Below are positions 1 through 64,000 of a stretch of 64,000 bases of DNA, piece after piece. A program made the position numbers and the translations under genes. The stretch is from Heliocybe sulcata. Lineage: Eukaryota; Basidiomycota; Agaricomycetes; Gloeophyllales; Gloeophyllaceae. The notes beneath the pieces are model-generated. The model was not told the origin of the DNA, did not search any database, and saw only the letters and a list, made by a program, of their open reading frames with translations. The stretch spans positions 312,864 through 376,863 of the forward strand of contig ML213528.1 of assembly GCA_004369045.1 (NCBI GenBank), given 5' to 3'. Within the stretch, counting starts at the first letter, position 1, and each line of letters starts with the position of its first letter.

Positions 1-310
1 TACTTGTGGATTTATATCGAATTATATACTGTGCTGCTGTATTTATATGGTGGGTGTATTATATTGCAGTGCATTTATATAATTTTCTAGATGGGTTATA
101 CCAGATGTGTGCAGTTTACTGGTGGCTTTATATAAAGTTATAGTGGATCTGGTCCACATTATACCAAATTTGTATGCTTGACCTGTGGGTTTATATCAAA
201 TTGTACGCCTTACTGCTATATTTATATGGGGGTTGTGTAATATTGCAGTGGATTTATATAATCTTCTGGACAGGTTATACTGGATGTGTGCAGTTCGCTG
301 GTGGGTTTAT
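1..310. repeat. AT-rich imperfect tandem duplication, period 179 bp
   Basis: Two diverged copies of a unit rich in tttatat words lie in tandem. Landmarks such as atattgcagt recur exactly 179 bp apart (61 and 240), as does the tgtgcagtt(t/c)(a/g)ctggtgg block. Short open frames across it are low-complexity and change with the repeat, so no gene is called. It may be subtelomeric or intergenic satellite-like DNA; that is inference. Confidence 0.7.
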
Positions 311-631
311 ATCAGGTTGTACTCGACATGGTCTACATTATATACTCACTATATACCTTTTCAGGTCGCTTTATATTGGATTTATATAACATGTTTGGGC
401 ACTTCCTATAAATATAGGGGACATCTGGTCACATTATATAAAATTTATATCCAAATTGGGGGTGCCCTGCTGGGTGGAATCTTCCACAAATCAGGGATCC
501 TTATGACCCTATAGGGGACTACAGTTTGACCCAATAACATGGGCAATATCTCTCAGGATAGAATTAGTGCACCCCCCTACCCTTCCAGCTGGTTCTCCCC
601 CACCTTCAGCCTCCTGGGATGTTACCCTCCG

Positions 632-942
632 CCTATTCTGTCACCTAGAAGTCTGATTTCATCTCTATATTGATGTACCTTAATTTAGATACCTTCCAAC
701 AGCCCCTCCAGCCACAGCAAACACTCTCTCCAATCCAGCATTTCCATCTATGCACACATCTGGACTGGAATCCAGACAAAGTGTCAGATGGTTACTGAAG
801 TGCTGTGTGCATCCCATTGTGTCCCCTAAGCTAACCCAAGTCTCTACCTGTGCTTTCTAATAGCTGGGGGTCTGTTGGAAGGCATGTAAATTGAGGTACA
901 TCACTATAGAGATGAAATCAGACTTCTAGGTGACAGAATAGG
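632..942. repeat. Imperfect inverted repeat, about 74-bp arms, cut by the assembly gap
   Basis: The segment 632-705 is repeated in reverse complement at about 868-942 with only a handful of mismatches; both arms share cctattctgtcacctagaag when read inward. The spacer is about 160 bp. The right arm runs directly into the run of Ns, so the outer ends are unknown. The structure fits a fold-back or MITE-like element, or a palindromic arm that collapsed the assembly. Confidence 0.75.
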
Positions 943-1734
943 NNNNNNNNNNNNNNNNNNNNNNNNNNNNNNNNNNNNNNNNNNNNNNNNNNNNNNNNNN
1001 NNNNNNNNNNNNNNNNNNNNNNNNNNNNNNNNNNNNNNNNNNNNNNNNNNNNNNNNNNNNNNNNNNNNNNNNNNNNNNNNNNNNNNNNNNNNNNNNNNNN
1101 NNNNNNNNNNNNNNNNNNNNNNNNNNNNNNNNNNNNNNNNNNNNNNNNNNNNNNNNNNNNNNNNNNNNNNNNNNNNNNNNNNNNNNNNNNNNNNNNNNNN
1201 NNNNNNNNNNNNNNNNNNNNNNNNNNNNNNNNNNNNNNNNNNNNNNNNNNNNNNNNNNNNNNNNNNNNNNNNNNNNNNNNNNNNNNNNNNNNNNNNNNNN
1301 NNNNNNNNNNNNNNNNNNNNNNNNNNNNNNNNNNNNNNNNNNNNNNNNNNNNNNNNNNNNNNNNNNNNNNNNNNNNNNNNNNNNNNNNNNNNNNNNNNNN
1401 NNNNNNNNNNNNNNNNNNNNNNNNNNNNNNNNNNNNNNNNNNNNNNNNNNNNNNNNNNNNNNNNNNNNNNNNNNNNNNNNNNNNNNNNNNNNNNNNNNNN
1501 NNNNNNNNNNNNNNNNNNNNNNNNNNNNNNNNNNNNNNNNNNNNNNNNNNNNNNNNNNNNNNNNNNNNNNNNNNNNNNNNNNNNNNNNNNNNNNNNNNNN
1601 NNNNNNNNNNNNNNNNNNNNNNNNNNNNNNNNNNNNNNNNNNNNNNNNNNNNNNNNNNNNNNNNNNNNNNNNNNNNNNNNNNNNNNNNNNNNNNNNNNNN
1701 NNNNNNNNNNNNNNNNNNNNNNNNNNNNNNNNNN
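943..1734. other. Assembly gap (792 N)
   Basis: A run of 792 unknown bases. It begins exactly at the end of one arm of the inverted repeat, which suggests that the repeat caused the break. Confidence 0.99.
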
Positions 1735-2529
1735 TGCCCTCCACCATATATACATCCTATATAAATCTACCTCAACCATATATAAATGTATCACACATGT
1801 GGTCACATTATATCACATATAATGCCACTGCAACACATATCATATAAGGACTACTAAAGTAGTGTATATGACTTCACCACAGTTGTGATAAATTATATAT
1901 ATTTTTAGGGCCCATGACTCTATATAATTAGGGAGAGGAGAACGAGGCCATAAAGTCGTCAAATGCCAGTGTCTCGGTCTGAAATCAGGCATGTTTCGGT
2001 TCTATCAGAAGATTGCAGGTATCGGGCCTTGACTATTGACTACTATTACAATGTGTAGTGCAATAGCTTCCCTTTGCAAGTATTTTGAAAGCCGGGGATA
2101 GCACTGGCAGTGGTACGAGAGGTAATCAGTCCTTATGAGAGTGTCCGATATACGTCCCAAAGTGTCTGAGGCCTGTGGCCACCCAACCTTCAGCTGGGTA
2201 TCGCGACCATAATTTATAGTATTCCGAGTGATTTCTCTGGCGTAGTGTGCTATATACTTGCTATAATAGACCACAAGTGCTTCAGAATCATATAGAATGC
2301 TGTATTCCGATATCAACAGCATTGTGGATGGTCGATCGTGCTTTGCGCACACATATTTGTGCCATGGCTTATTATCATCATGCCGTGCGATGTGCCCTCT
2401 TTTGAATGGCACACTCGTGTTCTGAGCAAGATAGTAGCATTGTATTATTGCCGGATCCTTACAAGGGCATTGTACTACAAAAAACTAGGACTCGAGACTA
2501 AGCAGCGTGAATGTTTTGGTCGAGATAGT
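1735..2529. other. AT-rich stretch with no recognisable gene
   Basis: The first 200 bases continue the tatata-rich composition seen left of the gap. The rest holds only short open frames with no recognisable motif. Confidence 0.5.
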
Positions 2530-3806
2530 CTACATCCAATTGATGCGGACCTGAGGTCCACGGCCTTCAGGCGGTTCCTCTCCTTTTACTGGCAGAATCC
2601 GGACTTCTCCATTGGCCTCAGACAGCTCGAACGCATCCTGCGCTTCGATCTGGGTTCTGTAAGTCTCGTAGTAACTGCCGGGGACTCCCACAACGTGCCA
2701 GGAAGCGTCTCCCCTGTATACAATGAGTCAAAGAGCACTACAAGTGAGAGTATTCTTACCAAGTCATATAAACACCGGGCTCTACCCCGCGTATTACTGC
2801 CACATACTCCGGCTCGCCACCGATGCGCTCAATGGATGATTCACGCCAGGCCTTCTTGGCCTTCCATATCTGGTTTGGCTTGTACGAGTTGAATACATTC
2901 CTAGGGACACCAATGACGTGCTGACTTGTGCGATCCCTGTGGGGTTATTTAGAGGGAAAGCTCCGGCAAAACACTGAAAGTGGTGCGAACGTACCATCCT
3001 GGATATAGCCCGGGCCTAGTCCCTATGAAGACCACGAACCACTTCGCACCATCGAGCGCTCGCTCCTGTGCCTCGAGAGTAACATAGCGGGTCATATAAT
3101 CAGGAGGGCCCGTCCCGGACTGTTGTACAGTAGAGGCAGGCTCGGTCACAGTCTGGGGAGCAACCGGGGCCGCGGTAGTGGCCGCAGGCGCGGGCTGAGG
3201 AGTATACTGTGTAGCAACCGGTGGTGCCGCAGGCGCGGGCTCAGTGGGAGTATACTGGTTTGGATTTCCGCAGTGTGAGCGAGGCAGGTTCAGGAGGCTG
3301 ATGACAACAGGCCCTGAAGTGACAATCGAGATTGCGGCTCCTGCGGCTCCTGCATCTGGTCCCATAGCTGCATTGTCACACGAGCTGGTGCCGTTCTCTT
3401 GGTTCACATTCTGCGCAGCACTAGCAAGCCCTGTGAAACCAGCAAAATGGTTCTTACAGAAACTTCAAGATAGACGATCACTTCACTCACTCTGGATATC
3501 TTCGACACTGAGACTAGCCAACAACTGAACCAGGCTTGCAAGCTTGGATGTGTGAGACTGCATGACTACTAGATGCTGGGTTGAGAAGGCCGTAGTAAGA
3601 CGAACATGCCTTCCAGCAGCTTGAACATGCCGTGTTTTGTCACACGGCCACGTGGGGTCTGCCTGGGCTGAAAATAAGTTTTCCAAGCAGTTGGCGCGCT
3701 CTTTCACATCTTTACACATTAAAATCTCGGCACCAATACATGGCGTGCACAAAACAGGCTGTCCGGATGAAGACCGGTTCACACCGGTTTGTAAAAAAGA
3801 GGTCAT
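2530..3806 (-). CDS. Protein with two RNase H1 N-terminal (Cauli_VI)-like modules
   Basis: Four exons: complement(join(2530..2713,2760..2936,2995..3430,3491..3806)), 370 residues, all phases consistent. The N-terminal exon has several cysteines (CTPC, near residues 20-23). Residues 125-230 are Ala/Pro-rich linker. Two modules follow: KWFVVFIGTRPGLYPGW (about 235-251) and YVAVIRGVEPGVYMTW (about 295-310). Each matches the V.rG..PGvY..W signature of the nucleic-acid-binding RNase H1 N-terminal fold. Each is followed by a VxGVP segment and a Tyr-containing helix. In both modules an intron splits the Trp codon between bases 2 and 3, so the unit was probably duplicated with its intron. There is no RNase H catalytic domain, so the role may be RNA/DNA-hybrid binding (inference). 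The start overlaps the divergent neighbour by 40 bp, so one start may lie further in (Met 30 is an alternative). Confidence 0.7.
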
Positions 3807-6616
3807 CCACCAAGAGTGAAAACAGTACCAGCTGCGGTCGCCCAGGCTGGGTGAAAGGCACCAAGTTGAAGTTCCTGCATAGTTTTAATCAAGACTTTCT
3901 GGACACTGTGGCAAGCGGGTCGAAGGACCGTATCTCTGAACTATACACAAATGTGACAAAATTGTGGTTTGCTCGTTTCGGCTACGACACGTCCTTGGAC
4001 GCAGATTCAGAACCAATTGATTCTGATATCACTATTGAGGACCTTCGAAATCTCCCCGTCCCAGATACTGAGCCTCTCGAGGCGGAACGGCGTGCAAGCC
4101 TTTATGGTACAGCTCGGCTGGTAAGGACCAACACTCTGGCGCAATCTGAGATATCACTGAATTTCTCTATTTTAAGAAAATCGCGGAGTGGTTCCGCCAT
4201 CAGCACCGCAAGGTTCTGAAGACCAACGTGGACTCCCTTTTCACGGAGATGATCCAGACCATCACCGAGACTGCCGCCCCACCCGTCTGTCGCCAGCAGG
4301 AGGCTCAAGCATACGGCCAGTACTATGCTGACCGTGTCAGAGACGCTGTCGCCCACAATTGGCAAACCTCTATAACCGCATGGGAGAAGAATGTTCAGGA
4401 CGGCCTCACAGACGAAAAGTGCCCGGTCGCCATGGCGGTGTGCAACAACACCTTGCGTCGGCTTCTGCAGGGTGAGAGTGACGAAGTACCCCAAGATGTC
4501 CGTGACCGCATCGAGAAGGCTCACAGCAATGCCCTTGCGGCAAGGGAGAAAAGGAATGAAGGTGGGGAATCAACAGCCGAGGACTATCACAAGTACGTAC
4601 ATACTGCCGCCAATTTTTACAGCTCGCTGACTGCTATGGCAGAAATATCCAAGAAGCTGCAAGTTATGTTGTACCTTGGCTGCAATATATCTGCATGAGG
4701 ATGGGAGTGAAAGGGTCGTTACTCCTTGGTGGGCCGATGCCTGATAATGGAGGAAATATTGACATCCTTTCGTGCGTATTTTCTGAACACGCTTCAGCTC
4801 GTGGATGCTGAATTAGCTTTTATAGCATACATGAAGGCTACACCCTGGGTGTCAACGCGGTAAATTGGATGCAGCATGATCCAGCATCTTATGAGGATGT
4901 AGAGAAGTCCTATCGTAGGTTTCTTGAGAAGTGCTTTAGTACGTACCTCTCCTGACTAGCCTTCCCTCGGTGCTTATCTGTTATCCATAGCCGCTGAAGA
5001 CTGCAAACATCGAGTGCTGTCCGGTGACGCATCCGCTGACAATGACAGCGAGGCCGCAAGCACTAGCGCAAGTACAGTGCAGCCTGCTGTTTTCCGTCCT
5101 CGGACAATCATGGCACCACAGATCTCGACCTCTACCAAGCCCACGCACGTGCAGACGAGTTCGTTAATCCAGCCGATGCCTCCATCCTCACCTTTGCCTC
5201 CGGATGCAGCAATGGACGGACTGGGCCCCACTCCTCCGCCTGTCACGCCGAGCTTGAACTCCTCTCAGTTACCTGATGTAGCCAGCCTGTCCCTGACACA
5301 GCCGCCTGATGCACCTAGCACGGCCTTGACTCAGTCTCATGGTGCACTCGGTGCAGCTCCAACTCAGCCACCATCTGCTCCCGGCCCGACGCCCACTCAG
5401 ACCACGCGTACGCCGAGCCCCGCTCCAACTCAGCCACCATCTGCTCCCGGCCCGACGCCCACTCAGACCACGCGTACGCCAAGCCCTGCTCCAACTCAGC
5501 CACCATCTGCTCCCGGCCCGACGCCCACTCAGACCATGCGTAGGCCGAGCCCCGCTCCAACTCAGCCACCACATACACCAAGCCCCGCTCCTACTCAACC
5601 ACCTAGGACAGTGAGCCCGGCTCTTATTCAGCCACCACATACGCCGAGCCTGCCTCCCAGCCAGCCAGTGAGTGCTGATCTACTGCACTGCCCACCACCT
5701 CCTCCCCGCCGATTGCGGGCTCTTCGTGGCGATTCCACGGCAGGTCCTGCCATGCCCATTGGCCATGCTGGCAGCGGCGCACCTCCTTGCAGGTCATCGG
5801 CTGGGTCGGGAGACCTAACTTCGCTCGCATTCCTACGGACGGACAGGGATAAGATGCTATGGCCGAAGTGGCTCCAGGACTTCTACACCATGGCAGTTGC
5901 GCTCACCTGGGGCAATGACTGGGTGGTCCTACTCAAAACATTCATAGCCTTTCAGCGACACCATAACTTCGGCATCAGGCATAGTGAGAGCCTACCTCCT
6001 GCGCCTCATCGGCCTGCTATAATCGGCAACTGGAAGAACAATGCAAAATCCTGGAGTCATGGCCGTTCTCCATGGAATGCAATGGCCACCAACGCATATC
6101 CTTTCGACGCCACAATATCGAACTGGTGGACGTGGTGGAAGAATCTCCAGCCTGATGGCCGATCAGAAGGAGTCACGTACCTGCCCCCGGAAGGGGATGA
6201 TCTGTCGCAGCTGGATTGGGCCCCCTTGGCACGAGCGGGGAGCAATGGGTTCATCGAGGTGATGGTGGTCCTAGTATGGTGGGGGCTGCATGGTCGGCGT
6301 TTAGGTAAGGATTTGTCAGATATGTCAGCTGCAGTCAAGGACGTCCGGCGGGTCATCCTTGCCATGATCGACTGGGGTGGTGAGGAGCAGGAGACCTCCA
6401 AGGACGCTGGGTTGAAAGGCAAGAAGACTAAGGCACGAAACTCGACAGGGGCAGCAAGAGATGGGGGTGCGCGGTCGAAGAATGCGCTGGGCGGACAGCA
6501 AGATGGGAATGTCGAGAAGCCGGGGGAAACTACTCGGTTGAAGCGTCACAGGTGCGTGAAGTTTTTCGTGGTGCTGAGCAAACATTGACGCGACTCCCTG
6601 CTACAGACTCCAGTGA
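3767..6616 (+). CDS. Large uncharacterised agaricomycete protein with Pro-rich repeats and WWxWW C-terminus
   Basis: Proposed exons: 3767..4120, 4177..about 4667, about 4700..4771, 4826..4938, 4991..6551 and 6607..6616, about 866 residues. The N-terminal domain contains GTKLKFLHSFNQDFLDTVAS, followed by the helical block KIAEWFRHQHRKVL. A central GGPMPDNGG loop comes next. A long Pro/Thr/Gln-rich linker (5240-5680) carries a 66-bp minisatellite. A conserved C-terminal domain ends with NWWTWWKNLQPDGR. From memory this domain order recurs in many Agaricomycetes under hypothetical-protein names, often near transposons; no function is known to me. The 4667/4700 junction is the weak point: frame continuity needs an intron of only 29-32 bp, or there is a frameshift. 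The last intron (6552-6606) has a strong gtgcgt donor. Confidence 0.6.
5356..5575 (+). repeat. 66-bp coding minisatellite, about 3.3 copies
   Basis: Units begin at 5356, 5422, 5488 and 5554 (partial) with an exact 66-bp period. Each encodes the 22-residue Pro/Thr block beginning APTQPPSAPGPTPT. Degenerate APTQPP units continue to about 5660. The period is a multiple of three, so copy-number change keeps the frame. Confidence 0.9.
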
Positions 6617-8753
6617 CTGTCATGGCTGCTCTTTCCTCTCCCGGGCTCTCCGTCATATGCCCTTCCCATCGTGTCACCACTGTCTTCTTGGCTTGAGTTG
6701 CCCATCCCGTCCTCCATTGCCTTCACCTCCGCTGCCTTCATAGCCAGCGCTCATGTGCTTGTCACAGGGACTGTATCTCGCACTACAATCGTCCAGCAAG
6801 TGGGCGTTCTTTTTGGTTTCTTGCGCTATCCGCTATGTGCGGCATCTCGCGCTATGTCAGCACAGCATTGAGCATCCCTTTTGGTATCTTGCACTGTCTT
6901 CCATCTCATGCTATGTCGACGCTCCGTCTAGTACATTGGCGTCTTTCTCGGTTTTTTGCACCTTTCCCGGTCAGTTCATTGTTTGTCTATGTTCTGTCAT
7001 TGCTACCATGTACATATGTTTGGTCATTGTTACATTAAGTCCTTGCTGTGCAATATATTGGTCTTGGTCTGTAATATTGCATGAGACTAATATTGTGAGT
7101 GAAATGGCTGCATGGGCATGACTCCGTCAACCACGAAATTTTTCAATGTTCAACTCGACCAAATTGGGTAATTGTTGACGCAACGGCACCGGTGCTGAAT
7201 AATGACTGACTGCGTCACCTAATTGGGCCATTGTTTTGCTTATGTCACGCTATACACTAATGATGATGACAGTGCCACTTTCTCAGTTCAGGAATGTTCA
7301 CTCGGCCAGCCATTTGGTTTGTTCCGTGTTCCGAAGCCATGTGGCCACAGTTGAGGCATTTGCATTGGATCAACATTCCCACATTTCTTTTCGGCATATG
7401 TCACCCCCAATACCGCGGTCTGGCTTTCGAGGCAAGTTCCTGAGCCACAGGTCCATGGGAGAGGGCCCGTGGACCCAGAGCAAGGGCCGGGAAGGGGCCA
7501 GGAATCAAGCCATAACAGGCAGGTACTGGTTACTGCTACCCTGGTAATGTGCCATGCAGTACTTACTGTATAGTATAAGTATTAGTCTACTACATAAGGT
7601 GTAGCCAGCCTTCGGACTAATGCAGTCGTGTTGTCGATGCGGTACCGGGTGCTTCCAGACATATTGCGATCGTAATAGCAAGCGCTGTCTTTCCAGAAGA
7701 TGCGAGGATCAAATCCCAACTCCTTCTCCTCGAGAGACGGTGATACGCCTCTACGTGGCTCTGGTCTCCGAAAACGCATTTTCAGGCTATTTGCGCAGAT
7801 TCCCACGCTCTGTGCGAGAGTGAGCGTATCCGCGGCGTCGCGCTACGAGCAAAACTCGAGTTTCTGTGGACTTTTCGCTATTTCCGGCAATTCCCGACGA
7901 CTCTCCGATCTCATTCGACAACCGCTCCACTGCTTTGCGTAAGCGCGCGTGCTCATCCCAGCCATCACGGCGGTGTGGCAATACCCTCCCGACAGCGGCG
8001 GTGTTGCACGGCGGTGCTGCGCTGCCTCGGCGGTGCCTTTGCATGTGCTGTCCATCAAGTTTCGAGTCAATTCCGAGGCTGTGCGTGCCTTGCGGGCACC
8101 GGCGCGGCCTCCACACGGCCCATCAGCGCTTTTTGATGCGGCGCTGTGCGCGTTCCCACGCTCCTTTTGGTATGCGCCGGCTTTGCACATGGTCACTGTA
8201 GTGTACGAAGATTGTTCCCCCTTGTCTGAGGTTTGTGATGGATCATTTTCAGGAGTAGTTTCAGTTTGTTAGCATATGGGACTCGGTTTATTTGATTTTC
8301 TCCGTAGTATACTTAAATCGGACTTCCCGACCCTGTACCCTAGGTTAGCTTCGGCCTTAGGTTAGGTTAGGTCACTGCCTCCCTGTGCAATTCTACTGTT
8401 CCCCTCTCAACTCTGCGTCTCTTATCTCTCTGAGCTTACTGCGTCCACTATCTACTGTCTCTCGTCGCTGCGCTGCTGTTCCCGATTTCCGTTGCTGCTG
8501 CTGTCTGTGTCCCGCCAGACACCAGAGTTTCCCGTTTTTGTGTTGTTCTATTTTTAGCGTCTACATCTATTTTTAGTTAGCGCGCGCGACGTCGCGCGCC
8601 GTCGCGTTTTGATCGCATTCTATTTTTTAGCTTTGATCGCATTTTTCGTTAGAGTATACGTCGCCCTGTGGTTGGCGGTCTCGGCCCTATCCTTATCATT
8701 GACTCCCTCTGAATGTTTACTATACCCTTCGTCACCCCGGACCTCGCAGCCAT
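6617..8753. other. No recognisable gene; tail of a possible insertion next to the truncated kinase
   Basis: Only short frames without known motifs. It contains a CG-rich 18-bp palindrome (8582-8599) and TC-rich tracts. Its right edge abuts the point where the FunK1 fragment at 8754-10151 loses homology (near 8835), so part of it may be the DNA that displaced the kinase lobe. Confidence 0.45.
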
Positions 8754-10151
8754 CTAGCACCAAGGGATTGGTGCTACGCTTTGTGGTTGTTGTTCCCCTT
8801 TAGGTCTGTGCGGGTTTCGTCGTGTGTTCGTGCCTTTCAACGATATAATGCAAATGATCTGGATGAAGCACATAGGCTCCGAGTGGATGTTGTATTGCCT
8901 TGAATACATTGCTCCTCCGCGATCGAACTGGAACAGTATCACGGACTCCTCACTCATCAACAGAGCGTACACGAAACGCCTGTTTGGTTGCTGCACGAAG
9001 CACTCCCGAGCATAAGTAGCAAGCTGTAACCTATGGGCAGCAAAGTGGTCCGACGACAGCTCTTTCTCGGTCTTGACTTCTATGGCGGCGAGGCACTGAG
9101 CATACGACGCCTTCGGGAGGATATGCTGCTCTTTGGAAATCAACGGGCCAGTCCCGAGGAGTACGATATCTGGCTTGGACTCCAGACTCGTGTCCCCACT
9201 CTCGTCATGATGCCGCATGACGGTCTTGTGTGTATCAACCGCGCGACGGCGAGTGCTGTCCCTGAAATGATGCACTATCGCGTTGATGTGCTTTAACAGC
9301 GGCTCGTAGATCGCTTTCTCCCTCTTGGGGGCTACCGGGATGCCTTCCCACCTCTGCGTCGTGGCATTGTATCCACGGTAGACAGCAAAGAAAGCACTGA
9401 GAGCGCTCCAATCCTCCAAATTCAGCTTTTCTAAAAGGTTGTTGCCAGCTTTCACCCACATATCAAGGAGTTCTCCCCGCAAGGCGTTGTGCAGCTTCCC
9501 AATACTGTCACTGATCACAGATCCGGAGCTACTGCGTCCGGGCGTATCGTCGAGATCGCCAATCATCAGTGCACCGCGCGATCCTCTAACCGGAGTCTTT
9601 GGGTTGAGGTCACTGCCATCAAGGAGAGAAGGTGGCACGGAAGTTTCTTGTCCAGGAAGTTGCTCTACGGCCTGGTAAGCGTCGAATGCAAGTGTAACAG
9701 GACGAATGCTAGGCTCACCGGGTTCTGGCTGGGGAGCAATTGTCCGGCACCGGCCCGAGTACGTTTTCGTCACCTTGGGACGAGCCTCTACATCGCCGGA
9801 AGGCTGGTCAGCAGTGGTAATATCAGGCATCTCGATAGTGAGAGAGCGGGGCAAGAGCTGGGGAAATATCGCGTCTGATGTGGTGCTGGTTCCCAAAGGC
9901 TCCTCTCCGGAATCGGATGAAGGTGAGGTCACCCGTTGCTTTCCCTTCAGACCCTTTGAGGAGGCCGGAGGAGGAGATGGACTTGGGCTCTTTTCTAAGA
10001 TTGGACCAGGTGTCGGTGAAGGCAGGGGGCGCGCGGGCTGAGACTGAAGATCTGGTTCCTCGGATGGCTGGTGTGGCGCTGTCAGTGAAGAGCGCAATGC
10101 CCCCGCTGGTGAGCCCAAGGCAGATGAGCTATCATTGTCACTATCGGACAT
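8754..10151 (-). pseudogene. Truncated FunK1 family gene (N-terminal domain only)
   Basis: A single open frame of 465 residues. After about 130 disordered Ser/Pro-rich residues it follows the FunK1 N-terminal domain: YRGYNATTQRWEGIPV, KPDIVLLGTGPL, AAIEVKTEKE and ATYARECFVQQPNRRFVYAL, closely matching the paralogues at 15.1-17.9 and 47.7-50.0 kb. Homology stops at QFDRGGAMYSRQYNIHSEPM..IIS (near base 8835). In the paralogues this point leads into FVKIILALST and then the kinase core. Here about 25 unrelated residues and a stop follow. Both kinase lobes are missing: no GRGTT loop, no HRD, no DFD. It cannot be a kinase. It could persist as a short N-domain protein, since the remaining frame is unbroken. 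Confidence 0.8.
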
Positions 10152-10288
10152 GCTAAGTGGTGGTGGTGGTGGTGATGATGGTGGTAAGAGAACAAGAAGC
10201 GGGCGTCTGAAAGGCTTCGCTTACCACCTTCTTAACTTGAACATGCCACAAGGCTGCACGCTTATGGGCACGCTTATGGGGAACAATG
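10152..10288. other. Upstream region of the truncated FunK1 gene
   Basis: Begins with a CAC/CAT-type microsatellite just 5' of the ATG on the minus strand (10156-10187). No clear TATA box was seen. Confidence 0.4.
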
Positions 10289-10509
10289 TGTTGGAATTTC
10301 AGTGATGACGGTATTGACGTACGAGCTCGCAAGCTTGTTGATAAGGGGAGGGGGCCGCCGGAGGCGGCCATGGATGAATGTTTACGCACATATCGTATAT
10401 ATTCACGGTATTTCTACGATGTACGCTACGCGATTGCCCTTCGGGCAACCGACGCTCGAGGACAAGCATGTTCTCGCTGTATCGATCTTTGGATTATTTC
10501 TTCACAATC
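10289..10509 (+). repeat. LTR-like direct repeat, copy 1
   Basis: About 221 bp nearly identical to 12947-13167. It starts with TGTTGGAATTTCAGTGATGA and similarity stops after ttcttcacaat. The TGTTGGAAT start is typical of fungal Copia-type LTRs (known pattern). It includes a GC-rich hairpin (ggccgcc..ggcggcc). No convincing flanking target duplication was found, and no tRNA-primer site or coding domain lies between the copies. Confidence 0.55.
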
Positions 10510-10700
10510 GCGTATACCCGCTTGGGGGGATCTAAATTCCAAGCAGGCTTCTCGGGGGCAGCCGGAGGCCCGCCGCTCGCTGCGTCGCTGTTATCGCGCG
10601 CATGCTGTCGTGACTTTCCGTCGCCGTCGTCTTGCTGCGCCACCATCTGCTTACTTGACCATCCACTCGTTTATTCGATGCTGTCTAATTTCGGGATGCC

Positions 10701-10858
10701 CAAGAACTGTAATACGCGGTGTGCCCTCTCTCGAAGTCCTCAAGAATTGTAATACGAGGCAACACTATGTTCGACGCGCTCAAGAACTGTAATACGAGGC
10801 GAAGACGTACCGAAGAAAAGCCCTCATGAGCTGAGGCAATGAGAAGTCCTCATGAGAC
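10701..10858 (+). repeat. 40-bp tandem repeat, three units, with a related degenerate tail
   Basis: The phrase caaga(a)(c/t)tgtaatacg(a/c)gg recurs at 10701, 10741 and 10781, an exact 40-bp period. It is followed by two copies of a cctcatgag..gaggcaatg unit up to about 10866. Non-coding in appearance. Confidence 0.8.
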
Positions 10859-10866
10859 GAGGCAAT

Positions 10867-12946
10867 GTTAGAAGTCCCCAAGAGTACGGGGCGGGTTGTT
10901 CATGATGATGAAGACTTTGTCGGAGAGCTGTTGATGAACCACCGTACGTTGCTCGCCATCGCCTTGCGCCTAAGGGTCGCCCGTCGTAGCTCCTCGCGAG
11001 CATGGACTATCGGCCAGATGTCGGAGTTGGGTGACCGGGGTGTACTGCGAGGTTTCGGGGAGTGTTGGTATGCACTGCGTTCAGCACATATCTGTACGCT
11101 AGTCTGAACAGATCAGACGTACCTGCAAATACAAAGGTAGTCAGATGCTCGGAATCTCTAGAATAGCCCATGTTCGAACAGATGTGACTTACTTGGAAAT
11201 ACAAAGATGTTCCGGGAGTTTGGCTAGCTGAACGGTTCGCAGCGTAAACAGATCCGACGTTGTCCCAAACACGTAGGGTAGTCACTGGTACGACACGCCT
11301 AGTTACACGGACCTCTGAACAGACATCCTTAGGAAACCTCATCCAATTCGTGCTATGTAGCCTGGACCCTAAATGTTAAACCCTCTTTCAAATTCTTCAT
11401 CTAAGTCCTGCACACGGGATCAGGCAAGTCCCGGGCAATGCATATACGAACTCAGTACTGAGCGAACGCATATACGAACTCAGTACTGAAGATGGCCCTT
11501 GCACACGGACCACCACATCTGACTCAGCGCTCACTCGGCGATTCTCTCTGCTTTCCTCACCACCACCTCCTTCCTCCGACCTGCAATTCGTTGTGCCTGC
11601 AGACGACTTTGGCGACATCCCTAGCGGGTACCCGACTAAGGAGATGGGCTGCCAGTGGGCAAGCTCGTGGTCACAGTGAGCGAGTACAACATTCAGCACT
11701 TCACGCCTGACGCCCGTCCCCTACGGCCTCGCCTCCTCCTTATCCTACATCCGATATCTCCAGTCCCTGTACGCGCCGGCTGTACTTCACGAAGCTGCCA
11801 CCCAACGCCCACCGCCCAACTCTTGCTTGTGCTCGCTGCCTTCCCTGCATGATCATTCGCTGTCGAAAACGCACATGGTGTGAGCGTGCATGACGACCTT
11901 GCGTACCTCCAGTGCATGCTCCAGCAGAGCGTGGGGCTGAGCAAAGTACTTGGGAGGCACAGTCTGCACGTTGCGATAGATGATATGGAAGAGTGCAGGG
12001 GTGAGACCTGAGTCAAAGGTCGAAGGTCCCAATGGCGAAGTCTCAGAGGGACATTGGCTCTCTGTCATCCGGAGATATGTGCGTATTCATCTATGGGCTT
12101 CGATATCTAGAACAGTGGACATTTACTTGATGAACAGATACATGGCTATCATGTACAGCAAGCACGATAGTACCCCACTGCCCTTACACCCGTTCGACCT
12201 CACCAGCATCCGGCAGCAGGGCACCGTCTCCGTGAACTGCATCGGGCTCATCCAGGCACACTCGGCGTGGACCAGACTATCGAGAGCATCAACTTCGGCA
12301 CACCCTTCCTGCACATCATGTACACGATCCTCGTAGGCCTTCTGGTACTGGAGGGATGGACAGCGCTAACTCGGCAGTTATATATGCAACAGGGCTGATT
12401 TATTCTCAGTGATGTAGGACGGGCGAATGGACACTGCTCCTCGGGGAGTCAGCTGACAGTCAGGCGGTCGCTCTGAGGGAACATGAGTGCGAAGGATGAG
12501 TGCGATCGGGACGCACCACAGCACATGGAGGACATGCTCATATGTTTCCATATTTTCTATATTAAGCGATTATAATTTATGGCTGGGCCGCGAATAAGGA
12601 TTATATTTTGAATATCACGGGTTTTCGGCCGGTAGTAAAATAGAACAAGGTAGAGATATTCAGACCTGGTATATACCAGCTGCTCACATCTGTTCGAACG
12701 GTCGAACATCTGGTGTATGCGGCGGGTTGGAACAGATGAGTATTCATATAAATATAGAGGTATTCGGGACTTTGTGCGGACCGTCTATTCGGGGTCCGAA
12801 CAGATGTGTATGATGCGGGACGTCCACATCTGTTCGAACGTTGAACTTGCGTACCTAGAACGCAGTGATGGGAGTGCCGGGATTCGGGGAGTGCGTTGTC
12901 GCTGGGAGTCTACCTCGAGCGCGAGCTTGCTTCGCTCGGGGGAGTG
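10867..12946. other. No recognisable gene between the LTR-like repeats
   Basis: Contains several copies, in both orientations, of a short word cacatctgttcgaac / gttcgaacagatgtg (around 11172, 12684, 12797 and 12826). It also holds open-frame patches on both strands (for example 11853-12068 minus and 12290-12370 plus) that read like decayed coding sequence but match no family I know. Confidence 0.4.
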
Positions 12947-13167
12947 TGTTGGAATTTCAGTGATGACGGTATCGACGTACGAGCTCGCAAGCTCGTTGAT
13001 AAGGGGAGGGGGCCGCCGGAGGCGGCCATGGATGAATGTTTACGCGCATATCGTATATATTCACGGTATTTCTATGATGTACGCTACGCGATTGCCCTTC
13101 GGGCAACCGACGCTCGAGGACAAGCACGTTCTCGCTGTATCGATCTTTGGATTATTTCTTCACAATG
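12947..13167 (+). repeat. LTR-like direct repeat, copy 2
   Basis: Second copy of the repeat at 10289-10509 in the same orientation, differing at only a few bases. It is preceded by a purine-rich ctcgggggagtg stretch that could be a polypurine tract. The copies start 2658 bp apart. Confidence 0.55.
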
Positions 13168-15113
13168 CGCGGTTGTGCTATTCAGCCGGGCCCAGGTCCG
13201 GCACAGCACGATCACGTGAAATAAGGTCACAGTCGCGCTCGCGTTACGCGTCGCGAATGTCGATTATCGACAATCATGAACTCCAATGCATGCCGACGTC
13301 TCAGTGCGTATTCACCACAGCTCTCATCTGCTCGCGTGATAATATTTGCTCTATAGGGGGTCTAGTGTATGCAAGACGCTAACCTTACGGGTATACGCGG
13401 AGATTCTCACCACAAAAAACAGATCCATGCAACGTCCTGCGAGTGAAATGACCCTACGTCAGCCTGATACACTGCAAAGCACATTACAGACAGGAAGACA
13501 TAAAACAATTATGCATGCGTCGCAAGTGATCACTTGAGCGTCCGTCTCCTCTCACGTATGCCGAGCTCAGTCCCACAAAAGGGGAACACGATCGCCGACA
13601 GTGAATGTAAGCAGAGTATTCTACATCTTTATCGGGTCCCATACCCCACGCCTGGAATCTGGCCACCTGCGGTCCTTCAAGCCTCCGGCACAGCAGCATG
13701 AACAAGGAAGCTAATTGTGTTGCACGTATCTCAAAGCCCATAATCCCCCTTTCTCCCGATGGCGTCCCGCTCATACTCTGTACAATAACCTCAATCTTCC
13801 ATCTCCCGAGCTCAAGATCAGCTCCGGATTCTGGGGATGAAGAGCCAACCGACTGATCTTATCGCCTGGGATCTCAACCAAGATCAACCGTGAGCGTTGC
13901 CGCATACGAATTGATATTCAAGTTAACAGCTATCAGAGCCAGTGGCGACGTTGTAGGACACGCGGATTTCCTGTCAGTGAACATGCTGAGCGCTGCACCC
14001 GACACCGTGGCGTTCCCTCGAACGCAATTCCGTGGCCTCTTCGATTATGTCGAGGACTATTCTTCGGGAATTGTCTGCGACTCGGTGCGATCATGTGTGA
14101 GTGTCAGGTACGCATATCCGCGAGCAGAGGATACTGTCCCCTATTATCCTTAAGTAACTTAATCTTCCTCGCAGAAATACCTCCCGTCAGGAATCTGGTC
14201 TTCGCTGCCGTTGGCTTTCAAGGCGGAGTCCTGAATTTTTGGTGTCGACCGAGTATTCCACTCGCACTTTTCGGAGTCTGAACTCATACTATCCAACTTA
14301 CGCCTGGCTCTCAAGTTTCGCTTAGCTGACCCATCAGTGACAGCAGGGAGGTAATTATTCGCGATATCGTCATCGAGGTTCGCAGTGTCCACGTAACAAT
14401 TCTTACCTTCTAGTTGGCAGCTTAGGCAGAGCGTCGTATTGCTGCAGTATGCACGATTCTTAGGGGCGGTCGCATCGTGACAAGGAAAGGCCGTATGACA
14501 GAAGGCAACTCTTTAATACGCCCAGATATTATGTGGCGTACGATAAAAGCCCTCAGTAGAATCAGGAACGTATTATTGTATCTCGAAGTTCGACCGCTGC
14601 AACGACCTAAAATTGTCTGTGTTGCTGGCTTGCTGTAGGAAGGCGTCATGCCTGTCTGATGAGTTCTTTTCCTCACCCTCGTGCACGCAAGTACGCATCA
14701 AACACTGTTTGTCGGTTTTGACGCAGCCAAGGTACCGACATCGATTACTGCCCCGACCTCATGTGAGTGGAAGTAGCCCTCGCCTGCGATGCAATAACAA
14801 CTACCATTGAATTCCCTGGATACAAGGACTTTCCCTGCGGACACGGCGATAAGCAGTGCGAACCAATATATATGCGACATAGGATGCTGTAAGGACAATT
14901 GGACTGAAAAGTCTACAAATACACAATACCGATGTCGGTATATCCAAGCAGCGATCATAAATATACTTGTACAGTTCCACAGAAGCGATGGACGATACGA
15001 TTAACAGAGGGATGCGACAAAACGAGAGATTAAACTTGAGAGATGCAGATGACAGCGATCCAGCGCAGAAGACCGGACCGATATATGCGGCGAAGGGAGG
15101 ACGGCCTGCCACT
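13168..15113. other. Mostly unannotated; decayed coding fragment near 13.5-13.87 kb on the minus strand
   Basis: Minus-strand frame about 13484-13860 has a protein-like run (ADLELGRWKIEVIVQS, then GIMGFEIRATQLASLFMLL) that resembles a fragment at about 51.9-52.0 kb. Other frames (14159-14392 and 14422-14676 minus) are not recognised. No complete gene model can be supported. Confidence 0.35.
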
Positions 15114-17942
15114 CTACTGGCCTGAGGTCCGTTTCATCTTCTTTCGCTGCGACCTCCGCAGCTGCTGACGCTCGCTGGGAGATTCCGACCCGCGAGCACG
15201 CTTGTTGCTGCTGCCGGTGCTAGACTCATACTGAGTCGAAGGTCCGTCCTGAGAGTCCGACTGAGCAGCTTCCTCTAGTTGGGGAACGATAGAATCCTTC
15301 GGTTCGTCATCGCCGGGCTGGAGAGTGACGACATATGTAGGAGCTGGACGGTCTGGGTCGATGGGAATGTGGGCTATACGGTCTGCGACGTCCTTTTCCT
15401 GTCCCGCAATGGCCTCATCCACTATTTTGAACACTTTCTTGAAATGCTCATCGACATCAGCGGTGGATGCTATAATACGTCATCAGATCGATACTCAACA
15501 CAGCTATGGGGAGATCTACTCACGTTCCGGTGCAGGATCAATGGTCTGCTTCGCTGGGCTACCCTGCATTACGAAATCCATCATCTGTTGATATGCTTCG
15601 CTCCGTTTCTGCGACTGTAAAGCCTTGATCCTACGCATGGACGTGTCTTGGAAGAATTTGGCCAATCTATAGAGCATGCGAACTACCTGACGGCCCATCC
15701 CTCGCGCATCGTAGAGGTAAGCCTCGGGTTCATTCAGATAAGGCTTCTTGGACGTGACTGCATCCTGAAGCTGGTCGGAACCCCAGTTGATCATCGACTT
15801 GGGTATACCTGGGTGAAACACGCCGGGGCTCTTGCTAATACAGGCTATCCACGTGTATGCCCAGAAACTCGATTCAAGGTCGTCCAGGTAATCCTGGGTG
15901 CCTAGTCCCTCAAGGACCTTGATCGACTGAAAAGCCCGAGTGCCCTGCGTGAACGGTGAGCTAGCTGATACAAAATTTCTCCACGTCACTCACCGTTCTC
16001 AAGTCTTTGGCCGCCATGCTGCTTTGCCTTTCCATCCTCTTGGCCATATCAAAATCGATCAGGAATCCGCGCTGCCCAGGCCTGGCATTGATATCCGGAT
16101 TGTACACCATATTCCGGGTGCTCACGTCGCGATGGACGATGCCGAGCTTGTACAGTTCATATTGGCCTGGCAAAACACGGTGAGAACGGTCGATACATAG
16201 GAGTTGGAAGACGCACCCGCGATAATATCTCGAAACGCCCTTAGGGATTGCAGCGTACTCGGAGCCTGCTCCAGCGCAGGCCCATAATAGCGCTGCAGGC
16301 TAGAACAGTATAGACGATCAGAGAGCTCCTGTTTAGGAGCTAGATAAGGGATGAGGGGGATGTTGAAACGGAGCGACGAAAGGGAGACCCCTTCATCGTA
16401 TGTTATGATGGACCCAATGCCCGGGATAGGCTCGTTTTCCTCCGCCGTTCCCTGTCCATCCGTCCTTCTCTTCTCGCGTTTGTCGTTTTCATCCTTGATA
16501 GTCTTCAAAAAGCTCCATTCCGGCTCGCGATCACGGGTACGCCACGAAAGCTTGAGCAGAAGCTTGCCGTCGCCCTCGGGGGCGTTCAGAATCCAACATG
16601 TCGTTCCTCGGCCACGTATGGTGTGCCGGCGGAATGGTTTAAGAGGGTTGTGGATGACATATACTAGAGGGTCTGCAACATGCGGTTTGAAATATCGGGT
16701 TTTACCCTCCCAACGAATCCGTGTATCGAACCCGAGCATCCCCTCGTCTGCTGTAGAGAGCGCGAGGATAATCTTGACGAAAAGAAGTGCGTCCGCATGA
16801 ATGTCTATCCAGGAGGAGAACATGGCGCCAACGCGGTCAAACTGGAAGAGTAAGAGGTGCATCTCGGTCAGCAACGCCGCCAACACCAATGTGCGATTTG
16901 GCTGCTGCACTAGACATTCCCGGGCGTATACAGCGAGCTGATAACGATGCGACGTCCAGTTCTTGACCGCTTCCCGTTTGACTTCGATAGGTGCAGCCAT
17001 GTGGACGTATTGGGGGGCACCCTCGATCTCCTGGACACTGCGCTCAGTCGAGAAGGCAGGGCCACATCCCAAAAGCGAGATGTCCGGGCTCGACTTCAAG
17101 GCTGTGTCGTACACCCTGTGGCTATGCGGCAGATTCTTGCCGTGTGTATCGATCGCCACACGATCGCGGCGCTGGAAGTGCGTCAAGATGGCATTGATGA
17201 TGAGCAGCAGCGGGTCGTATAGACTGAGCTCATCGTGAGAATTTTGAGGAAGGCCTCTCCATCTCCGAGTTCTGGAATTGTACAACCGGCACCTCTTGAG
17301 AAAGGCAATGATGACGGGGTCAGCTGGCATATCCGCCAGCCTTGTTTGGCTTACGAGGCTATCAGCGAACCTCTTATCGCCGAACACCGCAGTGCCTCGT
17401 AGCTCAACAGACAGAGCTTTCTGCAAGGCGTCGACAGTAGCACGATCGTGATCATCAGAGCTGAAGCCATGGGGGGTATCGGAGACGTGCTCGATCGCTG
17501 AAGCCCCACCGGAGCCATCAGCAGGTGCCACTGCATTATTAGATGACCCAGCCGGACCCGGCGTAGAAGGAGTCGAGGCAGAGGTAGACGCGGTGGCATC
17601 CGGTGGGAGCATAACCGGCTCTTCAATCGTTACGCTGGGACCTAGGTCGGCGGCCATGTCCAGAAAGATAGTATCCGCGCTGAGATCGTGGGCGAAAGTG
17701 TCGGCGTAGATGTTTGGAGTGGGGGTGTTTAAAGTGGACGGCTGCGGCGTTGACTGGCGCGAGACGAACGGCCGAGGCGTGTGCGGACGAGGCGTAGAAT
17801 CGCGAGACGTGGGCGAACCTGATTCTGAGAGGGGTGCAGGCGTAGCCTCTGGCGGCGAATTCGCAGAAGTCGAGAATGAGCGTCGAGACGGCTGCTCCGA
17901 GGGATCCCTGGGATCGGGAGAACTGGTGTCGCTGCGGGCCAT
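15114..17942 (-). CDS. FunK1 family fungal-specific protein kinase, complete
   Basis: Four exons: complement(join(15114..15469,15524..15944,15994..16166,16217..17942)), 891 residues, introns 49-54 bp. Residues 1-150 are Ser/Pro/Thr-rich and disordered. The FunK1 N-terminal domain runs from about 170 to 420 (PDISLLGCGPAF, APIEVKREAV, YARECLVQQPNR). The kinase core has the GRGTTCW loop, a Lys in LLLKLSW, catalytic VHRDVSTRN (D589, N594) and LIDFDMAK with D613 where DFG is expected. The conserved GTRAFQSIKVLE activation/P+1 region follows, and the tail is basic. All catalytic residues are present, so it is probably an active Ser/Thr kinase; substrates of the family are unknown. A TATA-like box lies 40 bp upstream of the ATG. 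The exon pattern is shared with the gene at 47.7-50.0 kb (exons 2 and 3 are 173 and 421 bp in both). Confidence 0.9.
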
Positions 17943-17981
17943 GTCAGCGTCAAGATGAGAGAGACAGAGGTAAACTGGGCC

Positions 17982-17991
17982 CTCTTATAGT
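17982..17991 (-). promoter_or_regulatory. TATA-like box of the FunK1 gene
   Basis: Reads ctataagagg on the minus strand, 40 bp before the ATG at 17942. Confidence 0.45.
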
Positions 17992-18995
17992 CTGAGCTTA
18001 CCGCTGGCTGTGCTTACCACAAATTGAAGCTTGAGTCGGCCACCGAACACGCGGCTTCTGCACTGCAGTGACTGTGGTTGAGAACAAAGACGTCTAAAAT
18101 TAGCCGACGCGATAAGCGCGTGTGACATGTGTCACGTGATCGTCCATCACAGTAACGGTTCGCCCTGCGCGTCGTACCTAGTGCTCTAGGCTTGCCACGC
18201 CTGCCACTACTCCCGTGTTCTCGTCAGGAAGAATATCAGCTGTGATGTTTTTTTGCTATGGGAGCGACGACATCGAGCTTGTATGTGCCGGCCTCAAAGG
18301 ATTCGTGCCACAGTCTTTCTTTATCAGCGGCATCACTAATGTCAAGGGGACGGTCCTCTTCGATCCACGAATCAAGCCATCGCCTCGACCCTGATAGAAT
18401 GATGGAGAATGCAGCAAGCATGGCCAGCGAGGCAATGCTTGCACGAGTCCGACACGTTCAAGGCAGCTTACTCTGCACGGCAAGTCGGCGCAACCAGAAT
18501 CCGAGCCCCAGCCGCACTTTCCGTGCCACAAAGAAGTCGCTTGACGAGACCACGCGGAATGGAAGCGATCAAGCCACGGACTCTGAGTCATTTTGTTTTA
18601 GCCGAGGATCCGAAGACATGGTTTTGGTCGATCCCCATCAATCATCGTTCTAGGCGATGTGGCATATTTTCGCCCTGACGCCGCTCTGACTCGGGTCGGA
18701 ACAATGAACTCGTGTTTTCCAAATCGTATTACGCCCGTCTCCGTGTTACTTTCTCTAGCCCAAATGCCTAAGCCACTATTACCCAGACCAGTCTTCCACT
18801 TCGCCACATGTGCGTCGCTGCTGATCTCTTTTCTGCTTGCGTTACCAGGTTCTCACCCTATCTCAAACTGCAGTGATGACTATCTCATGACTGCATGAAC
18901 CGCTGTCATCAGCCTACAACCTCGTGGGCGAGGCGCTGCGAAGCTCTTCTTCCTCGTGCCACACGGGTAACCAAGCTCATGACACGCACCGCGCA
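17992..18995. other. No recognisable gene
   Basis: Short frames on both strands without known motifs. It separates the intact FunK1 gene from the degenerate copy on the opposite strand. Confidence 0.4.
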
Positions 18996-19404
18996 GACCA
19001 CAAGAATGTCGGCGCACTCCAAGAGGTGCTCGAAGCAGCGCTGCAAGCGACTTTGATCTTCGGCGGCAAGACTTTCCTCGCCACGTTTCTCTGCTCCATT
19101 CCAGATCTGCCACCTGATTCTGCAACCGAGAAGTTCCTTTAAGACCACCATGGATACAACTCGACCCCGCGCAATTTGACGGGATACCCGTTCTCGCTAG
19201 AACAGAGGGTAGTTTGTGTAAGTCTTTCAGGGATCACATCAATGCCACACCGGAAGAGTGCGGGCACGATACGCGATGTGAAGCGTCTGCGACGTACCTG
19301 ACCAGATAGCGCATGTACCGGATGTCTAGCAAACGCGCCTGAAGACCAAGTCGGATCTATTCCTCATGGGCGTCGATCCTGTGACAGCTAGAGAGCAGTC
19401 GTTT
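18996..19404 (+). pseudogene. Remnant of the FunK1 N-terminal domain
   Basis: Translates to LIFGGKTFLATFLCSIPDLP and PPDSATEKFL, which aligns with WIFGGKTFLTAFLGSIPDMP in the FunK1 gene at 47.7-50.0 kb. It then hits a stop (19139-19141) and continues as the homologous HHGYNSTPR segment with frame changes. The last recognisable match is GVDPVTAREQSFPE (ends near 19404), after which similarity is lost for about 430 bp. It is the severed 5' part of the degenerate kinase at 19837. Confidence 0.75.
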
Positions 19405-19789
19405 CCTGAGCATGAATGTATCCTGTTCGGATTACTCTATCGTAAAGTATGCATACGCTCAGTCGACAGATACTGCACATAGTACGCACATCGATCTTCT
19501 CTTCAAAATCTCCATGTCGCAGACTGGCCGAGTCACTAAAGCGATGAACGCTGTGCTGCTTCTCCTAGAGCGCCAAGGTAAGCAATGGAATGATCAGCAA
19601 TAACAAAATGGGAGGAACCGTACTGAATATAATAAAGGAGGAACCCTACCTGAAGGAGCGCGGTTGTGGCGGCGTGATTGTGACAAGGCCACGTGCTTAC
19701 GTTGCCCGCGCGTTGGCAATCCCTGTTTTTCCTTCTGTACCACCAGTGCTGTGCCACATCACGAAAGGGACTCTCCGTTATCGAAGCCC

Positions 19790-19797
19790 TATATAAG
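19790..19797 (+). promoter_or_regulatory. TATA box in front of the shortened FunK1 copy
   Basis: tatataag, 47 bp before the ATG at 19837. It sits in the non-homologous 430-bp segment that separates the N-terminal remnant from the rest of the kinase, so it may have supplied a new promoter. Confidence 0.45.
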
Positions 19798-19836
19798 ATC
19801 CTGTAAGCCTACTTATTCTCTATCTCTGTCCTCGAT

Positions 19837-21504
19837 ATGTCAGACTCTCGAGCGCCTTCATATCCAAGGAATACCTACGACACAGCATGGACCGAAGCGA
19901 AGCCTGATTATGCCAGACTTCTGATGAGCCAGATTATCCAGCTTTTTCTATATGCCTGCAACCCTGTTGCACAGCGGCCGAGTGGGAAGGCCATCTGGGG
20001 CATCGGCGTTGTTTTGACGGAGAAGTACATTCGGCTTTACCAGCGCGACAGCGTTGGCCCCACGTTTTCTTGCGGAACGGACATCCACGCCAACGTATGG
20101 ACCTTTGTCAAGATCATTCTTGCACTTTCGACAGTACGCGAGAAGCTGTTGGGCTTCCAGACCCGCATATACTGGGATACCCCTGTACGACATTCCAAGC
20201 CCGACTTGACAAACCCGGAGGTATACTCGATCGACAAAATGGATAGGACTCTCCGCACACACACCATACGGGGCCGTGGCACGACTTCCTGGATTCTCGA
20301 TGGTGAGGACGGAAGCAAACTGTTGTTGAAACTTGCGTGGCACACTATCGAGCGAGACGCGGAGCGGATCTTCCTCCACAGGATTCTCAAAGAGAACAGC
20401 AAATGTGCAAAGCAGGGACGAACTCATATCTCGGGGGTCGGGTCCGCTGTAGAGCCGCAAGGCGACCTGGAGAAACTTTCGGATCTTCGTCGCTGCGTTC
20501 CTGACCGCATTCATGATTGCATCTCACAGGTGTATTATGGGCCGACACTCGAGAAGGCAGCACCCTTCCTACAGCCTTTGGATGCTCTTCATGATGCCAT
20601 AGGAAGTGCTTGTGTTTCACGTCAGACATTGGGACACCTCACCCTACGTCTAGGGCAAGCAAAGCTCCACGAACTTGCTCTCGCCGTACACCGCGACATT
20701 AGTATCCACAGCATGCTCGTCAGTCCAAGTTTCGACGTGGTAGAGGCACTGCGAGGGCATCTGATCCATTCTGATATGGCTGAAAGAATAGACAAAGACC
20801 AAAGCACTGCAGGAAAGGACCTGTGCGCAGTGAGTAGCCAACGACCACACTGTCTCAGCCGCTTACCATTCGCTCAGGGTACAAGAGTATTCCAGTCCAT
20901 CAAGGTCCTAGAGGAGCTGGGCGTTCACGATTACTTGGACGATCTTGAGGCGACCTTCTGGGCTTACGCCTGGATCGCGTGCACTAGGGGCTCCTCAAGC
21001 CTGGGTCTGACGATCAATGCCAAGGAGGACTTTCTCAGATGTGAATATTCCCAGCGCTTGGTATCACCTGGGATGGGTCCGCACGTCAAATGGCTCATCG
21101 GATGTTTCGCGCGTTTTTTCTATTGGATTTCTTTCCCAAGGGTCGAAGCGCTGAGGCGGCAGAGAAACGAAGGTGGGCGACGGGACCAGGACATGTTGGA
21201 CTCCATCAAACGGACCCTCCGCAAGTATGGCTTGCAGCGCGAACATGCCACCAGTCCTTCTCGTAAGCCTCACGCTTTTGTGTGGATTCTTTTTGCTGAG
21301 AACCATTCAGAGTTCGATGCGGCCGACGTGAATAACCACTTCTCGATAGTGCTAGCGATAGTGGAGACAGCAATTGAGAAAGAAATGACAGATGTCGATC
21401 GCAAAGCAGCAGGGACCTTCCAACGCATGTCAGACCATGACCACGAGACTCCAGTTCTCGTCACTAGGTTCCATGGGCCTATGAACCAGCAGTCGCCCAT
21501 CTGA
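19837..21504 (+). pseudogene. Degenerate FunK1 copy (pseudokinase)
   Basis: Open for 555 codons. Matches FunK1 from within the N-terminal domain (DIHANVWTFVKIILALSTVR) through GRGTTSW, LLLKLAW and GTRVFQSIKVLEELGVHDYL to the C-terminus. The catalytic loop reads VHRDISIHS, so the Asn is Ser. The metal-binding motif is LIHSDMAE instead of LIDFDMAK, so DFD is lost; catalysis is very unlikely. The three intron positions of the paralogues are present as 51-, 48- and 48-bp segments (20603-20653, 20830-20877, 21263-21310). The first has lost its GT donor; the other two keep GT..AG. All three are multiples of three without stops, so the frame stays open spliced or not. The N-terminal half lies in pieces upstream (18996-19404). 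It is either a pseudogene or a truncated pseudokinase gene with a new start. Confidence 0.75.
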
Positions 21505-21943
21505 CAAGGCTCGACAGGTCGGGGAACCTAAACCGCAGAAGATGTCGAACGCGAAGTGATATTGTTGGAAGGCGAGCTTCGTATGAGTCGTATTGGCCCG
21601 CTCGTTTGTTCTGTTTGCCCTCTAACGTCGTGCATGCACGACGCTTTCGGTCTACACTGAGGTGGACAAGTTATGTTGATCTCAGACCCAGCGCGCCTAT
21701 TCCATAGGTTATCTGCTATCGCCGCTTTCCTGCTCTTGCTGTTCAAATAGGTGAGTATGGATCTAGTATGGGTGTAATATCGTATCTGTATGAAATGTAT
21801 GCAATCAACGTGCATGGAACCCAAGAGTGCTGCTGCTCTATAACTGTCGATACAGTACGGTATAATTTACAAGATAAATACAGCATTAACAGTGTATATA
21901 CTCTCTAAGATCTGCATACCACAACCTCGACTCCTACCAATAC
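21505..21943. other. Intergenic, no recognisable feature
   Basis: Convergent 3' ends of the FunK1 copy and the glycosyltransferase gene. Nothing further was recognised. Confidence 0.4.
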
Positions 21944-23556
21944 TTAATGCGAATGGGGCTGATGAGGCCGCTTCACCATCCCTCCCGCTTTATTACCACT
22001 CGACGACGTCGAAGTCGAGACCTCATCCCACCACCACTCGCCCTTGTTCCTGCGCACGACCTGGCTGGCGACGTGCGCGTCACCCAGGCCGCGGTTAAGC
22101 CAGATCCACTTGTATTGCATCGCGATGGTGACGAAGGGGCCCCAGCGCGGGCGTTGGGAGTTTTTCGGCTCGGTCCAGACGATGGGAAAGTCGGGTTGGC
22201 AATTACTAGAGAATCATATTCGAGGTAAGTAGGAGAGGAGGGGACGGCGAGTGAGGGGGAAGCGAGAAGTGGCAAGGCGAAAACGAGAGGGGTGTGAAGG
22301 AGAGGAGGAGGAAGCGACGTACAAGTGGACGATGCCGGGGAAGAGCTGGGCGAAGCGTTCCGGTGCGTTACGCGTGTCGTATTGGTGGGCGCCTTGTTCT
22401 TTCTCGGACATACTGTCGTCGCCATCCGCCAGCGACAATCCGTACCTATCCCGCGCGATAATCAGCACTACCTCTAATATCAGACCAACGCAGCAAGTAT
22501 GGAGTTGCTCACGAGTAGCGACAATGCGTCATGTCCCAGCTCAAGCCGAGGTGCATGAAGAATTCCGGGCGGTGCTTCCAGACTGCCCAGTATAAGCCTT
22601 GGTCGCCGAATTGAGGCCGTTTGGGGTCGACGTTCATGGCTTTCCAGGCAGGAGGGGAGATGGAGGCTTTCTGCGAGGCAGGGGATAGAGAGGAGGGCAT
22701 AAAGTCCGCCGCGCGCATCGCTTTGAGGTTCAGGAGCCTGTCATGAAGGATTAAGTCGAGGCTCGCCCGGGGTAAGAGAAGAAATGAGCGTACATGACAC
22801 AAGTGCAGATCTCAGCGTCCCCGCTCTCAGGGCCCAGATCAGGGAATGCGATCATTTGCTGGTCGTGCATCTGGTCGAACTCGCGCCAAAGGAGGAAGGG
22901 GTCGACGAGGAAGAGCATGTCGGTGTCGTAGAAGATGACTTTGTCGACATTATAGAGGAGTTCGTGGATGAAGACCTTTACGAGGCCGCCTATTGTACGA
23001 AGGGGCAGTCAGTAGCTGTACGAATAGTGACATGGCAAACCCCTAAAGGGATTCTGCCTGCAAAACCTCCGTTGAAGAAAAGATGTTGTTTAATGTATCG
23101 CTTACCGAGCCCTGCTGAATATTCCGTATCCACTCCCGCTCTCTTTGCCCTAGCCTTTATCATATCCCCTGACAGTGGATAGAAGTGCATGCTAATATCG
23201 TACGCCGGTCTAGTGAAGAGGTCGAGCTTTTCTTGTATTATAGGCGGAGCGTCCTCGCTACATATTATATGGAACTCCGTGGGTCGCGAGACATGCATCA
23301 AGGCCGTCTTTAGCGCAAGCAAGCCCTCCGTCGCCGACGATGCGCCGAACATCACCAGCGCAAACACAACAGGTGCTGCCTGAGCGGAGACATTATCGGA
23401 CGAGAGGTGAACATTAACTGTCGAGTCCGGCAAATGCTGGTTCAGAGTAATGACAGAGTTTAGCGCAGAGGGGCGGGTATAGGACAGGAAGGCGTAGTTC
23501 AAGCCCAGAAAGAGAACGAGCGCGACGGGAAGGACATAGCGAGTGGCAATGGGCAT
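21944..23556 (-). CDS. Type II membrane glycosyltransferase, GT8-like
   Basis: Five exons: complement(join(21944..22205,22323..22445,22513..22737,22794..22989,23106..23556)), 418 residues, all phases consistent. A signal anchor lies at about residues 8-25 (LPVALVLFLGLNYAFL), giving a Golgi-type type II topology. The catalytic region starts at VVFALVMFGASSATEGLLAL. It contains GLVKVFIHELLYNVDKVIFY followed by DTDMLFLVDP, with the DxD metal and sugar-nucleotide motif at D172-D174. Later come FGDQGLYWAVW, typical of GT8-type enzymes of the xylosyl/glucosyltransferase kind, and a Trp-rich end. It probably transfers a sugar from a UDP-sugar to protein or glycan in the Golgi; acceptor unknown. Introns 1 and 4 (116 and 117 bp) are longer than usual here, and shorter alternatives bring a stop. 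Confidence 0.85.
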
Positions 23557-24121
23557 CCCGGGTATAGGGCCTAGCGGTCGTTCAGAACCAGTTGGTGGTT
23601 GGAGGTGCTGGAGAAAGTCACTACAAGTGCATCTGCAGCCGACGTTGTAAAGAACAGGGGATTTCGCTCATCACGATAGCCGAGTATCCGAATTGTTGGT
23701 CCGCCTCGGCCAGCGCAGTCTTAGCAACGGCGTCATTTACACGTATCTCAATCTCGGAGGGTGAGTCGCGTTCAAAGACTTCGATATAACATTTAGCTCA
23801 GGCGGAATATATCGTTGCTGAGGATCAATCCATGCAGCGTAGCATATGTGGCAGCAAAATTAACTGCAAGGGTCCGATCAGGAAGGGCGCCACCTGTCAG
23901 TGCCAGTTTGGAACCCGCCGACGGGACAATATTCAGACATCAGCTGCACCGTCACCCCACAACGCCTACTGTAGTTGGTGGAACAAGCATACAACGCCCT
24001 TGCCTTTTACTAGGGCGTTCCGTGTTCCACCTTCATACGCCGAATCCATAATTTCTTAACTCCTCAGGACATTCCTGAACCATACCGTTTTATTACTGCG
24101 AGTTGTATTTCATTTTTTCGT
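23557..24121. other. Intergenic, no supported gene
   Basis: Upstream region of the glycosyltransferase. Two short plus-strand frames (23592-23789, 23832-24059) contain several cysteines, but without a signal peptide or a joinable intron they are not called. Confidence 0.4.
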
Positions 24122-25114
24122 CTATCGGTCTGTGATGCCCGCGCTCTTCTCAAGCACTGCTCCCTTCACCGGTCTCTCCGTGCCCTCATTCTTCAAGCTG
24201 TTCATCTCGCCTTCAATGTCGCCAGTAAAGTCATCGGTACCGACCGTCGAGGATCCACTCGTCAGCCGCACGCCGCCAAATTGATCGCCTCTGGCGCTGC
24301 CAGGGATGATTCCACCCGAACCATATTCTCCCTCGTCTAGACCGTAGTTTCCGTCGATGGACGTGGTGGTTGCGCTTTCATTCGTCGCAACGGCGGGATC
24401 TGTTCCGAAGTAGTACTGGATGAGTGCTGGTACACACGGACGTCGCTAAGGGCCATAACATACCACTGCCCATTTGTCTGCTTAGCTTGTTATAGTCGAT
24501 GTCTCCCGGGTCTATGTAAGTAAAGTGTTACGGTGCCCTCTAATAGCTGACAGAGTGATCGCATAGCGCACCTTCAATGCCCACCATCTTCTGGTTGGTG
24601 TGGTCAAACTCTTCTGGTTCTCTTCTGTTGTTCATGATGAAGTATGTAGCTTGGCAAAATCCCGCACAGAGCAGTATCGGAGTAGAAGGAAACAGGAAGA
24701 TGAGTACTAGTCGATCCTAGGAATGCTCCATCTTCATGGACGGGGTACGTTACGTCATAAATGGTCCTCCCATGGTCACGGATCAATGCTTCGAGTGGCT
24801 GTGCAAAGCTCGTGGACGCAACTTGTTCCTGCGAGCTAAAAGCAAGACTGAGTGGAGGCAACACCTGCTCGAGAGCGAGAGTATTCCTATGAGCTTCAGT
24901 CGGGCATGAATGGATCGAGACGGAGCTCACTACAAGTAACCTCTCGTAGATCCGTAATGGCTACGGTGACTGTAAGCTGCAGCAGCATAGAGCTGGAGAA
25001 ATGCATGTCCCACACATTACTACAAGTTCGATGCATGCCGACCATGTTGAAGAGTCGTACAAGCACAACTACGAGAACAAGCACAAAAAGAGCAGGGATA
25101 GTACGGTCAGTCAA
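24122..25114 (-). CDS. Predicted membrane protein, 5' structure unresolved
   Basis: Three 3' exons can be placed with matching phases: 24572-24716, 24464-24511 and 24122-24426. They encode a hydrophobic segment (LVLIFLFPSTPILLCAGF), a short polar stretch (IMNNRREPEEFDHTN) and a Gly/Asp-rich tail ending in EKSAGITDR. The last intron is only 37 bp. Further 5' a frame at 24896-25114 encodes another strong membrane segment (ALFVLVLVVVLVRLFNMV) and a second (SMLLQLTVTVAI). These probably belong to the same polytopic protein, but exon joins there are not clear. I do not recognise the family; a multi-pass receptor or transporter is possible. It lies 40 bp downstream of the TMEM163-like gene on the same strand. 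Confidence 0.5.
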
Positions 25115-25152
25115 CGAGAGAACGCGAGATCTCAGTTACACGACATGGGAAT

Positions 25153-26498
25153 TCAACAGCGACCACAGCACGCCGATTTGGGGGGAGGAGCCTCAGCAGC
25201 GCTATCACTGCAGCAGGTGTCCTTGTTCTCAGGTACCTGCGGCTTACCATGAACATTATCACGTCCGCCAGAGGAGTCCCTCGCCTGCTCTGCGCCGCAA
25301 GGACTGTCGGTGGAAGGCTCAGTGGGACATTTCATGCAGCATTCATCCCCGTCGTCAGCGCAAGATGGAAGAGCGGCTGGAGCAATCTGCTCTAGTCTCG
25401 AGCAGCATGCCTAGAGAATGAGTGAGTTCAGTGAACGGACCAAAATACTTTCGCCGACATACATCCTTGCAACCTTCGCTCGGCGTTAACGCGTTTTCCT
25501 TTTTCTTGAATACAATCTCTCGGGTACAGCATTTCTCACCGGTGTCTTTCACAGGCTGGCAACATTCCTGAGAGATACATGCTAGATGGTCAAAGACCTC
25601 ACATTCCGAGCAGTCATGGTCGATATGCTTACCGTAGCTGAGTCCACACAGACACAGGTGTCACCAGTCCGGCATGCCTCTTTCTTCTCACAGCATTCAC
25701 AGATATCTCTATACCTTTCCCCCTCTTCCAGAGCGACGCTCGGCATCACAGGCGGGCGACACGACCCGCAACACCCACCATCAAACTCAGGGTTTCTTGC
25801 CCACTTGACCATCTTCAGCCCCTCCCAGCCAAACAAGAGGCCTAGTATAATTGACGTCGCGCCATCCACCCACCATCCCCCGCGCCAAACGCGGTATATC
25901 AGGGAGCCTATGAAGAGCACGATGGTGATCTGGATGCAGGATAGGGAGCAGGTGGCTTCGCCCTGCATTGTTGAGCTGTTCAACGCTCGCGCGAGGTAGC
26001 GTTTGGGCAGCCAGACGAGGATCATGATTACTAGCGCGGAGGCGGAGATGATCAGTGAGGCATTGCTCGAGTCCGGTTCTTCGTGTCTGACGAGGACGGC
26101 AATGGCAGTCGCAATTGTAGCTGCTGCCAGAGTCAGCAGGAGGGAGCCTATCGCGAGGGTTGACACCTTCTCAAATCTATGACATTGGCGTGAAAAGTAT
26201 GAGATATCAGATGGAATCAGTCATGAGGTGAGGGACGCGGAGAATCATGTTACCTGAGACTGCGAGGGTCGAGTACCGCACCGCGCTCTTCGCCTGGCTT
26301 AGCCACGTTTCTGAAACGCCATACCACAATGAGCGAGGAGGCGACTTCGACGGCTGATTGGATGCCAAAGAATATAAGGGAGCGGGAGGAGGACTCCGCG
26401 CCGAATCCGATTGAGATGCCACCCTCCGCGCCGTTGTAGATCACTGATACGATGCTTATGATAATCGCCCAGACCTGCAGCTTTCGATAGGAAGGCAT
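25153..26498 (-). CDS. TMEM163-like cation transporter with cysteine-rich C-terminal tail
   Basis: Four exons: complement(join(25153..25410,25463..25567,25633..26176,26254..26498)), 383 residues, introns 52-77 bp. The first 210 residues form about six membrane segments: VWAIIISIVSVIYNGAEGGI, SLIFFGIQSAVEVASSLIVV, TLAIGSLLLTLAAATIATAI, SLIISASALVIMILVWL, IQITIVLFIGSL and GATSIILGLLFGWEG. Order and motifs (YNGAEG, FGIQSAVEVASS, VDGATSIILG) fit the TMEM163/cation-diffusion-facilitator-like fold, known in animals for zinc efflux. Residues 215-383 are a soluble tail with 26 cysteines in groups such as GGCCGSC, ICECC, CVC, ECCMKC and ACCGRC. This suggests metal binding (inference). The gene shares a 178-bp divergent intergenic region with the ARMC8 gene. 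Confidence 0.75.
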
Positions 26499-26676
26499 TG
26501 CTGTTGAGCAGCACCTGGGACGTTCCGGTAGATGCTGTAGTTAGGTATAATATCTACACCGACGAACGTAGTCCGATATCGTAAGCTCGGCCGCGGCGTC
26601 TTCGGACTTCACCGTAAATGCCACATTCTGGTTCGTTTGCAGCGCCACAATCGCGTCTCCGTATGCAATTGCGATC
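26499..26676. promoter_or_regulatory. Divergent promoter region
   Basis: Only 178 bp separate the start codons of the TMEM163-like gene (minus) and the ARMC8-like gene (plus), so both promoters must be within it or overlap coding sequence. No clear TATA box was seen. Confidence 0.4.
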
Positions 26677-29468
26677 ATGGCTTCTGGCATGACCACTCTC
26701 GACATTCACACCCTCAAGAGAGTAAAGAACTCCGTGATAGGCAATCCGACTGCGAAGCTCGCACTGACGCAGGATGAACACTTCATCGCAGCGTGAGTAG
26801 GCTGAATACGTGAATGTTCTCTTGACTGCGCGATCCATCAACTCAGACTGAGCAGGTGGTCAGTCTTATAGATTGCGTCGAGCCAGCCACAGCATATGAC
26901 CCGCGCTATCTCGAGACGCCAGAAGACCTACGTATAGAGGCGGCACATGTTGTCTCATCTCTCGCATACGGCCCTGAAGCTGGTTTGAGGAACCTCCTGC
27001 GGATATCGGCGCACCATGCGTTTATATGCGCTATATCCAGCTTGCAGCCCACGGCCTCGTTAGCACTGAAGGCGGCATTGGTGAGGGGACTTAGGATAGT
27101 GGCTGCGTCAATAGCGGAGTCGGTGGGTCCTTCGTTGTGGGGGATCCAGGCCGAGAAATCGGAAGGAAGAGGGGATTCGGTGATTGCGTTGGATTATCTA
27201 TTTCAAGTGCGTTTATAAATTACTCTGGCGGTGGCATTGCTCAGCTCATATTTTCCGGCGGCAGGTCGAGACTCTGGACCTGTATATGCCCCTTCTCGCA
27301 GATCCATCCACCCAGGTCAGCATATCCATAGCGCAGCTGATCGCCTTCGCCGTTCGCAAGGCGCCACACCGGGATTCTGTTATGGACTGGGCACCTCCAG
27401 CGGAGAGGATCAAGGAGGTTCGTGGTAAGCGTGGCTGGGAGAAGCCAGGCTTGTACAGCAAATCGTCCGGAAGACAGGGTGGATGGGTCGCGAGGAATTT
27501 AACTTCTCTGCTGCAGAGTAAGGAGGCGAAGGCAAGGCTGGTTTCCGTGCGCAGGATAGCATGGATTGACAGTGTAGCAGGTGCAAGAAGCAGCACTATC
27601 GGCTCTGGCTGCACTGTCGAAGGAGAATCATTCAATGGCCCTTGGGTTGTCCTCTGCTGAACGAGGTGGTAATTAGTCTTTGACCATGTCCAGTATCGAA
27701 ACGTGCTCATGCTCAGCAGCGCAGCCTGCACTTACCCAGGTTACATCTCTATGTAAATCTCGTTCAGCAGAAGTGCAAATTGCTGCCTGTCTCTGGTTAG
27801 TGCTCTTGCTCACAACGTTGCTGTAACGCTAAGCTTTCATCCAGCGCGACAAGAATCATACGGGCGACGACGACGCCCGAGTATCCGGTGCACGTGCATT
27901 CCTCAGCTATCGATTCTCCACTTGTCATGGTCATCCTTCCAACCCTGAACCGGTTGATTGAATCATCGAAAGTGTCAGCTGTCCTTAAGATGAAGGCGTG
28001 CTTTGTACTCAGTCAGTACTGTTGGTTAATAACAGTTCTTTACTTAACCTTTACTGCGCTGCAGGTTACCTGGTGACTGATGACCGCGAGCTCTGTCAAC
28101 TCGCTTTCGAACGGGGCTCGCTAGCAAAAGTAGCGGAGCTTGCGAAACAAGTTACTCCCAACGTGACGACGCCGGAATGGGACGAAGATGAGCCTCAGAG
28201 TATATCCAGCCTCCGTGAGGTGAGCTCCGTCCTCTTATCGCTGGCCTCTAAATCACCTTTGTTTCGTTCTAGGCCGCACTGACTGCCATCGCATGCATAT
28301 GCCTCTTCGATAACGACATCCGCCGCGAAGTAACCGACAACCTGAAGCTCCTGCCTGTTATTCACGCCTCCCTCTCCCACCGGCACATGGGCGTGCGGTA
28401 CGCAGCATGCCAGTGTGTTCGCGCTGTCGCGAGGCATGTTGGAGCGCTAAGGACCAGTATTGTGGATAATGAGCTTGGGACCGGGTTGTTCAGGATATTT
28501 ATGAAGCAGGACGAAGATCGACAGGTCACGCACGCGGCGTCTGCGGCGATATGCAATTTGATGAATGAGAGTTCGCCGTTGCAGAAGGTGTGTATTGTCT
28601 CGTCTGCTGTGTGAGCGGTGAATATGTATTATATTGATGATGCATTGATGGAAGGTTTTCTTGGAGCAAGGAATTGTTGCGAGACTGATGCAACTCCTGA
28701 ACGGTGATGACCCGGCTCTGCGGCTGAACGCTATCTGGGCGATCAAAAATATGATGTATAGAGGCACCCACGAGGCCAAGCGTAGCGTTCTGAACCAGGT
28801 CGGGTGGAAGCATATTTCCGAGTAGGTTGAATCCATTGCCTAAGCGGACATCGGTCCTTGACTTCCTTTCAGGCTGTTGACGGATGCAAGTCCGGAGATT
28901 CAGGAACAGGCGATCAATGTCCTCCAGAACGTTGTCGATAATGAGGAAGATATCAAGATGGTATTTGATGAGATTGGAGGTGATGAACTGCTTGGAGCAA
29001 TCGAGACAGCTCTGAACTCTGAGAGTGAACACGTTATGCGTCATGTATGTCTTGTATCATTGACTTCCCTCGCCATCCTTTTGCTCATGTCTAAGATATC
29101 TGCAGGCCGTTGCTCTATTGTCCAACATCGCAAACGGGTCTAAAAAATACCAAGACCAGATCCTTGCGCACGAGGAACTCCTATCAGCAATTCGTAACTG
29201 TCTCATCGACCGTAACCTGGAGGTACGCAAACCGGCAATGGTTTGTATCCTGCAGCTGTCGAAGTCGAACCTGCGGAGTCAGCAAGCACTCCGGGATGCG
29301 AATATTCATTCGGTATTGCAGAGGATGACGGACCATAGCCGGGGAATTAATCTGAGTCCGGGTGGGTTGGGTAGGCATCATTTGGGCGTTGAAGATAACT
29401 TGGATGTTCGGGAGCTGGCGCGGGAGGCGCTGGAGTGGCTTGAACATGGAGAGGAGATGCACTGCTAA
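26677..29468 (+). CDS. ARMC8/Gid5 (Vid28) subunit of the GID/CTLH ubiquitin ligase
   Basis: Eleven exons: join(26677..26792,26864..27206,27265..27531,27581..27665,27717..27795,27845..28011,28065..28219,28273..28587,28655..28821,28873..29044,29106..29468), 742 residues, phases consistent throughout. Armadillo-type helical repeats run along the protein. Landmarks are LKRVKNSVIGNPTAK at the N-terminus (compare the KNAVIGN motif of ARMC8), ALKAALVRGLRIVAA, VRYAACQCVRAVARHVGALR, LRLNAIWAIKNMMYRG, IQEQAINVLQNVVD and AVALLSNIANGSKK. ARMC8/Gid5 is the scaffold in the cytosolic GID/CTLH E3 ligase that holds substrate receptors and degrades gluconeogenic enzymes in yeast. Intron 3 (27532-27580) appears to use a GC donor (gcaagg..cag), the only one in the gene. 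Confidence 0.8.
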
Positions 29469-30263
29469 GGCTGCCACCGCGAGCACACTCTACTATGTGA
29501 GTGGGGTCTATGATTTCGTAGTATAATATGGGCTGATTTTCTGTTTTCTTGAATCTCCAGATTTCATGTACCATTTGTATGCATTCTTCGTGTTTCATCT
29601 CTTGCGCTATGTTTCAGCATACGAAGATGCATAGTTGCTGTGCATGGGTCATGGCCCGTGTTGCATCTATCCTCAACAATCAACGTTAAAGTGAGAATCC
29701 CTGACACGGCGGAGGAGGCTCATGAAGAGAGCTGGTGCTGTTTCTTCGGATACAACGATCGTCGTCGCTGTACCACAGCCTCCACCACAGCTGTCGGACT
29801 ACTCAAGGTCCGCAGGTCACTTCGTGAACCCAGTCGCGGTTCCGCATATGATGGGGCAATGTCTAAAGTGGAAACAGCGGAGGTTCTTCGACTGATCCAA
29901 GCCTCGACCGAAGAGATGATTCTCTACCGACCGAGATTTATCACGAGCTCGACGCTTTGCTGCCGCTCGGCTGTAATATACACCGTACAACCGCCGTGAA
30001 CCTATATACCAGCTCAATTCAGACTCGTTCGTGCTAGATACTGCCTGACCCCGTACCGCAACGTATAACATTGTCTGTCGGTGTCTGCGTCAAGTGGGCC
30101 AGCCCAAATGGAGGAGGCTTGCCACAGCAGGTCCGAGCGGCCGTCCTATCAGGTCTTCCGGTGGCTCCCGGCGTGTACACACAAGTAAGCAGACTCGGAA
30201 TTTTCTCAAGCATCCCATTGCGCCTGGCACGGACACGTCGACGGCCCCTCCTCTCTCTCTACA
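29469..30263. other. Intergenic; promoter region of the E1-alpha gene
   Basis: 795 bp with no supported gene; a 119-codon frame at 29640-29999 has no motifs. The last 20 bp before the next ATG are a CT-rich tract (cctcctctctctctaca), common just upstream of highly expressed basidiomycete genes. Confidence 0.45.
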
Positions 30264-31791
30264 ATGGCGACATTAGCTCGGTTACGGCCCATTCTTGCTA
30301 GACAGACTGTAAGCATCCGATGTTCAAGAGAATTGGTGTGAAATGTGGCTTAACGAAACGCGCTTTACAGCCCTTCCGGGTCGCTGCGCGGGCGCTGCAG
30401 ACGTCGGCGGCCACAACCCAGCCGCTTGATAATCCCTCCAAGTCGGAACCCTTCCAGGTCAAACTTCACGAAGACTCGTTCCACACGTACAGGCTGGATG
30501 CAGGGCCGGAGTTGGAGGTCGAGGTCTCGAAAGACATGCTCATTACCATGTACCAGCAAATGACGACTATGCGGCGGATGGAGATGGCGGCGGACGCGTT
30601 GTACAAGGCGAAGTTGATCCGTGGTTTCTGTCATCTGGCTATCGGTCAGGTATGTGCTCCATGTGCGATTGTGCTGCCTGGTGAGCTTCATGAGCGGCCT
30701 AGGAAGCGATCTCGGTCGGTCTGGAGCACGCTATTACTCCCCAGGACCTTGTCATTACTGCATACCGGTGCCATCCCTTCGCAGTAATGCGTGGTGGTAC
30801 CATCAAGGGCGTTCTCTCTGAGCTGCTAGGTCGCCAGGCGGGTATGTCGAACGGGAAGGGCGGTTCTATGCACATCTTCACGCCGAACTTCTTCGGTGGG
30901 AACGGTATTGTCGGTGCTCAGGTGCCGGTTGGTGCTGGTCTTGCTTTCGCTGCTAAGTACATGGAGAAGCCTATCGCCGCGTTCTCCATGTACGGTGACG
31001 GTGCGAGCAACCAGGGTCAGGTTTTTGAGGCGTACAACATGGTACGTGTCCTATACCATGTCTTCCGGACAATATTTTGATTGCGGGCAGGCCAAGCTTT
31101 GGAACCTGCCTTGTGTTTTCGTCTGCGAGAACAACAAGTACGGAATGGGAACCTCTGCCGAGCGCAGCTCGTCCAATACCCAGTACTTCACCCGCGGTGA
31201 CAAGATACCTGGTCTACAGGTCAACGGAATGGACATCATTGCCGTCCTCCAGGCTTGCCGGTTTGCTAAGGACTGGGTCGTAAAGGGTAACGGACCTCTC
31301 GTCATGGAGTTCGTCACTTACCGTTACGGTGGTCACTCGTGCGTGTAATCCCTTGGTGCATACTTCTCTTGTTGATCCCTGGACTATAGTATGTCTGACC
31401 CCGGAACTACCTACCGTACCCGTGAGGAGATCCAGAGGATGCGCAGCACTCAAGACCCCATCCGTGGTCTTCAACACTACATTGAGCAGTGGGGTCTTGC
31501 GCCTGAGGAGGACCTGAAGGTATGGTCTATCGACGTTATTGACTTATAGTTCCGGTGATTAACTTATACTTTGTAGAGAATGGACAAGGCTGCTAAGGCT
31601 GAGGTCGATGCGGCGGTTGAGGAGGCAAAGGCTTCGCCAGAGCCCAAGATTGAGGACCTCTGGACTGATGTCTACTACAAGGGCACTGAGCCGCCCTTCA
31701 TGCGCGGTCGTGAGCGGGAAGAGGTAGGATGACCATCTCCATGCGCCCCTTCTTTTGCTTACGCCTACCGCTACAGGTTCACTACTACTAA
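30264..31791 (+). CDS. PDA1: Pyruvate dehydrogenase E1 component subunit alpha, mitochondrial
   Basis: Seven exons: join(30264..30308,30371..30649,30703..31041,31091..31338,31390..31519,31577..31723,31777..31791), 400 residues, the usual length. It begins with an Arg-rich mitochondrial presequence ([20 protein letters not shown]). The E1-alpha core has [20 protein letters not shown], the TPP/Mg motif GDGASNQG at residues 206-213 continuing to [11 protein letters not shown], and the regulatory loop [16 protein letters not shown] with phosphorylatable serines at 304 and 306. It ends with VHYY from a 15-bp last exon. With E1-beta it decarboxylates pyruvate and transfers the acetyl group to E2 lipoyl domains in the matrix. 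Regulation by PDH kinase is expected from the conserved serine loop. Confidence 0.96.
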
Positions 31792-31992
31792 AATGTGGAT
31801 ACAGGGGATCTTACCGGGTTGGGATTCTTGTCGATCGTTTTATAGACTTTGTTTAGTACCTAGGTATACATGCGTCGGCTCATCCGGCACGCAGTAATTG
31901 ATGCTAGCATCATTTCTATGCATCCGTTGCAGGCCACATTGGGGCATAAAGAGTTCATGTGTGGCTGCAGCTAAGAGAGTCACGTATGTGAC

Positions 31993-34887
31993 ATGACTAG
32001 TCCTCCACCTCGTCCTTCGACAAGTCCTCTTGTGTCGCGTAAACCAGTGTCTGGGAGCTCTCCGTCACCTTCCCCAAGTCAAGGAAGGAATCCTGTCTCT
32101 CTAAGGCTCTATAAGGTACTCGGTGCTGGTTTTGAGGATGAACCGACCAAGGAGGCTCTCCGCACGTTGTCTGAGCTGTACGGCGCCACTACAGCTAACG
32201 GGACTCGGGCGACGCTTGTGAATGGCAAGGCCACGAAGGAAGACCACCAGGATGACTTTGACTCGGATGACGGTGATAGCGAAGAGGACACGTCTGAGGA
32301 AAGGAAGCTTTCGCTGGGTCCATTCTTGTCCGATGAGGTGGTTGCGCCTACCGGGGCTGCGGCTCACGCCAGAAAGAATCTGAAGAGGGATATAGATGTC
32401 AAGCTTGCTGGCAGTAGTCGAAAGTTTCTTTCGGCGTTGGGAGGGGTCGATCAAGTGAGTAGTCGTTGCTTCGGGTGTGAATGGATCGTCATCCATCTCA
32501 TCACCGCCTACTGCTGGCTTGATTATGATCCATAATATCTTTTGTATCTACCCTCATACAATCACAACTTGTAACAGAAATTGGACGCACTCCAAGAGCA
32601 TATCACAACAATGCGCGCGCAATGCGATCAAGCGCATAGCCAACTCCAGACGACAAATGACGCCTGTAAGTCCTTGCTCGACCAGGCAGGCAATTTGCGT
32701 CAGGAAAGGTGAATGTCCCTGTCACAAGCGCAACAGTGGTGATCTGACCGAGCACCTAGGGATACGGTTGCCTCGCAGCAGTCCATCTTGAATCTTTTTC
32801 TGGCGCGGTTTACTTTGACTTCCGAAGAGGTCACCGCTCTTACTTCCCGGGATGTCCCGCCTGGGAAGCGTTTCTTTGCTGCCATGGATAAGGCGGTGAA
32901 GATCCGGGAGGACTGCCGAGTTCTGATGTCCGTCGATGGTCCTACTAAGGCCGGGTCAGTGGAATCTCATGAGTAGTGATGAACCGAACACCGTGCTGAT
33001 ACTTAGTAGACTCGATATCATGACTGCAACGTCTTCAAACCTGGAGCAAGCTTATGACAAGATATTTAGGTATCTGACCAGCGAATTCCAGACTCTTGGA
33101 CGTGGCAATAGGGATCGAGAGAGAAGTGTGGATCCGGATGCCAATCTAGAGGCTTCTCCGACGCTGAAGGAAGCTGTCCGCAGGCTACGAGATCGACCAG
33201 AGCTACTTTCGTAAGTCTTCCTGTATGGGTTGTGTTGTCCTTGTCTCACATACGCATATTTCAGGGATGCGCTCGCGGTGCTGTCACAGACAAGACAGTC
33301 CACCTTGTTAGCCACTTTTCTTGATGCGCTTACTCGTGGCGGGCCATCTGGTCTTCCCCGGCCTATCGAACTACACGCGCACGACCCTCTGCGGTACATC
33401 GGCGACATGCTAGCTTGGCTCCACCAAGCTATAGCTGCTGAGCGTGAGTTTATGGAGAGCTTGTTCGGGCTGGGAAGAGAAGGGGCAGGGAGGATGATAG
33501 GCAGTGTTAGAAAGTTTGAGAAAGGGAGGATGGGAGAGGCTGAGGAGTGGGTTGGGGATATGGTTGATAAGAATGTTGGAAAGCTGTCTGGTCCTCTCAA
33601 GGTAAGATATACCTGTGCTGATGCATGCGGTCGCTGCTCACAACTGTTTGCAGCTCCGAGTGCAACAAACTGTGCGATCACAAGAGAGCCCTATCCTTGC
33701 GAACAAAATCGCGAATCTCCTAAAATTCTATGAACTGACGGTGCGGAGAACAATTGGCGAAGAGGCGGCTTTGTCAGAGGCTCTGAGAGAGTATGCTGAT
33801 GAATGTTGCTTACCGATTGCGAGCTAATAACGGCTATAGGATGAGCGATGTCTCCAACAAGGTCTTCTTTGACGCCCTCGAAGCACAAGGCCGTGCATTG
33901 TTACGAGTAATCCTGGTTAGTCGTCCTTGGCAGATCTCAGCCTTACGGATCGTCTGCTCATCCCTGGCTGGATATAGGATCTCAACGACGCCGCACTCGC
34001 TCCTCCAGCGCCAGTCCAAGATCATATGCAAGCGCTTCGTGATATTCTGTCTATGTACGATTCGTCTCGACTGGATGACTCCAGTGCTCCCGAGGCAGAG
34101 GAGCCCGTCGGAAACGGGGCAGCGGAGTCGTCTGCGGATTACGGTGTTGAGCGGGTGTTGGATGTCATGATTGACCCTGCGCTCGAAGTTTGCCTGACGG
34201 CAGCTGAGGAGAAGAAGAGAATCAGGCCGACGTGGGACGGGCCTGTGTTCGTCCTCAACTGTCTAACCTACCTCCAGGTGCGTTCACCTGGTGTCGGGTC
34301 GCCGCCGGTCCTTGACGAACCGCTCATAATTTCGTACCTCGCATGATAGGACGTTCTTGAACCCTATGCTTTCGCCTCCACCAAGAGAGAGTCGCTAAAT
34401 GCAATGATAGAGACGAGGGTAAACCAGCTCGCGGAAGAACATTACCAGGACTTGTTGAAGGATACAGGTTTGAATGTCATCGTTGCCGCTATTGAATCAA
34501 AGCCCGCAGGAGTAAGTAGTCTTTCTGTCATAGCGCAACCACTGAGCAAAATCGAATCTGCCTCCCGAACAGGAACCGCTCTCACATGTCGACACGGCGC
34601 AACCGCACGAGCTCTCAGCCGTTCTGCAGAAGTTCTCGACATGGCTATCCGGTCTTGAGGTCATGCATTCTCCTCGACTAGCCCGCTTGGCGGTGCAGCG
34701 CTTGCACTCTCAGATACACCAGACGGCGTTGGCCCGGCTGGCGAGGACATATCAGAGTATTTGTGAGGAAGTGAGAAAGCCGGAGAATAGATATGAGGCT
34801 GCAAGCACGTTACTTGGAGGGCAGCGACCATTTGGGCAGATTCATTTGCTTAGACAGATTTTCGGGTTAGGGGACGAGGATATGTAG
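31993..34887 (+). CDS. COG6: Conserved oligomeric Golgi complex subunit 6
   Basis: Ten exons: join(31993..32454,32578..32708,32760..32954,33010..33210,33265..33601,33654..33790,33840..33915,33978..34277,34350..34511,34573..34887), 771 residues, phases consistent. The N-terminus is Ser/Pro-rich, then [20 protein letters not shown] opens the COG6 domain. A coiled-coil region follows around [18 protein letters not shown]. Then come [28 protein letters not shown], the conserved [40 protein letters not shown] and a C-terminal [20 protein letters not shown]6 belongs to lobe B of the COG tether, which captures retrograde vesicles at the Golgi. It starts 201 bp after the stop of the E1-alpha gene on the same strand. 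Intron 1 (123 bp) is longest. An acidic insert ([17 protein letters not shown]) near residue 85-100 is specific to this protein. Confidence 0.92.
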
Positions 34888-35304
34888 GTGCGACAGTATT
34901 TCCCATATGGAGAGGCTATGCTGACATTGGTAACGAAGATGAAAGTCGGTCAGAGGCAGCGTATTTGGGGCATCCTCTCAACGGAGGGTCCCCGCTCCGT
35001 GGCGGCACCCTCGAAGCATATGGTGTCCCAATCGGCATAGTCCTCTCTCATTATGTTTGGCAGCCCTCAGGCTTTGTATCCATCGGACGACTCACGAAAG
35101 GTCATTCCTTGGACAATCTTCAGAGGTGTCTTAAGTGATCATGTATAATTAGGCTTATAGTGTGGGACGTCTAGTTTTCCGTGAAAAATGAGGTCATACG
35201 CGCCAATCGATTGTTCGCAGATTGTGACACATACAAGCACGTGTCGGGAGGTCACACCGTATCAGTGACCGCCGCATCGCAGACGTCTTCACCTTACCGA
35301 TTAC
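34888..35304. other. Intergenic downstream of COG6
   Basis: No supported gene. Its end supplies the left 8-bp target copy of the inverted-repeat element. Confidence 0.4.
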
Positions 35305-35761
35305 GTTTCCATAGGACCCGGGTGACTACTATATATGTCTGTCGGGTTTTTTGCATTTTTGAGGGCGAAAAATTGGCCGTATGTCTGTCGGAAATAGCAT
35401 TTTTCAGGCTTCTGAGAGCGCTCATGAGGGAAATGTCTGTCGGATATAGCATTTTTGAGGGCCGCGGGATGCTAGACCAGGCCTGGCGGGCAGAATATTA
35501 CCGGTTGGGCAGTCGTATAGATCCGCCTTCATGGCGGACGGCGGGAAGCGCTCTGACTTAAGGTCGAAAACTTACCGAAGACACTGAAAAATCGCTGAAA
35601 ACGTCTTTCTGCGACCCGCCGTAGCGCCGGATAAGGCGTGGGAATGCGAAATGTCTGTCGGAAATAGCATTTTTGAGTCCAGTTTGGCCGCATTTTTGAG
35701 GTCGATTTGGGGCGATTTTCCCGACAGACATACATAGTAGTCACCCGGGTCCTGTTTCCAT
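35305..35761. mobile_element. MITE: 441-bp element with 34-bp TIRs and 8-bp target duplication
   Basis: The element spans 35313-35753. Its left end (35313-35346) begins AGGACCCGGGTGACTACT and its right end (35720-35753) is the reverse complement with one mismatch. The flanks carry a perfect 8-bp direct repeat, gtttccat, at 35305-35312 and 35754-35761, the target site duplication. There is no transposase gene. The interior holds four copies of tgtctgtcgg (35336, 35382, 35434, 35652), mostly followed by aaatagcatttttgag. An 8-bp duplication fits hAT or Zisupton/KDZ-type DNA transposons (known for these families), so it is likely mobilised in trans by one of these. The near-perfect TIRs and perfect duplication point to recent insertion. 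Confidence 0.92.
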
Positions 35762-38700
35762 GCTCTACTTCAGCTGCCAGTACTCCATTGCGCGTCTGCG
35801 AGAACTTCAGGTCCTTGATTAACCATGCCTTCGACGTGTGCACCGTTCTTACACTCGGAGTTCCTCGCAGCATCGGCGTTCTCACATCTGACTAGTCACC
35901 TCTATCACGGCAGTCGTCTCCCGCTCTTCTGCTGAGCAGATTACACGGCATTGTTCCACTTTCACAATACGCGGATCTATCACCGACTGATTGTCACCGA
36001 CTGATTTTTTTGATCACATAGCATCGCGAGCCAGGTTTATTAGGCTATCTACCGGTCTCCGCCTCCCCGTCTGGAGATATTGAATGACGGAAGCTTTTAC
36101 CATGCTGCGACTTGTGACCTGTTGCTCATGCAGTGGAAGTTTGTCGGGCATCCCACCGGTCCGTTCTAACAGTCCAACTTCTCACTGCGCGACGACTGAT
36201 CGAGATAATCAGCCCCACAGCGTAGATATTGGTCTACCGGTGAATAAGCTGTAGCTGGCATCAGTCTCTTCGGTGCGAAGTGAAAGCCGTATTTAGGGCA
36301 CGTGTTAACAATCTGCGGGACAGAGAAAGACATCTTTGTAAGTCCCTTCTCTTCTTCATTCTATCTATAGGCATTCGTGGCTGTCAATATGGCCGTCGTG
36401 CATGCACTTGCGTGCTCCTTCAGGCCGGACTCGAACTCATCATGTGGATTACTAGCGCACACGGCGGCTGATTCGCGCTCGATGCTCACTCCAGGAAGCA
36501 AACAGAGGGCGGCGATACATCGGCTCAATATCTGCGTAACAGTGATCCATCTGCAAGTATATCTCGTCTTGAATGAACGTCTTCTGACGATCTACTGCCT
36601 TCCAGTACAGGCTGGCGCGATAAGATAAAACGAGCGATAAACCATATCGACGGGGACGGATTGAATCCGCTGAGCATGAACCCTCCGACGGATCACAAGC
36701 TGCACTCTTGGTGCAATTCACGGCTCTCTGGTCCACATCTTCCGACGGATAGAACAAGAGAAATTTTCAGCACGTTCCTGTCTCACGGCCGAAGTCTGCG
36801 CACTTTCTCGCAGGTTCTCTGGTGTTATACGCGCCCATGGCTGAGGCGAGGCGCGTGTGGGCCTCCGATGAATCGCACTTGATGTACGACAATCCCGATT
36901 ACGCCGTGCTTCCTGGTTAGTGCCAAGTTGTTGTGAATACCTAGGTTACCGATGCTGCTTCTGGTGTTGCTATCTGACGACACGTTGCCGCAGATAATGT
37001 CTGTATATGCTCTGGTGGGTGGCGCCGTAAACGCCCTGGCCACACCTCTGAACAATTTGGAACACGGGGCCTCTCTGACGGCAGAACATCGTCACGACGA
37101 GTCTGGTATTTGTAGGTGTCATTCGTCTGGGGTACTCAGCGTTGTGTTCGGCGGAATTAGCTAGTGCGCACAGCGCTCTAGAAGACCGTTGAGTGACCCT
37201 GCTATTCTGTTGACAAATTAGATGAGGTACAGCTACTGAACGTTCTGGAAGTCGACTCGTTTGCAGCGCTTCCTGAACGTGCTTGCTTTCAGCATGTAAA
37301 CAGGAATGTCATTAGGTAAGAATGTTCTTGGGCCTCTTCACATTCTCCAGATGCTATCATACACACAGCACACGACATGGGCCGCGTCTTCAAATTCTCG
37401 GAGCCGAGCTCTTCCATCGCTTCGTACCAAGCCTAACCCCGTCTCCAGGACTTCATGCCGTAACAGCAACCTGTTTACGTCAAGAGGAAAAAAACGTATT
37501 CCAATTCATGCAAGCAAGCGACGGGTAAAGCTGTTACTCCGCGGGTCAGGCATCTTGTCGCATGGTGGATCACCAGGGACGTGCACTGCTGTGAAGACAG
37601 CAAGCGCATCTCGATCCGGGGATCTCTGGCCATCCGAGTAGGTCCCTGTGGGCTCAGGCCGGGCAAGCGAGGCGTCATTCTGTAGATGCAGGGCATGCGG
37701 CTGCCTCGCTGCAGCTGTGCATAATTCTTTCTTTTCCCGCTTTCGGGGCTACAACTAGGAACCTGCGCTTTGAGCGGAGACTCCCAGTTGGCAGCTCCGA
37801 CTGTAGTGGACGCGGATAGCGTCAGGAAGGGAGGTCTGTTGCAGTGTTGCTGTGAGATGCCCACGTTGCTGGGCGCTCGCGATATTCGGAAGAGCTCCCA
37901 AGTTGGACGGTGAGTTTGTTCACGTGTCTTCATTGCTGCGACTATCATGTGGAGGATCGTATAGCAATACTGACGAGCAGTTCAAGGACAATAGGTGCTG
38001 TGCACAGTGCCTTTACCGCATTATGCTGGATGTCTTCTGTACAGCTCTCCGAATGTATTGCTTGAATGACGGATCATGCCAACCCTTGAGCCACTCATCC
38101 ATACGGCCAAGACAGGTATTGAAAGCAACGACACGCATGCTACCTTTTCCGGCACATACAGCGGTCGATCCTTCTGTATTGCAGCGCAGTGTCCTAGATC
38201 CGCTGACTCTATCGATAGCGAAATGAACTCCATCCGTTCATCTCCCGCGTCTAGCAGTGTTATCTCGAATCCAATGCAGCGATCCATCTATGAAGGGGAT
38301 CGCTGGGTGCTTTAATGCTGTGAGGCTGACAATAAGGCGAGCCCCGTGGTGGGCGCGAGGCGGGCTGCGACGTGGTCTTAGCTCGCCAGCGCAGTCGATG
38401 GTGTTCGGCTACAATCCGAGCTGGCCAGAGACGGAGCGGATAAAGAGAGCAGGAGCATAAGTTGGATGTTCCGCCAATACTCCGAGCTACACAGCGATCC
38501 CATTCCTCTGCTATCGATCGCTATAATCTCCGTAAAGACCGCTCTGCGCGGGGTGCAAGGCAGGTGATGCGATAAGATCTGTAAGCCGCCGGGGAAGGTA
38601 CGCAGGGTGTGTATAAGCAGTGTGAGCGCGCCACCGGAGACGGATGGTGCAGCCCATTTAGGAAGGAATGTAAGTGAGAGCGTAGGGCCTGTGGCGCTCC

Positions 38701-41067
38701 TCAGTTAAGCGTCCGATACAGCGCGAAATGAGCCGTGGCCAATCGCGTCCTCCGGAAATGAGGACGCCGGTGGGTGTCCTCTGTGGCGTGATTGTTAGCT
38801 GCGCCGGTATTAGTTGCCCTTTGTTCATGTGGACTCGGACGTTGTGGGTCCCGCGCAGGTACGTCCGGGATTGGGATCCTCTGAGAATTGAATAGTGCAG
38901 TTCTATTGCTGGACCCGGCGGCTGATGCTTGGTCCCTGTCGGGCCTACTATCGTATTCATATGTACTCTCGGCCTGTTATGATCAGGATCGCAGCATATG
39001 CATACGCAGTTGTAGGTGCGGGCGCGCCCGGGATGGCAAGGGGCAGTGAACGCCGGCCGAGAGGATTCGGCATCCTTCGTTTCGCCGGACGCCCATTGGC
39101 TAGTGGGTAGACGGGAGTATCGAGCAGGGCGGGTGAACTCGGGGTGGTCGCAGTTGGAGGTGAATAACTAGGTTCAGCGCCATATGCTTGCGGTGGCGTG
39201 CGTTCCGTGGATCCAATAGGGCCTGCGCTGGTGGACATGAAAAGCGCGCCGCGTCCGACGCGTCCGGTGAGGTCACTGTGCTGACGACGTCGTCATCTCC
39301 GTCCCTGTAGATTAGATGTGTGCGTCTGCGGATGAAGGCCTCGTGGAGTGCCCACAACGAGTTAGTGGACCTGATATATATTCGACCCGCGTGCATCCCA
39401 TTTGCTGCGGTACTATGTTCCGGAATGTGGAGGGCGCCTGCAATCTGCATCCGGATCCGGATGCAGAATTTTCCACTTGGGCTAGCAAGGACAATGACAA
39501 CTGTATGCGATCATATACCAGGGATTATTGTGTCTTGGAACGAGAATTTAGAGACGGCCGAGATGCCAGGCGAAACATCATGAACCCGAATCCGAATTTA
39601 CAATCTTCTCGTGCACACGAGTGGTGAGTTATTCGAAATGTACAAGCCGACCATCCGACCATGACAAAGCCAGTCCCTTCCAGAACCCAAACGTACATCC
39701 ACAAGCCCCAAGCGCCCGAAGCTAATCGCGGGTTGACCCCGATCCGCCTGGGACGGGAAGGGATGCTGTGCTGTAGCCTCGAAGAAACCTTATTGAGTAT
39801 TGTCGGAGGACAAGAAGGGACGGGCGGGGGGAGATAAGATAGAAGTCGGAACTTGCCTACGGGCGCCTGGGGGAGAGACAAGTATGGGAGTTAAGGAGGC
39901 TTGTTGGCCTGCCTGGACGTGACAGCCTTCATGTTCAGGCATCCCATTGGAGGAAGCCAAGTAGGTGGTCTGCAGGCTTGAGATACGCCGAGTAGGAACT
40001 GTATCAACCAGGCAACGTTGCGGGGAGTCCGTCTTCCATACGAGGTGTCCAAACTGAACTCTAGGTGTGTCTATTGGCAGGCCAAGAGGCGCCACGCGGG
40101 GTGCGATTGGATGGATGTGTGCACGGCGAGTGCGTCTGCCTGCGGCGTTTAGCTATAGCCCCCGGCCTGGAGCTATGGAATTGAGATGATAGCTGAGGCC
40201 TGAGGCCTAATGGGGGCTGGGGACGCGATTCGACCGAGAACACAGGAGGCGTTAGTAGAGCTTCGTTTGCGAGTCTGCGGGAGGTTCTAGGCGTACGTAT
40301 TAGTAGCCGCCCGAGACTGCTATAGCGAGACCGAGAAATTCGGTGTTGGTCAGCACTGCTTATTGAGAAGAACAAGGTGATTCGATGGGCTGTGGTTGTG
40401 GATCAGTCAGCGATGGCACGTCTTGACTCGAATGGCGTAGAAAGCAATCGCAGAAGCTTAGATTAGACAATCGCAGACCGGGACGGACATACGAGACAGG
40501 AAGCTGCACCACAGGAATAGAATTCGGATTCATAGATGGGTTCATAGATATTTAGCAGATACGTCGATGGAGCTGGAAAGGCGTGCCCGAGGGAGATACC
40601 TCGGCCGGAGTCGGGAGAGCTGGTGGCCCGATGCGTGCGATGGGAGATGGCACGCATTGGGCCACCCTGGCGGATCGCATCGACTGGCTAGACTGGAAAG
40701 ACTGTGCGGGTATCGGTGCGGATGCGGGGGTGCACTGCACGCGTGGGGGGGCTACGCCTGCGCTGCACAGAAAGGCTGGCAACGAGGCAGGTCACCTGGA
40801 GCGGCACGCCTTCCCAAAGCGGAAGTAGACTGGGACACGGATATTATGTAATGCAGGGCCACCCATATCGGGGCGGGGACATTGCTTGCTCATCGGGGCT
40901 TTGAGTCAACGGGGCGACCTTTCCCGCAATCCTTTATAGCTCATCCCGCCATGCTTGCCTCTGACGCCACACTGCCCCGTTTATAACCCCCTGCACGAAA
41001 CTTGTCTCTTTTCCTGTACTAAACCCCTTGTGAAGCAACAACCAAGCCGCTCCCTCCCTCCCTCGCG
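35762..41067. other. 5.3-kb gene-poor stretch
   Basis: Many short frames on both strands, none with a recognisable motif. The most protein-like is on the minus strand at 38957-39238 (MSTSAGPIGSTERTPPQAY, Pro/Ser-rich), which can be joined by a 34-bp GT-AG segment to 38658-38955. No family is recognised, so it is not called. At the right end gtttataacc (about 40979-40988) is a possible TATA box for the gene at 41068. Confidence 0.45.
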
Positions 41068-42054
41068 ATGACATACGACTACGACTACCGCGCCCCCACC
41101 CCGCCCCCGACCCCGCCGCACTTTAAGCACAAGCACGCGCTGCCACACCATTCATCCTCGAAGCACTCGCCCGTGCGGGCGTACGACATCTCGTGTTTCC
41201 TCGACCCGGCGTACGCCTCGGGCTCGTCGTGCTCCCAGTCCTCGTCGTCGCCGTCCTCGGCGTATATAGACCGCCATGGCGACCTGCACGACCCCGACTA
41301 CCGCCCCTTCGCGCACGGCCCTGCGGGGACGCGCAACAGGGCGCATGGGGGCGGGATTAATGTTGACACGCCGAGCGACGACGACGAGAGCGACGGGAGT
41401 GAGACGGAGAGGGTGCACAGACATACCCGCTTGACGACGTACCCGCATTTGCAGCGCCACCAGGACAGGGGGCGCAGCGAGAGCGGGTCGCGGACGCGAC
41501 ACCCCAGTCCGCGGCGGTACGTGCCTTATTACGAGCCGCCGTACGCGACGACGGGGCTGTCGTCGTCGCCTGAAGAGGACGATGCCACCGCGACCGCGTC
41601 GAATTGGATGGGGCACTACGGCAACAATGTGAGGATTAGGCGGGCAGATGAGGAGGAGAACCCGTTCGAGGATGGATTTGGGTATGAGGATGAGGATGCG
41701 GAGAGGAAGGGGAGGAGGTTGTTGAAGACGCGGAGGTTTTCGAGGAGGGAGAAGAGGAAGAGTAAGGAGGAGAGTCGTGATTTGGAGAAGCGGGAAGTGG
41801 CGCGCACGCCTACGCCGTATCATTTTGATCTTGACGAGGAGCCCGAGGAGGGTGCGCAGGATCTTATCCCGACTCAACCAGAGTGGACGTGAGTCTTCTT
41901 ATGCCCTCCTCTTCACCGCGATACTCATTCAAGTGCCTTCAGACCCACCTGCACGCAGTCCATCCGCCGCCAATGGCAATCCGTCTCGCTCTCCCTGCGC
42001 TTCTCCATCTTCCGCGCGCGCCGACGACTCCGGGGGAAGCTGCTGAACAAGTAG
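41068..42054 (+). CDS. Low-complexity fungal protein of unknown function
   Basis: Two exons: join(41068..41888,41943..42054), 310 residues; intron 54 bp (an acceptor 9 bp earlier is also possible). The protein is mostly disordered: Pro/His-rich at the start (YRAPTPPPTPPHFKHKHA), Ser-rich at 50-65, then acidic and Arg-rich blocks. One ordered-looking stretch is NWMGHYGNNVRIRRADEEEN, followed by a basic run (RRLLKTRRFSRREKRKSK). The C-terminus encoded by exon 2 is an amphipathic basic helix (SLSLRFSIFRARRRLRGKLL), possibly membrane- or nucleic-acid-associated. Codon use is strongly GC-rich as in the conserved genes. I do not recognise the family. A TATA-like sequence lies about 85 bp upstream. 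Confidence 0.75.
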
Positions 42055-42705
42055 CCTCTGCCCTCGCGTCCGTGCCACATGCATCTCGATTCACTGCAAT
42101 CCCACTTCCTACCTTCGGTCTGGGACACGAACTATGTTCATTGCTACCTCGGCTCCTAGAGCCGGCTCTCACACCAAACCAAACGACGAGCGACACCCGC
42201 GGCACCTGGTTCCACGCGCGGGGTTCTCCTCGCTCGACCCCCCGCTGCTGACGACTTGCGTAGAGTCGGAGCACGCAGCGTCTTCACGACCCCTCACGAC
42301 CTCTTCTTTTCTCTTTGTCTTCGCCACGCGCTGGCTGTTTTCACGCTCTCGCTCGGGAATGAGGACGCAGTCGCCCCTGTTCCCGCTGTGCATATATGTT
42401 TTCCATTCCCTCCAACGGTTCCTCATAGACGAAACCCCGCGCGATCACTACGTATTCCTTTGGGATTTCTGCATCACTTTTTCATGCATACGGGCTTGTT
42501 GGTTCGATCTGCCCGCCACGCCATTCACGCCTTTCGAACTCACGGACACCACGCTTATGGACGCATTGTTTGGTTTGGATTTGCTGGCGAAGGTGCTTTC
42601 CTCGTTGGTAGGAGGAGGAAGGTGGTTGGCTTGGTAGATCGGATTGCTACTGTGGTAGTATACAAGACGTATGAGGATGAATGAATGAATTATATGGATC
42701 ATTAT

Positions 42706-42821
42706 TGTGTCTTTTGAGTGGTGTGATTCTCGAATCGCACTTGTAAGTGCGCCCGCCTTTTACTGTGTCTTTTGAGTGGTGTGATCTTTCGAATCGCACT
42801 TGTAAGTGTGACTGCCTTTTC
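42706..42821 (+). repeat. 58-bp tandem duplication
   Basis: Two copies of a unit starting tgtgtcttttgagtggtgtg, at 42706 and 42764, with a few differences. Each contains tcgaatcgcacttgtaagtg. Confidence 0.85.
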
Positions 42822-45800
42822 AGATTCCGAATCGATGCACAGTTCTCGTGGATCTGTGCGGGCTGCTCTGCTTGTGCAGCGTGTGGAAGTTAATGTCGGG
42901 AAAACGAAGGTGGGTGGACCGATGCTGTTCCCTCTTTTCCTTAGTCATGGAGTCTATTACCGAGGAATGCTCGGGATACGGTTTACGCAGTGTTGTGTTC
43001 ATGTGCGTGACCGTTCGCAGAGGAATACAGTGTTTTATTAGAACGAATGTGGTCAGCAAGGGAGAGCGAGGCCGAGGGCACATGGATGGCCCTTCCTGCC
43101 TGCCTCTGTGAATGTGAAGTTTTCGTTTTCGAGCGCGTGCAGGTCTGTGATATTGATAGTCGCCCGTCAGGGCCGTCGGAGGTGTGGGAGGACGGAGTTT
43201 GAATAGGAGGTCTAAGGAGAAAGGCTGGGACAGCCGCGGCTCGAACGGTGAGGGACGCGTAGTTACGGCGGGATTCGGATGTCATTGGCTCGAGTGCTAG
43301 TTGGCGGTGGTGTGGCTTGAAGTAGATTAGGAGATGTTAGAGCGCTGGAAATGGGGGGCTCTGTTCGGCTGGTCTGGAGGTGCGTGCTTGCAGGGATGCG
43401 AGAGGCCGCTGAGAATAGGAACGAGCGATGCCACTCGGTCACGCTTTGTTTTACGTGCTGTATCATTCTCTCCACGCTCGAATCAACTATGAACTCTAGG
43501 CTTTGGGATGTGGAGGAGTGCAGCTGCCCGAATGGATAATCTCGGGATCGGAGGTGAGTAGACGATCGAATTCGTTGATCCGCGCTATGACGCCGACGTG
43601 ACGCAACCTTCATCTTATCTTCCTTTGACACGATCTATAGCGTCCCGGGCTGGTAAGGAATGTTCGCCTTGCATTTGTCCTTTATTTTACTAACAGCAAC
43701 GCATACATCCATAGGGAGAAATCTGCTTCCGTGTCTGCAATCCATGACGGAGCTCCGATCTCGCGGACACGCAAGCAGACCCAGGTGGTTTAGACTCTGG
43801 CTCGTGTCAGCGTTGCTTTCGCAGACTCGCACCGCTCCACACTCACCTGCAGCGTTGCCAGGGACGGCTTGCTTGATCCTGCAGGACCGCTGGATACTAC
43901 CAGAACAATGCGCGGCTCGACGTCATCCAGGTACTACGGACTATTTCTGATAGAGAGATGATGTATTCTGTGACACTGGGTGGGGTGCGTGGCTGGGATC
44001 AGAACTGGTTGATGCGAGATACGGTGCGTTTGGTGGGAATGGAGGATATACTGCAGCTCCTGCTCGGCTCGGTTGTTCTAGTATTTGACAGAAACGTGAG
44101 TTCGACTCCGCTCTACATCGTCGTTGCAAATGTTCTCCATTCTTTAGAATCCTCTGGTTCCTTGTTGACGTTGGTCACCCGTTTCTTACAGCGGTCTTCG
44201 GGCATCCTGGGTACCTGAAGACTTCATTAATCATTCCAGCTCTTTTCGACTCCTGTTCAACGTTCAGGATCAGTTGTTCTAGCGCTGGGTAGAGCCCGAC
44301 GCATTTGACACACTCTGCGCCGTCCGGGAGGTGTTTGTCCCGCAGCATCTTCACCTTCAGAATGACGGATACTTATCACAGACTGCATTGCGAACAACCA
44401 TTCTCGACAGTGCCTTGGCCTTAGCACCAGACCAGCAAGTCCCACAACATCTTTCTGGCTAGCAGCAGCCCCCAACTCTCAAATGTTCGAGGGCAGACTG
44501 AGAAGCTCGTCAAGATATCCTCTTCTAGCCCTGGAAGGGGTACTTTGATGCGCTATCTCCGTCTATTCGCGCCTCGAAGAGCCAGGTACAGTAGCCTCTT
44601 TGACATCTCACCTACGAGCGCCGCTTGGAGTGGGCGCATATATCTACTTCTCTTTAGTTCCCGAGACAGAATGCTACTGATTTTCAGCCGTTAGACTCCA
44701 AGCAGTTCTCGACTTTCCGGAGCAGACGAGGGGGCCTCATCTTGAGATGCCTGGATGGGCTTCTCGTAAACTGGGTGCGTCGGCCTCTTCATCTCGTTCC
44801 AGGCGGGAAGGGAGCATCTCGGTACGTTCTGTCCACGACAGTAGGGTACATAGGATGGCTTGTCACGCTCGTTGGACTGGCGCGCATACATCTGCCTATG
44901 GTGCACTAGGCTCTGTCCACCAGCCTTCGCTTTCGGACCGAGTTACAGTACACTGGATCTCTCGCCAATCTCCTCGTTGCGCCTGCCGATGATCTTATCG
45001 TCTCATCGGGCCAGGCGGAATCAGATGGCCAGCGCGTGCGGCCCTCGAAACCAGCGTGCATCGGAGCCCGGGCCTGAGATCTGAGGTGAGTGAGTAGTAG
45101 GTAGTTCTTCCAGCCTCGGTGCGCAGCTGGCGGGCATCCTACACGCGCTGGGCACGGGGCGATCTTATTGTCGACGCAAAGACTGATCAGGGTGTATCGC
45201 ACTGACAAGCTCGCGCATATCATGATCATAGCGTAAAAGATGGACAGGGAAGATAGCCGAGAGAAGCGCACAGGCGATGCGCGATTGCCTCGAGATTGCG
45301 TGCGGATATGAGATGCCCAGGTTCATCTCGCTGGCTGGGAGGGGGCAGTCGAGCAGCGAAAGATGGGATGCGTGGTACTCGATCGTCGGAACGGGATAGG
45401 GAGCTCCTCTGAAGGGTATAAGTATGCGAGATGCGCGCACTACTAAGCTTCAATCAAGTGCTGTCGTGGCTTCTTGCTGTGCATTATCTTATAGAATAAA
45501 GTTGAAGACCGCTTCTGGCCAACCCTGCTCACCCTGCCCTATCTCCAGCGCTCCTAACAGTGCGATGCACAAGGCGCGAGCAAGTAAAGCTTGACTCATA
45601 CCCTACTGATCCTGTACTTGAATGCAACATGCTCGCCTACTCAGAGAAAATGGCAAGTATAGATGAATGTATACCTGCAGCGGCGCACGGAGACCAGGTC
45701 AAGACGTCCATATGAAGCAGGCTATCGCGCTAGTAATTCACTGCGTTAATCGTTAATCGAACAGAAGACGTCCGTACGATCACGTGAATATCCTGCATGT

Positions 45801-47367
45801 CACATGCACGTGCCACAGCAAGTGACGGGCGAGACCTATGAACAGGGTCTTCAGAGGATAGACAACCTGGAAAGGGAGGCGGACAATGATGGATCAACAA
45901 CGGAGACCGCTCTCTTCTCCAGTAGCCCGCTGAACAGAGGTCTAAACTAGCTCCCGTCAACTCTCTGAATGAAGAAGTCCTCCGCTTCATTGCAGACTAT
46001 TTCGGTCCAGTCCTCGCCAGAATCAAAAGCGCGTACATCGGGGACGGACGTTACACCCATAGACGCTCTCTGCCAGCCTGGCGCAGCATCTCCAGACAGA
46101 TGAGCAATGTGCAGTCCCCGCACCTCGAGCAGAGACATGCGAAGGCGATATCGGGCGGCTTGTACCATCACCCAACGAACGGTGTCTGTGAGGCCGTCTG
46201 TCCAAAACTCAAGAATTCATACCTCGACAACGTCCGCTTCCGACCAACAACGCACGAAGAACGACGACTGGGGTATCAAAGTGACCGCAACGAGACGGCG
46301 CTTTCTCGAGGACCTGAGAAGGTCATTTCAGCTTCGCGATGCCGCAAAAAACCTAAATAACCTACTCAATGGGCGCAACATCGAATCGGAGGACGGTGCC
46401 CGTAGACTTGCTGGCGGACGTCTCCTCAGTGACTCCGAGTAGGCGGGCAACGGGAGTTCACAGGGAGACTTGTGTAGGGTCCCGATAGCGTTGGCAGTGG
46501 CCCCCCAAAGCTTCGCATGTCAGCTTTTCGGGCATCTCCATATGTTAAGACTTACTTAATCGAGTAATTTTACATCTGATCGAGAGATCTCACGCTCGAG
46601 CTCAAGAATCTCTAAGGGCTGTAGTATTCGTGTAGCAACATGTACCACCTGTTTAGAATTGTCTCAAAGGAACCAAGGACTATACTACAGACACAGGGGC
46701 CGCCCTGTGGATATTGTTGGCTACCTGCACCAGCATCGTCACGGCGAGAAGGATAAGCTAGCCCCGGATATGCAAGCCGTACTGCCCGAATATGCATTGT
46801 AGGATGCATCTACGCCTTCTATTCTGGCGCATATAACTGGATTGATTACTCCCACCATCGGTAAGAACTCAGCGGTTGATCAGTTCGCAGTCCGACGCAT
46901 CTTGGAACTTATCGATGCTGAAGCCGACCGCCTTGTTAAGGAGCATATGTTTCGCTCGCGTGTCAAATGGGGCTGGTATTTTCTCTGTAATCTCTCTCCT
47001 GAAGCTATGCAGGTGAAACTCAACTCTGTCGCACCTGTGGCTTGGTCCTGTCTTACGACAAATGTTATACTCACAGCGAAAGCTTAGCTGAATGGCGGAA
47101 ATGTCTTGACGAGCAGATTGTAAACAAGGAACAACAAGCTTCCATTAAGACACTCTAGAGGATATTTTACAGTGCATATAGCCGTCCGAGAGCTTTACAG
47201 ACAGCCCCAGGGCCAGCATACGATGAGGCTCAGCCACAGAGGTCACTCGCTTATGCCGGATTCGTCAAGTCTTACTTCATTAGGCCGGTGGCTGTGTGGG
47301 AATTCTAAATTTCGGGAGCCACTGCCAGCGCTATCGAAAGTCTTCACAAGACTAGGTGCCCGGGCAG

Positions 47368-47411
47368 TGTAGCGTCTAATGCTCCGAAGTGTAGCGTCTA
47401 ATGCTCCGAAG
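47368..47411 (+). repeat. 22-bp perfect tandem duplication
   Basis: The unit gtgtagcgtctaatgctccg plus aa occurs twice in direct succession. Confidence 0.85.
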
Positions 47412-47674
47412 CCCAGGTTGCCCATTTCCGCTCCTTGTTATACGGATAGATGAACACAACCAGAGGACATTCGGACTTCGTCAAGTAATACAAGCGTTAA
47501 ACAAAGTGGCAGTTGATTATTAAGCAAACCGAAGGTTGCGCATGACGATGTGAAATGATGAAGATCAAAAGGTGAACAGAAGTCGAAGTCTCAGTGGCGA
47601 AAGATCGGCGAGAGGCGTGGTTTTAGAGCTGTTTCGCCTTCTTCAAGTTGGAAGGGGTAGATGTGCCCTCGACC

Positions 47675-49957
47675 TCAGATGCCGGAGACACGCTGGCGTT
47701 TCCGGCTGCCACCGTACTGGAGCTGGAGGTTCGGGATAGAGTTGAGCCGTTTCGCATCCATGACAATATCACCGTCTGCGCTCTTGAACGTCTTCGCCTC
47801 CTTTGCCTTCTCTGCGATGAAGTGATCATACCCCTGAGACTGCACGCCGAGCTCGGGAACTTTGTACTTCGCGATTATAGACTGAAGCTTCGTATCGGGA
47901 GCCTCGAGCGAGGTCTTCTCTTCGCCGTCAATAGCCCTCTTCACCGCGTTCAAGACCAAAGTAAAGTGTCTGTCCACGTCCGAGTCCTCCTTGGGTGCTA
48001 TATAGTGCTCGTCAGCGACTCATGAAAACGCATGTGCTGCTAGCCTCACCAGAAGCGTCGTTGCCAAGTCCATCCTGACGAAGGAAAACAGCCGCCCGCT
48101 GAACATCGGCATCCTTCTCAAGCATTCCTTGATATCGTTCTTGCTCCAGCCTCCGGATCCTAGCCAAAGCTGTGTCCTGGAAGAACCCCGCGAACCACAA
48201 GATCAACACTCGGACGTGTCGGCCCATAGCCGGGTGTATGAGATCGACGAGAGGCCTAGCAAGGAAGTTTCGCTTGGCCAAAATCGCTACGGCCAGATCC
48301 TGCGATCCCCAGTTGATCAAGTCTACTGGAACTCCCAGTCGAGCGACGCCCGGACCATCGCTGGTACACACGATCCAGGTGTACGCCCAGAAAGTTGACT
48401 CCAGGTCGTCCAGGTAGTCATGGACGCCCAGCCCTTCAAGCACTTTGATCGACTGGAACGCCCGCGTGCCCTATGTGCAATATAAGTCATCTGACTACGT
48501 CACCCACACATGCAGAGACACTTACGGTTCGTTCGTCCGCTCCCGCCGTATTAGATGGACTGTCCAGCTTTTTCGCCATGTCGAAATCGATGAGGAACCC
48601 TCGCTGACCAGCTTGCGCTTCTGGGTCTGGGTTGCATAGCATATTACGCGTACTTATGTCGCGATGCAATATCTTGAGGTCGTACAATTCTCTCTGGCCT
48701 GAAGTACAATGAGGAAGGTCACATATCTGTACGCGGGGTCTTACCTTGAATGATGTCGTAGAGAGCTCTTAAGGATTGCAAAGTCGAAGCTGCCTTCTCC
48801 AGCGCGGCGCCTAAATAAGGTTGCAGGGTATAGTAGAATCGCCGGTCAGACACGGTTTGCTCATCTGGCGTCTTAAGAGCGACTCCAAATCGCAACTCCG
48901 AGAGTCTCTTGCCTTCCCAGTGCGCCAAGATGGTCCCAACGCCTGGAATAGGGCCTCTCTCGGGCTCCTCCAGGGCTCGTCGCCTGTTTTCCTCGCAGAT
49001 CTTCTCGAGGAAGTGCCATTCAGGCAGACGCTCGAACGTCCGCCACGCAAGCTTTAGCACGACCTTTTCGCCAGTTTCGTTCTGGATCACCCAGCACGTA
49101 GTCCCTCGTCCACAGATGGTATGCCTACGAAACGGGTGGTCGGGTTCACTAATTGTATAGATCTTGACCTCCCGCGAGTCTTCGGAAATCGTCCTAAAGT
49201 ACCGTCGGGAGCCATCCCAGTAAATACGGGTATCGAACCCGAGCTTCTCGAGGTCTTCGGTCGACAACGCAAGGATCATCTTGACGAATGTCACTGGGTC
49301 CTCGTGGATATTGAAAAAGGAAGAGTGCAAGTCACCGCCGCGGTCGAACTGGTGAAGCTGCATCTGCTCCTCGGTCAGCAGAGATGCGTACACGAGGTCC
49401 CGGTTCGGCTGCTGGACGAAGCATTCCCGAGCGTACACCGCAAGCTGCACAGCGTCGTGCCCCCATCTTAAAGCCGCTTGACACTTGATCTCGATGGGCG
49501 CCACACAATGTGTGTATTTCGGTGGGTCCGGGAACGTCTGCTCCCTAGCAATCAGGGGATCGACACCCATAAGGCAAAGATCCGGCTGGGTCTTCAGGCT
49601 CGTTTGATATACATTCAGCGCATGCGCCATCCCGGTCAGACACGTCGCGGACGCTTCGCACCGCGTATTGCGTCCGAACTCTTCCAGTATGGCATTGATG
49701 TGGTCCCTGAATGGCTCATACAAGCTAGCCTCTGTTTTAGCCGGAACGGTGATCCTCTTCCACTTGCGTGTGGTAGAGTTGTATCCCTCGTAGCCCTGGA
49801 CGAATCCTTCGATCATAGAATCAGGCGGCATATCCGGAATGGAGCCGAGGAACGCGGTCAAAAAAGTCTTGCCGCCAAAGATCCAAGTCCCGTGAAGCTC
49901 TGCTTCAAGCTCTTCGAGTGCATCGACGTTCTCGTGGTCTGTTGAGTCGGAGCTCAT
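47675..49957 (-). CDS. FunK1 family fungal-specific protein kinase, complete
   Basis: Four exons: complement(join(47675..47997,48050..48470,48526..48698,48745..49957)), 709 residues, introns 46-55 bp. The frame is open further upstream (to 50194), but that part is low in conserved content and the ATG at 49957 directly precedes the conserved domain. The N-terminal domain has WIFGGKTFLTAFLGSIPDMP, YNSTTRKWKR, TQPDLCLMGVDPL, APIEIKCQAAL and YARECFVQQPNRDLVYASLL. Kinase core: GRGTTCW, Lys in VVLKLAW, LHRDISTRN (D418, N423), LIDFDMAK with D442, then GTRAFQSIKVLE. All catalytic residues are intact. Exons 2 and 3 are exactly 173 and 421 bp, as in the FunK1 gene at 15.1-17.9 kb. It lacks that gene's long disordered N-terminus. 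It is the closer relative of the degenerate copy at 19-21.5 kb. Confidence 0.9.
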
Positions 49958-52328
49958 TTTCGCGGGAGCCTTGAGGAGGGGAGCGTACCGTCCTATAGGA
50001 GTGCTGGGCAGCACCTGGGCAATGGGCCACGCACATCGAACCCGGGCACAGATACCATGTGGTGTTGGATTCCTGACTGCCCGATCTGACACTCCCGTGG
50101 TTACGAGTGGGGTGCGTATCAATGAAAATTGCCTCTGGATCCGTCTGAGGCCGTTGGAGTATGGCCGCCGCTGCCAGTCGGTCGAGCTCTTCAACTGATG
50201 TAAGAAGGCTCGACTCGCGTCGGGTCGCTGGGTGTTGTGTGCGTTCCCTGGGTGTCGTCACTCTCGCCTCTGTGTCTGACTCAGGATCGGGCGGCAAAGC
50301 TCGGACTGACAGTCGCTCGTTAAGCTGCGAGAGTTACTCAGAGGGGAGTCTGGAATCGCCGTAAGATATCGAGATGGAGGGGATAAAGAACGAGCGGTCC
50401 TACCGTGGTCTTATATACGCACTGACTATCGAATCGATGCAGCAAGTACTGATTCAAACGATTCAAACGCATGGAGACAACACGGTCACGTGGTCCAGTC
50501 ACATCACATTTTGAGTCCCACGCCACAACCGCGTTCCCGGCATTGGTTGCGTCGGACTTTGCATGCATGTCGAACCAGTAGCAACGCTTCCGCTATCATT
50601 GTTCCGTATGGGCTCTTATTCTCTCATGGATTCTCTCGTTGCTTTCTCTACATGTTACATGATGCGGTAAGCGAAGCAGCATGATGTACAATGCAAGCCA
50701 TGCCACCGGAACGCCACACCGTACGAGTCGGCCATGGTGCGTGTGTTCAACTAACTTCTTCCTCAGCGCGCTGCCATAGACTGCTCTAGCTAACTCGAGC
50801 CCAAAGAATGACTCGAGCGGGTCCGGCCTATATCCCTTGAATGTTGAATGTTTGCCCGAGCAAGCGGCACACCGTTGTGGTTGGGGGCTGGCCACTACGG
50901 TGACCTGCAGCAGACCGATCCGTCTGAAAGATGACCATGCCCCTCTGCAAAACAGCCCGCCTCCTGAACAGCACCCCGGTCGAGATATGCCGCAGCAGCG
51001 GTGGCTAAGTCTTGCTGCGTGAACAAAAGTGAAGTCGGAGACGAAACGATCCATTTCAGGAGATTTGAATATGTTGCCAACATATATATGTTCACCTTGG
51101 ATAATAACGCTTCGTGCTAGATACTGCCGCTGGCTGCCTGAAGATTGACAACTGCTACCGGTGAGTCTTTGAGACCCGTACCTGTTTACCTCAACAACGT
51201 GCTTAGCCTTTGTTCTCCAAAGATACGAGCTCTCCATCATCTGGAAGGCCCCCACAGGATAATGGACGTAACCTGCCGACAAGTGTCAGCGCTGATGATG
51301 ACGAAACACATGAAAGCTTCGCTGACCATCGGAGCATGCCGAATTTCAGATCTCTCTTCGCCCCGATAGCGTTGGTGCGGAAATGCAATCACCTGTACAG
51401 CAAGCTCATAGCAACGTGAGGGGGAACATTGTCTGCGCTATCAATCCTTCTGTAGTAACCCGGCACCGTGTCGTGGTTATAGAAGATGGGATTTTGGTAA
51501 GTGTCCTCCCGCCCCAGCTGTCGTGGCTGATTCTCGTGTTGGTCATTGTTGCAAACGATGTTTCGAGAATGAAATGACACCGTACTGAGCGGAAGACCTC
51601 TAGTAGGGAGACTAATGAGTTGTGCTATTCTGCCTTTGAGGACTCGACATACATTGGGATTGCCGGTAAGGTCTTGCTAGGGCCATATCCCCGGAATGCG
51701 AAGTCAGTCTCGCAGTCAGGCCGTGAACGTCCTAGCGCAAAGGCCAGTGCTTGTACCATTCAGTAGACTTGGCTGAAACTCTTGCAGGCCGTATCGTCAA
51801 TTACCTGGCAGCATAATCTTATCAAATTAGACGGTCCTGAGTCCGTCATGACCGGAGCATGGAGGTGTAAACGTACAAGTCAGTACGCATCACTTCGGCC
51901 CTGCTAAGACGGTAAGGATAATCTCTGCGAAGTTCGAAGAGACAGACGAGCCCAGCGCAGCTGATCTCGAAACCCATGACACCGAGTACTCAGCTCTGCG
52001 TAGGAACCACGGCGAGACCCACATTACTATGAATCAAGAAAATAAGACAAGTGACACCAGCTCGAAGGAAGCATCCAATGGCGTCCAGCTGCCCACGACG
52101 AGTCATGTTCTGGCACCGCTAGTGTGTTGGTACGCAGCATTGATCCCCTTCCCCTGAATCATCTTATCAGATAAGGCGATGGCCGCAGCACTTCATTTCA
52201 GCGATCGGCAGTTAGAGCCGACAAAGCTTCAAACACGTCCTATACCTCTCTCTCTACAATGTAGTTGCGCCCCTGATTGAGCGAGCATCAGGTCGTACCG
52301 TACTTTGATAATAATGTCAGATGCTGCG
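49958..52328. other. No supported gene; short decayed coding fragment at about 51.90-52.00 kb (minus)
   Basis: The minus strand near 51,904-51,985 encodes GVMGFEISCAGLVCLFELRR, similar to GIMGFEIRATQLASLFMLL at 13.7 kb. No longer model can be built around it. The rest shows only short unrecognised frames. Confidence 0.35.
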
Positions 52329-52335
52329 TATATAA
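52329..52335 (+). promoter_or_regulatory. TATA box of the O-methyltransferase gene
   Basis: tatataa, 66 bp upstream of the ATG at 52395; correctly spaced for a TATA-dependent, possibly inducible, promoter. Confidence 0.6.
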
Positions 52336-52394
52336 GGCAGGGGAGGGATCCCATAAGACTACCACCACCCACCTGACGCCATACCCATCTCATC

Positions 52395-53267
52395 ATGTCG
52401 CGAACCCAACACAACCATGGACACTCTATCGACGAGCGCTGGGCCCGCGAAGAGCAGTACCATGCATCTTTCCTCCTTAAGAACTCCATCCACGACGAGG
52501 CTCTCGAATTCTGTCTCAAGAACAGCGACGACCACGGTCTTCCCCACATTGCCGTCTCCGGCATGGAAGGGAAGTACATCCATCTCCAAGCCAGAGTGAT
52601 TGGTGCCAAGCGAATTCTCGAGCTCGGGACACTGGGAGGGTGCGTCACCAGTCTTCGTGAAGTGAAGCAGGTAGAGACGCTTGTTTTATAGATATTCGAC
52701 CATATGGCTCGCGAGAGCGCTCCCTGAAGACGGGGAGCTGGTAACCTGCGAGTACAGTCCCATGCACGCTGAGGTACGCGAGAACTCGTACTCACACGAA
52801 ACATTGTCCAGAATCTGACGTCCTCGTAGGTCGCCGGCCAGAACATCGAGCACGCCGGACTCTCATCCAAGGTCAAGATTGTTGTAGGCCCAGCAGCCGA
52901 GTCGCTCGCCAAAATGGACCCTGAACACAAATTCGACTTCGTCTTTATGGACGCCGACAAGGCTGGATATCCCGTCTACCTCGAGTACTGCAAGACGCTT
53001 GTCCGCAAAGGAGGCGTGATCGTAAGTCCGATCCACCCCGTAGTAGCACCAGATGCTCATTCGAAATGCGTCTTCCCACTGTAGATCGTCGACAACGTCG
53101 TTCGCCAGGGCCGAGTGAGCGACTTGTCCGTGACAGACGATGAGAACTCCAACGGCGTGCGCAAGATGTTGGAGGATTTGAAGGATAGTCCTGATTTCGA
53201 GGCGACGACGGTACAGACAGTCGGCGCAAGGAGCTGGGATGGTTTCACTTTCGTGCTGCGCTTGTAG
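52395..53267 (+). CDS. Class I SAM-dependent O-methyltransferase (caffeoyl-CoA/catechol type)
   Basis: Four exons: join(52395..52639,52692..52773,52830..53021,53085..53267), 233 residues, typical for the family, with consistent phases. The SAM-binding loop is RILELGTLGGYSTIWLARAL (motif I, about 73-92). An acidic residue follows in GELVTCEYSPMH. The metal-binding set is MDADKAGY (D150, D152) and IVDNV (D176, N177), with the typical end GFTFVLRL. The enzyme would transfer a methyl group from SAM to a hydroxyl of a phenolic or catechol-like substrate with a divalent cation. In wood-decay fungi such enzymes modify lignin-derived aromatics or secondary metabolites, but the substrate here is unknown. 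It is cytosolic: no signal peptide. The TATA box suggests regulated expression. Confidence 0.93.
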
Positions 53268-56200
53268 ATATTGCATGCGTTTTCGCCTGGTAGTGACCAC
53301 GTTGCAAGTGGCAGATCGTACAGGGAGATAGCTCGGCTGTAGAGTTCTGGCTCATCCATACTATTTGGTGATCGTGCGTCTTGTACTGCTTGAGTGCTTC
53401 GCGGGAATCTTCCAGGCCTGTAAGAACGTTGAATCGCCAGCCTGTTCCAGGACAAACGGACTCGCACACAGCCATGTCATAGCTGCCTTTCCTGGGTTAT
53501 ATTCAAGCGCAGCAAGTCACGGTGTTGTAAAAACGGAGGCAAAACGGAGGTCCGCAGTGCTCAGTAGTACATTTGCTGCGGTAAGCTGGTAGCAGGCGCA
53601 GCACCGCTTAGAGTCTCCTTCTCCGAATGAACGTTGATCGCGACTAGACCAGCCGTAGCAAAAGAACTCCAGGTATATGCGTCCATCATCGTATAGGGCT
53701 GGTTCGTCGAGCAATGGGCCGGAAAGCCGCATATCGCTGACGTCGAGAGATAGCTGGAAAATAACAGAGCCAGTTCACGACAGAAGTTGCGAGCGTCCAA
53801 AACAAGATATTCAGCGTTCTGCACGTCTCGGCATGCATTCGAGTAGAAGAAATCCCGAATCCACCCGCCCGGTGAGCAGCCGTCTGTAGAATGTTGCAGC
53901 CGGCACCAAGCTTAGGCAAAGGAACAGGTCGGCAGGTCAGGCGGCGAGTCACGGTGGTAGTGAGAGTCGTCGTGGAAGAAGCTGAAGGGCCACAATCCCG
54001 AAAACACCCGCCCCGAGCGCTGAGCCCTGGTCCATCGGCATCGGCGCAGATTCGTCTTCTGCAAGAAGTAGAAACCTCTCACCGACATCCGACTCTCTCG
54101 TCATCTTTCTTCGGTCACAGCATCCTCTTCCCCAGCAACTCGGCGCCACAACCCCGTCTCCCCTCCAGCTGGCCTAGCAGATAGCAGCAGCTGCAGTTGC
54201 TATCTCGCTCTCGGCCATCGTATCTGCATCGAAGACACTCTCGAACTTGATGAGTGGGCCCAGAGCCCGCGAACGACGATAGAGCGCGCGTTCACCGTTC
54301 ACAGTTATCGCCGTTTCGTGATCCCACAGCAGACGCGCAAGTATCGCAGCAGAGTCTGGACTCGAGACGACCAGCAGATTAGCTTCGACTAGTGTGGTTA
54401 GCGAAGCAGGAATCAGGCGGGATGCGATCCGCCCGTATATATGGCTGAGTTGTCTGGGCCTGGAAGGTATTTGTATTGGGTCTCGCTGTTGCCTCGACGT
54501 CGGGTTCAGCGCACATCGTGACTTGCTCCAGGGTCATTCCAGACTGCGGCGCGGGGTTACAGCGAATCTCCAGTCGTTGTGGTAAGTCGAAAGCCAAAAG
54601 TCTAACCTGCGACCCTGCCGCGCTGAGCTTGGACGCCACATCAGCTCTCTAACTCAAGCAAGTCAGAGTTATGGTGCACCGGAGTATTTACAACAATCTT
54701 TATCGTGTTCCTAGACTAATAGTCCGATGTGACTCTGTCGATGCCCTGAATCAGGGCGAATCTGCATCAGGCACCGTCGGGAGGAGACCGTCGGAATCAA
54801 GTTCACCGACGCTTTCCCTCCATGGTATATCCCGGAGCGGAGTAGAAAGACACGTCGTCGTCGCAAGGTACGAGCCCGCACCTCGACATGCCCCGTCCCC
54901 ATCAGCTAATCATAGCACACTTACTATATCAGGCTATTCTATTTCCACATCTGTCAAGGCCATTAATAAATCAGACTCTGTTCAAGGGCACCAAGTAATT
55001 TATCCTGGAGAATGCTAGTCTCTCGAAAGATGACGCACACAAGTGACTGATACTGGAGCTCGGGCGTCCCTTCCATGGTGATGGTGACCGCCAAGCACCT
55101 TCCATTCCCGCCGCTGTCGGTGTCAATCAGCTTCATATCACACTGGGTGCACACTCAGACCCACCGGCACGCGTATTGCTCCGTTGAGACCCATTATTGT
55201 CCGCTGTGTCTAGGACGGCCTGATTATACGCTCCCGATGGCGAGCGGCGACTTCAGTCCCATGTTTCTTCGCGAATAACGTATGGTGTTGTTCAGTAAGC
55301 ATGCGATACTACTTCTGCCCTGCGGTATTGGGGATGTATGCACGCAGTGCACCCCCGACTACGACCCACTCACCTCACGCTCTGACCCTCGATCGCCCTC
55401 CCAATTGCACCCACCAATATACATCCGCGCCGATCGACGACCGACGATGTCTTCCCCGTCTCGGTTTGTTACCTTCTCATTAATCATTAATCATTCTCAG
55501 ATGGCCCTCTCGGACAGGCTTCTCGTCTCCAACTCAATTACACCGTCGATTGCGATAGGCCGCCAGAGTTACCATATACAGAAGATTCGCTGTCGCTGTC
55601 AAATACGCGGATAATTGCGATGCGCACCAATCGCACACGAAGGTCCACACATAATCGACGTACGAGCTTCTGCTGTAGTGTGAATGACAAGTGGATTCTG
55701 GAATTTCGTAGTCCTGTGGACGGTTGTAGGGCTGCATTAATGTGGACTCCGAATCGCTTGAGTTCTAGATGATACAGTCACAGTAAGCAACTGGATATTC
55801 CGATATATATATGAACCAGTTGTCGCGAGTGTTCTAATATTCGAATCATATGACGCCTATATTCAGAATCGCGTTTGTGTATATGCATCCTGAATCAGTC
55901 GAGTTGGCGCAGCGTACCGTCTCTGCTTTCGAGCTCCGTAAGTCGCATCACCGGTCCGTAGCTGCGTCGCCGTGTGATGCGCCCAGCGTCAGCCCGACGT
56001 GTCAGTGCCCTAAGCAATATGCCGACCAACGTAAGCAGCGTCTCTCTCAGCAATGCATCGCGTGCGCCTGACCACCTCCCCGAAGGCAACTTAAGCGTCG
56101 CATTTGTATTAATAGATCCAGCCTGCCCCGGCCTTGGCCACAAGAGATCAATACAAATCAGTACCGTACAGCTGTACGCCCAGCACTGCATCTTGCACGT

Positions 56201-57452
56201 TCATTCTGCAAATCATTTCACCCTCCTCATCGCATTCCAGGAACATCAGCGCACCTTACCCCGCATCACCGTGCCGGCGTCTAAACGCCTACGTGGCCTT
56301 GGGTACTTCCAGATCGGGTAGCCGGGATGCCTAATGAGGATAGGTGTGATGGGATCAGTCAGTTAATTAGTGGGCCGGTGAGGGCGGACAGCATGATTAC
56401 TGTGAATGTCAGGTGTTGGGCCGGGATGGCGCGATGGGGAAGGGTAGCCATGACCGGAAATAAATCTGTGTTAAACTAGCGCTGGTGGTTGTAAGGAGGG
56501 AAGCGCTGGTACAGCTTTTGACGATGAAACGTGCTACAGGGAAGATATCGCCGAGCGACTGACAAGCAGCTAGTGATAATGGGAAGGTGTATGTGTGTAA
56601 GCCCATGTTATCGCGCCATCCGAAGGTGAGGCCGCCGCAACCGATAGCGATGGAGTGCAATCTATGTTGGCAGACAGAAGGTGCTAGTAGACTCCACGTC
56701 GATTGATACGTGTCTCCCGCAGCCTATACTGGAGGTTAATTCGCCCGTAATCAGCGCTGCTGTATAATTAGCGCAAAACCGGGTACGTCAGCAACCGCGC
56801 TCGCATTCATAGCGCCACACATGACCACGGTTAGCACCGCACCAGACATGGATTGTCTAGATGCAGCTGGACGTGGAGGACTGGAATGAATGCGCTTCGG
56901 TCGCATGTCGAGGTTACAAATTAGATGGGAGAGAAGCACAGTATAATTCCTTATATGGATAAAATACAAATAAAGGTGCTGGGTCGGAAGAGTGTACGAG
57001 TCCGGACTATTCGGCAAGGTTCTGAGCTATGTTTGTGAAGCGGTACGGTCGGCATCGGAGGCGGCGGCGAGGATGCGTCAGTGGACGAGCAGCAGCGTCG
57101 GTGACTCGGAGGATGAATCATCGTCGGATGACTCACGGACGACGCGGTACGGCGCAGGCAGTGTTGGTAAGCAGGCTGACGCAGGGGATCGAGATCCATA
57201 GTCGTGCCGAAAGCGGGTGGCTGTGCACGGGCAGATTGGGACGGACGTGTGTGCGCGGCGCGATGTTCGTCCCGAGCTGCGACGTCGGACGGCACCAGAT
57301 CGCAATCTGAATCACAAACCCGAATGAATCACTCTCGGCGGTTTTCCTTACAAAATGCCATTACGGCGCCCCGGTACAAATACCGTCGTCCCCTCCCGTA
57401 CACTGCGGAACTTATCGCCTGCGCGCCACTCCCGTCGTCGACACAGCTCCTC
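53268..57452. other. 4.2-kb gene-poor stretch with one repeated coding fragment
   Basis: No complete gene. The minus-strand segment 54963-55250 is homologous, in inverted orientation, to 59640-59815 (see that entry). A short near-repeat (aaaacggaggcaaaacggag) sits at about 53531. Otherwise nothing recognisable. Confidence 0.4.
54963..55250 (-). pseudogene. Fragment of an unknown repeated gene family, copy 1
   Basis: Minus-strand translation includes DTDSGGNGRCLAVTITMEGT (about 55075-55130). The plus-strand segment at 59640-59815 encodes GTDSGGNGRCLPFTITMEET. Identity at DNA level is high over about 60 bp and patchy over 200 bp (shared blocks cctaggacg-type and catgtttct). No complete gene is visible at either site, so both look like decayed copies. 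Confidence 0.45.
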
Positions 57453-57459
57453 TATAAAG
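57453..57459 (+). promoter_or_regulatory. TATA box of the cyclin gene
   Basis: tataaag, 46 bp upstream of the ATG at 57499. This spacing argues for that start rather than an in-frame ATG at 57355, which lies upstream of the TATA box. Confidence 0.55.
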
Positions 57460-57498
57460 CTCAGCGTCCTCCGACACAGCACTCTACCACCGACCACG

Positions 57499-58632
57499 AT
57501 GATCTCGTCTATCCACCCCGCCTCTCTCGTGCCCAGCAGCACCCACTCCAACGAGCTCTTGTCTCTCCTCGAGCTTCACCCTGCAGCCACTCCATTGATC
57601 AGTACGTCTTATCTTCATCTCATCGACCTTGTTGACTTACAATATTCCACAGATTACCTTGTGGCGCTCATCAAGGACACAGTCACCTTTGCCCTCAACC
57701 GTGAACTCTCCGCCACCTCTGGCATCCAGACCTTCCCGACTTTCGTCAAGCAGGTCATCCACCGCGCGAGCCTCACCACACCAGTCGTCCTGAGCTCGAT
57801 GGTGTACATCTCTCGCGCGAAAAAGTACCTCAGCATCGCTCACGAAGAGTTTGCTCTCGAGCGTGTGTTCCTGGGCGCAGTCGTGGTGGCTTCCAAGGTA
57901 TGTCACTTTCTACTTATCTTTAGTGCATGACGCTGACGTCTCTCACAGTACCTTAATGACTCCTGCCTGAAGAACCACCATTGGTCCACCATCACGCAGT
58001 CCTTTGGCACCAAGGACATCGGCCGCATCGAGCGGGAGTGGTGCGCCGTCCTCGACTACGAGTTCGGCGTCTCCGAGAAGGACCTCCTCGCCTTCTACCC
58101 CGTCCTCTCCCTGCACTGCCCGCCCCTCCCCGAGCCCGTCGTTGCTCCCCTGCCTTCGCCCGCCCGCTCCCACCGTGCCTCCGCCTCCACCAGCCCCTAC
58201 GAGTACGGCACCTTCGACATTCTCCCCTCGGACGTGCACTCGCCCTCTTCCAGCAGCGATGGCGAGCACGGTCTCGATACGCCCGACACCTCCCCTTTCT
58301 CCCCTTCGCACTCCCGCCACCCCTCTTCCCTCGACTTTCCCCAGGACGTGGAGATGCACAGCCCCACGTTCGAGGCGATGATCGAGCACGAACGTCGGGG
58401 TCGCCCTGCGTCCTCGACCAAATCGGCGATCGACCATCGCACCGCCAACCATTCACCTGTCCGCAAGAACAAGTTTCGACTTATCCACGCCGCGCCGCAC
58501 CGTCCCTCGGCGTCGAATCACTCGATGGGGAGCATCCTCAAGGCATTCCCGTTGCCGATTCCCAGTGCCGGTGGGGCGGTGCGCAAGATGCGCCCGTGCA
58601 TAGGGAGGGGCACGAGTGTGCGGGTGTCGTGA
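57499..58632 (+). CDS. Pcl-type cyclin (PCL1/PCL2-like, binds a Pho85-class CDK)
   Basis: Three exons: join(57499..57601,57653..57897,57949..58632), 343 residues, both introns 51 bp. The cyclin box covers about residues 35-150: YLVALIKDTVTFALNRE, FPTFVKQVIHRASLTTPVVL, SSMVYISRAKKYLS, FLGAVVVASKYLNDSCLKNH and WCAVLDYEFGVSEKDLLAFY. This order and the KYLND motif are those of fungal Pcl1/Pcl2/Clg1-like cyclins, which partner Pho85-type kinases in G1 progression and morphogenesis. The C-terminal 170 residues are Ser/Pro-rich with many SP and TP sites (SPSSSSDGEHGLDTPDTSPF), likely phosphorylated and involved in turnover (inference). It ends with a basic tail. Confidence 0.9.
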
Positions 58633-60523
58633 CTTGGCCAACGCACACAACCTCGGTTTCGTTTCGGTTTTGGGATGTCGGTGTGACCATGCTGTCCGCG
58701 CTCCCCGCATCAAGTTCAAGAAGACTGGCTCGCCCGGTCGTGTACATAAAAGAGCACGACGCTCGAAGAAGACGCCTACGCTCACTTCCTTTCGACTCTG
58801 TCCGCCTGGCGAATCCTGGGACTACGCCCACGCCGAAGCGCGACGCACACACTCCCTCCGCTCTGTTTCTGCTGAGCTTCGGCTTACACCTCTGAACCAT
58901 CCTCGACGATCTATTCATTCAATCTCATCACCACCATTTCTCGCGACTACCAGTCGCCCTTTTGCTTTATCATAACTTATTACCTTCGTAGTATATGTCC
59001 ACAATCAATATAATCATGTCAAACATATCCCGTTGCGTGACTTTATGTGAATTGCGTGTAACTTCTTCAATCACACTATTCACCAGCAATACAAATCTCA
59101 AGTGTAAGAAGGTATATTTGGGTGGTATAGTGTGCGTCCTCCGCTTTCTCCTTGCTGCCCATTCAAATGACTATTCAATGCAGACTAATGCGCGATGAGT
59201 CTCGTTGCACGTCCCAGCCGCCGCACTCCGAGCCACTAGTGGAGATACCAATCAGAGCTGACTCATCTTCTTCGAGATGCTTGGCGGTAGATCCGCAGCT
59301 AGAGAGAGGAGATCTGAAGATCGGCAGTAGCTGGAGTGCAAATGACTGGGATGAGGGGCTTGACAAACGACGACGCTCACTCATCCATCCGTCCCATGGC
59401 CATCGGATTCGATGAATATGGCGTGCTGGATGGCAGCACGCAGAAGACATGGGTCAGCAGAGGCTTGCTAAGCAGCTCTTCGGGGTTACGTGGCCCAGTA
59501 CTCCAGCTCGAGCTAAAGCCTACGCCGCACAGAAGTAAGCATCTCTTACTGAACAGAACATCGGTCGAAGAAAAGAAACACCGTACGCTGTTCGCGAGAA
59601 ACATGGAATTGACGTCGTCTCTCGGGTATAACACAGTTTCACCGGTCCGTCCTAGACATAGCGAACGATGGTCTCGACGGAGCTGCGCGCGCACCGATGT
59701 GCTGTGGCCGCAGACGCCGCATAGTGTGATGTGGAGCGTGGCACCGACAGCGGCGGGAATGGAAGGTGCCTGCCGTTCACCATCACCATGGAAGAGACAC
59801 TCAAGCTCCCGTACGTAGGATGCACTGCTTGCGTCATCTCTCGCGACTGCTAGCAGAAATTAGCTTTCTCCGGGATAAATCCCAGTAGAAACTGTTCCGA
59901 TTGTATTCAATTTAGTACCTATTAATTTATTAAAATCTATTTCAGTCAGCTATTGTAGGTATCACTTCATCATGATGTGCTACAAGGAGGCCAGCAAATG
60001 CGCGTCATGCATGTCAAACATGCATTTTGCGATGCATTTTGCGTAATGCAGATGGCAGAACTAAATGACACGTGACATAATTCGCACATGCCAGCGCATG
60101 CCAGCGCACCTTGTGCGACAAGTCCGTCTTTCTTGTATTCTCCCTCGGCCTCTCTGTCTCATCCAGCTGTCTAAGTCTCTGACGACAACTAGTACTGGCA
60201 ATAGACTGGCATGCTCGTGGCTATATGAAAGGATGCAGAGGCCTCAATAGGTCAGACTGGAAGGAGAGAGTGGGGGAAAGCGGCATGAAGCAGGTGGAAG
60301 GCTGAAGGATAGCGGTAAGTCGTGTGCTCTGTCAGTTGCGCATGTGTGACTGATTTCACTAGTATGGACCTGTATATCCTGCCCCCACCTCCTATTTTCC
60401 TCTGCAAACTGCCGGCCAGCAGATTCAGCAAAGAGGCTACTTGTGAGGATTCGGCTATTGCCGAGCTGTGGCGAAGGCAAGAGGCGTTGGGAGACTGTGG
60501 CTGAAGCGTAAACATGAGTAAAC
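58633..60523. other. Unannotated stretch between the cyclin and the Gypsy element
   Basis: No supported gene. It contains the repeated fragment at 59640-59815 and a direct 12-bp doublet atgcattttgcg at about 60020-60043. Confidence 0.4.
59640..59815 (+). pseudogene. Fragment of an unknown repeated gene family, copy 2 (inverted relative to 55 kb)
   Basis: Encodes GTDSGGNGRCLPFTITMEET (about 59740-59800), matching the 55-kb minus-strand fragment. A stop lies just upstream in the same frame, and the flanks agree only in short blocks. Probably a decayed duplicate. Confidence 0.45.
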
Positions 60524-60611
60524 AATGTTCCATTTCCTTATTCTTTATTCCAGGGCATAGTATCTTTGAGATGGACTTTATATTATATAAGCTAGATATT
60601 AAGCGAACCCG

Positions 60612-60620
60612 TATATAAAG
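60612..60620 (+). promoter_or_regulatory. TATA box of the Gypsy element
   Basis: tatataaag, 316 bp before the gag ATG, in the position expected within the 5' LTR (U3/R). Confidence 0.6.
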
Positions 60621-60927
60621 AGCGGTAGCTAGAGGTGCTCCCTAGGACGCACAGAATCGACTGCTTACACCCGTTCCCTCTCTGTGTGAACTACTCTTCC
60701 CTATTCCGTGTGCGGTGACTCGTGACTTCCCGTCACGCTCGCCTCACATATTTTGAACGCGACAAAGCACTCTACAACCTCTAGGCAACAAAACTCTGCT
60801 TTTATACTCTCCACTGGGCAACACTTCGGGCTGATCACCCAAGTCATCCAGCTATACCTCCTATTCTGTTTCTTGGGCTACTATCTTCCATCAAAACATC
60901 AAAAACCTCTAACACATTCGGCTAAAT

Positions 60928-63900
60928 ATGGCTACTCGATATAGTCTGCGCACGCGCGCTCAGGCGCCGGACGCTCCGGTATCACGGGCTAATAATAAAG
61001 GTGCGTCTACTCAGTCTGTTCACTGTAAGGGCTCCCCTTCAGCCACCTTCGCTTTCAGCCACCGTGACGTGACGTCACGTGTCACGCGGTGCGGCCACTT
61101 TGTGTTTTGCACTTGTTGAAGGGCTCTCTAACCTGTTCCTCTTTGGAACTCCCTTCAACAACGTGCAGGTAAGCCCTTAGATATCATTAGTGGATGTATC
61201 TAGTGCTTATGAGTGTATATATCTGCTTTGGAACTCCCTTCAACAACGTGCAGCCTTGCCAGCTCACTGGTTGTTAAGGTAGCCCTTACATTCACGGCAC
61301 CGCGGAAACCCCGCTAGAGTCGCTCACCAGCGACTCGGAGCAAGGATATAATTCTGCTCCACCCGTTACGAGTCCGAAGCGTTCATACGCCGAGGCCGTT
61401 TCGCGTAGCCCCTCTCCCCTCGTGGAGAGGGAGAATGTAGTTAGTTTGGAGACAACCAATAAAAACAATTTGCAATCTATTGCTAGCCCTGCACGAGGTG
61501 CAGAGGGCGCCGTTCCGAAAGGAAACACACGGCCCACCATAGAGGAGGATGGAACCTCCTGGACTACTGTCACTGGCCGAAGGCCGAGGAGCACGGCATC
61601 GAGCCGGCGATCTGGTGAGAACCGTAAGAAGGCACGTACCGGCGTATCGGTGCCAAGCGCCCGAGAAGTCCTCTCGCAGTCACAGAGGCAGACGGTCGAC
61701 GCTGCAGAAGCAGCGCTGACCAATACGGAACGTTCCCGAGTTCGGGAACGCGAACACATGGTCGGGATCAGTGAGAATCCCGCCACCGCCGGGCCGTCGA
61801 GACCCAAAGGCAAGGGCGTGGACCCAAAGAATTGGGGCGCCACAGGTATCGAAGAGTCCGATCTCGATATTGATAGACAACGCGCGGCTATCCAAACATG
61901 GAATGCCGTGCGGGAAGCACAATTGAGCGTGCAGAATGACAGCTCTGATGAGCGGAAACCATCCATCAGTGATCGAGCGCATGGAAGCGCCCGAGACAAT
62001 ACTGAACGCCAGTCGAAAATAGATCGACTGAATGCCCTACGGGCTGCGGCTGCCGAGATTGAGGCAGAACTATCTTCTACGCATCGCGTGGAAAGCCCTG
62101 ACATTGTCGAGGTACCTGAGCCGCCGGCAGTCAGAGGATCTAAGGGGAAACCCAAGAGATCGTCGAAACCTCCGAAACTCGGAAAGACCGTTGTTGACAA
62201 CGATAACAAGCGTCGTAGCAAGGAACCGCGCCATTCTAACAGGCGCGAGGATTCTATCTTGCGACCTGTCAACCAGGTTCACAAGAAAAGTTTCATCGGG
62301 CGAACACTGAATCGCATGCGTAAATCGCAAAATCAGTCCTCGGGGTCCGAGTCCAGCGATTCAGAGTCCTCATCCAATTCTGGAAGCTCGGACGACCCGC
62401 GAGAGTCGGACTCTGAACCCTCGAGCCCTAGCTCGAGCTCTAGCTCGAGTAGTTCCTCGGATGAGAGTGATGATAATTCCTCGTCGTCTTCCTCATCTTC
62501 GAGTGATCACGGCAAACGCTCTAAGCGTGCCAAACACAAGAAGAGATCTAGCAAAAAGAAATCTTCGAAGAAATCTCGGAAACACTCCGGACGGACTACC
62601 ATCAAACCGGTACCGCCGTCTGAGAATTACGATGGCACCGCTGATACGCGTGTGTTCAATCGTTTCATGACCCAGTACATCGCGTACGTAGAGGACGGCA
62701 ATCTGTCGAAATCTAGGAGAGTTCCTCATGTCTCTCATTTCCTAACTGGGAAAGCGTATGATTTCTACGATACAACGGTGGCCGGGAACACGGACCGTTG
62801 GAAATTAGCGGACTTCTTTTCGGAGTTGTTCGACTACTGTTTCCCTGTGAATTTCCGGGATGAGCTACGCAAACGCTTAACGCGTTGTTATCAGGATGAT
62901 AAGACTGTGCGCCATTACGCGCACGAGCTGACCGAATTATTTAATAATATCGGTACTTACAGCAAACGCGAGAAAGTCGTGAAATTGTGGCACGGGCTGC
63001 GAAAGGAAATCCAAGCTGAGCTATGGAAAAAATCCTTACACCCAGACCGCTCTAAGTGGAAGAGCGTGGTCAAATGGGCTGAGCGTATTGAAATCTCAAT
63101 TAACGCTAGTGCTACGGTACGCCAACCTAAAGATAAGAAAGGTGGCAAACCACCGGGGAATTCCGGTGGCTCCGGTAATGGCGGGCCACCTAGACCCGGA
63201 GGTGGCAGTGGCGGTAACAGCCACAATTACCGTGGCGGCAGTGGGCCCGCATGACCTTCCTCATTTAGGAAAGGGGACCCACAACCCAAACGAGGAAATT
63301 CCAAACCAGGAAATTTCCGAGGTGCCAGTCGCGCCACATCCGTTCCTAAGCTCTCGGAAAAGGAACGCGAGGAGCTTCGTGCTGCCGGCAAATGTTTCGT
63401 ATGCCGGGAAACTGGTCACTTATCGCGTAATTGCCCTCGCAATTACCAGATGAAGTCTACCAAGAGCGACAAACCACCCGGCGTGACAAGCTATCATGTC
63501 GAACCCGATTTGGAAGGTGGTTTGGAACTCAACAACTCTAACAATCCCGCCGTTTCGCTGAATGACTTGTCATTGGGCACGGTCGGAATTGTGGCTTTCA
63601 ACGAGTTAGACGACCTCCCTGAGCCACTTGTGGCCAAGTCGCGTCGTTGGGCGCGTAGGGAGGACCCTCTCGCGGAAAGAGCCGAAGCGCTCCTCAGACG
63701 CGGTGCGCCGTACCCAGGGGACAATGAATTGAGTCCCTATTCGGAAGATTGTGGCATCTATGCCACCGACCACTTTCTCATGTACCGAATCGGGTACTCA
63801 GAGTATATCATTATGGACCACGTCCATACGCAACGCCCCATCTTCATAGACGAAAGTCTATTGTTACATCGAAATTTCGATATGGCTACCTGGTATGCTG

Positions 63901-64000
63901 ACCGGTTAACGGATCGATTACTGAAGGAAGGTGGCTCGCCTCTCGACGCCTCCTTCCTATTCGACTCCCCTCATGAGACCATGGGCATGCCACTCTCGAC
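60928..64000 (+). CDS. Gag and start of the pol region of a Gypsy element, with an in-frame UGA
   Basis: Exon 1 60928-61000 (MATRYSLRTRAQAPDAPVSR) and exon 2 from 61279 join in phase across a 278-bp GT-AG intron, giving 682 residues to the TGA at 63252-63254. Residues about 300-400 are Ser/Asp- then Lys/Arg-rich. The capsid-like retrotransposon gag domain follows (RVFNRFMTQYIAYVEDGN, KAYDFYDTTVAG, FFSELFDYCFPVNFRDELRK). A Gly-rich tail ends at GGSGPA, then TGA. The same frame continues open for 746 bp to the window end: a CCHC zinc knuckle (CFVCRETGHLSRNC), then a pre-protease region with HFLMYRIGYSEYIIMD and IFIDESLLLHRNFDMATWY, as in other agaricomycete Gypsy polyproteins. Either a readthrough stop or a single inactivating mutation. 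No protease or reverse transcriptase is reached within the window. Confidence 0.85.
61113..61253 (+). repeat. Duplicated 28-bp block and 11-bp hairpin within the gag intron
   Basis: ctttggaactcccttcaaca plus acgtgcag occurs at 61141-61168 and again at 61226-61253 (85-bp period). Both end in cag; the first is followed by a strong donor (gtaagc). The first copy also pairs with ttgttgaaggg at 61113-61123 to form an 11-bp perfect stem. Alternative splicing of the gag leader is possible. Confidence 0.75.

Follow-up and report, generated by a model that had tools for sequence, protein, structure and literature searches.

A small non-autonomous DNA transposon family with AGGACCC ends and 8-bp target duplications in Heliocybe sulcata

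Introduction

A target site duplication of 8 bp is usual for hAT transposons and has also been reported for Zisupton in one account (PMC12730594), which describes the agaricomycete Kyakuja elements with 7-bp duplications and without terminal inverted repeats (TIRs). A second paper (PMC12810828) gives the active Cryptococcus element KDZ1 both TIRs and 8-bp duplications, with duplications of 4-8 bp for KDZ2 and KDZ3, TIRs of 139-241 bp for KDZ1-3, and a length of ~9-11 kb for the Cryptococcus KDZ elements; lengths of 9-11 kb and above are given for KDZ elements there and in PMC12477816. MITEs and non-autonomous elements such as maize Ds, for which common ends with different interiors are described (PMC3260210), are short elements with TIRs and subterminal repeats, in groups that agree in their ends and not in their interiors.

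Here we describe an element from a window of 64,000 nucleotides of Heliocybe sulcata (contig C26, 312864-376863). It resembles maize Ds and MITEs in all of these respects and in that no transposase was found in it, but differs in that eight copies were found, without an autonomous partner. We consider it, with a probability of about 0.9, to be a short non-autonomous cut-and-paste DNA transposon without a recognisable protein.

Structure of the element

The element is complete and is directly adjoined on both sides by GTTTCCAT, a perfect 8-bp duplication. Its features, and the gene upstream of it, are as follows (window positions).

33215-34884, + strand: reading frames of the COG6 (Golgi complex subunit 6) gene, C-terminal part (Pfam COG6_C in three frames)
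35305-35312, no strand: target site duplication, left copy, 8 bp, GTTTCCAT, exact match to 35754-35761
35313-35753, no strand: complete non-autonomous DNA transposon, 441 bp (TIRs, duplication, further copies)
35313-35346, + strand: left TIR, 34 bp, pairing with 35720-35753 at 33/34 positions
35720-35753, - strand: right TIR, 34 bp, partner of the left TIR
35754-35761, no strand: target site duplication, right copy, GTTTCCAT, identical to the left copy

The sole mismatch between the TIRs is at TIR position 21, where the left TIR has A and the right one G. Not one of 1000 dinucleotide-shuffled versions of the element had ends pairing with 12 or fewer mismatches over 34 positions. When the window was scanned for 12-bp TIRs next to an exact 8-bp duplication (≤1 TIR mismatch, spacing 300-9000 bp), two rows were returned, namely the 441-bp element and its own internal shadow. 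Folded as DNA, the element strand was stabler than every one of 100 shuffles (z -7.84), as its TIRs predict. An earlier note on this DNA had claimed a complete short transposon with singly mismatched TIRs and an exact 8-bp target duplication, all of which holds, and the 441-bp stretch is confirmed as a genuine small non-autonomous transposon.

The element starts ~430 bp past the end of the last COG6-matching frame (34887), and four frames downstream gave no match above a Pfam cut-off, with two weak sub-cut-off matches in one of them. Elsewhere the window carries a U5 spliceosomal RNA gene (23967-24081; Rfam RF00020, 48.9 bits), three frames that match the fungal protein kinase family PF17667 (8757-10220, 16125-17984, and 48722-50257), and an open frame of 658 aa that matches retrotransposon gag (PF03732; 61278-63251).

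Copies in the genome

The genome searched comprises 31.6 Mb in 51 contigs. It holds at least eight copies, the DNA search scoring the best candidates only, and pattern searches added none.

C26:348176-348616: the window element, 441 bp
C14:509097-509537: 441 bp
C25:4589-4986: 398 bp
C31, near 183129-183443: ends damaged
C7:764162-764827: 666 bp
C19:139563-140228: 666 bp
C26:183901-184559 (C26b): 659 bp
C6, from 445996: single end only

Both ends are recognisable in seven of these eight copies, and five of the seven lie between perfect 8-bp duplications, each different (GTTTCCAT, GTCTGCCC, GTTCGAGG, TCATACAC, and GGCATACT); the other two, on C25 and C31, have no intact duplication. When the 1000 bp to the left and to the right of each of the eight copies were compared, the flanks of different copies were not similar (blastn, E ≤1e-3). 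Because the duplications differ and the flanks are unrelated, the copies are independent insertions and hence a transposon family. The earlier note had proposed a genome search with the element and its TIR, and had held that a lack of other copies would count against it; the search yielded the eight. Its term MITE suits the size, the ends, and the absence of coding capacity, and dispersed copies with different duplications (five perfect, with unrelated flanks) likewise agree with it, but high copy number, another MITE feature, is lacking: eight is low for a MITE, and three pattern searches found none more.

Some copies have unusual surroundings. The one-ended copy on C6 (L022 4978-5974) lies between 19-bp direct repeats, TGTTATGCCGCACGTGACC, unlike the usual 8-bp duplication, and carries within a subterminal motif an insert bounded by the 9-bp repeat CAAAAATGC (849 bp apart). 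The C25 copy (L027) and the C26:183901 copy (L025) have inverted repeats on either side, of 91 bp at 98.9% and 55 bp at 92.7%, respectively, and may sit inside other inverted-repeat elements.

Subterminal repeats and subgroups

Two repeated motifs lie in the subterminal regions, which also contain the stretches held in common with the longer copies.

35313-35465, no strand: left 153 bp common with the 659/666-bp subgroup, candidate transposase-binding region (86-88% identity to C7, C19, and C26:183901 over query 1-153)
35336-35345, + strand: TGTCTGTCGG repeat 1, inside the left TIR
35382-35391, + strand: TGTCTGTCGG repeat 2, then AAATAGCATTTTT
35434-35443, + strand: TGTCTGTCGG repeat 3, then ATATAGCATTTTT
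35645-35753, no strand: right 109 bp common with the 659/666-bp subgroup, candidate transposase-binding region (88-89% identity, query 333, or 336 for C7, to 441)
35652-35661, + strand: TGTCTGTCGG repeat 4, then AAATAGCATTTTT
35667-35700, + strand: two of five GCATTTTTGAG motifs
35721-35730, - strand: TGTCTGTCGG repeat 5, inverted, inside the right TIR

TGTCTGTCGG thus occurs five times in the 441-bp element, four times on the + strand and once on the - strand, with two of the five within the TIRs. The earlier note had read tgtctgtcgg with aaatagcat four times; the repeat is real, but of the four + copies only two are followed by AAATAGCAT and one by ATATAGCAT, while GTTTTTTGCAT follows the copy in the left TIR. 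The other three of the five GCATTTTTGAG motifs, counted with up to one mismatch, start at 35353, 35397, and 35449. The commonest 10-mers of the element occur four times, against a maximum of two in 1000 shuffles. We regard the subterminal motifs as candidate transposase-binding sites.

The copies of the 441-bp type and those of 659/666 bp have their leftmost ~153 bp and rightmost ~109 bp in common at 86-89% identity, and their interiors do not match. Within each subgroup the ends tend to be better kept than the interiors. The window copy and the C14 copy differ at 12/262 sites in the ends and 19/178 in the interior (p 0.021), and C7 and C19 each differ from C26b at 8/262 sites in the ends and 37/382 in the interiors (p 0.0009 each); for C7 and C19 the counts are 6/262 and 17/404, not significant (p 0.20). 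Better-kept ends in three of the four pairs, which within a group are not independent, would be expected if the ends hold sites needed by a transposase.

Age of the insertion

The A/G mismatch of the TIRs is present in all six copies compared (the C31 copy, with damaged ends, and the C6 copy, with a missing end, were left out), so that it is inherited and provides no clock for the insertion. Between the window element and its nearest copy, C14, 31 of the 440 aligned sites differ (K2P 0.075). When the changes were polarised with the C25 and C31 copies, 20 (18 substitutions and 2 indels) fell to the window copy and 9 to C14, with 4 undecided. None of the 20 changes of the window copy lies inside the TIRs. 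If the 18 substitutions over 440 sites had all followed the insertion, the 84 bases of TIRs and duplication should have received ~3.4 of them, but they show none (chance ~0.03, hand calculation); part of the divergence of the window copy therefore probably predates the window insertion. The left flank (400 bp) matched only its own locus in the genome, and no paralogous empty site was seen. That the element was recently inserted, as the earlier note had it, is weakly supported: the perfect duplication and the unchanged TIRs speak for it, but the TIR mismatch is inherited and the nearest copy is 31/440 sites apart.

Coding capacity and the search for a partner

No Pfam match at E ≤1 was obtained for two frames overlapping the window element or for five frames from the window and C7 copies, a selection that takes in both subgroups and part of the short reading frames. 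As in MITEs, no transposase coding capacity appeared in the frames scanned from either subgroup.

We looked for a transposase-bearing copy with the 441-bp and 666-bp elements, the long TIR (3 mismatches), an 18-bp TIR (2 mismatches), the subterminal motif, and a paired motif, and all matches belonged to the same eight copies. The TIR 18-mer (≤2 mismatches) had 13/13 of its matches in known copies, with two matches for the reversed control pattern, and the subterminal motif (15/15) and the paired motif (11/11) behaved alike, with none for either reversed control. The full-length copy with a transposase and the same ends that the earlier note had suggested looking for was thus not found by TIR and motif patterns in this assembly, which may be incomplete and has some stretches of N, and in which such patterns would miss a parent with more diverged ends. 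The subterminal motif had no exact match in prokaryote contigs and the TIR none in virus contigs, which has little bearing on a fungal element. The letters of the TIR were absent from the literature searched, where AGGACC likewise led to nothing relevant; this comparison covered papers, and the family may have a named entry in Repbase or Dfam.

A second family with AGGACCC ends

The same genome holds a second non-autonomous family with the terminus AGGACCC, represented by C25:3101-4041 (L059) and eight more copies. C25:3101-4041, from the flanking DNA of the C25 copy of the 441-bp-type family, is 941 bp long, ends in AGGACCCCCGATAATAGGTATC, contains repeated TTTTGTCCGGA motifs, and is bounded by the exact 8-bp duplication TTTTTACC (read for this one copy only). 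A search with the TIR of this family gave nine copies of 831-941 bp with 18/18 ends paired and none for the control, and there was no long copy among the nine. The two families are alike in the AGGACCC start, in a TIR of similar length (~37 bp in the second), in the 8-bp duplication (one copy), and in a repeated subterminal motif, and they differ in the remaining TIR and the motif (CCGATAATAGGTATC and TTTTGTCCGGA in the second) and in the length of 831-941 bp. That the two families agree in terminus, 8-bp duplication, and layout suggests that one type of transposase may serve both, seven common bases alone being weak evidence.

Discussion

The structure of the copies is consistent with cut-and-paste movement in trans. 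A transposase made elsewhere would bind the 34-bp TIRs and the subterminal TGTCTGTCGG and GCATTTTTGAG motifs and excise the element, and reinsertion at staggered cuts 8 bp apart would create the 8-bp duplication.

An inverted repeat that arose by chance or by segmental duplication, with no transposon involved, might seem to agree with the low copy number and the failure to find a transposase, but it is refuted by five sites with different perfect 8-bp duplications and by the unrelated flanks of the copies, and we give it almost no credence. The question is rather which transposase moved the transposon, for which the earlier note had offered hAT or Zisupton/KDZ. If the element were a MITE derived from hAT and mobilised by a hAT transposase of the same genome, this would account for the 8-bp duplication and, as in maize Ds (PMC3260210), for common ends with different interiors, and the genome has nine PF05699 (hAT) matches. 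At four of these nine loci, however, the hAT domain lies between paired TIRs flanked by a perfect 8-bp duplication, and these elements start TAGTG (three) or TAAAG (one), none AGGACCC; the remaining five loci gave no ends, and two of those five stretches contain N. No hAT transposase was thus found between AGGACCC ends in the nine loci, and the termini of the four definable elements are not those of the present family. On account of these TAGTG/TAAAG ends we disfavour hAT, place it behind KDZ, and consider it unlikely as the mover.

The other half of that suggestion, a non-autonomous KDZ element of Zisupton or Dileera type moved by a KDZ transposase of the same genome, stands as our best guess, one that we put somewhat short of even odds. 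The family has the 8-bp duplication described above for Zisupton and Cryptococcus KDZ1 and has TIRs, and the genome has 21 matches to the KDZ transposase PF18758 in ~11 places. On the other side, at none of ten KDZ loci was the KDZ match enclosed by a TIR and a 7- or 8-bp duplication, a test too short to be fair because ~1.5 kb was read on either side and KDZ elements reach 9-11 kb, and AGGACCC was absent from the same ten loci within that distance. The KDZ locus adjoining the window, when read further, gave a single imperfect pair, probably by chance, and the eleventh place (L057) gave no pair in a general scan. The TIRs of Cryptococcus KDZ1-3 are much longer than the 34 bp found here, with no ends seen in common, the duplications of KDZ2 and KDZ3 vary in length, and Kyakuja departs from the present family in both its duplication and its lack of TIRs. 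Another lineage with 8-bp duplications, whether MULE, P, or an unnamed one, is also tenable when all of these are taken together, and we would put it, like KDZ, at rather less than an even chance. The MULE domain PF10551 has five matches in the genome, and the one locus read (998 of 6001 bases N) had no spanning TIR and duplication. It is improbable, in our judgement, that the two AGGACCC families represent a terminal class of their own among fungal DNA transposons with 8-bp duplications, served by a transposase lineage with undescribed ends that was perhaps lost here while its passengers remained.

Several other repeats were encountered at these loci. The four hAT-domain elements with TAGTG or TAAAG TIRs and perfect 8-bp duplications are L053 6262-7365, L054 6514-7366, L055 2764-4192, and L056 865-6053, and three of them are only 0.85-1.4 kb long. 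AGGTCCGGGGCGACGA, found near several KDZ and hAT matches, was considered as a related TIR (4 mismatches) and rejected, since it lies inside a longer conserved stretch and belongs to another dispersed repeat. An AGGACC pair at L052 with a near-duplication (2/8 mismatched) was put down to chance, its TIRs being unmatched past AGGACC. A conserved stretch around gatggctgcgAGGTC(C/A)GGGG, mostly near KDZ or hAT matches, recurs at window 8744 (- strand), L023, L037/L056, L038, L039, and L044 and is a dispersed repeat.

Significance

The family is otherwise an ordinary kind of mobile DNA. It gives the fungal DNA transposons one more defined family, in which the ends are placed exactly and the repeats are candidate binding sites. 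The two families that end alike, neither with a partner found in the assembly, provide a testable case of passengers outliving, or becoming separated from, their transposase.
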